Positions 1-64,000 of a stretch of 64,000 nt of DNA are shown piece by piece. Position 1 is the first letter of the stretch. Each line of letters begins with the position of its first letter. The notes beneath the pieces were generated by a model. That model was not told the DNA's origin. It was given only the letters and a program-made list of their open reading frames with translations, and searched no databases. Where the stretch lies: the NCBI GenBank assembly GCA_009741485.1, contig CM019236.1:36842568-36906567 (forward strand), in the 5' to 3' direction. The stretch comes from Malurus cyaneus samueli (taxonomy: Eukaryota; Chordata; Aves; Passeriformes; Maluridae). Position numbers and translations under genes: made by a program.

Positions 1-1489
1 GACAGAAAGCTGACTGCCATAACAAATCTCCAGCGCTGTGCAATTTGGTTATCCTGTTTTGCTTTTAGTAGAGAGGACTTTATAGACATTCCTGTGAAAA
101 CCCCACCTGCTGTGGAGTTGCTTTCTTCTTCACAGATCTACAATCTGGCTCCTTCTTTTTCACTGAATTACTAGGCTTCAAAGAAGAAATGCACAGTAGA
201 GTATAAAGAGCCAGGAGTCATAATGACAGGGCAATTGGTATTATGGAGGCATTCTAATACCTTTCTTTATTAAGAGTAATGAGGCTTAGAAGAATGTATT
301 TTTTCGGAATAGGCTGTTTTTAATATCCTTCCTAAAATAACCTAAGAAGTATGCAAAGGCTCCATAACTTAAGCTTTTTATTTTGTATAATTTGAGGTGC
401 CTAACACTTCAAAATAGACATTGTCATCATCACAAAGCATATAAAATGTGGGTGGTGAAGACTGCAGCGAATCCTCAGTCCTGATTCAGACTCCATTGTT
501 GACTAGAACAGAATCTGGCAGGAATAAAACTTTCAGAAATTCTTGGAAAATGAAATCTCAAGTCATAAGTGACAAGGGAAAAACCCCAAATAAGCAAACG
601 AAAAACAATGGCAAATGAGAAAAATATGGGAAAAATTCCAGTGTCCATCCCTGCTTATGGCATTCTCACTTGAAAACCCATTTTTCATTCCCTTTAGCAG
701 AGAAACATTTATAGTGTATGAAGCTTACATTAATCATGAAAATCACCTTAAGGCAAAAATAAAAAACAAGGGGGGAGGGAGGGGGGAAGTGAAAAGAACT
801 AAGGTTATTTTTTATCTAAGGCACAAAACACAAATGGAGTTTTTTTTTTTCTTCAAAAAGATCTTAGCAAAAATCATGCCAGAATTTAAAAATGTGTCCC
901 TATAATAATAAGCCATTATTCTCATCATCACTGCTTAATTACCATTAGTCGAAACAAGGACTAATAAATGCATAAACTGGTATTCTGATTTAACCCACAT
1001 CAAGGCTGATATTCAGGATCCAGGACCCAAACCTCATTCCTGACACTTTTCAACCCTTTTCAATCACAGCCTGGCTGTAAGTGATAATCTCATCTGACAT
1101 CTATTTATAATGTGCCATGTTGTGAGTATCTCTGCTCCAGAGTACTCGTAATCATAACACTACTTAAAACCAGTGCCTCACTTTTTCATTTAGAAGACCT
1201 TTGGAAAGAACCATACATATTTGGTGCTTATTATTAAATTGTTACATGCTAAAACTGCAAAGCAGCCATGTGCGCTGTATTACTGCTGGGAAGATCACAT
1301 ATTTTAAGTTTTGCTGAAATAGGAGCCAAACTGCAGTGTATTTTGCACTCTGCAGTGTTTATCCTGCACTTATCTCTCTTTTTATCCATTTGAGATAGAG
1401 GATTATTATGGCTCACTTCAGTTGTGTTGTTCAAAGCAAACTCAACTATGTTCAGTGTTTTCATTAGGGAAGGATACATGCTTGAAAGA
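1..1489. other. Anonymous AT-rich non-coding DNA
   Basis: I see no gene, RNA or recognisable transposon here. Small landmarks are a purine block at 770-788 with G runs of six, three and six, and a T run at 840-850. The open frames in this stretch are short and have no family resemblance that I can recognise. Confidence 0.6.
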
Positions 1490-2297
1490 AGGACCTGGGC
1501 AAGCTTATGAAGTGCGGCCATTGGGAATCTCCTGAGGTATGATAAGGCCAAGTGCAAGGTGCTGCACCTGGGTTGGGGCAACCCCCATTCCAACACAGCC
1601 TAGGGAAAAACGGGGCTCCCCAGCAGCCCTGGGGAGAAGGATCTGGGGAGGGGAGGCTGGACATGACCCGGCCATGGGCACTGCCAGCCCAGAGAGCCAA
1701 ACGTGTCCTGGGTGCATCCAAAGCACGGGGCAGCAGGGGAGGGAGGGATTGTGCCCTCTGCTCTGTCTGCTCTGCTGAGACCCCACCTGGAACACTGCAC
1801 CAGCTCTGGGGCCCAGCACAGGAGGGACAGGGACCTGTTGGAGACAGTCCAGAGGAGGCCACCAAATGGATCAGAGGGATGGAGCAACTCTTCTATGAGG
1901 AAAGAACTGGGATTGTTCAGCCTGGAGAAAACAAGGCTTTGGGTTGACCTTATTGGGATCTTCTAGTAGCTGAAGGGAGCCTGTAAGAAAGATGGAGAGA
2001 AACTTTTTACAAGACTATGTAGTGACAGGACAAGGGCAAATGTCTTCAAACTAAAAGAAAGCAGGTTTAGATTAGATGTTAGGTAGAAATTTTTAACTGT
2101 GAGGGTGGTGAGACAATGGCACAGGTTGCCAAGAAAAGCTGCAGGTGCCCCATCCTTGCAGGAGCTCAAGGCCAGGCTGGATGAATCTCTGAGCAATCTG
2201 GTCTAATAGAAGGTATCCCTGCCCAAGGTAGAGAGGTTAAAACTCTGTAATCTTTAAGGTGCCTTCCAACCAAAACCATTCTATGATTCTATGATAC
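1490..2297 (+). mobile_element. CR1 LINE, 5'-truncated copy with intact 3' end
   Basis: CR1 elements are non-LTR retrotransposons and the dominant interspersed repeats of birds; most copies keep only the 3' part. This one contains the end of the reverse-transcriptase reading frame, now broken, and the 3' UTR. Recognisable blocks in order are AAGTGCAAGGTGCTGCACCT near 1550, the 'GAGACCCCACCTGGA' block near 1778, 'TTGTTCAGCCTGGAGAA' near 1913, 'GTGAGGGTGGTGAGAC' near 2099 and the terminal 'CTTCCAACC...CATTCTATGATTCTATGA' near 2262-2296. The last is the CR1 3' octamer tail, so the element reads left to right and ends at about 2296. It is a shortened copy: the part between about 1600 and 1700 is more condensed than the avian consensus I know. 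The 5' limit near 1490 is approximate. Overlapping open frames on both strands at 1464-1966 fall inside this element and are not separate genes. Confidence 0.93.
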
Positions 2298-5200
2298 ACT
2301 GATCTCTTCACTTGTTCTGACCTTTCTCTACTATTTTGTTGACATCATAAACCCTAAATTTCTGAAGATTTACTTGTTAACACATGCCAAAACTCATAGG
2401 CCTATGAATATATTATTTCAAATTTTGTAAAAACAGGATGGCATTGATTAATAATTAGATTAATAATTATAGCCAAGTTCCATCAACATGAAGAGCTTGA
2501 GACCAAAGCCATAGCGTGGCTCAAAAGCAAGCCCTTGAGTCAGCCAAAGCTATACTTTAAGAACAATAGAAAGAACTTCTAACTACATAAAATCATAAAG
2601 AAAAAAACCAGAAATAAGTCTTGTCTTGCTGTCATGGTCAGGCAGTGAAAGCAAAATGTGTTTCTATAACACACACACAGAGTAACCATGCTTTGCTCCA
2701 CTTCCTGTCTACGATTCATGACAAACTAAAGATTTCAGGCAGGGAGAGTAAAGTGGAAAGAAACTGAATGGTGCCTGACTGTTGTGCCACCTAAAGGAGA
2801 GAGAACATCTCGAAACCTGTTTGGTGAATTAGAAGTTAGACATTATGGGAAAAAGTGGACCCTTCACTTTCTGGTTTTCAGTTCAAATGAACCAATTATT
2901 TTGCTGACCTCAGGGTCCAAATTTCAAAGAAAGCTGAAGACAGGCTTAGGCCTGCTGCTATGGCAAATTCCAAAATACCCAATTACTGACCTCAGGAGGA
3001 GTCAGCATTCCTGAGATTAGAGTCACTGGGAGTTTACTTCACAAACTCACTTCTAATAATATACTATAGTGCAGACACCATTAACCTGCCTTTTTCAGTT
3101 AGCAAATAAGATATGTCTCAAGGCAAAATAGATATTAACAGCCAGTGGTAGGAGTTACATCTCTAATTGGAAACAGCAACATCTGCAGGGGAGTGTAATA
3201 AAAGCATATAACAAGTGAATGTGTCAGTGGGTTACAGGGACTCTGGGTTATTGTTCCATAAGACAGCTTTAGCAGAAACAATGAATATTTCAGAACTTCA
3301 CAGGTCCACACTAATTCTGGTCACCAAAGAGCATCCCAAGGATTAACTGTTCTTACTAGCCAATTGGACCAGCATTATACTGGCAGACTTCCCAGATTTC
3401 CTTATTATTTGCCCTGCATTTATTTCACTGTTTACACCATTTTGTAGCTAGCTAATTCTCTTCCTTTTCTGCCAACTGGTCTAAGGATGCTGTTCAATAA
3501 CAAAGCCCATTCACATCAGCTGCTTGAGGTAGGGCTATTGTGTCCTAGCTGTCAGTTATTCTGAAACATCTTTAGGTCTAAGTTATTTTAATATGAGTGA
3601 CCTGCTGATTCTATGTACAAAACTCTTCCACTGCTTTTATAATTAAACACACAAAGCAAAAGCCTGAAAACTTAGCACCTGCTGAGCACCCACAAACTCC
3701 GAGGGAAGCCTATCTGTATTGCAGTTACAGAAGCTGAGGTATTTAAACATACAGGAAGTATTCTTATTATTCTTCATGTCTGAGGTAATATCTTTCCTTC
3801 TGGATTAAACCGCACTTCACATGATTGGAAGAGATTTCTAGATCTATTTGAAAGAAAAAATCTTGTAGAGATTTTTCCTATTTCTCATTTTACATTTTAC
3901 TCAGTCCTTTCTGAGTCTTTTCTGTGCACTTACTTCAGATGACTGAAGACAGTGCGCAGTTTACAGCACTTCTGTATATCATTCCACTGTTTGTCTGGCT
4001 TTTGGAGCTGAATTTTATTTTGTGGGTGGCAGTGTTAGGTCTTATACTATGACTTACCATGTGCTGGCTGTTCTATGGAATAGGATTTCTTAAGGTGGAT
4101 AGCAAATATGCAGTTTTGCCACTTCTTGAAAATATGTATTTGGCTTTGTTTCCAGAAACAGCAAGCAAGCATATTCTTTTTGATTTTTTGCTTGTTACTA
4201 TCCGAAACCAGGTTATATTTCAAGCACCTTTTATTGCATTTCCGTGCAAGCTATGTGAAGGGAACAGCCCACATCCATTCAGCAAAACCAAACAAATCTA
4301 TTCTCCTGTTCAGATGAGGAAAAAAGCGCAGTTGCAGATGGCAACGATGTTCACATTCTCAAATTTTATAGAAAATGCCTCCCTCTTCAAACTTCTTAAA
4401 CAGACAGTTTGCCTTGTGTATATGTTGCAGCTGATACATCTAGGGGCCTTTTCATTTCTCATTGCCTCCTTCTTATTTCTTAACTCTTAAACAAGTTTTG
4501 TTTCAATAGGACTACCACAGCCATCAGAGCAGCATGGTAGAGTCATTCTTGGTTTAGAAGGTGGGGCAGTGAAGCAGCTTCACCATAAAGAGTCTACCAG
4601 ACGACAAGACTTGGGCATGCAAGACTACCAGGCAGCACATCACTGCCTTCTGCTTCTTCACATATCTGCTCTGAGTTTTGCATAGATAATAATGTCCTTT
4701 TACTAGATACATCACTTAAACTTATAAACTGTAAAAAGAAAGGCAAAACCCCAGATGGTTTGAGAAGCAGATGACATGCTTGTTAAGTCTCCAAATGTTC
4801 CAGCTGCACTTTCAAGAGACTTCAGCCAAGGTAGGTGGAGCTGCTTGTGATATGGGGCTGTTCCCACTGCACCTTTCAAATGCTGGAATCTGTGGCTCTG
4901 GTCAGACTTCTTTGTGCTTTCTAGAAAGCATGGTAGCAATTGCTGGAAAAGGGAGTATTGTGCACAGTATCCTGAACACCAGCTCTTCTAAATGTGAGCT
5001 TTCTCAAAATTCTGTAATATGGGTACTTGTCCTTGTTGCTCTTCTCTGGTTATAGCCAGATCCCGATCCCCAGGTGAGGTCAGAAGAGTTGGAAACAGGT
5101 CAGGTCTACTGCTCTGCTACTAATGAACTGGGGCAGAAATCAGCCACTCCTTTAATTTGTGAACATTTAAAAAATCATCAACAATTTTTAAAAAATCTAC

Positions 5201-7733
5201 AGCCTGCCCTAAGCATGTACTTTAGTCAAATTAAATCCCTAATAAAGTATCTATGAAATGAAAACCAAACGTGCCCATCTTTTGTAGTTCCAGCCTCCCC
5301 TAATGGAAAATGGCTGTATTTCAATCAGCCACATGTCCGAGCTGTGGTTGTTCTCACAAGTCTGAATTCTTCCCTTAAATGGGATCCATCCGAGAATGTG
5401 ACACTGTTGTTTCTCTTTCTGTAGACCTACACGACAGTTTGAAATAGCACACAAATGATCTCAGTTTTGCAGCAATGTGGTCCTCTTCAGTGGCACTGAG
5501 CCCTTCAAGCAACAGATGAAGATGTTCAGACATTTGGAGAAGCCAGCAGCGCTGGCTTCATCAAGAACACTCTGGCAGCCAAGGGATAATGGTGTGGTGC
5601 AGCCTTTAGACATGCTGGCAGCACTGAAGGCAGCTTTGAAAAGCAAAGTCCCTCTAAACCACCAGAGTGGTGTAGAGAGCTGCAAGTGGGAATCAGAGCT
5701 GAGCACAGAGCCCTGAGTGCAGTGTCCTTTAATGGGAGAAGCCGGGCTGACTCCTTGGCATCTCTCACCTAGTGATTCTGCTGCTGCAGACACTCAGCAT
5801 GACACAGCAAAAGAGAAGGGGTGAATAGTTACAGAGCTCCAGTGACACTCATTTCTATTTAACTCTCTTCGTATTAATCGGGCTGTTTAAGTGGCTCCTG
5901 GTGTAAATATGAATTGGGTCTCTCCAGAGTTGTTTATTTGCTTCCCTGGGAAGTTTCTGTGCAGGGGAGACAAAGCTGTCTCTTATTAGAGCTTCATCCA
6001 ACCATGAAAGACTAAAATACTGGAATAACTGATGGTTATTCAGATATAAATAACAGATTGATTCTATTGACTTCTGCCTCACCTTCTCTCACCTTTCCCC
6101 AGGAAGCATCAAAATAGGGCAGATTGCTAGAAGATATTACCAGTGTCTTGTTTTCTTTCTATGGGCTCATGCTGTTTGCACAGTCAAGGTGCCAGGATTT
6201 TCAACTTTGCCAACTTTTTTTTTACTCAGCCTTTCAATGCCATTAATTTCCCAGGCTTGGACATATACACTGATACAATCCAGGAATTTCTATTTTCTAT
6301 TTTGTTCATTGTATGAATTAAGCAGAGGAAAGCCCTGTTGTTTGTATCCTTCCCTGTGTTTCTACAAAGCTAAGTCATTGATTTTATATAGCAGATGAAA
6401 CTGGCCATGTTAATTTTAATGTTTTAGCTATTCACAGTAGTTAAATGATCCCCATGATATTGATAGCAACAGCTGGTGTTCACAGAGGTGGCTTCTTTTT
6501 TGCCTTTTACTGCATTTTCCGTGTGGAATAGTGTTCCTGTCTGAGCAGTCCCTTGCAGCTAATATTTCCTAATAGCTATATCTCTGCCACTCTGTGCTTT
6601 AGATTGTCATCAAGACATCAGGATTTTCTTTCTCTTCTACCATCTATGGGGAATGGGGTAGATTTTAGGCTACCTCAATATGGCTGTTTCTGTGCTGTTA
6701 TCTTTCCTAGAGGCTGACTTTTTTGCTCCGTCTACTGACTGTAGATATAGACTGATCCTGATGGTACTGGTGGGTACTTTGTTTGTCTTTGTAGCTTGCT
6801 GCAGTATGTGGTGATCTGGAATGTAGCTGTCAGGTCTCCTGACACTGGGGACTGTCTGTCCCATGTTTGGTTTCCTCTGTAGCAGGTATTCTGTGCATCC
6901 AATTTCATCACATCGCCACAAAGGAATTTCCTTTTGGGAACTAGCCTGTCACAGCCTCAGGGATAGGTGAGCCATGAGCCTGTGCTTTATGCTAATGCTG
7001 AGCAGAGAGCTTCAGGAGATGTGCTCCAAGAGAAGGATCCCAGGAGTCAGCTGCCATGGCAACCCAAAGCAACACTTTTCTACCGCAGCTGCCCCTGCTG
7101 GTCTGGTCAATCAGCATTACAGTCTTAAGAACAGTCTGTTTCCAATAGTTTGCTCTAACATTCTTCTATCAGCAGCTTTTCAGAGGCTAGAAATATTTGG
7201 ATATTAATACTTTAAGCTACTTTTAAAATTATGAATACAGAAAAAATGCAGACACTTTTGTTACAGCTTAAGCCAGACTAAGTTCTTACTTTCTTCCAGG
7301 CCAAAAATATTTTTAATCAGCTCTTTCTAAACCTGGCAAGAAATTGCCCCTCTGGCTGAAGGAGAAAGAGCGAATGCACTATATAGGCCAAAGAAAGGCT
7401 TTCCTCAGGCTTTATTGGTCTGAAAACTGGGGTACCTTTTGCTGTGATTTTGGCACTCTTGGAGTCCCCTCCTGACTGGGGGATCGAATGAGCAGGAGCA
7501 GCCATGGTAAGGTTGTCTGAGTCAATATGCTTTGGCTGTCAGAGCACTCCCTGAGGCATTGCCAAGACCCGGACACTAAAGCCGTAAGTTTCATGGTTTC
7601 ATGTTTTAGGTCCTTCTACACAGCCTGCCTGGTTTTTAAGTGCTGCCCCATGAGTACTCCTGGACTGCTGTGAAAACAACCCAGAACTCAGCACCTTGAA
7701 AATCCACATCTTGATTTCACACCTTGATCAAAA
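2298..7733. other. Anonymous non-coding DNA
   Basis: No supported gene or transposon. A few open frames of 70-140 codons occur (for example at 4059-4490 and 5461-5793). They have the lengths expected by chance in AT-rich DNA, show no motif that I recognise, and are not flanked by consistent splice signals. Confidence 0.55.
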
Positions 7734-7895
7734 ATGGCAGTAACCTGCTCCATTTGGACTGGGGATGGTAGGAGTGATCCCCTTATTAAAAGAGACAAAT
7801 TAAAGGATGAGAATGTAACTCATGAAGAAGATGAAGAAGAAACACTGGATAACGAAAATCAAGATGTCAAAGTGCAGAAGTTACATTCTTCTTAA
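7734..7895 (+). other. Short acidic ORF, 53 codons, status unknown
   Basis: The frame opens at an ATG with A at -3 and G at +4, a favourable vertebrate initiation context, directly after an in-frame TGA. It ends at a TAA after 53 codons. The C-terminal half is strongly charged, with an EEDEEE stretch followed by DNENQD, and is rich in Asp, Glu and Lys. I do not recognise a family. The composition looks more like protein than that of the neighbouring chance frames. However, the length is short, the DNA is simply purine-rich (repeated GAA/GAT), and there is no obvious splice acceptor in front. It could be a chance frame, a terminal exon or a pseudogene fragment. Confidence 0.15.
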
Positions 7896-10097
7896 AGGCT
7901 GCTAATTTACTTCTCCTTGAGACACCCAGGAATGCTGAGTTCTCTGACTTTACAAATCCTGGGGAGACTTTGGATTGATTTGAGTTGCAGGGAGTGATGA
8001 TTCATTAAAACCACAATTCCATTATAGAGTCCTGCTATTGCTGCTTGCGACACCTCACATAGTATGTGCTGCAGTATTTCAGGTTTAATACCGTCCAAGA
8101 TATTATTTTTGCTTTTTAAAAAGCCATGGAGTTTTACAGACAATTAATGTGTTCCTGATGGATCATTGAAGGAACTAATGACCATGCTCATCTCACCAGG
8201 CAATTGGAGGCCAGGTGAAGGTGGGGCTGGCAGGCAGGGAGAGCAGGAGGAGAAGGAAGGGTTGAAACTGGATTTTCAAAGGAAGGTCTCAGATGTACTA
8301 TCAGGTAACAGATGGATTAACCAGTTATTGTGCATCAGATGAACTGTGGTAATCAATCCTGCATTCATGTTAGCCCAGCACAAGCTAAATCTAAGCACAT
8401 CAGCTAGCAGTCCTGCTAAGATCACTGACATGACCTTGAATTTGCCGTGTTAGAACTCAAACACTGTCCCTTATGATCAGTCTCTCTGTCGGATAGGATA
8501 TGGACAGTCATGTTCAGCCTCAGAAGAAGTTTGAGGGCATGGAACAAGTATCAAAAATGGGATAGAGAGGAGCTAAGGGACATGACAAGTTTAAGTTGTA
8601 AACTAGAGCTGCAGTTACAGAGACGAGAGGCCATCTCTAAAGAGAGAGAAGCCAGACATAAGGGTAAATCCATAGGGAATGTCAGGTCAAGTAGCTGAAC
8701 TTGCTTCATGTTCTTGCCCTAGGCGGCCCAGAACAGCCAGATTTGGTGTTCAACAACCGTGGCTGGGCTGGTGCTGCAGTTGCTGGAATGGACGTTGGCT
8801 GACAGGACAGATGTATTTCCAATATTTAAGATGTAGGCATCACTGCTTCTGTTATGTCTCATTTGTTTCAGTTTGCCTGCACAGCTTGGAATGGGGAGAC
8901 TGGTGGTGGCTTGACAACATGTCGAGTTGTCTGTCACTATGGTGTGTTGGAAAGAGTAATCTCAACAGTTGTTGAGAAGTTTCCAAAAGGGTAACAAAGC
9001 TGCTCTTTATCCCTCTGATCAAATACAGCAATAACTAATGTTTTTTTCTTGTTATGTGATCACCAAAAACCAGGGGTAAACGTCAGTCTGAGTAACTTGA
9101 TTTTTTTTACATTATGTTAGGAGAAGTGTAGAAGAGGAGACAAGTAAAGGATCTCTAAGAAAATTCACTGGCTGATTCCTATTCTGACCACCTGCACAGC
9201 ACACACAGTGCAAAACCAAGATGCCACCTCAGCTGGCAGGAAACCTGGCTAGAACTATGTCTTTCATGCTTTGCATTGCACTGGGAAGTGAGGATGTAAA
9301 AAAAATTACCTGTCTTTTCATGAAGGAAGGTAGAAATAAGGAGGTCAAAGTGACAAGGAATTTTTTTAACCAGCTGAGCAGAAGATCCTCAGGTGGTGTA
9401 AATCTGCATTGCTCTGGGGCTGTATGAACATCAGACTAAAATACTTGATGCCCTGATAGAGAACAAGTAGGAAATGAAATGAAAAGTCTGCTGTAAAATC
9501 TCAAATGTTAACAACACACAGAAAGAAACACAAAACCCCACAATGAAATAAATTGATAATCAGATGATGCTTTATTCAAACCATATTGACAATTTGTATG
9601 AAATTGCAGGTCAGATTCAAGACTGTAGGCTGAGAAACTGGAATGTAATGTCATTTTGAAGTCTCTGCTTATGCTTCAGTGGGAAACCAAAAGCAGCCCT
9701 AAGGGGCTAAAAATGTGTATTTTTCAAGCTCAAGCTCTGCTTTGTTGTTTAGTTGTTTTTTTGACATGGTTTGGGGCTTTTTTAATGAAGTAAGGCAAAA
9801 ATAAGTTTCTAATAAAATAGGACATACACTTACTTTATTTCCTTTACCTCCCCGAATCCAAAACAAAGATAGATCGAAACTCTAAGTAACATTTGTGTAT
9901 TAAAAGAAGTTATTCCTGACAATTTTAATGACAAGTTTCAGCTTGATGTGATTTAAAATGGGCAAGTTACAAAGCCCTAAAAAACCAGGGTTTTATAATG
10001 GAAATGCTGACAGACCCTTAACTACAGCAACGTTGCTGGGCGCCACTCTAATAAAAGGTGGCAAGGATCCAGAAGTATTCACAGCTGCATGTCTAAA
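7896..10097. other. Anonymous non-coding DNA
   Basis: No supported gene or transposon. A 78-codon frame on the minus strand (7907-8143) and several on the plus strand have no recognisable features. The last ~100 bases before 10098 are unrelated to CR1, although a CR1 copy begins abruptly at 10098. Confidence 0.5.
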
Positions 10098-10414
10098 CAA
10101 TAGATCAGGTTGCTCAGGGTCGCATCCACCCTGGCCTTGAAATTTCCAGAGATGGGGCATCCACAGCCTCCTGGCAACATGCTCCAGTGCTTCACCACTC
10201 GCTGAGTAAAGAATTTCTTCCCAATACCTCATTAAACCTGTCCTCTTTCGTGTACTATCACTATCACTTGTCCTGTCACTATCTTTTGTAGAAAGTCCCT
10301 CTACTTCCTTTTATAAGTCCCCTTAAGTTACTAGAAGGCTGCTATGAAAGGTCTCTCCAGAGTCCTCTTTTCTCCAGGTGAACAGCCCAACTCTCTCAGT
10401 CTATCTTCATAGAA
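10098..10414 (-). mobile_element. CR1 LINE fragment, 3' end missing (left copy)
   Basis: Read on the minus strand this is the same CR1 segment as 15558-15879: 'TTCAGCCTGGAGAAAAGAGG', the 'GGGGACTTATAAAAGGAAG' block, 'GAAGAAATTCTTTACTCAGC' and 'GGATGCCCCATCTCTGGAAA'. The copy stops at 10098 in the middle of the element (at the 'CCTGATCTATTG' point), so the true CR1 3' tail is missing. It differs from the right copy by several small indels, for example one missing base near 10391 and a changed stretch near 10227-10240. The abrupt end inside the transposon marks the edge of the duplication described at 10098-15879. Confidence 0.88.
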
Positions 10415-11376
10415 GCTTCTTCTTTTCATTCTGTAATCATTCACCATAGTCCATAATAGTTTGTGAAATTAAATAATTATTGATTATTTGACTGAAACAA
10501 TAATGCCTGGAGCAAGGGAGCTATCAGGAGCTCTAAATAAAAAGCCCTATTCTTGCATGTTTTTTCATATGTTTCATTTCTTTGCTAGTGGGTTTCTGGC
10601 AGCAACCTGGTGATGTTAAAAATGTTGGAAACCTTTGCCCTTTAACAAGTGGATTGGTAGTGTGGCAAAATGACTGGACCCAGTGTTGCTTCAATTCATC
10701 TGCAGAGGGGAAGAATCTGCAGGCTTCAGGGTCAGTTGGTCAGAGTTCTGGGATACCCTATGCACACCCTGTGCACAGCCTGATCCACTGAAATTTTCAC
10801 TGATTTCTAAATTGTCTTCTCTCACTACAAAGCTTGACACAGCCATAGGTGTGGTAGATCCATAATTTAGTCCCTTAAGATTAGTGATTACAGATTGGCA
10901 ATTGGATAAATTTAGATAAACTGTGAGGCCAAAAAGAGCATCTTTTATCCTTGATAGTGCAGAAATGAAGTTCACACAACCCTGCCAGTAGCAAACACTT
11001 AACCCTTTGTGTACAAATACTGGGCAGGTAGGTAACACATATTTCTGACTTGTCAGGCTGTTTTTCTTTCTAACAGTAGTAATTTGGAAAATGGAAAAAT
11101 GTATTAATCGAAGTCAGCTCTTCCACACTATGTGCCAAAAGCCTCTTTAAACATATAGAGATGAAACTGTTTTTCTTTAATCTCCTAGTTTTCTGTTTTC
11201 TTTACTCTTTCCTTCTTTTTTTTCTTCTGAAAATTTCGGAATTATCACCTGTTGTCATCTCCATGTATGTTCGTACTTGTTTGAAAGTGAGTCAAAATTA
11301 TCTGTAATTTAATTGAAGGCTGTAAGTTATGTTGGTGAGTGCTAAGCAGCTGCATGTTGTGCCTGTGGCCTTGAAT
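10098..11376 (+). repeat. Duplicated segment A, left copy
   Basis: This stretch is repeated in reverse complement at 14589-15879. From about 10441 to 11280 the two copies appear identical by eye, including a 115-codon frame at 10691-11038 that reappears on the other strand at 14934-15281. Both ends of the left copy show small indels against the right copy. Segment A holds a CR1 fragment at its outer end and otherwise anonymous AT-rich DNA. The shared open frame is no evidence of coding, since both copies are one recent duplicate or the same locus assembled twice. Confidence 0.9.
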
Positions 11377-12537
11377 CTGGAAAAAAAAAGGGCAGCATTT
11401 CAGAGAATGCAAAGCCCTTCTGTGAAATAAAGTTGACAATGAAGGAGAAGTTCTCCTCATCTTCACAAAACTCTCTATATGTGGGAGGTTGTCCAGCTTG
11501 GTTTCTCTCTGTGAACTAGTTACTGAAAAGTTACATTTTCAGCCACTGAGAAGCTAATGTACACTGCTTATAGACAGTCAGAAAGCCAATGTATTAAATG
11601 AACACACAATTATATTATAGACCTCCAAATTTAAGCATTTGAGAACTAGAATACAATTTTAATGCAAGTATCTTATCTGTCTTGTCTTGTAATACCATCA
11701 AAGCAGTGTCATAATGACCATTTAATTCATCTCAAAAACAAATTCTCTGATTGCATCTTTATTGCTACAATTGATAAAATATAAGTACACATCCTGTGTT
11801 TTACCATAAATACTGAAATGGTTACTGGGCAACTGAATATGTCTGCTCATATTGCTGTGGCAAATACACAGCTTAAAAAACTTATATGTTGACATCTCAG
11901 TTCCTCATTAATTTAGGCTGCACAATACAAAATACTACTAGATTTTTGTTTTGAGTTATGTTTATGCTCTTAGTAGTAAATTATAAGGTCATTCTTCCAA
12001 AAGGGAGTGGGAGGCTTGTCCCTCTATGAAGGAATGAAAGAATTCTCACCCATACTTCAGTCTTTCAATGAACTGCCATAAGGGTACAGCTGCCTAAAAG
12101 GAGACCCCATTCCCACCATGGGTGCTGCTCCCATGGCCCTTTCAAGTCTCAGCAGAACCAGAAGAAAGCTTTCCACAACAGTACTGAACTTCAATATCAA
12201 TATTTGAAAATTTCTATTACAAACTACTCTAGTACACCTTCCATGGCTGCTCCAAAACCACATCAGTGGAGGTCATTGCCCAAATACATGCCCAGAAAGA
12301 TGGAGCAGCTGGGAAATGAATGGCAGCCACTAGAAATGAACTGCCAAGAGCACGGAAAACAGCAACAACAAGCTGGGATTTCAGTGTCAGTAACAATCAA
12401 CCCTATGTAAAAAGGGGTCATGTTCCAAAGACTGGTGGTATCATGAAACGTTATCTCTGCAAATGTGCGCTTACCCAAAATGTCCTGGTTTGCAGGTGGC
12501 AGGCACCTAGCACTAGATTTAAATAAATAAAAAAATA
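11376..12537 (+). repeat. Duplicated segment B, left copy
   Basis: Repeated in the same orientation at 13407-14588. From about 11960 to 12510 the copies look identical, so the same open frames recur (12057-12263 and 14109-14315, for example). From 11376 to about 11960 they differ by many one- to few-base insertions and deletions. B is bounded by A-rich runs: 'TCTGGAAAAAAAAAGGG' on the left and 'AAATAAATAAAAAAATA' on the right. No coding content is supported. Confidence 0.9.
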
Positions 12538-13045
12538 CATTTATACCTTCCATGTACTAGCACAGTTATTTTATTACTTGGCTGATTACTGAAACAATTG
12601 GTTTTGCTTATTTTGTTTTTACAATTATTTCCTAATTGCAAACTATTATGGATGTATTTTAAGAACAATTTGCTTTCTCACTGAATGCTTAAGGCAACTA
12701 AAATACTTTGCTTAGAGAAAGTTGGAAGTTGCTTTATTTTTTTTGCCTTGGGAATTACAGATGTTTCTGTGTTCATCATGCTTCATTTACAGACATTGGC
12801 CTTTAACATATGAATTATTTTAGCCCAAGGACCCAAAAAAAAAAAAAAAACATGCTTCTTGCCAATATCAGTGCATCCTTGGTTTTGGGGAACAGCCTTG
12901 TTTTACAGGAGAAAATAAAAATTAAGAATGCACTGGTACCAGTTAGGAACATATTAGTACAACACTTTATAAACTGGAATGTGTCAGAATTAAGTGAGTT
13001 ATGATCTGGCAAGGACCTGCAAACTATAGTCAGATACTTAATAAA
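12538..13045. other. Sequence between segment B and the assembly gap
   Basis: About 500 bases of AT-rich unique DNA with an A run near 12835-12850. No gene or transposon is visible. It has no counterpart in the right copy within this window, so its partner, if any, would lie in the gap. Confidence 0.6.
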
Positions 13046-13406
13046 NNNNNNNNNNNNNNNNNNNNNNNNNNNNNNNNNNNNNNNNNNNNNNNNNNNNNNN
13101 NNNNNNNNNNNNNNNNNNNNNNNNNNNNNNNNNNNNNNNNNNNNNNNNNNNNNNNNNNNNNNNNNNNNNNNNNNNNNNNNNNNNNNNNNNNNNNNNNNNN
13201 NNNNNNNNNNNNNNNNNNNNNNNNNNNNNNNNNNNNNNNNNNNNNNNNNNNNNNNNNNNNNNNNNNNNNNNNNNNNNNNNNNNNNNNNNNNNNNNNNNNN
13301 NNNNNNNNNNNNNNNNNNNNNNNNNNNNNNNNNNNNNNNNNNNNNNNNNNNNNNNNNNNNNNNNNNNNNNNNNNNNNNNNNNNNNNNNNNNNNNNNNNNN
13401 NNNNNN
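13046..13406. other. Assembly gap, 361 N
   Basis: Undetermined bases. The two open frames reported across it on either strand (12815-13507 and 13001-13465) exist only because N is not read as stop. The gap sits between the two copies of the duplicated block, which raises the suspicion that the flanking contigs were joined around an unresolved or doubled locus. Its length is not a round placeholder number, so it may be an estimated size. Confidence 0.99.
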
Positions 13407-14588
13407 TCTGGGAAAAAAAAAAAAAAAAGGCAGCATTTCAAGAGAATGCAAAGCCCTTTCTGTGAAATAAAGTTGACAATGAAGGAGAAAGTTCTCCTCA
13501 TCTTCACAAAACTCTCTGCTATATGTGGGTTTGTCCAGCTTGGTTTCTCTCTGTGAACTAGTTACTGAAAAGTTCTACATTTTCAGCCACTGAGAAGCTA
13601 TGTACACTGCTTATAGACAGTCAGAAAGCCAATGTATTAAATGAACATCCACAATTAGTTATTAATAGCCTCCAAATAATGCATTTGAGAACTAGAAATA
13701 CAATATTTATCACCATGCAAGTATCTTTCTGTCTTGTCTGTAATACCATCAAAGCAGTGTCATAATGATCAATTAATTCATCTCAAAATACAAATTCTCT
13801 GATTGCATTCTTTATTGCTACAATTGATAAAATATAAGTACACCATCCTGTGTTTTACCATAAATTGAAATGGTTACTGGGTCCAACTGAATATGTCTGC
13901 TCATATTGCTGTGGCAAATACACAGCTAAAAAACTTATATGTTGACTCTCAGTTCCTCATTAATTTAGGCTGCACAATACAAAATACTACTAGATTTTTG
14001 TTTTGAGTTATGTTTATGCTCTTAGTAGTAAATTATAAGGTCATTCTTCCAAAAGGGAGTGGGAGGCTTGTCCCTCTATGAAGGAATGAAAGAATTCTCA
14101 CCCATACTTCAGTCTTTCAATGAACTGCCATAAGGGTACAGCTGCCTAAAAGGAGACCCCATTCCCACCATGGGTGCTGCTCCCATGGCCCTTTCAAGTC
14201 TCAGCAGAACCAGAAGAAAGCTTTCCACAACAGTACTGAACTTCAATATCAATATTTGAAAATTTCTATTACAAACTACTCTAGTACACCTTCCATGGCT
14301 GCTCCAAAACCACATCAGTGGAGGTCATTGCCCAAATACATGCCCAGAAAGATGGAGCAGCTGGGAAATGAATGGCAGCCACTAGAAATGAACTGCCAAG
14401 AGCACGGAAAACAGCAACAACAAGCTGGGATTTCAGTGTCAGTAACAATCAACCCTATGTAAAAAGGGGTCATGTTCCAAAGACTGGTGGTATCATGAAA
14501 CGTTATCTCTGCAAATGTGCGCTTACCCAAAATGTCCTGGTTTGCAGGTGGCAGGCACCTAGCACTAATTTAAATAAATAAAAAAATA
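13407..14588 (+). repeat. Duplicated segment B, right copy
   Basis: Direct repeat of 11376-12537, beginning at the very edge of the gap with 'TCTGG' and an A run longer than in the left copy. The first ~530 bases differ from the left copy by scattered small indels; after about 13960 the copies match almost perfectly until the A-rich right end. It is joined without any spacer to the inverted copy of A at 14589. Confidence 0.9.
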
Positions 14589-15879
14589 ATTCAAGGCCAC
14601 AGGCACAACATGCAGCTGCTTAGCACTCAGCCCAACATAAACCTTACAGCCTTCAATTAAATTACAGACTAATGTTTGACTCACTTTCAAACAAGTACGA
14701 ACATACATGGAGATGACAACAGGTGATAATTCCGAAATTTTCAGAAGAAAGAAAAAGAAGGAAAGAGTAAAGAAAACAGAAAACTAGGAGATTAAAGAAA
14801 AACAGTTTCATCTCTATATGTTTAAAGAGGCTTTTGGCACATAGTGTGGAAGAGCTGACTTCGATTAATACATTTTTCCATTTTCCAAATTACTACTGTT
14901 AGAAAGAAAAACAGCCTGACAAGTCAGAAATATGTGTTACCTACCTGCCCAGTATTTGTACACAAAGGGTTAAGTGTTTGCTACTGGCAGGGTTGTGTGA
15001 ACTTCATTTCTGCACTATCAAGGATAAAAGATGCTCTTTTTGGCCTCACAGTTTATCTAAATTTATCCAATTGCCAATCTGTAATCACTAATCTTAAGGG
15101 ACTAAATTATGGATCTACCACACCTATGGCTGTGTCAAGCTTTGTAGTGAGAGAAGACAATTTAGAAATCAGTGAAAATTTCAGTGGATCAGGCTGTGCA
15201 CAGGGTGTGCATAGGGTATCCCAGAACTCTGACCAACTGACCCTGAAGCCTGCAGATTCTTCCCCTCTGCAGATGAATTGAAGCAACACTGGGTCCAGTC
15301 ATTTTGCCACACTACCAATCCACTTGTTAAAGGGCAAAGGTTTCCAACATTTTTAACATCACCAGGTTGCTGCCAGAAACCCACTAGCAAAGAAATGAAA
15401 CATATGAAAAAACATGCAAGAATAGGGCTTTTTATTTAGAGCTCCTGATAGCTCCCTTGCTCCAGGCATTATTGTTTCAGTCAAATAATCAATAATTATT
15501 TAATTTCACAAACTATTATGGACTATGGTGAATGATTACAGAATGAAAAGAAGAAGCTTCTATGAAGATAGACTGAGAGAGCTTGGGCTGTTCAGCCTGG
15601 AGAAAAGAGGACTCTGGAGAGACCTTTCATAGCAGCCTTCTAGTAACTTAAGGGGACTTATAAAAGGAAGTAGAGGGACTTTCTACAAAAGATAGTGACA
15701 GGACAAGTGATAGTGATAGTACACGAAGAGGACAGGTTATGATGGTATTTTGGGAAGAAATTCTTTACTCAGCGAGTGGTGAAGCACTGGAGCATGTTGT
15801 CCAGAGAGGCTGTGGATGCCCCATCTCTGGAAATCTTCAAGGCCAGGGTTGATGCGACCCTGAGCAACCTGATCTATTG
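14589..15879 (-). repeat. Duplicated segment A, right copy (inverted)
   Basis: Reverse complement of 10098-11376. Its inner end corresponds to left-copy position 11376, which is also where right-copy B starts. The outer end runs through a CR1 and continues beyond the point where the left copy is cut off, so this copy retains more of the transposon. Small indels against the left copy cluster near 14589-14680 and inside the CR1. Confidence 0.9.
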
Positions 15880-15963
15880 AGTGACATCCCTGTCCTTGTC
15901 ATGAGGGTTGAAGAGATGATCTTTAAGGTCCCTTCCAAATCAAACTGACCTATGAGTCTATTA
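15558..15963 (+). mobile_element. CR1 LINE, 3' end (right copy, more complete)
   Basis: Typical CR1 3' region: 'CTGTTCAGCCTGGAGAAAAG' near 15589, 'GAAGAAATTCTTTACTCAGC' near 15754, 'GGATGCCCCATCTCTGGAAA' near 15815, then 'GATGATCTTTAAGGTCCCTT' near 15915 and a degraded tail 'CCTATGAGTCTATTATTC'. Compared with the CR1 pattern at 1490-2297, the middle is altered: near 15700-15745 the usual GGTTTTAAACTGAAAGAGGG-type stretch is replaced by a short run of GATAGT units and unrelated bases. The element is one side of the inverted repeat, and its mirror at 10098-10414 lacks the last ~80 bases. Confidence 0.92.
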
Positions 15964-18710
15964 TTCAAATAGGCACTTGCTCTCTGCCCACTGCTCTCTC
16001 CCAACAGTTGTTCACCATTTTGCTATTTTGAGTTCTTTCCGTTGATTTTCTATAGCTAGCCAGTCTGCATTTCTAGAAGATTCCATTCTGCATATTCAGG
16101 GCCTTGAATCTTTCATGCATGTGATCCGATGTTTCCCTCTGTAAATAAAGTTCATATGATTTTTTGTGTCTTTGTTTTCTTAATGGAAATTAAGATTCAT
16201 ACAAAGCATTTGAATTTTCAGGAAATACATGTCCTGGAGTTATTAATCTCCTCTGAAACAGAAAATTTACTGCATCTATGTAGGACTGAGTTACTTTAAT
16301 CACTGGCCTTTGTGTAAAAGGCAGGGAGACACATTGATTGACTGAAATATTACTTGGCAATCATTCTGTCTTCAGTCATGGATTAAATTGTTTCATGTGT
16401 ATCATTTTCAATCTATCATTAATATTTCTCTCTTTCATCTTCCTTTGTTTTTCCTGTTTTGATTTCAATTCTCAGTCGCAGGAGACTTTGAAGGAAGAGC
16501 CAAAATGACTATCATCTAGAATTATCAGCTCTGTGAGCAAAAGTACTCTCCCAGCACTTCTTGGTGATTTTTATTTCCTTTTCTGGCACTCTCTTCTCTG
16601 CACACACATGCACAATGTGGTGCGTGTCCAAGTCCTCTGCAAGAATGAACTCCATGTTGGGGGGTATAAAAGCAGTACTGTCTTCTGCTCTAAATGATCC
16701 TGGTTTCATGTTTAACTTTTGCCAAGCTGATGATACAACAAGCAACTATGCAAAGGAAGAGAGTGCAAAAGACTTCAAGACTGATCTTGAAGATGAGGAA
16801 AGATCCTTTCGTCCTATATTTAATTTACTCTGAACTCTTTGTTTTAAATAATGTTACAAAATTTCTTGATGTTCAAATGATGGCATCTGGTCTGTGCTTG
16901 TCTGAGCTTTCACTGAATTTGCTTCAGTTCAGGCCAAGAAGATAGGTCCCAGAGCTGTTACCACACTTGCTGATACTTGGTGCTGAATTTGCTGAATCAT
17001 TAAGTAGAAAACCAGCAAGCAAGGAACTCAAGAATTTGTTTCTGCAGAGATATGCATGACTTGAGGTCACCAGGCCTTTTTCTATGCTGTACCCAGCCCT
17101 TTCTAAAATACTGGTTTCCAGAGGAAAAGCCAAATTGTGGACTGACATGCTGGAACATAGAGGTGCTGTTTTGCTTTGCAAGACAAGATGGAGATGGAAC
17201 TGAGCTGTGCTGGCAAGGGAGAGATTTAGTTATATTTAAACATGGAGAAATGGAGGGCGAACCAGCTAAATTACAGAAGCAGACCCTTCACCTGCCTCTT
17301 GTCAGCCTCCACAAACTATTTCCCTATGACTGCTTTGTCTGTCCATGCAGACCTCGCCACCACCACCACATTCTTGTGTCCCAGTGCGATGTACTGGGAA
17401 TGTGTCTGTACTCAAAAACTGTGGGACCTCAACAACTCCCAGTGCTCCTAGGCAGTTCTGCCACTCATGGCAGCCTCTGCCCTGATTTGAGTGAGGCCTT
17501 TTGGCCCACTGTGCATATAAACTCCATCCAGTGCTTCTTCTTTACCACTGCTTCAATGAAAGTGAGCTCAACTTAAGAAAATATACTGTATTGAATTGTA
17601 AAATTTTATTGTGCACCATGATGAAATAATTTTCAAGCATTGAGTCATGTGGCGTTTTGTTTTCCTGTTTAACGCTGTTGGTAACCAAAGACAGTTTTTT
17701 ATCCAGACCACATGGTGCAATAGTCGTAAGAAAAGAAAACTCTCTAAATCTTTGCAATCTAAAATTGCACTTGCAAAGTATTATCATATATCTTATTTAA
17801 AATGGAGTAAAACATTGGAGTTTTTTTTTAAGTCAACTTAAAAATCTTCCATTCGCATTCACTTCTGATACAATAGAGTCCAAGGAGCCGAGAAAGAGCA
17901 GATGTTGTCCAAATGGGACTAATTTACTGGGACTGTTATTTTAAAATGTAGTGAATGCAAAAGCAACATTTAAAATTGGTCATGCCTCAGGCAATATCTT
18001 TTGCTGAAGCTATATGAACAATTTTAAAGGAATAGCAATCTACAATATGTAGGGTTAAATTTCCCCACCCTCTTGGAACTGGAGTTCCTCCTGAAGCCAG
18101 ACGGGTTATGCTTTTGTAATTGTACAATGAGGCATTTGTGCACTTTCAGGTGCTCTCAACTTCATCTCTGAGCATCAGAGCTATAGCATTCTGAGCTAGC
18201 CAGACATGGTCTATTTCATGGTCTGTTTCTTCACCTTATTTCTTCAGTCTGTGTGAAGAATCATAGTCATGGTTGGTTGGTGGAGATGTTGATTTTTTCA
18301 GCATTGGAACTTGTCTTTGCCACTTTTTGTCTAAACTTTCTGTGGAGGAAAAAATTTTTCCTGAGCAGTTTGTGCTACCAGGTCTGTCAAAAAGTTCAAA
18401 ATGCATGGAGCGGTTGTGCCTGCTGTGTACTTTCATGCCACATAAACATATTTGCTTCAGCTAATATATTGAACATATGAGACCATAATTATAAATATTA
18501 GTCCTCTACCTTTTCCTGCAGAGTTTATCAACACCTAAAAAGCATTTCAAGAACTAACAGGTACAGCAAAGCAGGGAACAGGGAAAACCAAGGCAGCTGG
18601 TCAGGGAAACTGAAGGTGGTGTTAAGAGCAGTTGCATTCTGCATCCTCAGCATTCATCACACCTGTGCATGGCTGTCTTAGTCACATCACATGCACATGG
18701 CTTCCTTTAC
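15964..18710. other. Anonymous non-coding DNA
   Basis: No supported gene or transposon. It contains the longest open frame outside low-complexity sequence (17052-17576, 174 codons, plus strand). That length is compatible with chance in 64 kb of this composition, and the predicted product has no domain, repeat or family resemblance that I can name. Confidence 0.5.
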
Positions 18711-18850
18711 CACAGAATCACAGAATATTCTGAAATGGAAGAGACCCATAAGGATCATTAAGTCCAGCTCTTCAGTGAATGGCCCATATGGGGATGAACC
18801 CACAGCCTTGGTGTTATTAGCACCATGCTCTAACCAAATGAGCCAATCAC
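18711..18850 (-). mobile_element. tRNA-Ile-derived SINE with CR1-like tail (TguSINE1-like)
   Basis: Read on the minus strand, 18850-18781 is a decayed isoleucine tRNA. The A-box region (plus-strand 18834-18845, minus 'TGGCTCATTTGG') has one mismatch to the consensus. The anticodon loop CTAATAA (18814-18820) carries anticodon AAT. The B-box region (18790-18801, minus 'GGGTTCATCCCC') is the tRNA-Ile sequence with one base lost. Next comes a CR1-type 3' tail ('GAGCTGGACTTAATGATCC' to 'TTCTGTGATTCTGTGG') ending near 18711. A tRNA-Ile head joined to a CR1 3' end is the structure I recall for the passerine SINE TguSINE1, which is thought to be mobilised by CR1 enzymes. The damaged B box and absent CCA-type end argue against a functional tRNA. 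The element name is from memory. Confidence 0.88.
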
Positions 18851-21800
18851 ATTATATAATGCTTGTGCTTGTCCATCTGTGCCATCCCCACTGATGCCAC
18901 CCGCCCCACAACCCTCACTTTCACACAGAGGTCCATGATTTTCATGGAAAGATGGCAAAGTAGAGAGCTTCCACAGGAGTAAGAAGCAAAAATATAAGGA
19001 TTGGGTTTGATGGGCTAAGGCTATATTAACAGGAAAAGGAGAAATGGAAATATTTGCCACCCCAAGGAAATCCCATCCAGAGCAGCTATCATAGAATTTG
19101 CAAGGCCAGCAAGACTCTTGCAGGAAACACGTAAACCATGTACTTTATGTAGCATTAGGCATCTGACCTAATTACACAATTGCCCTGTGGCCTGGGAAGT
19201 GCCTACACCTCTCTCTATTGGCTCTTTAAGGAACGTAGTGCTGATCCTCTGAATCATACCTAAGTGAGATGTCCAAATTTGATGGTGTGAATAACCCTCT
19301 AGGGGTAATAAATAAAACCCTGCACAGCTTAGTACTGGCAGGAGGTATGTTTTGATAGTAGTCATGTTTACAATTCCCAACTGAATAAGCATTACTCTTA
19401 GATTCAACGTTCTTATGAAAATACTTACAGTATATAATTTCAGTATCTCTTTCTACAAATGCTGTAAAGTTTACATAGCATTTCAACTGGTTCCCCAATT
19501 GCCCTGGACAGTAGCATTTGCAAGGCTAGAATTTGGAAAAAGTGTCTTTTTAGGCTGCCACCCTGCACATCAGGAGTTCAATTCTGATTAAAGATGGTTA
19601 ATGTTTCCATTTTTAATTCTCAGTTTGAGACAATGAGAGGTCATCTGATAATCAGGAAGGCTTAGTGTTCCTTAAAGGCCAGACTCCACTACTAGATCTA
19701 AGAACTAATATGCTAAATCACTACTCGCATTTGTGATTTTTCTTCTATTTGAGCCAAGATTATAACAGATGAAATGTGCTCTTAGTCTAGGGTGCTAAAA
19801 CCCCTAGTCTAGGGTCTTCCATAGGATATAGCAATTCCAGAGTTCCTCCTGATCATTCTTCTGTGCTATGACTGTTTTGCTTTCAATCCTGCTTTGATCA
19901 GCCAATTTATCTACTATACTTATCTCTGAGATGATACACAATGCTAGGAAAAAGCAGTCTGAAAATTGCAGAAAGCATAACTTATCTTTAGTTATCTTCA
20001 TTTAGTAAAAGAAAACATAAATGGAGAGAGTGGCTATTCTCTCAGAGTGGAGGCAAAAAGCCACTCCTGAGTAATGGGATTTGAGGATGTTAAAGGTTTC
20101 TTGCTTGCTTAAAAAGCACTGTTCTTGGCTTTTGCCTTGTCTAGATTGACTAATTGCCTTGGCATCTGTTACTTTAACTAGCAGTAAGGGTGCAGTTTTT
20201 GTGTTCCAACCTTTGCTCCCTTCCTGGTTAAATCATAAAAACACAAGGCCAAAAGCATGCTTGCCTACACTATGTATATTGCAGCTGTTTCTCTTCTGTG
20301 TTCTGCCTTCTGTATATCATATGCTATATAGTTGTCTTCTGTGCAAAAAGAAAGAGGCAGTAGAAGGATAGTGTTAAATTCTTTCAGTACCCACTTGATG
20401 CATAAAAAACATCCTTCAAGATTTGGGCACCATCAACATGCTGCCTTTCTCTTGGTCACAGTGCATTGTAGGAGCTAAAAGAGACTAGCCCATTAAAGCC
20501 CCTTTTGTCCCCTTGAACTATGCACAAAGGAGGAAGCGTGCTTTGATACTCAAACTGAGAACTGAGAGAGGTCTTAAAATAAATCCTTCCTGCTGTTACG
20601 TGTACGACTTTACCTTACCGTATGATTACTGAGTCAGGTTTGCAGAGCACAGATAGACTTCCTGGTCATATCACTAAATGTTGAAACCTTAAGTGGCATA
20701 TCTGGGTTCATCTTCTGTAAAAAAAAATAATATGGAGCAAAGTCTGTTTCCTGTGCTCCAGAAGCCTACAAGGATAGATGCCTTAGAGGAGTAGACAGAT
20801 AGAAGGAAAGAGAGGGAAAGAGAGATAGGCATGCAAGCAGGCAGACATTAGGAAATCTGTCCTTGACCTTCATATGCCAAAGAAATTATTTTTGTTAGAG
20901 GTGGGGGAAAGTCAACCCCTTAAGGGAAAACAGAAGAGGAGAGAGAGGTAATAAGGAAATGAGTCAGACACAAAGAATTGTTGGCAAATACAGGGACTTC
21001 CTAGTAAAGGAGGACGGTTTTCAGCTGATCTAATGTTAAAAACCACAGATAATATGTGCCTGTTTTTTATTTAGTCCCCCTTGTAGCTAGAAATATTAGA
21101 GTTTAATAAACGGGAAAAAAGTGGGAAGCAAGACCCTCTCTATCTTCTCTGCTTCCCCAAGTCACACAGGGGAGCAAGATGAAAGTCTGAATCAGTGTTT
21201 TAAATTCAGATTTAGTTTTCTTTTCTTTTTTTTGCCTCCCCAGATAGGAGCTTTAAGAAGTTGCTTCACTGTCACCGTATAAAGAGGTAAAACATGTTTT
21301 TTTCAGAGAGCTGTTTCTAATAAGATTAAATTAACTTATGTAACTGTATAATTGCAATATGATAACTGATATTTTATTTTAGCTATTATTAACCACAGAA
21401 TGCTGAACTACCCTAGATTCATTGACAAATCCCAAAGGTCCTTCTTGCTGCAGAATATGCTGGGTCTGAAAGAGCCACAGAGCTCTTCATAATCCTTCCA
21501 AAGCACTCAAATTAATTGCAGTCAGAGGGGCTGGCTGGAGGTTTACCCAGATCTTATACTAGTTTGGTTGTAACCTAACCATTATAGGATCTAGCTAAGC
21601 ATAACACCTGTGGCTTATCACTGTTGCTAAATCAAAGTTGCAATTATGAACAGCAGAAACACTGGGAGCAGCTGCAACTCAAGTAGAAACAGTCATGGTC
21701 AAAAATGAAGAATGAAGCATTTTTGCTCTCTTGGAAACATACTGTGAGTGAAAAACAAGAGGTTATGTACTCTGTATACAACTGCAGAGAAGTAAGGCCA

Positions 21801-24800
21801 AAGTTAAGCAAATGAGAGATACGTGTGGAAGATCCACAGTTTGTGAGGGAAGCTGAGCTGTAGAAACACTCATTCATTCATTAAAATGTTGGTATAATCC
21901 TTTGTTGAAAAGTCACTATCTTCAGCCACTAGGCATGTGAAGTCCTGCTTTTTTCCTCTGACATAATGACTGAATGGACTGGCTAGGGTTCACTCTTGTC
22001 AGTCTGCAGAATCAGAAACTGGGATGGCGTCTCTGTACCTTGAGTCCCAAGGTACAGAGATGTTACAGACTAGGAGGGCAGAGCTCCTTTTGTGACAATG
22101 TCACTAGAATTTAAACAGCTATGCATCCCTTGTGAGATGTTAGGGCATTCTTTCCTTATTATTTATACATATATATGCGTAATCATTATTGGTATTTGAA
22201 TTGTAGCAACTCATCCACGTCATTTTAACAGTGATGTGTTTAGAGCAGTGTAAAGTCATTCCATTGACTATTCTGAGAGGGAGAGAAGGAAACTGTAGCC
22301 TATAGGTCCTGTCTGCCTCTCCGTGATATCTGTTTCATAAGAGGTCAGATTAGGCTCGCCTGTATTTGATCCTTTTGGCTTTGACCCACTAGTATCTGAG
22401 TTTAAGCCATTGTCTTCTTCCATTGTCTCTTCTGACTGCTAACAGTCAGCCCAGAAAACCTCAATGTCAGAAATAAAATTTAACAAGATATTAGCACTGA
22501 CATAGTTCTAAATGCATATTTTTTATTACAAACATATTTCAAAATGGAAAAGAGTTCCAAATGCATTTGCAGATATATGCATGTAACAACTCAGGTCTGT
22601 ACTTTCTGTGAGTTACAACATGATGATTCTGCTTGGTTTTGTTCCTTCCATTTTGTGATTATTTTAAATTTTGGCAACTAAACATTCTAGAGAAATTACC
22701 TCAGGCATGACTAGTTAATTGACGCATTTATTGGTTGTCTGAAAATATGCAGTGTTAGAAATTCCTCCCATTCATTCCTTTTTGTCTCTGACAGGATATA
22801 CAATGACACTCCACTAAACGAACTACTAGAAGTAAATTAACTCTATTGTCTTTTTAAGCAAGTTTGTTGGTGGGAAAAGTAGTGAAGCAGATGACTACTG
22901 CTACTTCAGCCTTTATAAGTAACCTTATGCTGACAGGATTCATCAGACCTGTGACATTGGTAGTGGTCTCTCAAGATGAAATAACAATCTCCAAAAATCT
23001 GAAAAAAATTTTAGGAAACAAGAGGTGCACAATAAATTTAGTTAATGCTCCAAAGCATTTCAGAGAGCAGAGAGAAGAACAAGTTGCAATGTGTTTCTTC
23101 CAACTTTCTCTTATCTGTCATCACCTGGGATATTCCTTGATCTATCATCTTGAATAATTTTGTAGATGGAGAGAATATTAATATTAACAGGATATCTGAG
23201 CAAAGATGAGGGATACTAATGTTGGTGTCTTCCTGTAAATCTTCAGCTCAAATTTTTGTTAAGCTAATATTACCCATGGCTTTTAAAAAGAATCACATGG
23301 ATGCTTGACCTGTAAAAAAATCAAGAGGTACAATATTTATACAATGAGATATATTGGAGAAAAAAATGAACCAGCACATGGAGTTTCAACATAGGAGCAC
23401 CTTAACTAGAGTTTCATTACAGACCAATATTTGAGAGACAGTTTTGTTTTCAGTCATTCTTGTGTAGTATTACTGAGGACAGTAAAAGAAAAAATAACTG
23501 AGGAGTCTGAAAGTACATTTGTTTGAAAAGTACATTAGGCCCCATTAATTCAGTAAGCATCAAAAGATTCGTGCTTTGTTTGACATTGCTGTGTTTAGGG
23601 ATATACTTTCAAGAACAATTACACTGTCAACATCTAAATTGAAATTTGTTGAAATATGGGCACTACCGTTCCATTTTCACTGAGGGTTTGTGAGGGTTTG
23701 CACAGAGGCACATGGCTACCCTAAGGTGGGAGATACACAGAAAGGTCTTAGCTTTTGACGTTAAAGTCCCAGTGAATCAACTTTATTCTGTGGAATTACC
23801 AAGACACTGCCAACAGACACTGCAATATAACTGTCACAGGGTAGGTAGAGAGTATGTTGCTCTCCTAGATCCTAATTTTACATTTTTAAGCCCAAACACC
23901 ATGCAGCCCTGAAGAGCAGCTGCTTGCCTTGTCCTTCCTGTCTCAGGCAATGGTAACTGACCACTGTCTGAGGAGGAGGAGTGAGACGGGGACTGTCCTG
24001 CCATGAGTGCATCTCCATAACTCATGGAGAGTTAGGCTGAAAGAAGTGCAGTCCTCATTCTCATCAAGCAGCCATCAGCAGACAGTAGCTCCCTTAATTT
24101 TAGAACATTTATTTGGTAAAATAAGGTGGTCCATATCTGGCTTGTTTGGTCATGTTTTTAAGGGTAAGCAGCGACTGCCTTGGAATGGAAAGAGTAATTG
24201 TTAAAGATCTTATACAAGTGAGCAGGACAGCCAATCAGATATGTGGCATTTCCATGGGATTCTGGCTTTAGGGCTGCCTATCAAATGGATCATTAATGAG
24301 TCAGGTTCTGGCAACAGCACAGGAAAGCCTGAGGAGAAAAATGGGGAGATGAGCTGGCATTTCTAGTGTTGGTGTCGCTGCTTCTAGCCATGAGTAAAAG
24401 GGCAGAGTAAAAGGGCAAACAGCCAACCAAAGGTAGGAGTCATTGTTGAGTTACTTCCCCAGAAACACTATCAATTAAGGGTTCTTTTTCAAAGATGGTG
24501 GTGGCAGAATGAAGCCTATCTGCTTAGGGTCCTTCTCTTTTTGACTTTTATTTCTCAAGATGGCAAAGGGAACCATGCCAGTGATATGGTACAACCCCAT
24601 GGCCCATGGCAGCTGTCTCTTCCACTCCAGCTCTCCTCCAATGACTAAGAGGACAGAGGCTGGAGCCGAAGGCATTTGTATTTGCCTGCTCATGTGACAG
24701 TCTTTTACAAATGGTATGTTAGTAACTTAAGGTAAACAACAGAAAGAATAAAGACCAAAAGAGAAAGACACCATGAGAAATTATTTTTCCCCAAAAGAAA

Positions 24801-26160
24801 AGTAGGGAAGGATATTGATGAAGGAAAGAACATGAAGAGTAGCATAAGAAGGAACAGGAGAATGGAAGGAGAAAGGAAGTCATCATCCTGTGACTTCAGG
24901 ATGATGTGGTAGGGACTAAAGAAAAGAGAAAAAGAAAAGACACCATTGCAATATTTTGCTGAATACTGAATGAAGTAAAAATTGATAATGCAGTTTTGCT
25001 TTTGTTGTCATACTTGATGCTTGATGCAACAATGCATACACAAAAGTGTTTTCTAAACATCTGATAGGAAAGTGTGAAATTAATTTATCACAGTTAGGGT
25101 GTTAAAAATCCAACAATGCTATCTAAAGGCATTTTTTTCCTCTTGTAACTAATTACAGAAGTTTCTTATTAGTTTGAATATAAATTAGAGAATTTCTATG
25201 AGCAGTCCTGTGTGCACAGCACTAAGTTGCAGACTAAGATAAGCATAGAAACGTGGAAAAATCCATTGCCTTTGGATGATACAAGGCAATCCTAGTTTCT
25301 TAACAGATCTCACAGCAGATTCTTTCTGTGCTAGTCTGAGTAATGCTTCATCAATCTGTAATTACTCCTAATGATGTAATTACTACTATGGAGAACTGAT
25401 AACTCAGTGTTGGAGAGCATTTGCCATTTATGCATTTTGCTTCACTGCAAGGAATTCTATGACTTGTAACCTTTCTGCAAATGATTTTGGGAAAATGCCA
25501 TATTGGTTATGAGGCATTCTGAAGAAGTCTTTTCCCTTTGGCAAGTTTGTGGGACAGGAAAACTGGCCTGAAAGTCCATCTGATTTCATGTCCTTTCTAG
25601 AATGAAAGTTCAAGTTTTCTTCTAGGTATTCTGCTGTCAGAGATAACATAAAAATGAAAACCCAAACTGTATGATCTCTGTATCAAAGGTGGAAGTGTTG
25701 GACACTGTCACATCTCCTTATCATCTTTGGTTTTTTCATATCCATATGTTACTTTTCTATCTTGACACCATGGTCATACTGTTGTATCATTTTTATAGCT
25801 TTTTAGACAAAAGTAACTGCTTCAGAACTTGGTGTGTTTGCTGCTCGAGTTTTCATAGTAGTTCACATTATCTTATATCAGTCATGAACAAATAAAGGTT
25901 AAAGGGTAAGAGAAGCTAAAGAATTCAGAATTTGACCTAGTGAAGGAACATAGTATTAATTTTTTCTCATATACCAGAGTCTGTTGAAACATCTTTTACT
26001 GTTATACCACTATCCATTTTCACTGACATAGCTGGAATATGTGAGATGACAAGTAGGCCCCTAAGGAAGGGACTCAGATGTTGATGTTTTTCTGGTATAC
26101 CACACGATAGAAATACAAGTTAGAAGATAACCCTGGAAAAATGAAGGATATATTTCATCT
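18851..26160. other. Anonymous non-coding DNA
   Basis: No supported gene or transposon. Minor structures are a perfect hairpin at 22030-22060, a short 11-base tandem near 23684, and purine-rich stretches around 20790-20850 and 24730-24960. Open frames are short and unremarkable. Confidence 0.5.
22030..22060. other. Perfect 13-bp inverted repeat, 5-base loop
   Basis: TCTCTGTACCTTG, the loop AGTCC, then CAAGGTACAGAGA: all 13 pairs match. It would fold as a hairpin in single-stranded DNA or RNA. There is no T run after it and no gene next to it, so I assign no role. Confidence 0.7.
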
Positions 26161-26201
26161 CTGTGTGGTTTTCAAGTAGTTGCATCATGCAGCTAATGCA
26201 A

Positions 26202-26257
26202 AATAAAATTAGCTCTTTTTTTTTATTTTAGCAAAAAAAAAAAAAAAAAAAAAAAAA
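26202..26257 (+). other. AATAAA followed by an A25 run
   Basis: A polyadenylation hexamer at 26202-26207 is followed 26 bases downstream by 25 consecutive A residues (26233-26257), with a T-rich stretch in between. This spacing mimics the 3' end of a polyadenylated transcript copied into DNA. I cannot recognise a source gene in the preceding ~500 bases or see flanking target duplications. It may equally be a plain A-rich microsatellite. Confidence 0.5.
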
Positions 26258-29200
26258 GTAATACCACGGGAACTTTCTCTGACTCATGCCCTGAAGATGA
26301 GCTCCAAGAAGCAGCTCTGAAAGGTTCCTCACCTTGGGGCACTGATAAATTCTACCTCCTTTGCTCATTCCCATACTTTCTGAATGTGTATTTATGCACT
26401 TTCACTCAAAGAATGTGATTGCATGAATATCACACTCATAGGAAACCAGCCTAAAAATAATAGCTTTAATTTTTTTGGCTACTCCTGAAAGTATGTTTTA
26501 AAGAACTTAAAGGTGTTCCGCAGTTAGGTTAATGAAAGATATTACTGAAAAGTTGAAAGGAATTTTAAACTCTGTTTCACTAAGAAGCTGAATGTAAGTT
26601 CCCCTGTTGTTTTATTTCTTTTACTGAGTAATCTGATTGCACCCCATTTCCTTTGAATTTTGGTCTTTTCTGGTTTGTGTTATGCCTCTTTCCAACAGTA
26701 CTATAGGAAATATTAACCAAGCACGAGCTGTACTATGAAGGTTTTCTGCGGCTAGGACATCAGCAAGCCAACGACTTTCCAATTACACTCTACAGGAAAG
26801 AGGCTGCGCTGTTGACATGTTGTTGCAAGATGTCTTTCTTAAAAACTCCATCATAGATAACTGAGCATTGGTCTCATACCATTAAGCTGAACAATTGGAG
26901 ACTTTGTCTCTTTTACATAGAGGTGCAGAGTGTTTTGATGTTTGGAAACACAGATTCACACGAGTAAGAAGGACAAGGAGATGCAAAGGATAGGGAAAAG
27001 TACGGTGATTGTTGGAATAGAAGCTTTCTGAGGCACCTCAGAATCTTTTCTTCAGTCACCTTTGCAAGGTGTGCCTGGATGAGGTGATACACACAATGAG
27101 ATGCTTCCTCATTTCCAGGCTTATATGCCAGCTGCAGCAGCAAACTGAGGACCTCTGTTTTTCTAGAAGAAAAACCACAAGCAATGCTTCATTGGTGTGA
27201 GAAAGGCACAGTTATATTGCTTTCAGCACAGCTTGGACGATTTACATTGGCTCCAGAAAGTCTTGCATGGTGAAATCACATTCTCATTGCAGAGGAGCTC
27301 AAAACTAAGAATAAACTGGGGGGTTTGTGTCCCCATAACCATAATTTTAAGTGGTCTTTCATGAGAAGGAAGGTGCAGTTCCAGAAACAATTTATGATTT
27401 CTGAACAATTTATGAGCATACAATTCTGAACAGGAAATTGATTCAAGACACAAGTTATCACTGGCAGACCTCATTTATATGCAGCAAAAAAATCACCTAC
27501 AGCTTTCCTGAGATTGGCCCGCGCTCAACATGCCTTCACTGATTACATGTGTTGCCTGCAGCTCCGTTTTGATTGCACACACTCTATCCCCAAGGTCTCT
27601 TTAGGAGACTGTTACACAGAACATGTTGTTCCATAGGAGCCTCCTTTCAACAAGGAATCTGTCTTCACTGTCATGTCTGTCATACCAGACATAAATCAGT
27701 GTCAATATATCCCTCCAAAAACAGTCTGGGCCTGCTCTACCTTCAGGCAGCCTGAGACAGTTGGCACACACTGCCTCTGTCCCAAGACCTGGAGGTGGTC
27801 CTTCTGCACTGCTGAATTTATGAAGATTTGTCAACTGAAAAAGAAAGATGAATTCCATGTAGAGGCAAGATCTTCCTGTATTTGACCCTGGGAGGTTTTT
27901 TCTTATCCCTTTTGGCTCTGTGCATCTTACCAGTGGCTCTTTCTGCCCTCCTAGTCTAACTAATTGATTCCTTTCTCTTGTGACGCTTTTGTAATTGGAC
28001 TGCAATAAATTATACCCTGCTGTTTAATAATGTGTCAGATATTGTTTTAACTTGTCCAATGCGAAGAATTGATAACCAGAAACTGAATCATAAAGCATCA
28101 TAGAATTTTACTGGTATTAAACATACACTTAATAATTCTGCTGTCACTTACATCTACATAAATCCAGTATGACTCCACTGGCCTCAAGTACTTTCTCAGC
28201 ATTTGCACCACTGTGAGTGATGGCAGATTTTAACTCTTCATTTCTGTGGTGAGATAGATGGACTCCAGGCCAAGATACACAGACTGCGTTGGGAAAGCAG
28301 TGAGTAATGCTGCATAATAATTGGAAGAGGCTAAATTAAAAACACTGATGTTTGCCTGAGGATGCTGTATTCATGAAGAGGGTGGCTAAGAAGTATCCCT
28401 TTACCTAGAACCTAGTATTGCAGTGAATCTCTGCCACGCATAAAACCTGAAGTTTTTACAAATATTTTCTAAACTTGGTGAAGTACTATTTCCTGTACTA
28501 GCAGGATTCAGACAGCAAGAGCAGGCTGCCAGGCAAAGACCAGACTCTTCTCAAGAGAGCAATTGTTTTCCCTATCACTGTGAGTCAATCTGGTCTCTGG
28601 ACTGCTTCAGTCTCTTCTCACTGCAGCAGACTGGCCAACTGCGCCAAATTATGTGTCAAGGCTTTTGGCTGTGCAACCTATTTCCCACAGAACACCAGAG
28701 AATTGCACTCTTCATTTAAGTCACTGACTGGACTGCAACCATTGAGCTCTTTTATACAGGATAGAAAAGCTCGTGTTTCAGCTGTTATTTTGCATGGGGA
28801 CTTCTTTTTTCATTATTGTGGCCACATACCACTGGCAGTTGTACAAATTAAAAACAATGTTTTAATCCACACAGCCCCTTGACACTACTGTCCACATATC
28901 CTAGGACAAAACATTTTTACTCAACTGCTTCAGAATTTTATTTAAATAAAAAATCCTAGAAAGTAGATGTGATGTTTTGCACTGCCTTACCTGCAACGAG
29001 AATGTGCAATCATTCTCTTCATATGCCTATTTAAAATCCTGGGCATGAATCATAACCACTGACCCATATAGATCCGTTTTCTTTACCTCTCTGAAATACC
29101 AAAAGAAAAGTAGGTTAACGGTGACTCACATTTATCTTAGCTGAGGTGGTTGAACCTTGGGAATCCAAGGATGACTGTTGTTTCATGCATTAATTGGAGA

Positions 29201-32200
29201 CCCATTAAAAATACTCCCTTTAAAGAGGTGTGTACTGGCTGCTACCCTTGGCATCCTGGCAGACTTCCTTGGACAAATATGTTAGAAATCAGGTCCCAGC
29301 TAGGGAAAGCTGTCCACAAGATGTATGGGGACCTTTTCTCAGCATGGACCCAGAAGTGCAGAAAGTTTTGGTGTCAGTGGTTTAGAAGTGGCACCGTACA
29401 GTGCTAAGAGCAGAACTGCCTCCATAAGGAGTACATTTACAACTTTTTTTCTGGTCCCTGTAGTTCATGCTCCTTTGCTTTAATTTAGGACATGTGGAAA
29501 AGTGCACACATGCCATTGATATATCTGGTACAACTTTAGATTGAGCATGAGGGTTTGCTCTGGAGCCACAAGGAAAAATTCTACCAGCATCTATGCATTT
29601 CCTGGCTAAATTTGGTCCACCAAGATTTACAGCAGTGCCTGCATGATACAGGTGGGATTTTTAGAAGTCTTTAATTTTGTGTTGCATAATATTCAAGTCT
29701 GCATTTCTATTTACTGTGTCTAATTTAGGAAGATACTCTGGTTTTCTGTCCACTTTATGTACATCTTGGAAAATAAATGAAAACAGGCATGACTCAAACA
29801 ATAAAAAGTTCTAAATAAGGAAAAGACAGATAGGGTCTTTTGAAACTTTTAAATGAAAACCTGATACAGGAAAAAGAAACGAGTCTAACAAATAGACTTC
29901 CTATGCATTGAAAGATCAAATAGAACCAAAAGCTGAGCAGTTAATATAACACATATTTACTGCCTATGCTGCAGAACAACAGCATTCTCCTCGCCAGCAG
30001 AACAATCAAGAAGAGCCTGAAAAACTTATCATTCAGTGTTTTATGTTTTTTTCCCTATTGTTCACATTCATATGTAGCCAAATCTTCAAGTCTTGACCTA
30101 CATTGAACTCACTCCGTGCCAAGACAAAGTTGACACTAGGCCTATATTGTTGCTTGTGCTAGAGCATACAAAACATTAAGGGTGGTGCTCTCACAGCTAC
30201 TGTTTCTCAATAGGGAATTTCATGGCCTTTTGAAGTAATTCAACATCTTGTTTACAGCAAAGTTTGAAAGACAGTCATGCATCTAAATCACTTACACTAG
30301 TTTGAAAACACTGCCCTGGGAGAGCTGAAGTGAAGTCACAGTAACATGGTCAGAGAGAAGCAGGGTTTCTGGTGGCAGTCCGTATTTAGTTTGTGTGCTA
30401 AAGTGAGGTTCCTGTGACTGCCAACCTTCCTCATGCCCCAGCTTGTGTCTGACAGCTGTGCAGCCCTGTCTCGTGTATCATCACAGGGATCTTGGAGCCG
30501 GAGCTGTGCTGACAGTGCTGCCGGCAGCGCTCAGGGCTAGGTGCATGTCATTCCTCTCTCCCTGCAGAGCTGGCTGTGCAGTGTGGTCAGTCGTCGAAAC
30601 TTGCTCCAGTCAGTAAACAGAGCAGGAGAGTCATGCAAGATTCACAGGGAGGTGTTTATCAGTGTTACTCCTCTATTTCCATGAGCACACTGCAAACACG
30701 GCATATGTTACTCTGACAGCTCCTGAGCTTCTTGCAATGCTGTGCACACAGCCAGGGCCTTACTGGGACCAAATATGAATTCCCATGTCAGGCTTTTTAT
30801 TTCTGCAAGCAAGTCAATGTAATAGTCACCCTTTTTATATTTGTAAATAAATTACCATAGCATTTTCACTGTTGGAATTAACTGAGTACCTAATTACAGT
30901 GATAGAGAACTATTCTTTCATGGCCTAATTAGAATATTGAAATACTGTACTTACCCTCCACTAAGAGGGTACATACACACACATGTGTGAACATTCTTTC
31001 TTTAAAAAATAAAACCAAAGCATCAAAATCTCACATGGGCTTATGTGTCGGTAAAAGACAGGAGCAAACTTGTGCATGTCCTACCATGAAGGTATTTTCT
31101 GTGAATTGGGCCGTAAGATTGCAATTCTAAGCAGCCACACAATTAATTCTTCAGTTATGCAGTCCAATTAGGACAAATGCTTCCTTTCTAGTTTAATTAG
31201 AGATGGGTAAGCTCGTTTGAGCTTATTTGTATAAAATATGTGCTCATTAAACAAGGCCTGGATTTTGTTCAGCTTGTTAGAAATGTTGTAAAAAAAGAGC
31301 TTTCTCACACTGGCTCTGGCCTTTTTAACCCTTTAAAGACCACAGATCTGAGTGGTCTATCAGCTATCCTCCAAGCACAGTGCACTTGCTTCTCTCAGAA
31401 AAAGAAGGAGGGTGATTGCACTACAGTTGGAATATTTGTAAACTCCACGCTGCCGTGGAGATAAGCATTTGCCACAGGCAGATATCATTTATTGTGACAT
31501 CCCTCCCTGGGGGCCGATGCAATCGATATAGGCTTTGTAGGGTTTGTGAATCTCTTTTCAGAGCTCCCTGGCAGCAGAACGAAGGAGAAACTTCACGCAT
31601 AACCTGTCTGCTGAGAAAAGAGAAGAGCACTTAGGAATCAGTATGTGGATACCTCTGTGGGGAATGAAGTAGAAAGATTTACATGAAAACTGTACTATAT
31701 GAAGCCACAAAGGGCACAAAGTCAGTTAAAATCTCCCAAGGCAAGGCAGTGCCAATGACTTGAGCATACTGTTCTCCCCTTTCCCCCTCTTATGTTAATT
31801 ATTTCTTTTGTGAGCTCATCTATTCAGCACACAGTAGTTCACAAAAGTGAAAGCACCTGCATGAATCTCATGTGAAAAATGCCCCAAAGCAGGACACCAT
31901 TTATTCAAACCATACCTTCAGAAAACCAAGCCCTCCATCCCTGTGGTCAGGGCAGATTTTCTCCTGACATGCTCCTTCAGCCTCATGTCTTTGAAGTGTA
32001 AGGCGGGAACGATTGAGCCACCTTCCAGGTTTCAAGTGGGTGCAGGGAAATGAAGCCTCACCAGACATAACTGAAAGCTCTCAAACCTTGGCAGGAGCTA
32101 TGGCACATGGGCACTGCCAGAGTAGAAATCTCCCAGATGGCTAGAAAAGGCACAAGGGCAGGCTGTCAAAGATTAAAGTCTAATTTATCGCTCTTGGAGC

Positions 32201-35149
32201 CACACATTCCCCAACACTGTCAGCAAAACGGACAAATGCAAACTACAGGCTCACACAAAGTGGTAGATGGCAGCCTTGGCCAAATGAGCTCTGGGGCATG
32301 ACACAGCTATCTTACAAATGCAAATCCACCCCTTTTCTCCTGCACGTGAGGGGGATTAAGCATGCAACAAGTGTGCATTCAAATATTGTGTGCACAAACA
32401 CAGCTCTTGCCCTTTGAAATCCTAGCCCTCAACGCCTCTAGTTTCTGCTGTAATGATTAGAGCCTTGGTTTGAGAGGCAGAGAAGGAGGAGAAAAGTATG
32501 TTTCACAGGTGATTTCTACAGGGCAGATAATAGCCCACAGACTAAACAAAGCTTGGATTTGGGGTTTGAAGCCCATTGTTCAAAAGCTGAGAGAAAATGG
32601 CATGGCTCTAGAGTCATTACTGTCTTGGCCTAAGGGCTGCCTGCAGCCACTTGTGGGTTGGCAAAACCTCTGAATCAGAGGGAAAATGTAGCATATATAC
32701 AAGACGAAGCTCTAGGCTCTGCATTTGGGACTACATTAAAAGTCTGCTGAACTTAATGGAAAGCTGGGCTTCAGAGACCATGCAATGCCATAGCAATGAG
32801 ACACGACTCAGCTCTACAAAGCAGGGCTTTTGGCTTCCTCCGTGGCTAGGTGCTGAGCTTCTTACTGTCTCAACACCCACACTCTCAGGATTGCCTTGTG
32901 GGTGATATATGCTGTGAAATGAAGACACTGTAATTTTCTTAATTTTATTTAATTTCTGCAGATTTACGATGACATCATGGTATTTATGATCTTGTATTTT
33001 CACAGGTGTCATGTCGTCATCTCTTAATCTGAGCAAGTGCTTCATTGCAGTTAAAAGGGATGGTGTGGAAAGGAAATGCTGGTTTTGAGCTGGGACCTAC
33101 TGGGACCTGTCATGTTGTATTAGAAAAATAACCAAATGTAGACCTATTTTCAGCCATGTGTCAGAGGAAAATAACAGCAGAATTTCTTTTTAAGGATATT
33201 TGCTGGTCCCAAGATACTTTTTAATTTCAGAGGGAGATTTCCTAAATAATCAGCCAAAATGCAGAAGGAAGACTTTCGTAATTGGTAACCTGAAGAGCTA
33301 GCCCAGAGCTATTTCCTCTTTTCTCTCTCACTCTATTGACAGACAGCTTGTAGCAAATAGAAACACTAAAAGAGATGGCCACGACCTAAGGAATGGAGGG
33401 TCTCTCCTTCAGTCACCGAAGGGGATGCTCCTCAGGAAGAAAGCAACATGAAATTTTCCCTTACTTCTGCAAATGAAGGGTACTTCCCCACACAGGAAAT
33501 ACTTTTTACACTCTAGTTTTCTGCAGTGGGAGCTAATAGAATCATAAGGGTCATTTTACTGGCACTGTGCTTGTCCTTCAAATACTAAGTAACAGAACAA
33601 TAAATATGCAAGCCCAAAAGAGCAGAGGAAATATAACTATGGAGACATGTTTCCTGTTATCTAGCAGTCTTTCAGTAGTTTTAATTTTTTGGTAAGGTAC
33701 TATACAGGGATCAATATGGCGTTAGAATGGCCACGATTGCTAAACAGAAGTCTAAGTCATTTCAGATGAGGCTCCCCTGACTTCACTTTCTGAACACTGG
33801 CAAGTCACTGGGAATTTATTTCGGACTGAATCTGAGTGTCAGGGAAGTGACTGGCCTAACTCTCAGCTCCCATGCGCCTTTGCCCTCATTTTGTCTCAAA
33901 CCTCACTGTAATCATCAATATCCTCAGAAAAGCCAGGATAAAAATGTGTGAAATATTTACTTCTGGTTTTCAGATGCTATAAGATAATTATCTGTAGCAA
34001 TGGTAGTTTCTGATGTTACCTAGAGAAGAAAGAAAGCAAAGAGTTCACCTGAGGGCATAAATTTAAGCCACGCGTTGTGTGCACTGCTATGGCTTAAAGC
34101 TTTTCAGTCAAGTGGTTAACAAAATTCCATTGCACATAAATATTTTCAGGAAGTAGGGGATATGCTTTTTTAGCTCTGATTTAAAACCATTTTTTTCTGA
34201 AAATAAAGCACGTAGAGACAAATAAAGTCTCTACAATGAAGTCTGCCCATGCTTTTTCTTCCCTCACCACAACCATGTGAACTGAGAGAAGGAGGACGCA
34301 GTAATTTTAGCCAACACTTGTCCAAATATGCTAAATTTGCCCCAAGCAATTGTCTTCTGGCTAAAAAATTCTTTGAGCCTTCACACAGCCCAGAGTGAGT
34401 GGGAACAACTGTTCTGTCATTATGCCAAACACTTGGAACAGGAGCTGCACTCTGTGTCACATTAATGAACATTTACAATTGCAAGAGGTTAAAGGTGGAA
34501 AGGGAGTGTGGATGATAGAGATAGCTCTGGAATTTGGCTGACAGATCACAGGGAAGGCTGAGAGGTCCTCAACAAGCTAAGAAAAGCTCCCAAAGTCAGA
34601 AACCTTGCAGGACAAAGAATGTACTTGCTTACACCTGCTGGATTTGCTGAGTTTTCTACTCTACCTGAGACCGAAGGGAGTATTTTTCATCAGGGATGGA
34701 GAGCACAGGCATCTCCCCATCATCATACTGAACAAAGAAGTACAAAACTGCTATGTCCATGAGACTGTTAATATGGTCCTGATAGCTGGGGCCAAGCCTG
34801 AGTCACTGACAAGGGGATTTTCAGGTACCACTGTTGCCTTTGGGCACTGAGTCAAGGAGGATGCACAGCTCCTGTCTTGGCATCAGACAGCAGCACTGCC
34901 CCTCAGCAGAGATTCTTCATTAAGCTAATCAGCCTTAGGATATGATGGAGAAACCTTGCACAGACTAAAACAAGGATAACATTAGATGGCAGGAACTAAT
35001 AATAATTTTTACAGTGAGGTCATCAAGGGAGACCTCAAGGATTTCAGATTTGGAAGAGAGAGTGAAATAGATCAGAATCTGCTGATTATATCTATTATTT
35101 AGGAGGTAGAGATAAAACCTGATTTAAAAGAACTACAGAACTACAGAAA
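26258..35149. other. Anonymous non-coding DNA, some regulatory-looking patches
   Basis: No gene or clear transposon. 30780-31260 is AT-rich and carries three TAATTA cores (30891, 30926, 31194), the binding core of many homeodomain proteins. 32080-32345 contains an ATGCAAAT octamer-like site near 32318. These motifs are common by chance, and conservation cannot be judged from one sequence. Confidence 0.45.
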
Positions 35150-35885
35150 GGCCTCAAAGAACTAAGATACAAAGTAAGAAAATGGTAGATGAAATTCAGT
35201 ATAGGTAACTGTAAACTGCATGTCGTTGAAAAAGGTTCCAGCTTTACTTATACTATGAGCAGCTCTGCTGGGACTGTTTCTGTAGAGTAATAGAATCTTG
35301 GTTTTCACAGAAAAAAACGCCAACCACTATGCTATATGGCTTAAAATGATAATTTGTGTGCTTGGATTTTCTGAGGAAAAAAAAGCACGGTAAAAAATGC
35401 CACAACCTTTATTGACCCACACCTGAGTACCGCGTAGTTGCTTGAGAACACAGAAGAAATGGAAAAGGCATAGAGAAAAACAGCAACTGAGATTATTGTT
35501 AGTAGTTCCTACTAAGTCAGTCAGGGAATGGGAGAAAATAGCAGGGAAGAAGCATTTGCCATTTCCTCTGTAGCAGGAACCAGGGGACATCAAAGGAGAT
35601 TAGTGCAGAAAACAAAACACAAAATACCTCTGCAGGGTTCTCCACAGGGAGGGCATCAGGGCAGTGTGCATATTAAGACACAAGGTTTCAAGAGAGAATT
35701 GCACAAATTCAGAGAAGAAAAATCTAATGGTAGGCTACTGCTTACGAAGGTCCAGGAATTACTGAACGGCTTGCCACTGGATATTGGGAAAGTGTTCAAG
35801 AGAAATATGCCTCTTTCCTTAATATCTGGGCATCAGACATTGCTGAAGACAGGATGTTAGACAAGGTCAGCCTTTAGTTCTGATG
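35150..35885 (+). mobile_element. Old, decayed CR1-type LINE
   Basis: Several blocks match the older CR1 lineages that I know from reptile and bird genomes, in the right order. 'GATGAAATTCAGTATAGGTA' is near 35189. 'CCACACCTGAGTACCGCGTA' near 35418 corresponds to the block around the invariant 'ACACCTTGAGTACTG'. 'TGGAAAAGGCATAGAGAAAA' is near 35461. 'GGCTTGCCACTGGATATTG' near 35769 is the region before the stop. A 3' UTR piece near 35840 reads 'GAAGACAGGATGTTAGACAA' and continues to 'CCTTTAGTTCTGA'. The spacing is compressed by deletions and no reading frame survives. Limits are approximate, and similarity may reach a little further left, to about 34990. Confidence 0.72.
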
Positions 35886-38800
35886 CTTTTTTCTAAGTTT
35901 TCGGTCACCTCTCTGTTTGCTACACAGCACAGAGTATCTCTCTGGCACTGCTATGACACAGCTGCAAATGCTCTGTAGTGTCACCACCACAGGTGGTGAT
36001 TCAGATAGCTACTAGCATATGATACCTGCTCTTATCCTTGAATGTCACTGGGTCATTCCCCAAACCAAGCTGGCATGTGACAGACTCTGGGTATAGCAGT
36101 CACTGACTTCTGAAGGACTGGGTTTAAAACTATATATCTGCTTAAGAATTCTGAAAAAGGAAAAAAATATATTACTTTGCTGAATGCTGACTATCATGTT
36201 CACATCTTTTAACTGCAAGAAATCATATCACCAGGCAATCAGGAATATGTATGGAAGCTAAACTCTCCGGTAACTGTATCATGGGTTGTACAAATCTGAC
36301 AAGTTTCTTTATAAATAACATCATATTTATTTTTTAAAATTTTATTTATTGTAGACAGACAGGTGCAGGCCAATAATATGTCTCAGTTATGTAAGCTAGA
36401 TAGTTCTATATGTAATGCTGATATAGAGGAAATATATCCATTCCACAGGAAAAATCTTTATCCACAGTAAAACTAGAGAAAGATAATGGCAAATCTGGAT
36501 AGTGGTAGTCTGGATGAATGAAATAACACAGACTTGCAAACAGGCATGATTACATTTCTAACCTCTTCTATCATTTGTTCTCCTCAGGATGTATTTAATT
36601 ACCTTATTTTCATCACCATTGTTAAGTCTTTGAAGAGACGATTACTTTATGCAAAGGATCAACAAATTATGAAAAATAACTGTTAAGTAGGGAAGTATAC
36701 TGATCCTGGATTCCATAACTTTGAATGCACAGTTACTACTCTGCAAAAAGTGGTCTGCTTTGAGCAGTTAAAATAGAAAAGTCAAGAGTTGTAGGCAGTT
36801 TGCATGGGGAAGATACGAGATCTTCCTGTCTGTAGGTGCCAAACACTTCATGGAAAGCTAGACCCTCAGATTTACCCCCATTGTTTCAGGGGATAACATG
36901 ACTTACAAGGCTTCTCCTCAGCCTGTCTCGACAGGTCAAATAAGCCAGCTCCAGAAAAGTTTTCATCTCAGAATAAAGGAAGTGTTGAGCCAGGGGACAG
37001 AGTTCCGCCTTGTGAATCGCTTATTCCTTCTTCCTTCCATGATCCTGTAACAAAGTAGGCCTGCTTTTGGGCTTGTGACAGTGGAGCAGAAGAGTCTGCA
37101 TGTTCTTTCAAACTCTTTTGGATCTCTGCAATCCAATTCTCCCTCATGCACTCCTAAGAGACCAGCGAGTGAACTTATTCCAGTTTCAAAACATTTATTT
37201 GAAATCTTGAGCAGACTGCTTAAGCTCACAGGCCAGCATGCTGCTGGCAGCATGGGGTCCCTTAATTTCCAGTTCTGGGTTTTCATCACAATATCTTCTG
37301 CCAGGAGCAGATTTCAGACAGCCTCTAGGCACTTCTCTGGAGATCCAGTCAAACCTTCCCACGAATGCAAAGTGGCTGCAGGCAGCGCTCATATGTGTGA
37401 GCCAGAGGAAGAGAGCAGGGATCAGAAATTTAATATCTCATTGTAAAAAATGAACGCCTGGAACTTCAAGTATACTTTCTTTGTAAGGCCTACATTACAA
37501 TGGGGTTGTCTATGTCTTTATATAACCATGGGATTCAAGGCTTTTCTCCAGTTTAATCAGCGTATGGCCACGTCCCCTGCAATCTTTTGACACACATCCT
37601 TTGTTCTCATGGTTGGCAGATCACGGTGTTGTGCTAGAACTCATTGAGGTTTTCTGCTCTCCAAATATGCCTCAGACAGATCTTCTAAAATTCCCACTCT
37701 CATGGGAGGGCTCACCATTTCTTAACTGTGACGATTGTCTGCCTTGACCCTGCGTGTCCCAGCCACTCACCATCATGTTGTTCAGGCTGTGCTACTCAGA
37801 CCTGTGTTCTGCTTCCAGGATTGTGTCACAAATGACAGCAGGCAGGCAAGTGCCTTCTGGGGCTCTCCTGGTTACCAGTTACTGGGGCAGCAGAGAACAA
37901 AGGGTGCTGACACTCATGAGGTGCTGTGTCATCTCATCTATTCTTATGTTTCATTACAAGTTACCCTAGACAAAGTAGGTCAACAAAAATTGATCAATAT
38001 CTATTCATATTTGTTGGCAGCCCTGGAATGCAGTCCATTTTCAGTTTGATTCCTGAAGCGCCTCTATCTCCTAGCTCTCTCAGGGAGAAAAGTTTGGATT
38101 TTTTTTCAGAACACTCACCCATGTTGAAATGTGCCTGGACCCAATTACCACCCAGCAAAACAGGGTCCTTACGATGAGGCCACGCAGTCTCCCTAGTCAG
38201 CAAGACAGGTTATCGAGGAAATTTCTCAAGAAGGGTTCTCAAAGTCCATTACTGGAGTGAGCAGCTCTGCTGAGACTTGTAAACTTTGTGTCCCTCTCCT
38301 GTTTCAGATGTGAGCCTTTCAGACCAGAGCCCTGTTTTTGTCTTCCCATCCAAACTCCCTTCTTTGCCATTTAAAACCTGTGGCACAATGTATTTCAGGT
38401 GGAGAGGACTTCGTGGCCTTGGGTATACAACAAGGCCTTGGAGAATAATTGCAGCCTCCTCAATCAATTTCAGACATGTTATGACAGAGTCTTTTAATCT
38501 GATTGTTTGTGCAGCTTTAGAAAAGCCAGAGATGTGAGCTAAACATCTGCTGCTCCTTGCTATACTTTTTCAAAAATTGTTATTATTATTTTATAGGGTA
38601 GTGCAGTGAGAGACTGCAGAAGTGCCTGTTTGGTTTGACCAAACTCCTTGAACAGATGTTTTCCAATTGTGAAAGGATCTGACCTTCATATAAATCAAGA
38701 ACTTTTTAATGTTGTGCCCAAACATTGGAAATAACAGCATAGTTTAGTGATAGTTTTCATAATTTAAAAGGTGAGTTTCTCGCTGGAATGAATAGTAGTT

Positions 38801-41800
38801 GTAGTTGTATTTGTACTTATATTTTTTAAAAAATTGAAATCTAAATCTATTGACTGTTCTTAGTCCATTTGCCTTCTAGCATTGTTCTGAGCATCTTCGA
38901 AGCCGTAAAATGAGACATCTCAATTGGTGGGAGAAAAGTGGTTAGTAGAAGTAGAATACCAGAAACCCACTAACACACTAATCAGTTATTATCGTGACTT
39001 TGTCAGACCATAAATTGCAGCTTTTGCGTTTCCCTATAAATGCACTTCCCTGCTCTGATAGTGAGGGCTGACATCTGGGACATATTTCAGTATGGGTTAC
39101 ATATATCATTTATTCCAGATCATTCCGAGTGATAAACCAGAGTGGATGAGGTAAAGGATGAAACCAAGGGTGGTTTTAGTCTTGTTTCCCATACTTTCTA
39201 TATATATAAATATATGTACTTCCTTTTTTTGTCTCTTTTGGGAGACTCTGTATGCCAACAAGTTCCTCTACTTATTTCTGTTGCACTCAAATACACAATT
39301 CATTATGGGCAAATTTCCTTTCTTTTTCTTCTGGCAAAAGAAGAGCCATTTTGAAGTTTTGTGTCTGATGATATTTGCTGTGTTTACTGAGCATCACAAA
39401 GGGGGTGACAGGATATTCACTTTCTGACAGTGAGACCTACTTCCATGAACCTACCTCCTCTTGCTTTCTTTTCGCATGGCTACCCTCTGGACAGACAGTA
39501 TTTTCTACCCCTCTCTACTGAGATTGCCTCTTTTCTTGTAGATATGAACCAAAATCTCCTGTCTTGGAGCAATTGCAAAGTACTGGATTGAGATTGTTTC
39601 CTTATGACAAAGAAATGAAAATGCTACTTACAGATACAGATACAGATCTGAGCGGCTTTTGAATGCATGACATGGTTTTTAAAACCTCATGCTTTAAATC
39701 ACAATTCCAGTGCTTGGGCTTGAGTTTCAAAACACTTACTACTCATGTATTAAAGGGCAAATAAAAGCAAAAGAGTAGTCCTATGCAAATTTGGCTGTGG
39801 AGTCATTATTTGTTCACATGATCATTTTCCCCTGCTTCTACCTATACAGAACCTTTACCTTTGATTTTTGCTTTGTGCTTCATGTTGAGCAAGCCATAAG
39901 TCAAAGTGCGGTTCAGATACAACCACAAAAAATGTTCACAAAGCTGGTGAAATACAAATTTAGTAAGGTCTCCAGCCAAATACCGTAAGTAGCTTTCCAC
40001 ATACAGAGACACTGGTCACAACTTTGCTTTGTAGATTTGCAAACCTGTGACTAATCAAAATTCATTTATGGAGTGCATTGCAAAACCTGAAGCCAGATGT
40101 GTTTTGCGTCATTTAGAGTTTATTGGGTACATTTAGTTGGAAAGCATATTTCTTTTTACTCTCTTCATTGGGCAATGTTTGCACACAAAAATTCCTTAAG
40201 CAACCCACAAATTGTCTTTAAAATACTAATTTTCTTTGTAGCTGAACACTTGAAAGTAATAAACATTAATTTATCAAGCTGTGTGACACTGCTTTTCCAA
40301 AGTCACATGTGTGTATCTCTGCTTGGGGTACACCATGCAGTCACCTAAGAAATCTGGTGATACCTAGATGTCCACAATAGGGTAAGCAATGAGAGAATTT
40401 GCTCATAAGTAGTTTGTCTATACTTATTTGGATATATTAATCTGTAAAAAAAGGACGTTAAAAATTGATTTTTTTTGTAATTTGATAGGCTTGATTCATA
40501 TCAGCTAAAGAACAGGAATGTGTTCTGAAGCTCAATTAGAAACGTGCACATATATTTTTAGAGCACAATCTCAAGCATACAGAAGCTAATGCATTTTGCA
40601 TCATCCTTGATGAATTTTGCATGGACTGACTTTTAGAAAAATACATGGGATCAGGAACTGAAGTCACAATAAAGTATTTCACACATTTGAAAATTCACAA
40701 AGCAAATATTTTTGGGCTTTTCCATACAATAGGTAAATCCACCATTTTTCAAAATTAAGCTTACACCATTGCTAATTTAATGGCAAAACTATTTTTTCAT
40801 TTCTAAAATTCCTGTAGCCAGAATTAATCAGAGAAAGCCTAATATGATACCTGACAGAAATACAGGACTACAAAGAGCATTTATCAGTTATGTTTGAAGC
40901 CATTAAATAGCATTAGTACTTCATTATTTTGTTGTTCAGTGTTTTGTCTGAAGAACTACTCTGCTCAATTTAGAGACAGCTTGCTAACTACAGTAAGGAA
41001 CAGTGGCTGAATTGCTTCCATTATTTAAAACATTCCAGCTTATTGTCCCTAGGGAGCAGAGCTGCACACTTCTATGCAGAGCACTGAATCAAGGACCTGC
41101 TCTTTCCTAGGTTTCATATCCATAAAATTTAGGGTTTTTTTTCCAAGCTCATGATGAGGTTAGCTACTTTTATAGCTCTTTGAAGGAAAAAAGGGATCAT
41201 AACTGAAGTATGGTAGGAGTCTGTTTCATCCAGCACAATGCAAGCAAGAGCTCGGGTACAGTCTCACCCTTGTGCATTGATCAATACTTTATGTCAACAT
41301 ATTAACCACCACAGGAATTAAGTATTAAATTAAGTATTAGAACTGTGTCAAAGGATTTGTAAAGGAATACATGCTTTGAAAGAAAAGCCTTTGCTTAATT
41401 AAGATTTTGTTAGGAAAATATTTCTTAATGGCATTGTTCTTTGTAAGTTAGCTGTTTTAAAAAGTCCTTCTCTCTCTGATGAATAGGATGGGGCTAGTAA
41501 TATCTTTTCAAAGCTCAGTTTATTTGCGGGGCATTATATATGTAAAAGAAGTCTTCTTCTACAGAGTTTTTTTTCTGATTTATATCAGTCTTTTCCTTTA
41601 TACTATTGTCTCTTGCTGATAAATTTACTTGCATACACAAATGTGAGCGGAATTTCAGAGCCAAAAAGTGATTTCTGCTATTTTATATGGGACGTTATGT
41701 CTCTAAAGCATTGGTTGTCCTGTTTCTGTGTATACAAAACACACTTAAATAATTCAATTTTCTCCTGTTTATCCACGTAGCATGTAATGCCACAGCTAAA

Positions 41801-43646
41801 ATGGCACAAATTTTTACTTATTCCATTATATTGTAATTTTCAGAAGAGTATAAGGACAATGAAAAATTATAATAACTTGAAAATGTTAATTGCACACAGT
41901 ATTTCTAAAGAACACTTATACATCTTAGAAATATTCTTAGTTCTGTGCAATTTCTATAAAGCTCTCTATAACTCCTACGTTTTTACCTGGTCATCAGAAG
42001 GCACCTAATGTTGTGCTTGGGCACCAAGTCCACTCTTGGGATCCTGTAACATCTTCATGAACTTCTGGGGAGGAAAGTGAGAAATCTCAACCAGATATGA
42101 AGAGATGCTGATGTGTGTATAATCCTCTTCATTCAGCTGGAGTCTGGGATTCACTATTCCCTATATAATTTATAAAGCTAGGTAAAAGCCACAAAACAAA
42201 AAATAGTATGTAAGCTTCCTGCCAAATAATTTTTGGACTGGAAGGCAGCACAGTGAAAATGCGCTCCTGAGAGAGTACAGGTGTATTATACTCAGTCGAA
42301 CATGTAACTTTCCCTGTGTATTTCTTTTTATCTGTAACCAAGCTGGGGCTCCCTGAGGAAAGGAGTAAGGAAAACGTATCAGGGATGGAGCATGGCTCTG
42401 GAACAAGTACTCCTTTTGTATTTCACTCTTATATTTGGGTCACCTTCCTTCTCTATGAAGAAAAACCACCACAGGTGTCTTACTGGTTGTTTTTTTGGGG
42501 AAAAGAGCAGCATATTTCTTGGCCTAAAATACCTCATGTCATGCACTGATTGTGCTGCAGGAGAGCCGTCTGCGAATCAGAAACAATCAGAAAACAAAAC
42601 CTGTCACTGCTTTACTCAACACAGCACTCTAGCAAGCTGCTAGAGAACCTGCAGGATTCCATCAGACAATCAGAATTATTGTTTTTACATCAACTACCTG
42701 TATGTAAATCAAATATGACAGTTTTGTTCTGTATAAATGAGCTCCCTACTGCTCTGTAAATTTTTTCTAGTTTATCCAACAGATTACAAAGGAAAACACT
42801 CTGGAGAAAGGGTAGAGCCTGGAAAACCTTGTGAGAGTTTAATTGTTCTACTCTCTTTCTTCCCTTCTGAACACTTTTCTCCTGTGTGACTTCAGGCACA
42901 AGGATAGCTCTTGGTTGAATGGAGGAGAGGAGAAGCACAGGGGGTCAGTCTTTGCAAGACTGCCAGAAGACCATCATGCTAAGCGCTCCAAGACCTTTCT
43001 AAAAACCAACCAAAGGACACAAGAAATGGACGGCTGCCCCAAAAGATAATATCTCTTCAATGATGTTATTATTTATTTTTTTTAAATGTTTGCTGCTGGA
43101 GTGCAGCTTTACAAGCGGGTACCTGCTTGACAATGTCTCTCTGCTCCTGCTTTATGTGCTTCATTGCTTCATTTATGAAGACTTACATTTACAATATGAT
43201 TATTTTTAATTATTTGGGTTCTTTTATGTCTAAATGCACATTTTCAAAAGATCTTTTTTCATTAAAATTTATAAAGCAAATGAATGCAATATATTTTGGG
43301 CATTAGATCACAAGACTTTAGGTCTTTTTTTCCATGTCACCTCCTAAGGGAAGGACACATTAAATTTCATAGTTTACATGGCAAAATAAGTACAGCTTTT
43401 CATCACCAGTGGTTCTCAAAGAAACTTAATTTTCTAGTGAGACACAATCTTTTGCTGGATGGCGCTCTGAAAGCAATCTAGATGTTTCTCGATTAAATAA
43501 TTTTGAACATGAGGGACATTCCTCTATTGCAGTCCTGAAAAAGCCCCTGAATGAGCTCCTGAGGAATTTGGGCTGAAGATTGCTTGGAGATTTGTAACAG
43601 ACTGGTGTGTTTCTGAAGTACTGTGTGCCTGATTGTTGTATGTGGT

Positions 43647-43693
<47 letters not shown>

Positions 43694-45962
43694 AAGCACA
43701 GATACAAAAAATCCTCATGGTCAAACATCAGTCAGATGGAATACAGTCTGTGTTTTGGCTCAGACTGGCAAAGAGGAAATGAAATTCTTCAAAGGATTAT
43801 TAGGACATTCTAAAAACTGGAACACTTAAACGAGAATAGGAAAAACATGAAGCAGGACAGGAAGATGAAAGAGAAAGGCCTGCATGTAAAACTAAATTCA
43901 ATAGATAAGAGTGTTCCTTTCAGACTTCCAGTAAACTTCCAGTGACTGGCAAACTTGGTCTTGACCAGCTGCCAAACATGACAATTTTAAGACATGCAAG
44001 ACCTTATAACCCAAGAAACACCTCAGATGAGTTATTTAGCACTTATCTCAAGCTCTCCCTTTCTCCTAGTGCTAGCCTTACTGTATTTCTTATATGTGGA
44101 CATTTTTCTACTACACACTCCCCTCCCTTCCTAATTTTCATGGTAAAGCTGTTTTATTAAACCCACAGCTGTATTAGGAAAGAGCTAGAAGCTGCAGCTC
44201 CTGGGAAAGGGGAGTAGGAGTACTCTGCCCCCCAGGAAAAGCAGGGTCAGTTTGTTTTTTCCTGGCTACTACACAGCAATTTTTGTTTTGTTAGCAAGGA
44301 GTGGATACATCTGATTTCTCCCCCTCCTTTTTTTCAAATGACAGAGAAGGTAATTTGGATCTCTTTAAGATCTCAAAAGGATGTTTAGCTAGAGTCCTTG
44401 AAAGTAATTTTGAAAATTGCTCTAGTACATTTGGAATGATAGGTTTTAACAAGCGTAGACAAAGCTGAGTATGCTCTTAATATGCAGGAGGTAGGTGATA
44501 AGAAAGTCAAGGCTTTGCCCTCAAATTGGGTTAACACCTGCCAAAATAAAGCTTTGGCCTGCCAGAAAACACTCAAAAGACAAAGACTACAGTGTCCTAG
44601 AGACTCTGAAACAAGGCCCTGATTTTTTTGGGGAGTTATTCACACCTGCAGCACCTTTTTTCTTACCTGCTAGCACTTCTTTGAGGATGGGGTATGATTT
44701 TAGCTTATGCTTCCACTAAACAGCCCTCAGTAGCTGAATTTATAAAGTGGAAAGGCCCTAAAGTCTAAATTATTATTAACTGGAGCAATTCTCTACTTTC
44801 ATCTAAACGGCCATATCTTTTGACATGAGTTCCAAACAGCTTCCTAAAGTGGCTACATCCAGTACACTTCAGACTCTTTAGAACATTACTGCACACAGGT
44901 TCATATTATTGGTCTTAGTTTAGCCTGCTTTTCACACCTTTATACAGCTGGTTGAACTATTTTTCTTGGAAACTAGTTATCTAGGATACATTTCTTTTAT
45001 GTGGATGGCTGTTTCTCAAAGTGAACCTATATTTTTGTAAACATAATTCTTTGCATGTTTTTTTCTGGATGACTTATTAAAAAGATAGCCTTCAAGTTGC
45101 TGATACATTGTTTATATAAAATATTGTTTTTGTTTTCTATTCATAGTTCTTAGAACACCTTGCTTTTATGGTTTCTGCAATTTTATTTTCCTCAAGCTGA
45201 AAACAACTGAAACAGATCGTGGCACCGCCCTCTTATCTACTAGTCTTTCCTGAAGGCAAATAGAGCTCCAGTTCCTTCTCCTCAAACAGGAAGTTCTTCA
45301 TTTGCAAACAGGAGCTTGTACTGGGGAATAACATGTTCCAGCCAATTATCCAAGCCATTTCTGTTTTCTCACTGCTTTGCTTAAAAGACAATGAGACTGC
45401 AGTTAAACAACAACATTTAAATCCTTACTGCAGTCATTTTGTAAGTATTAGCTATTCGAGCAGTTGAGTTTTTTTGTTTCTACAATAAAGAAGGGTTTTT
45501 TAAATGGATTTTGTGAAGCATTAGTCCCTTCATCCAGTGTCTTGTGCCTGGGGTGTGGTAAATGAACCCTTGAATGCTGAGCTTTTCTATCACAGGTACC
45601 TCTTTTCCCACATTTGTGTGCATTGTGCTACCACCACACTTACCCTGTCACTGAGCCTGTGATGGCAGCAGCAGCTGTGCCAGATGACCGGGACTATGGG
45701 GTACATTTTTACTGCATGAAGCAGATGCTCTTCTTTATTTAACATTGATTAAAAATCAATCTGTCTTTTAAGTCTTCGCATCTGCAAAACACATAGGCTC
45801 AGGAAGCACGGCTGGGATTTTGATTAAGTACATGTTTTCCTTTCCTCTTCTTTTAAAGGTATGAATGAAACATGAGGAAAATGACACCCAAACTTCCGTG
45901 GTGTGTGAAGGTTTTAAAATACTCAGCCAACTTTTCTCTTTCTTTTTTTTTTTCTTCTCCAG
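35886..45962. other. Anonymous non-coding DNA
   Basis: Apart from the (TG)n tract at 43649 I see nothing that I can name. 36963-37446 is open on both strands for more than 100 codons (36963-37289 minus, 37075-37446 plus), but no protein family is recognisable. Confidence 0.5.
43649..43692. repeat. (TG)22 microsatellite
   Basis: Twenty-two uninterrupted TG units, preceded by a degenerate TGTGGTGG. A pure dinucleotide array of this length is usually length-variable between individuals. The frames through it (poly-Thr-His on the minus strand, poly-Cys-Val on the plus strand) are meaningless. Confidence 0.98.
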
Positions 45963-46074
45963 ACCTAGTAGATTATTTTTTACATCTGGATTTCAGTAGA
46001 AACAGGAAGTTGATGAGTCAAATGTCCGTAGGGATTGCCCTTGTGGATATTTCAAAGATGTTGGCAAGAATGAG
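45963..46074 (+). other. Candidate internal exon, 112 nt, unknown transcript
   Basis: The segment is preceded by a long uninterrupted pyrimidine tract ending in CTTCTCCAG (45938-45962) and followed by GAG|GTAAAT, both close to vertebrate splice consensus. One of three frames is open throughout and would encode about 37 residues, including LVDYFLHLDFSR and ending in MLARM. I recognise no family, and no partner exon with compatible phase was found in the window. It could be a non-coding RNA exon or a coincidental pair of splice-like sites. Confidence 0.2.
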
Positions 46075-49000
46075 GTAAATCACCTCAAACGTCAGCTTTT
46101 GAGGCTTGATGAAGAACGCACTGCTGAAAAGGCTTCAGAGAATTTTGGAGGAAGCCCCCTGGAAGGGACATGGTCATTGAAATAATTGAGTGTTCTATAG
46201 TCACAGTTGCTTTAAGTCCACTCTAACTGCAATTATCAGTCCTTAACCACATCCATTTTATAGAAATTATCCACCTCCTTCAGTTACTTCATTAATGCAT
46301 TGGAAAAATATTGTGGAGAACATAAATTATCTTTCAAGGCCATCACTATTTTCACACAATTATTATCTTCCTCAAAGGAGAGGGTATTTAAGAGGGAGTA
46401 TGATTTCTGCAGTGTTGTATGTGCTGACCTAGCTGCTGACAGTATTTGAAGGAATTTTGCTGCATTTTCCTTGGAGGGTGTTATCCTAGCTGAAGGATGG
46501 AAATCTGCATGAAATAAACTGGGATTTTGTTACAGACTTGGGGAAGGTAAAACCTTAAAATCCCAGTTGCAAATGATTTCTCATAGACAGCTATCTTACC
46601 CCATTGCAACCAGTCCTACACATGTATTAGACTATAATTAGATGTCAATTAAAAACAGCTTTCCCAGCAGCTTACCTGACACTTGCACTGTAAAAACAGG
46701 AAGCTGAATTGCATAGTGCAGAATACTCAGCACAAAAGTTAAAACTAACTAATTTATGAAAAAAATCTGTCATGAACAGAACTTCATTTTAAAGTAAAAA
46801 CCATCTATTTGTGACTTCTTGTCAAATTCAGTCTCTAAATAATAGGTGAAATAGCAAGATTGTGCTTAGCTAGAGTAGTTTTATTTCTGGAGAGCCTAGT
46901 GAGGGATGTTTTATGAGTTATTTTAACAAAAATGAGCTATTTTAACAAAATGAGCTTATTTAACAAAACCAACATGCAAAACAGGAAGAATAGTAGAATC
47001 ATCCAGCTGTGCCATTAGAAATTATCAGGGTTTGCAGATTCATGGTTTCATTTATAGGCTTAACAAAATACACCTTGAATACATCAAATCCTAGGTCTGA
47101 TGCATGCCATTCTAGGATCAGCACATGAAAATAAGGAAGTGTATGGCTTTATCTTTCTTTCCCTTTCTCCAGCAAATGTAGAGAAGCTGGAAATCTGGGA
47201 AAATAAGAGTCAGACACATCAATTAATTTAGGAGGAAGCTGTTTGCAATTAAAATATGAAGAATCCCAAATGGTGAATATTTCTGTGTTTAGTTAAAAAC
47301 AGAGCAAAGGTGGGACCCAGCTTGATTTGTCTTTCGGTACTTTAAAATTGTCTAACCTTTTCTTAAGGTATTTGAGTCATGTCTCATTCTTTACAATTAC
47401 TTGGGCTTTTTGTTTGATTTTCTTTTCTCTCTTGTGCAATGGTATTACAAATGATGGGAAAATTATTATTTTTTTTTTAAACTGCATTATGATGTAAAAT
47501 TATGAAAATATAGCATATAGTTCAAATAAAAGAGCTAAGCATGAAATCACTGGAGAACCTGTCGACAGACATGTTTTCCCATATGAAGGCAACAGATAAA
47601 AAATGTAATAAATTCATTCATCTACACCCACTTTAAATATCTGAGCTGATCAGCAGTTTCACTGATGTGCAGCCAGACTTTGAAGTCTATCTTAGCTCTC
47701 TGGAATTCAACCAGCCACTTTCCAGACCATGTAATGCTTTGCAGATCTTTCCACATTATGTATTCCAGATGGCCATATACTTTGTGCATTTTGCCTTTCT
47801 TATTTAGGTTACTGGGGTAATTTGGGAACAAAACTTTCATGCTACAAAGTGACAACTGACATATTGTTATGCTGTCATGCTGCCTAGATACTGATGATGG
47901 ACTTTAATGAATGTTTATGAAGTTTGGGGTTGTTGTTTTTTCTCCCTTCCTTCAGTCACTTTCTTGCCCCTGGATAATGAGAAACTGAATGAGGCAGATT
48001 CTTCATGCATCACATGTAAGGCTTGAGTTTCAGAGGTGCAAGCACCCACAACTTTACATGAAATTAATTGTAGCTGGAAAAACTTAGCACCTTTTGTACA
48101 TCAAGCTGCTGGTGAATGCAAGTTTCTCCTAGGAACTGCACAGTAAGAAATGCAGCCCATAGATGGAATTAGCTGAGGCCACCAAGCTAACTTTAGGAAC
48201 CAGATTATCTACATCGTTGCAATCTTCTGCCTAAGATTGAATCACTCGTTCTCACAGGCATCAGCAAGATCTTATCCACTGCCACCCAGAAAAGAGCAGA
48301 TAGGCAGCCAAGTAACAGAAGGCTCTTCTCTTGAAAGGCTCTGAGAGCACCATACACCTTGGGAGATAGATCTGTGTCATCTGCCACTCAGACCTCTAGG
48401 TGGATCTTCATCTTCCACTTCCATGTCTGTCTCACTACACAGACCTGGAACAAAGCCTTAGGTTTCCTAAGGCTACGTTATTCTCATCTCCCTGCCCTCA
48501 CTTTGCACTAATCTCTCATTCCTTCCTTGAATCTGATAAGTCAGAAGATGTTGGAACACATTTGAAAAAAAGTAATTCCAGAAAACATTGCTTGTTCCAT
48601 GCTTTAATACAGTAAATGGGGAAAAAAATAAAAAGAAGGCCCAGACAGCTGTGAGAAGCCTTAAAGGAACATAGATCTTACAAACAGGTAAGAGAGCAGA
48701 CAAAACTGCCAAATATTGGTAAAATTGGAAGCTATTAGAAAAAAGCATTGCGGAATACCACGTAAAACATAATGCCACAAGCTTTGTTTGGCAAGTTGAT
48801 GAAAATTTCATCACTGTAGGCAAATAACTTCTGTGCTTTCTGTGCAATGCCTCACACAATATCTGTCTTCAAGAAAAGATAATTCTGCTGTAAAAGCTAG
48901 CAAACTCAAATAGCTTGTTTCATATGGGTACTCAGCTAATGCCATCTGGAAAACCAGATGTGGCTGGAAAAAAAATAGGTTTTTTTCAAAAGGATGTTTT

Positions 49001-52000
49001 TTCTTTGTGCTACCTATCATGTCTGCCAAAGCTTCTATCAGCACTGAAGTACAGTGTGCAAATTTGAAATGGGACATGGGGCAAGAGCAGATTTTCCAGG
49101 GATACCAGAACCCATGCTGCTTTTGGTTTTCCATCATTTTAACTGTTTATTTTGTAATATAATTTCTTCCTTCAAAACTTTCATTTTTTTACTTTCATCA
49201 AATCTATCCTGCCCTACAAAAAAACTATGGCCTTTTGAACTCCAAACTGATGAAAACTGAGCTTGCAAATAGTTAGATTTCTGGCACAGCAAATATCACT
49301 TAGGTTGCAAAGACAAAAGTAATGGAAAGCAAATTCCCCAGTATATGAAACCGCAGTGAAATCTCTGCTTCCCCCCAGCCTGTGGCTGTGGTCCAGCCCT
49401 AAAAAAGGCACAGTCTGATGCAGGTTATTTGTCAATATAGCCTGATGCTCTTCACTGAGATTGGAGTACCACATTACCTCCAAATGTGATTTTCTGACCC
49501 TTGCAGAATGCTGGAGACATTTCCCAGCACTATCTCAGATGCCTTGAGGCTGCTCTCTTGGGCTCCTGGTGTTGCTTTGAGGACCAAGTGCCCACTAGGG
49601 CTCCAGTTTCCAGGAAAATTCCATGGTAAGGTATTGGCATCACAAAGGTTATTGGATGTGTCCCAGAAGTAATGACTGCTTGACCATTTGTCCTGTGGTT
49701 TTCCTGATTGTCCAGGCACTTTCCCATACCCTCTAAAAAAAAAAGCATCTTCTTCAGCTCTCCATGTGCTCCTCTGGTACGCACCAGAGTACAGAGATGT
49801 TACAGCTCTATTTGTAGAGGGATAGCACGGCTAGAAAGCAAAACTACAATCAAATTTCACCCCAGACAATGTCTTTTTTGCACAGATATTGCACAGCTGT
49901 TTCCTAACCTGTTGTATTTGCAAGAAAGTTCTTCTGTGTTTATTCAGGTTCCTTCTGGAACTCTTTGTTTTCACTGTATTCACAAGGAGCACTTCAAACC
50001 ACAGCAAATTAGGAACTCTGAATGTGCTGATAAAATAACAAAGCCCTTCCCAGCACATTTCAGTGGCTGGTGGGGTTTTTGCCAGCACCTGTGACTGACC
50101 AGCTGCTAGCAAGGAAGAAAGCCATGAAGCTGAAGAGTGCTTATTCCATGTTCTCTGACAAATCTTCATGCTCAGAAAAGCACAGTTCAGCCCCCAGAGA
50201 ACATCTTTTGTTATTTGTGTTTTCTTACCCAACAGGAAATAAAGCTGTTTTCATATTTTTATACCGTCAAATAAAAATACAGCCTCTTACTTAAAAGAGG
50301 AAGTTGCACTTGTTGCATAAATCTCCAAAAATCTTCTTGCGCCCTTGTTTGGGTTAACATTAATTTTTTCATTTTAATTCTCAAGAGATGTGTCTTTTCA
50401 GCATTGCTCTGTTCTATGATGCTGTTTCTCAGTTCAGCATTTTGGAGCTGAAAAAATTCTTCAGTAAATTTTTGTATTCTTACAAACTGCCTCTTATCCC
50501 GACTGCTCTGGGAAGAGGTATTGGTAGATTACTTTTTAGTTTAGCTCCTGCAATTTTTACGCTGCTCATGCTCTTATTTTTAATATCATTATGTCTCCAA
50601 GATGATATTGCACACAATTGCAATTTGAATGGAGATTCTGGCATCTACCCTGACCTTTTCTCAGCCTAATGCAGCTGCCACTGTTCAACACACAACTCCC
50701 AGCTAAAGTAGGGAAGCGGGCAGGATCCAATTATTCACACAGGCACAATACATGAGCAAATTTTTTTTAAAATCAGTACAAATTACTTTTATTTGATTTG
50801 CTTATACATTTTTTGCATTACTACCATCAGAATAGCGAAGCTGGGGATACATTCAGAGCTCTGCATGACGAGGCACAATAGTTGACAGGGTTACATATCC
50901 CCCATTGTACAGCTGACTGAGCCAAAACCAGGTAGCTGATGAAACCCTGGAGCTGCTCCACCCTCACTTTCTCTGAGAGTGCTGCCTTCCACCCTGGCAA
51001 ACCAGCAGCCCATCCACAACCATGTGGCTGCCAAGGCTTGGCCACCCCTGCAGGGACCAGAGGAAAGTAATGGCACCACCTCTCTCAAGTGTTGTCATTC
51101 CTCATCTTTGCAATGTTCCTGGGAAAGCAATTAAGTGTAAGTCTGAGATAAAACAAAGAAAAATTTCTGTAGGTCATGTAAGAGGTTACTGTTGCAAGCA
51201 AAACAAATGCAAACCTCTCAATCCATCTTGTCACTCTGTCTGTTTCTTTAAATAATGCATTTCTTTACAAGCTGAATCTGCCTTCAGTGCCGAAACATCA
51301 GCTGCTTCTGGAGAAGAGTTTTATAAAGAGTGCTCTGAGTCAGAAAGGATTGAATTGCCCTTCAGTGTGGACATCATTTCTATGTAATTTCATTTATTCC
51401 AAGAAAGCGTAAACTCTGAAGAAAAACATACTCTGTTTAAATTATGGGGGGCTTATTGTGTCTTAAAACAATTATCCTTCAGCTGCACTTTATCTACAGT
51501 TGTCCAGACACCTGATGCTGGGAAATCAAGGCTGGCATAGTGCTAAGGGTCGTTCACCAGTTACTAGGGTAACTGGTTTCAATCTTAGTTAAATACCTTC
51601 CAAAGTTTCCATGGTATTCCAGTGAAAACAGAGTAAGTTACCTGGCAACAAAATGTATTTTTCATATGGCTGGGATTTAATTTACTGCTTATGCTGAAAG
51701 GCATCAAGGAGAAATCATGGTAAAACTGAGAGGTTATACATTTATTTAAAGTCTGTGGCAAGGTTTTTGATTTGCTATGGACAAAGTTTCCAGGATCCCA
51801 AAAAGTCAATAAAAGTAGGATCAATGACAGGCACCCATCGCACAGAGTTAATGAAGGAAAACCCTTGCTCAATTGCCTTGAAAATTCCTGAAGGTCTGCT
51901 CCTCTGGATGGTTTTCATGCTCAGATGTTGTCCGTCATTGTGAAAAACAGATTTCACAAAGCATCTCTACTAGAAACAGAATAACACCAAGACTTTCTTT

Positions 52001-55000
52001 TTTTCACAAACCATAAACTCTAAGACAAGAAGAGTTTCATGAAGGGCCTGTACATGAGTACATGAGTGTACCTTCTCTTATGCGTAGTTTTCTTAATTCA
52101 AGTGTCCTTGCTTGATCACTTCCATTATTACTGACAGGATTGCTGCTGCTTATCAAAATGTAAACCCGTGTGGTTACGCTGATGCATGCATGACCTCAAT
52201 GAGGCCCCAGCCCTGCTACTGCAGCTTCAGGGGTATCCCAGTGGACGGCTCTAAAGGAGTGAAGTCTATGGAAATTTCACTCTGAGGTTGGAACATGGGC
52301 CTCGTGTAGGGGTAGTATTGTGCTTTGCTGTTTAAGAGCAGAGACAATGCTGTAAACACGAAAAAAAGGGAGGAAGGCATAGTGCCAAACATAAACCATA
52401 CCAGTTATTGAAGGCTATGCTGCACTAATCCAGTCTGTTGGGAAAAACAAAGGGATAAATGGAGCTGACAAATGTTTACATTCCAGGATTGGAATAGAGG
52501 AGTTCTAAGATGAGTGCGGAGGTAAGTGATCTGAGATCTAGTGTTACATGTATGGTAGCTCAAGAGTCAGGGATACAGTGTAAGAGGGAAATTACTAACC
52601 AGTTCTCTACAGTCAAAGGCTGTTTTCCAGTTATAACCAGTTAACATTGCCAACATCAGGATGTCAGTCACAACTGGGCATAGTCAAAACTGTGTGAGCA
52701 GCAAATTTTGAACACCACCAGACCTTTTTGCTTTCCACAGTCCAGTCCTACTGATGACACTAATCAAATTTCAAGTCAATGTATGTCAAAAGATGCACAC
52801 ATCTTAGAAAATGCAGAATTCATATCTTACTTGTATATTCTTTTCCGATTCCTCCCTCTGTCCATGATACATAAGGATTGAAGATTGTCAGGCATATGGG
52901 CATGCATTTTTTTCCCCATTGCAGTAAGAGGCTGAAAGATTGCAAAGGCTCTTTTTAAAACCAGAGTGGAAAAAAAAGTTAAATATTTAATAACAAAGAT
53001 TAAAAAATAGATTAGTTGATTTCAGTATGTTTCCTCTCAGGAGTTATGTAGAGGTACAATGACCACAATGACACTGTATTAACACCAGTGGTACCTGTGG
53101 GGCATGGCCAAAGCCAGGTCTCCAAAAGAGCAGAACAGCAGTTCTCCTCCAGAGACACTGCTTGACAAGAATACTTGTGACAATTTTGAAAAGGAAAATA
53201 ATTCCGGGAAAAGGATTATTTTCCACCTATGCCCTAGGAAGCTCTAGCCTCTGGTATCGGTTTCTGTGTTGCAGCCTCTGTTACAGATTTCATTTCAAGG
53301 ACTCTGCTAAAATGCATATAGCCTGTCTACAGCTTCAGGACACTTTTCAAGATGTGCATCCATAAGGGAAAGTGCTATTTTGGACGAGAGCATGTGAGTC
53401 TGGACACTTTGAAGCCACTCCTCTTCTTCTTTCCCAGCACCAGGGTGAGACAGGCTATATCCCTGCCTTATCTAAGTGTCCATACATGAATTATAGATAC
53501 CACACACAAATTTCTCCTAGTCTGAGGCCTTGCAGGTACTACCTACCTTCTCACCCTCTTCTGGCAGCAAGTCCCAGAAGTTCACTGTGTGCACTGTCAG
53601 TGAGTACCTTTTCATCTGCCTTGAGGTGATCCATGAATTTAATGGAGTGTCCTCCTGCTCTAGCAGTGTGGGATTTACTGGACAGGATCTTCACATCAAT
53701 TCACAACCTTTATGACTTTGTAAATGCGTCATGTCATACCCCAGGTCTCTCCTTTCTGTGCCAGAGTCACAGTCCTCCCAGGTTTTTCTGCTAAGACTAC
53801 TGCTCTGCCAACCCAAGCACTTGCTTTCCCTCTTATGAGTGCTTTCCAATTACATTACTCTCTTCTCAGGCTTCAGAGACAGGCTCTGTGTGTAGCACTA
53901 CAAGATTTTATTAGGTGGTAAAACAATGTCCTCTGTGCTCAGAATCCTTCCTGTTGATGCCCAACATATTTTTGGATTTTTTTTGGGTAGCCAGGAGGCT
54001 TTACTGAACTAAAGTTTGGGAGGGAACAAAGCTGTGTCCAGAGACCTGAGGGCTTTGGCTGCAGAGAATTAGCAGAGAGGGTGTTCAAAGATGGAGCAGT
54101 GAGAGTCATGGCCAGTGTGTCTGAGGACATAAATAAATATGGCTTATGTCAAGCACTTGTGTGTGATGAAGCAACAGCTTTGAGAGGGAGAAGAAATCAG
54201 TACCAGCTCTTGTTCTGCATCATGGTAGCCCAAAAGCAACTAAGAAATTGCTTTCTAGACTCTTCTGAGGGGGACAGTGGCTTGGACAAAGGGCTGCTGC
54301 TCAATAGCCCTGTTTTTCTGTACATAGCATTTATTGCCTCAGACTGAAATGTTTTTAGGTAAAAATTAGAAAGGAGAAAGAGATGCCTCAATCTTTAAAC
54401 TTGGATTTCTTGGTTTTCTTTTCTTCAGCAATGAGACAACACATTTTTCAGCACATCACTCAGATAACTGGCCAGATGTCTCACTTGCTTAAGGTGAGTT
54501 TTCAGTGCCTGGCACTATCCTGAGGCATCACCTATTAGTGGCCAGAGACCAGTGCTGTTCATGCTGTCAGACCACTCACAATCAGATTTTCCAGTTCCTG
54601 GGAAGAGCCACAGTCACCACTTCTCTATGCCTCCTAAACAGTGTGGTGTGAAAGCTGAGCATCAAAAAAACCCTGAACTCCCGTTCAAACCAGTGAAGTG
54701 CACTTTTTGTAAAAGTAGATTTTCATAAAAACCGTGTATCCTTTATAACAGCAAAACACTTTTAGCAGAACTATTGAAATGCTGATTACAATAAGTATTT
54801 CCTTCAGGAATGTCCTTTTTACTTGAGTTTCTTCATCTGTCCCAATAAATCAGTGGGATTCAGTTACAATTTGCTATGGACCTAAAAATGTTTCATAATT
54901 CTTATGGTTACATGTAGCACAACTCATTCTAATTTATCATTCACATATTTTTAAAATCTATTTCTCATCAAAACCCCTCCATTACAGGTGCACTTTAGGA

Positions 55001-57712
55001 AAGGGAGCTAATAGTCTGACATGATTCATGTAGTGAAGACCTGACACCTCCAGCCATTCTTTTCAAGTGCTGTTGGCACTAGTTAATATTTTCCACCTTT
55101 ACTTTAGGTAATTTCCTAGTTTTCTATAGACAAGAAAAACATTTCAATGACACCCACAGCTCCAAACCACTACTTAGCACATAATGAACTAATCTAAACC
55201 AAGTCAATTTGACTCCAATTTTCCGCCATGTGAAACAGATGCTTTTTGCCAGGGCCAGAAGCTTTACATAAAGAACAGTAGCACGTGAGCACATTCCTAA
55301 CTCTAGGTGTAAATCAAGCCTATATAGCACTATATTTCAAACAACATTAAGTATAAAATAAGAAAATATATGAACTTATAGGCTTGAGCAGTCTGTGTTT
55401 GCCATTTCATTCCAAGTCACTTCACACTTATAAAATGTTGCTTTATGTAAAGTTTAGTTTGCTTGTTTGTTTTGGTGATGAGAAGATTCAATAGCTGTTT
55501 ATTTTGTTTCTAGTGAAAGCGTGGGTTTGTACTAAAATATTCATAAAAATCTGATGAAACTATCAATCTCCACAAGACGAAGCTGTTGAAATTTATCAAA
55601 ATTCATCATTTTGTTGAAATGATGTCTGCAGCACAAAAGACAACCTTTGTTTGCAAAATATGTGAATCCTCTGAGCAATTATACATGAATGTATTTGCAT
55701 TTCAAGCTTTTGTATACTTTTTATCACCACACAGCATGGTTTAGAGGCAGGGTTTAGAGCTCCTAACAAAGTCAGAATGCACAATAGTATCTTTCTAATA
55801 CTGCCACATGTGGTTAATAATAGGACTGTAATGACAAGGTCCTAATTTAAAAGCCAAGGCTCCATCTCTTTAAGTCATAGATTACACAGAACACTTTCTA
55901 ACGTAGTTGCATGGCTTAACGCAAAGCAGGTGCTGGTTTAGGAGAATATTTGACACTTTCAAGTCATTGATGATGGTCAGGGATGCTCTCTTTGCTGTGC
56001 TTTTGGAAAGCAGATACATATCCAACAAGCTCCTTCTGCTACTAGGGAAGGTAGGGCTGTATCCTAAGAGAACCTTTACTAAAAGAACAACATTTTGGTT
56101 CCTAGGAGGGAAAAGGAGATAATTGGCTGCCGGCCACATTTTGTCTAAGCAAATACAGCAGAAAAGTCTGTCAGCAGTCCGATGATAGAGATGGTGAAAT
56201 TTTCTATATAGTGTTTTAATAATTTTTATTAATCCAGTGGCAGGCTGACATGCTTTTCTTGTCAAATTGCTATCTTTAACCTGTTATTGAATGCAGTCTG
56301 TAAGTGAATTCAGAGCCAAGAGTAGGTAAAGGCACACAGAGCAATAATTAGAGCTGATGAGCTGCACATCATTTCAGGAGATGAAATGGTTTGGTTCCGT
56401 GATAGTGTAACTCTAGTGACAGATGCTGAGAAAACCAGAGCCATTCATCAGTATATGCTTAGTATGTAATGCATAAGTTAAATACAATAAATGCTATTTA
56501 ACATTAATTCAATGTATTCTGGTGCAAATTGTTTCCCAAAACAACTTTGTACCTGTATGGAAGTCCAGGTCAGAGAGTATCGGGTGATTCAAGAAGGGAA
56601 GCCAGGACACACTCGTTATTTGTGAAACAGGTGTTGAGGGCAGCCATTTCACTACAGTTACCACTACCTGTGCTAGACTGTAAACAGAGTTAAAATTACA
56701 TAGTGGGTTGTAAATGCAGCAAAGGGTGAGGTGGAGACAGGAGCACAATAACAGCATGGCTGGGTACCTGTGGCTAATCTGTATGTGACTGAACTGTTCA
56801 TTTCTGTTCCTGTGGAACATCACCTCTGTGATGGGCAGATGACACAGCCCACATTTTGATGTAGTTCCAGCCAGACTAGCTAAGTAGGTATTGCAAATTT
56901 CTCAGCACACTGGGGGAACTTGGAGAAAACCAGGATGTCTTGGGCTTTTTTCAACATTCCAAATTAAACAATGAAAGTAATTATTTCTTTGCTTTGTTAA
57001 ATGATACTGAATTTGTATCTAATTGCAAGAAGTACCTGGAGGGTTTACCATTGGTTTGTTGGGTTTTTTCCCTTCCTTCAAGAGTCTTTCAGCAGAGCAC
57101 CATCGTTACAATACTCCTCTTCCCTGCGGGATCAACCTTGCAATCCCAGCTCTGGCAAGGGTCCAACTGGCTCTAAAAAGTGCTCAGCTTGAGTCTGTGT
57201 TTCTGACTTGGAGGGACCTTGGAGGATAATTTAACTGGAAAAGGGGAGTACACTGTATCTGATCTTTTTGCTGAAAAAAAGGTTCATGTTTCTTGAAACT
57301 ATTCCACCTGCATCAAATTCACCTAAGGAACTCTTCATGTATCAGATATTTCACATGATCTTTAAATTATTACAAATGGTAATACATGATATTTTGATAT
57401 TTTCTGTTACTAGGAAGTAAGAAAACACATAAGAAAATACTTCATTTCATGAAAAGAATTTTGTTCCTGATTCTAATGATCTCATTTGTTTTGCTTAAGT
57501 GAAGTAAAAATCTTTTTAAAACACCCACTTTCTTCCCTTTATGTGTGTACTCCTTAGACTGAAAACATCAGTGAGAGTCCTAAAAAACTGCAGGTGTGAA
57601 TGACTTAATTCTGAGTTCCACCTATTTCCCAAATATCTAAGACAGCTGCTGATGGATTCGTCACCATTAGCAGGTGATAGGGCACAAGAATTTCAACAAC
57701 TGGTCCAATAAA
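46075..57712. other. Anonymous non-coding DNA
   Basis: No supported gene. A small imperfect tandem repeat of about 17 bases (core TTTAACAAAATGAGCT) lies at 46917-46970. 48205-48387 on the minus strand is a 60-codon frame with a hydrophobic centre (LLLLGCLSALFWVAV), but it has no family match. 51255-51420 and 56280-56520 read as unique sequence free of simple repeats. Confidence 0.5.
46917..46970. repeat. Short imperfect tandem repeat
   Basis: Three near copies of a unit of about 16-18 bases, each containing TTTAACAAAA, two followed by TGAGCT. The units differ by single-base changes and indels. Probably simple replication slippage. Confidence 0.65.
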
Positions 57713-57772
57713 TCACAGCATCACAGAAGCACTTAGGTTGGAAAAGACCTCTGAGATAATTCAATCCAAAAA
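57713..57772 (-). mobile_element. CR1 LINE remnant, 3' tail only
   Basis: On the minus strand the sequence runs 'GAATTATCTCAGAGGTC', 'TTTTCCAACCTAAGTGC', 'TTCTGTGATGCTGTGATT'. This is the standard CR1 3' end (GATCTCTAGAGGTCCCTTCC-type block followed by ATTCTGTG units). Only about 60 bases survive. The same tail type ends the SINE at 18711, so a SINE fragment cannot be excluded, but no tRNA head follows. Confidence 0.82.
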
Positions 57773-60700
57773 ACCAAAGAAGGGGTACAACAAACCAGAT
57801 CTGATAACTCTTCACTTCTGCAGGTTATTCCTCCACAGAAAATTAATTTATTTCTTTTCAGTATTTCATGTGTTTCAGAAGAGAAAGCTTTTACTGGAGT
57901 ATATTTAGTAACATTTTATTTTATATAATATTCGTAGCTCTCATGTCAGAAAATTTAAATTTTTTTTTTTTTTTTTTTACCTGAAGGGTACACCCAGAAA
58001 AAGGCCATTGAAATAATCTGTTGACAGTCCATGATAACATACAGCTCTGTCACAGTCCCAAGTGGGAAGAGTCTTAGGTACAAACTCGAACTTAATTCAA
58101 CTGGTCTGCCAGCTTTTGTTTTGTTGCCTGAACCCAGACACTTGTTTTGGTGCAACCTTTAGTTACAAAGTGCAGGATTTTTGTCCTATCTCATTGTTGA
58201 ATGTTGCCATAAAATTAGCATAGCATTGCTTTGGCATACACTAGAGTTCAAAATTATTTTTCTGATTAGTTTGATATTTTGCTAGGGGACAGAAAAAAGC
58301 TCAGTACATTTTTCCAATATTTCCATATAGCAAACAATGCACACTCATTTTTATTTCTGGATTCCAGAAAGGAAGAATCAAAGAAAAAATGTTGAGTGAC
58401 AATATAGGGTTAGATGTTCTGTTTCCAAGAGAATTAAACAGTCTTGAACATTTTGTTATTGATTTTGAGGAGTCTGCAACCACACCAAAAAATTGCAAAC
58501 ACAGCAGACATGGGCAATAAGAAACTGGAGATATCAGAGGTCACAAATAAATAAAATACCAGTTAAATCTTGAAAGGCCAGGATGAAATTCCAAGAATAC
58601 AACTCTGACATTGAAGGATTTCCTTCTTGAAAATAACGGGACATCTTTCCTTCTAACTACATACAAATGCAGGAGTGCAATCTATAAAAAATGTATGTCA
58701 GAGCTAGCATTACATAAATCACAACCATCTCACTTGAGTCAGTTTTAAACCACAAAAGCCCCCCAAGTCTATTTTGAAATATAATACCTTGAACTGAGCC
58801 AAGCTTATTGCTAATGCATTTATTAATAATCCTGTCTCCCTGCATATTTGGGAACATTCAGAGCCTCAGAGTTCCAGCTGGGTTGCTTCACATCGACCAG
58901 AAATATGTCAGATTGTATAGTCTGTGATTGGATGCAAACCTTTCACATGCATGTTTTCATTTGAACCCAGATAAGGATCAACCTTTTACAGAAACAAAAT
59001 GGATGTGATTAGGTACTAGATATTTCTAATTGCTCACCTTGGCTTAGTATTCACTGGAAGCAGCTGAAGTGTCACACTGGTTTTTGCAGCTGCCTTTGCA
59101 GCCTTCTGCCTGTTCAGAGTACAACTTTGAGGTGCAATTTTGAATGTCCAGAAAAGAAACAAAACAGTGCAGCCAGTAACACAAACTCAAAAAGTTTTTA
59201 TACTTTTGGGTCAGTGGAGGCACAGTTTAAATATGCCTGTGATACTGAAGTCAGAGATGTCTTCTCCCTTACAGTGAAGCTGAACACTCAAATGTCAGGT
59301 ATGTGCTCATTCTCCTGTGACTCAGATCAGAGTGGCACTCCTCAGCATGCTTTAGCCTGACAGCATTTGCCAGTTTATTTCCTAATGATCCCCTCTACCT
59401 AGGGTAGGTGTGTGACACTTGTAGAATGTGGCATGTTATTTTGGATTGAGGACAGATGCCCACACATCTTCCAAAAGGCCTCATCCTCCTCGATTCCTCT
59501 GGCTATACTTGCCTTGCATCATTGTCTTCATTCTCCAAGCTTTATTTCTATGTGAAAAAACTGCTACACTTCTTAGCAAACACCCTCTACTCACCCTCAC
59601 TTTTGGGGGCATAGACTGTGACTCTGGATGCATCAGGAAAAGCATCATGATCCGTGCTCTTCATTGTCACCTGTTGGTGTCAACAGAATAAGCAGAAGCA
59701 AGAGAAAATTAAGGAAGACGCAAGTCAAGGATCTGATTTTTCTTTATTTACTGGAGCACCTCTGGGACAAAATCATCAGAGACGGACAGGAATAATGTAC
59801 CTATTTGGGCACGAGGAAAGATATGAGCAGGAAGCCAAGTTCAGATGGCGCTCTGGGACGGTGAAGCCGTGCTTGCAGCACTTGCTGTTGTACTCACTGC
59901 TCTGGCTGCCCAGCCCAGGGGGGAAATCCCTTGCTGGCAGAACTGGACATGACAGTTTTCTGGCTGTGCTCTGCCTCACTGCAGTGTGTGACCTCCAGCT
60001 GCCAGCAGAGCAGAGTCAGGCACTGCTGGTTCATGCAGCTCTGTCTGAAGGGCTCCTCATCGTGACTCTGGGGCCAGCAAACATTGGAAGAGGAGCAGTG
60101 TGAGTGCAGCACATTTGTTGGCTGCATGGAGCTGACTGAAGCACTTCTGGGGCCCTTTGCCCATGAGAGGAAGATGCTGCTGCAGGCTGTGCCAGCTGAG
60201 CTGGACCGTGCTGAAGGCATCTTCCCTCTTCCCACTTTTATTACCTACCTTTTGTGAGCATCAGCAGGCATGAATCGATGTGTTGTGCAGTGCTCAAGAC
60301 AAAACACAAACTTAAAAACTGGCCCAATTCAGGATTCACTACAATGCTGTGGGATGCCCAGCTCTTCTATAATCTCTACCTTACTTTAATGCTATATAGC
60401 TCCAAAACTTTTCTTTGTCTGCATCAAGCTTATTCACAGGTCCAGTCCTGGATTCCATCCCAATTTTGTGTATCAGCCAAGTCTCTTACTTCTGTTGAGG
60501 GCTGCTGTACTGTTTCAGAGAAGACAGTATGTTGGATCTTACTGTTTTTACTCCAGTCAAGCATTGTTAAAGTTACAAAAGGCTCCCTCAGATCTTTGCT
60601 CACGCAAGTGTTCTGACACTGGGAATTTTTACTTTTAAACCTTCAGAAAAAACATTCAGCTAATCTTCTGGGCTCTGTTTCAGGAAAGAACACTCCTAAT

Positions 60701-62791
60701 GTTAAACATATGCCTTGGAACTGACATTTAAACCAAAGGATCTGAATTGTGTGTTTCTACCAAAGATTGCAATTAAATGTTGTCCTAGATAGGAGCATAT
60801 TCTGAATTGGGGTATTAATGAGGGTGTCCAGGGACAAACAATAACTACTTTTTAGATTTGGGTTAGCTTTGCATGACCTTCTAACAAAAACAATGCTTAT
60901 ACATGATGGAAAGCAGTGTTGACTACAAGGTAGCCAAAGGTATGGCTGCACCTTGCTCTTTTCAGAGAGATTATTAGATTTTGGGCCTTAGCTCTCTCAG
61001 ATCTTTAGTGTTTTGTTGGGAGACCTGAGTCCTTTCAACATTCACTGCACTTAGGGGCATTCAGTGCTTTGCAGGATTAGGTCCAGCTACACAATTTTGA
61101 AAAATCTCTTTGGTGCTAGGGGCTGTTATGTGAAGTTTGTAACATCATTTGTTACTATTTTTATTCATGTTTGGAGCACAGCCGCCTCAAGCACATCCAT
61201 GTATCTAAAACTGATACGAAAACACACATTCTGGGGTTTAAGAAAACTTTGCAATTATTTCTTTTTTGTATGTCCAGCTTTGAAGACAGAGCTTTGGAAC
61301 ACATTTTTTGGCTGTGTCCGCAAACAAGTGATGAGGACAGTGCTTGCTGTGTACTACCTGTAGCAGCGGGTGCATGTGTTAGAGAGTTGGAGGGGTCAAG
61401 TCACCGGCTGGTATCACCTTTCTCAAAGGCAGGAGAGGTTTCCTGAGTCCTTTAACGGGAGGCATTTGTCATATGATCCCTCCAATGGTCTTCCAAGTGT
61501 CAGCTGTAACATAACACTTTTCAACTAAGACAATAAACTGGCTTAAATTTAGCAGGAAAAAGACACCTGGCTCTGTACCAGCTCTGATAAGCAGCAAATT
61601 GAAAACGAAACATAACCAAAAGGGGGGGAAAAAAAACCCCAAACTTCAGAAAATATTTGCAAATTCTGCCAATCACCCTCCATCCCCCTTCCCTATTGTG
61701 GGCTTTTTTTTTTTTTTTCTTTTTCTCATCAGGTGTCTGATGAAAACGGTGGGCACGGAGCTCCCATAATTGTGCCGGATTCCTGAGCCCTCTGTCCTTC
61801 AGCGGGGCCAGTAATGAAGACAGAGAGAGAGAGAGAGGTCGGGATGTGCCTGCCTGCCTGGAATGCAGCCGGAACTGAAAGCTGACACCAGCTCGCTGGA
61901 AAAGGACTTGCGAGCAAAGGCTGTCTCCAAGACAACAGAGTATTTTCCCTGTGATGCATTTACACAGTGGGGTTAAAGTTCTGTGAAAGCAACAGCTGTT
62001 GTAAAAACATTGTATTAAATATGCTTATAACTGTAAAACGCGTGCTCCTCATGTTGCACTTTGCTCAAGACAAATGTGGAGACCTGTGGTATGTCTGAGG
62101 GAGAGTTTCTGCTTTCTGAGACTGTTTTATAAATGTCATGCTCCATTTTCAACCTTTTCCTGCTGAGATAGCTTCTTCTTCAGACCATTTTTCTCTAAAG
62201 TTGACTTTCAAGTTAAAAGCTAATGACTAAAGCATGAGTGGGTCTACACTTTTAACCCTTCAAACCATGCCTTTTGCTTGAAAACTTAACTTCCACTCTA
62301 AGTGGAAACTTGAGTTTCGGCGCAGGCAGCTGCAAATGAAGCTTGCTTATCCTGGTGCCACCCGTGGCCCAGCTTTCGTTTGCAGTTCAGACTCACCAAC
62401 ATTAATATTTTTCCATCACCAGAGAGCAATCTCCTGCAATGTTCTCCTGTTATCTACTTTGCTAACCTCGGGGGAGAAATTTTCTGCATATAAAGCAGAT
62501 AAAATATTACCAGCTTCAAAAATCAGAGGCTGGCAAAACAACAGACTGCTTCAGAGCTATTCTCTCCTCTCATTTTGCACTTTTTAGAGGCTTTTTAAAC
62601 TGTTACATAACTTTCAAGCGGCAAAGACCTAGAGGCTGTAAGTAGACTCACCCAATGCAACTGTCTCCAAGGACACAATGACATAGCTACACTGATGCCC
62701 AGTGAACCTCTGCAGGAAGCTGATATGACGCTGTACTGTTGATCCTTTACATGAAAACTTTGAAAAATGATAAAGTCCATAGTAAAGTGAG
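57773..62791. other. Anonymous non-coding DNA with a GC-richer patch
   Basis: Contains a T19 run (57960-57978) and T15 (61704-61718). 59830-60240 is clearly richer in G and C and in CTG/CAG than its surroundings, with open frames on both strands, and may be an unrecognised old insertion. 61735-62080 is also GC-richer unique sequence with a short (GA)n at about 61821-61837. Confidence 0.45.
59118..59298 (+). other. Candidate internal exon, 181 nt, unknown transcript
   Basis: A pyrimidine-rich tract ending in GCCTGTTCAG precedes 59118, and CAG|GTATGT follows 59298, both strong vertebrate splice signals. The frame starting with the first base (AGT) is open through the whole segment and beyond, about 60 codons. 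It has mixed, protein-like composition (for example FECPEKKQNSAASN and SVEAQFKYACDTEV). I do not recognise the product. It is not phase-compatible as a direct continuation of the candidate at 45963-46074: joining them brings an in-frame stop after a few codons. Possibilities are an exon of a rapidly evolving or non-coding transcript, or chance. Confidence 0.25.
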
Positions 62792-63585
62792 TCTCTCCTC
62801 TCCTCTCCTCTCCTCTCCTCTCGTCTACTCTCTCCTCTCCCTCCTCTCCTTCCTCTCTCTCTCTCTCCTCGTCCGCTTCCTCTCCTCTCCCTCCTCCTCT
62901 CCTCCCTCTCTCCTCTCCCTCCTCTCCTCTCCTCCCTCTCCCTCTCCGAACCTCTCCGACCTCCCGACCTCTCCTCCTCTCTCTCTCCGAACTCTTCCTC
63001 TCCTCTCCTCTCCTCTCCTCTCCTCTCCTCTCCCTCTCTCTCTCCTCTCCGACCTTCTCCTCTCCCGCTCTCCTCTCCTCTCCTCTCCTCTCTCTCCTTC
63101 CTCTCCTCTCCTCTCCTCCTCTCCTCCTCTCTCTCCTCTCCTCTCCTCTCCTCTCCTCTCCTCTCCTCTCCTCTCCTCTCCTCTCCTCTCCAACTCTCCG
63201 AACCTCTCCGAACCTCTCCGAACCTCTCCGAACCTCTCCTTCTCCTCTCGCTCTCCTCTCCTCTCCTCTCCTCTCCCCTCCTCTCCTCTCCTCTCCGTAA
63301 CCCTCTCCTCTCCTACTCCTCTTCCTCTCCTCTCTCTCCTCTCTCTCTCCCTCCCTCTCCCCGAACTCTCGACCTCTCCGAACCTCTCCGAACTCTCCTC
63401 TCCGAACTTTCCGAACCTCCCGAACCTCCAACCTCTCCGAACCTCTCCTCTCCTCCTCCCTCTCCTCTCTCTCTCCTCTCCTCTCCTCTCCTCCCTCTCC
63501 TCCTCTCCTCTCCTCTCCTCTCCTCTCCTCTCTCTCCTCCTCTCTCCTCTCCTCTCTCTCCTCCCTCCCTCCTCTCCTCTCTCCC
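62792..63585. repeat. Long TCTCC-based polypyrimidine tract
   Basis: About 794 bases made almost wholly of C and T on the plus strand, dominated by the pentamer TCTCC with many CT-count variants. Interruptions are mostly CCGAA/CCGAC. At 63191-63240 and 63361-63445 these form a ten-base subrepeat AACCTCTCCG. The complementary polypurine strand gives a 334-codon frame rich in Arg, Glu and Gly (62595-63599) and the plus strand a Ser/Leu/Pro frame (62739-63662). Both are artefacts of the repeat. Such tracts are hypervariable, hard to sequence, and can form triplex (H-DNA) structures. Confidence 0.97.
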
Positions 63586-64000
63586 ATTCCTATTTGCAAT
63601 TTTTTTTTTGTTGGAGTTGGAATCCTTTTTCTACTGAAAACCTGTTTGTGCTAAATAGATAACTTGATGAAAAAAAAAAACCACAACAAACCCTTTTTTT
63701 TTTTTTTTTTTTTTTTTTTTAGGTGGGCTGTACGATGACAATTCCTGTCTTAAATCTCTACTGTACTTACAGAAAATTAGATTTAGGAGACATATACCAT
63801 GGCTTGGTTTTAATCATGATTTTCTGTTTCTGTTTCACTGCATTTGGTCCTCTGCCCTGTATTACGTCTTCACTAAAGATTTTGTCTTTTTATTTTTTCT
63901 GACAAAACTTGGGTTGGTTTTGGTCTTTTCCCAGAGGTACTCAAAAATAAATAACATGAATATTTAGTGAATTTTCAAACCTACTGGGTCTGAGCCCATT
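63586..64000. other. T-rich sequence to the window end
   Basis: Short T run at 63600-63609, A run at 63670-63680 and T27 at 63694-63720, then anonymous AT-rich DNA. No gene is visible. Confidence 0.6.

What the first reader, a model, noticed from the sequence alone, without database searches (positions are those of the whole stretch)
10098..15879. Head-to-head duplication around an assembly gap with a flipped inner segment
Left arm A-B (10098-12537) and right arm B'-A' (13407-15879) hold the same sequence. A' is inverted relative to A, as in a palindrome, but B' keeps B's orientation. A simple inverted duplication would give B inverted too. Either the arms are two alleles of one locus that differ by an inversion of B and were both placed in the scaffold, or a real palindrome has undergone a second inversion of its inner part, or the right contig is chimeric.
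Basis: partly seen in the sequence, partly recalled or inferred. Interest (0 to 1): 0.75.

Follow-up and report, generated by a model that had tools for sequence, protein, structure and literature searches.

The report
False duplication at an assembly gap
A stretch of about 2.4 kb in what looks like a bird genome appears twice on either side of a sequencing gap, once with its inner half flipped; the copies differ almost only by small insertions and deletions near their ends and joins, so this is most likely one ordinary locus assembled twice, not a biological rearrangement.

Summary
A (10098-11376) recurs inverted at 14589-15879, and B (11377-12537) recurs in the same orientation at 13407-14588, with a 361-N gap between the arms. 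Best supported is an assembly false duplication of one locus, with the small piece B set in the wrong orientation beside the gap. (1) The arms differ by 42 indel events and 5 substitutions; none falls in 829 bp of A or 620 bp of B, all lie within about 520 bp of an arm end or junction. CR1 repeats of the same genome differ the opposite way, 1187 substitutions to 267 indels. (2) B' starts at the gap edge, flush to 1 bp with the A/B boundary. (3) The CR1 repeat in A runs to its 3' end only on the right; the left arm cuts it about 88 bp short. (4) About 24-88 kb past the window the same scaffold holds a cluster of further duplicates, 7 of 9 pairs ending within 15 bp of a gap edge, two with identical runs of 505-1691 bp beside indel-rich stretches. 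No reads could be mapped, so a real inversion allele is not excluded. Interest is low.

The parts
10098..11376 (+). A, left copy; about 10098-10415 is part of a CR1 retroposon (on the minus strand) whose last 88 bp or so are missing here
   Evidence: 98.5 % to 15879-14589; CR1; no difference in 10392-11220
11377..12537 (+). B, left copy; starts at a poly-A run, ends in AT-rich low-complexity sequence
   Evidence: 31 of 32 differences lie in 11377-11895, none in 11896-12515, one at 12516; junctions
12538..13045 (+). C, sequence between B and the gap, no second copy in the window
13046..13406 (.). assembly gap, 361 N
13407..14588 (+). B', second copy of B, same orientation as B; its left end is the contig end at the gap
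14589..15879 (-). A', second copy of A, inverted; its CR1 continues past 15879 to the CR1 3' end near 15967

Best explanation
This is a false duplication made by the assembler, not a structure of the chromosome. One single-copy locus, most likely in the order R-A-B-C when read from the right flank (R = sequence right of 15879), was assembled twice: once as the left arm A-B-C, and once as the right arm, where the 1.2-kb piece B was joined to A in the wrong orientation and ends at the gap. Shown here: the two copies, their junctions, the indel-dominated, clustered differences, the intact CR1 across A'-R and the cut CR1 at 10098, and a cluster of further duplicates nearby that mostly end at gaps. 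Inferred: that both arms come from one locus, that the differences are uncorrected read errors near contig ends and joins, and that B' rather than B is the misoriented copy. That contigs tend to stop at poly-A runs and AT-rich sequence (B ends) and in multi-copy repeats (A end) is recalled, not tested.
For: Of 47 difference events 42 are indels and 5 substitutions; the two longest stretches without a difference (829 and 620 bp) were not reached, as longest and second-longest run, in any of 100,000 uniform placements. With one alignment scoring for both, the arms give 5 substitutions: 42 indels and 16 CR1 copies compared with the right arm give 1187: 267 (Fisher p = 8e-25; the 16 pairs share one query and so are not independent, which makes this p too small). 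Of six event windows in the CR1 part, the 16 other copies side with the right arm at two (15 of 16 each), with the left arm at two (12 of 16 each) and do not decide two: both arms carry departures of their own. B' begins at the gap edge, flush to 1 bp with the A/B boundary. The CR1 runs to query base 365 or beyond of 398 in 37 of the 38 other copies listed (40 of 4389 candidates were scored), one ends at 311; the left arm stops at 310. The non-CR1 part of A-B was found nowhere else in the assembly (41 rows, 3 of them the arms themselves, the other 38 all inside query bases 1-318; 40 of 3390 candidates scored). In 264 kb around the window there are 10 N runs of irregular size and 9 further duplicate pairs (300 bp or more, 85 % or more) in one cluster; 7 of the 9 have an end within 15 bp of a gap edge. 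One duplicated block is bounded by gaps at all four ends and holds a 1691-bp identical run; the next has runs of 559 and 505 bp. The VGP paper describes this class: homotype false duplications at contig boundaries or from sequencing errors (PMC8081667, passages; also PMC9516828, passages).
Against: No reads or second assembly were available, so depth and spanning were not tested. Departures in both arms are also what two true copies would show. The contig-boundary case in the passages is of tandem duplicates with a gap between (PMC8081667); an inverted arm with a flipped inner piece is not in the passages that I saw, and 'inverted' does not occur in the main text of PMC9516828. Joining B' to A' without any N needs a further assembler or gap-filling step that I cannot show. 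A 5-base context model did not say which arm is the faulty one in the A-inner and B zones. The neighbouring cluster may itself be a real tandem duplication that was badly assembled: its pairs overlap, in plain BLAST scoring 3 of 9 have more mismatches than gap openings, and only 2 of the 6 that I realigned have an identical run above 108 bp. The CR1 control is older sequence (72-77 % alike for the fetched copies) than the arms, so its ratio is a rough yardstick.
Confidence: 0.8

Rival explanations
1. Two haplotypes of one locus, one with B inverted, both placed in the scaffold (heterotype false duplication that hides a real 1.2-kb inversion polymorphism).
For: B is flipped as one block with clean ends. 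Both arms depart from the CR1 family at different events, as two alleles could. Heterotype duplication was the commoner kind in 2 of 3 previous assemblies (zebra finch, platypus; not Anna's hummingbird) in the table of PMC9516828 (passages).
Against: 5 substitutions against 42 indels, all near ends and junctions, and no difference in 829 + 620 bp. The gap lies exactly at the breakpoint of the flipped block, which an allele would not require. No exact inverted repeat of 9 bp or more between 200-bp stretches at the B ends that could drive an inversion.
Confidence: 0.1
2. A real, very recent inverted duplication (palindrome) whose inner part B was inverted a second time.
For: The overall A-B-gap-B'-A' layout, with both copies in one scaffold.
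Against: The same as for the alleles, plus the CR1 cut at 10098 with no shared base at the junction (cut CR1), plus the need for two events, one of which ends exactly at the gap.
Confidence: 0.05
3. A chimeric or fold-back long read (an artefact of library making) was used to extend one contig, so that the inverted arm is a read artefact rather than a scaffolding one.
For: An inverted arm is what a fold-back molecule gives (recalled, no call), and the arm ends look like uncorrected reads.
Against: A fold-back gives B inverted together with A; here B is direct, so a second fault is needed all the same.
Confidence: 0.05

Closest known systems
Homotype false duplication at contig boundaries (VGP terminology, PMC8081667; PMC9516828)
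   Same: A duplicate that starts at a contig end, a gap between the copies, and differences of sequencing-error type rather than haplotype type.
   Different: The contig-boundary case in the passages I saw is tandem; here the outer part is inverted and the inner part direct, which needs a misorientation as well. Read depth, k-mers and read length could not be tested.
Heterotype false duplication (both alleles placed; same papers)
   Same: Two near-identical copies in one scaffold with a gap between.
   Different: No pattern of spread-out allelic substitutions: 0 differences in 829 + 620 bp of core, 5 substitutions in all.

Membership tests
Homotype false duplication | gap between the duplicated pair on one scaffold | tested here: met
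   361 N at 13046-13406 between the arms
Homotype false duplication | copies differ by sequencing-type errors or consensus quality rather than haplotype variants | tested here: met
   42 indels, 5 substitutions, clustered; CR1 control 267 indels, 1187 substitutions. That they are errors is inferred; no reads seen.
Homotype false duplication | duplicate sits at a contig boundary | tested here: met
   B' begins at the first base after the gap; B ends 508 bp before the gap
[quoted passage not shown]
   no reads available
Heterotype false duplication | haplotype-specific variants (single-copy k-mers with real read support) in both copies | tested here: inconclusive
   no differences in 829 + 620 bp of core and 5 substitutions elsewhere, but no reads to test k-mer depth
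Real inverted duplication (palindrome) | both parts of the arm inverted | tested here: not met
   B' is direct
Real inverted duplication (palindrome) | reads span the junctions at normal depth | not testable with these tools
   no reads available

The most novel reading that the evidence does not exclude
The animal carries a real 1.2-kb inversion polymorphism of B (or a young palindrome with a reinverted centre), and the assembler stumbled on it and placed both forms.
Probability: 0.15. Interest if true: 0.25.

Novelty: not a real feature. Interest (0 to 1): 0.06.

Why it matters
It matters mainly as a warning: in this assembly, near-identical duplicates that abut gaps and differ by indels should not be read as segmental duplications, palindromes or inversions without a look at the reads. 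The pattern (identical cores, indel-rich ends, gap flush with a breakpoint) can be recognised from the sequence alone and could serve as a filter before a call of a young duplication is believed.

Tried and rejected
Which arm holds the errors: the CR1 family votes both ways by event, and a 5-base context model could not separate the arms (mean log2 likelihood per base, left / right: CR1 zone -1.9654 / -1.9482; A inner -1.9062 / -1.923; B zone -1.8823 / -1.8832), so this stays open outside the CR1. A first polarity script compared windows with unequal ends and was replaced; its votes are not used. A three-sequence comparison with the CR1 copy at 1900-2298 alone was ambiguous (13 columns with the right arm, 7 with the left, 3 with neither). 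In one search the MAFFT alignment put shifted runs down as mismatches and took in flanks; event counts are taken instead.

Genes: no tRNA (ARAGORN) and no Rfam match at gathering score in the window; the open frames (45 of 110 aa or more, several running through the N run) were looked at by eye only and not searched against families. Inverted repeats at the ends of B as a cause of inversion: no exact one of 9 bp or more in 200-bp stretches. Papers: search listings only; passages seen in PMC9516828 and PMC8081667; no paper was read whole. None of the titles listed names this inverted-and-flipped pattern, but the searches were narrow and do not show that it is not in print.

Not answered: the searches of the own genome with C (12520-13045) and with the left flank (8600-10097) found the machine busy each time. 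The right flank (15975-17500) has a single match in the assembly.

On checking: the chance of the most novel reading was raised from 0.12 to 0.15, so that it equals the sum of the two rivals it covers; the CR1 part of A was corrected to about 10098-10415.

Full report
What is there. The window is 64 kb of a 1.067-Gb assembly of 1295 contigs (C178:36842568-36906567). The CR1 retroposons point to a bird or other sauropsid (the name CR1 and this inference are recalled; no call names the repeat or the species).

How the copies differ. An alignment that allows cheap indels gives 47 events, 42 indels and 5 substitutions. They sit in 10098-10391, 11221-11376, 11377-11895 and at 12516. Between these lie 829 bp and 620 bp without any difference; uniform placement of 47 events never gave runs as long in 100,000 trials. 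In contrast, 16 CR1 copies (15 fetched of the 38 other copies listed, plus the one at 1900-2298) compared with the right arm differ by 1187 substitutions and 267 indels under the scoring that gives 5 and 42 for the arms. The 16 pairs share one query and are older than the arms, so the p-value of 8e-25 overstates the case, but the direction is plain: ordinary divergence in this genome is substitution-rich and the arms are not. Read errors left in poorly covered sequence near contig ends and joins would give what is seen; that is an inference.

Which copy is right. In the CR1 part the family sides with the right arm at 10379 and 10171-10175 (15 of 16 copies each) and with the left arm at 10223-10246 and 10127 (12 of 16 each); 10391 (6 left, 4 right, 6 ties) and 10142 (1, 1, 14) do not decide. 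So neither arm is the clean one, which two true copies would show as well. For the other zones no third copy was found: one search places the non-CR1 part of A and B only in the two arms, among 40 scored of 3390 candidates.

The junctions. The CR1 runs through A'|R to its 3' end: 37 of 38 other copies listed (40 of 4389 candidates scored) extend to base 365 or beyond of the 398-base query and one ends at 311; the left arm ends at 310. The A'-R join is therefore the natural one, and the join L|A at 10097/10098 cuts a repeat with no shared base. B' begins at the first base after the gap, flush to 1 bp with the boundary between A and B, and the other end of B' is joined to the inner end of A'. 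The right arm is thus the complete A-B segment with B turned round in place, and the gap falls exactly on one of the two breakpoints. A misplaced contig predicts this; a biological inversion does not require it. B starts at a poly-A run (9 A on the left, 16 on the right) and ends in AT-rich sequence, places where contigs tend to break (recalled).

The neighbourhood. In 264 kb around and including the window there are 10 N runs of 953, 1, 361, 216, 1905, 318, 121, 25, 95 and 121 bases. Apart from the arms, 9 duplicate pairs (300 bp or more, 85 % or more) were found, in one cluster at C178:36930129-36994417, about 24-88 kb beyond the right end of the window; 7 of 9 have an end within 15 bp of a gap edge. 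One search also lists three short repeats of 81-126 bp elsewhere, not counted here. Six of the nine were realigned: indels outnumber substitutions in 6 of 6 with that scoring, though in the BLAST mismatches exceed gap openings in 3 of 9. Two of the six have long identical runs: 36956957-36959371 against 36979582-36981982, bounded by gaps at all four ends (1691 bp), and the next pair (559 and 505 bp); in the other four the longest run is 72-108 bp. The pairs of this cluster overlap and are not independent, and a real tandem array badly assembled could also give them.

What is known. [quoted passage not shown] for the contig-boundary kind, scaffolding gives tandem duplicates with a gap between (PMC8081667, passages). 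The criteria of PMC9516828 include gaps between duplicated pairs on one scaffold and low read depth (passages). The present case meets those that sequence alone can test. The flipped inner piece is an added orientation error. A hybrid assembler that alternates exact short-read blocks with raw long-read sequence would explain identical cores beside indel-rich joins (recalled, no call).

Verdict. Without reads, a real inversion allele (about 0.1) or a real palindrome (about 0.05) stay possible. Interest is low.

Noticed in passing
own assembly C178:36930129-36994417, about 24-88 kb beyond the right end of the window (loci L021-L027): A cluster of overlapping direct duplicates of 1.5-9 kb, 85-95 % alike, 7 of 9 pairs ending within 15 bp of a gap edge, two with identical runs of 505-1691 bp beside indel-rich sequence; either further false duplication or a real tandem array badly assembled.
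   Followed up: partly
window 62793-63581: A CT-rich (GA-rich on the other strand) low-complexity tract of about 790 bp with open frames on both strands that look like plain repeat translation by eye.
   Followed up: no
window 1900-2298: Another CR1 copy, 68 % identical to the one in A'.
   Followed up: partly
own assembly C178:36836563, about 6 kb left of the window: An N run of a single base, among nine others of irregular length within 264 kb.
   Followed up: no
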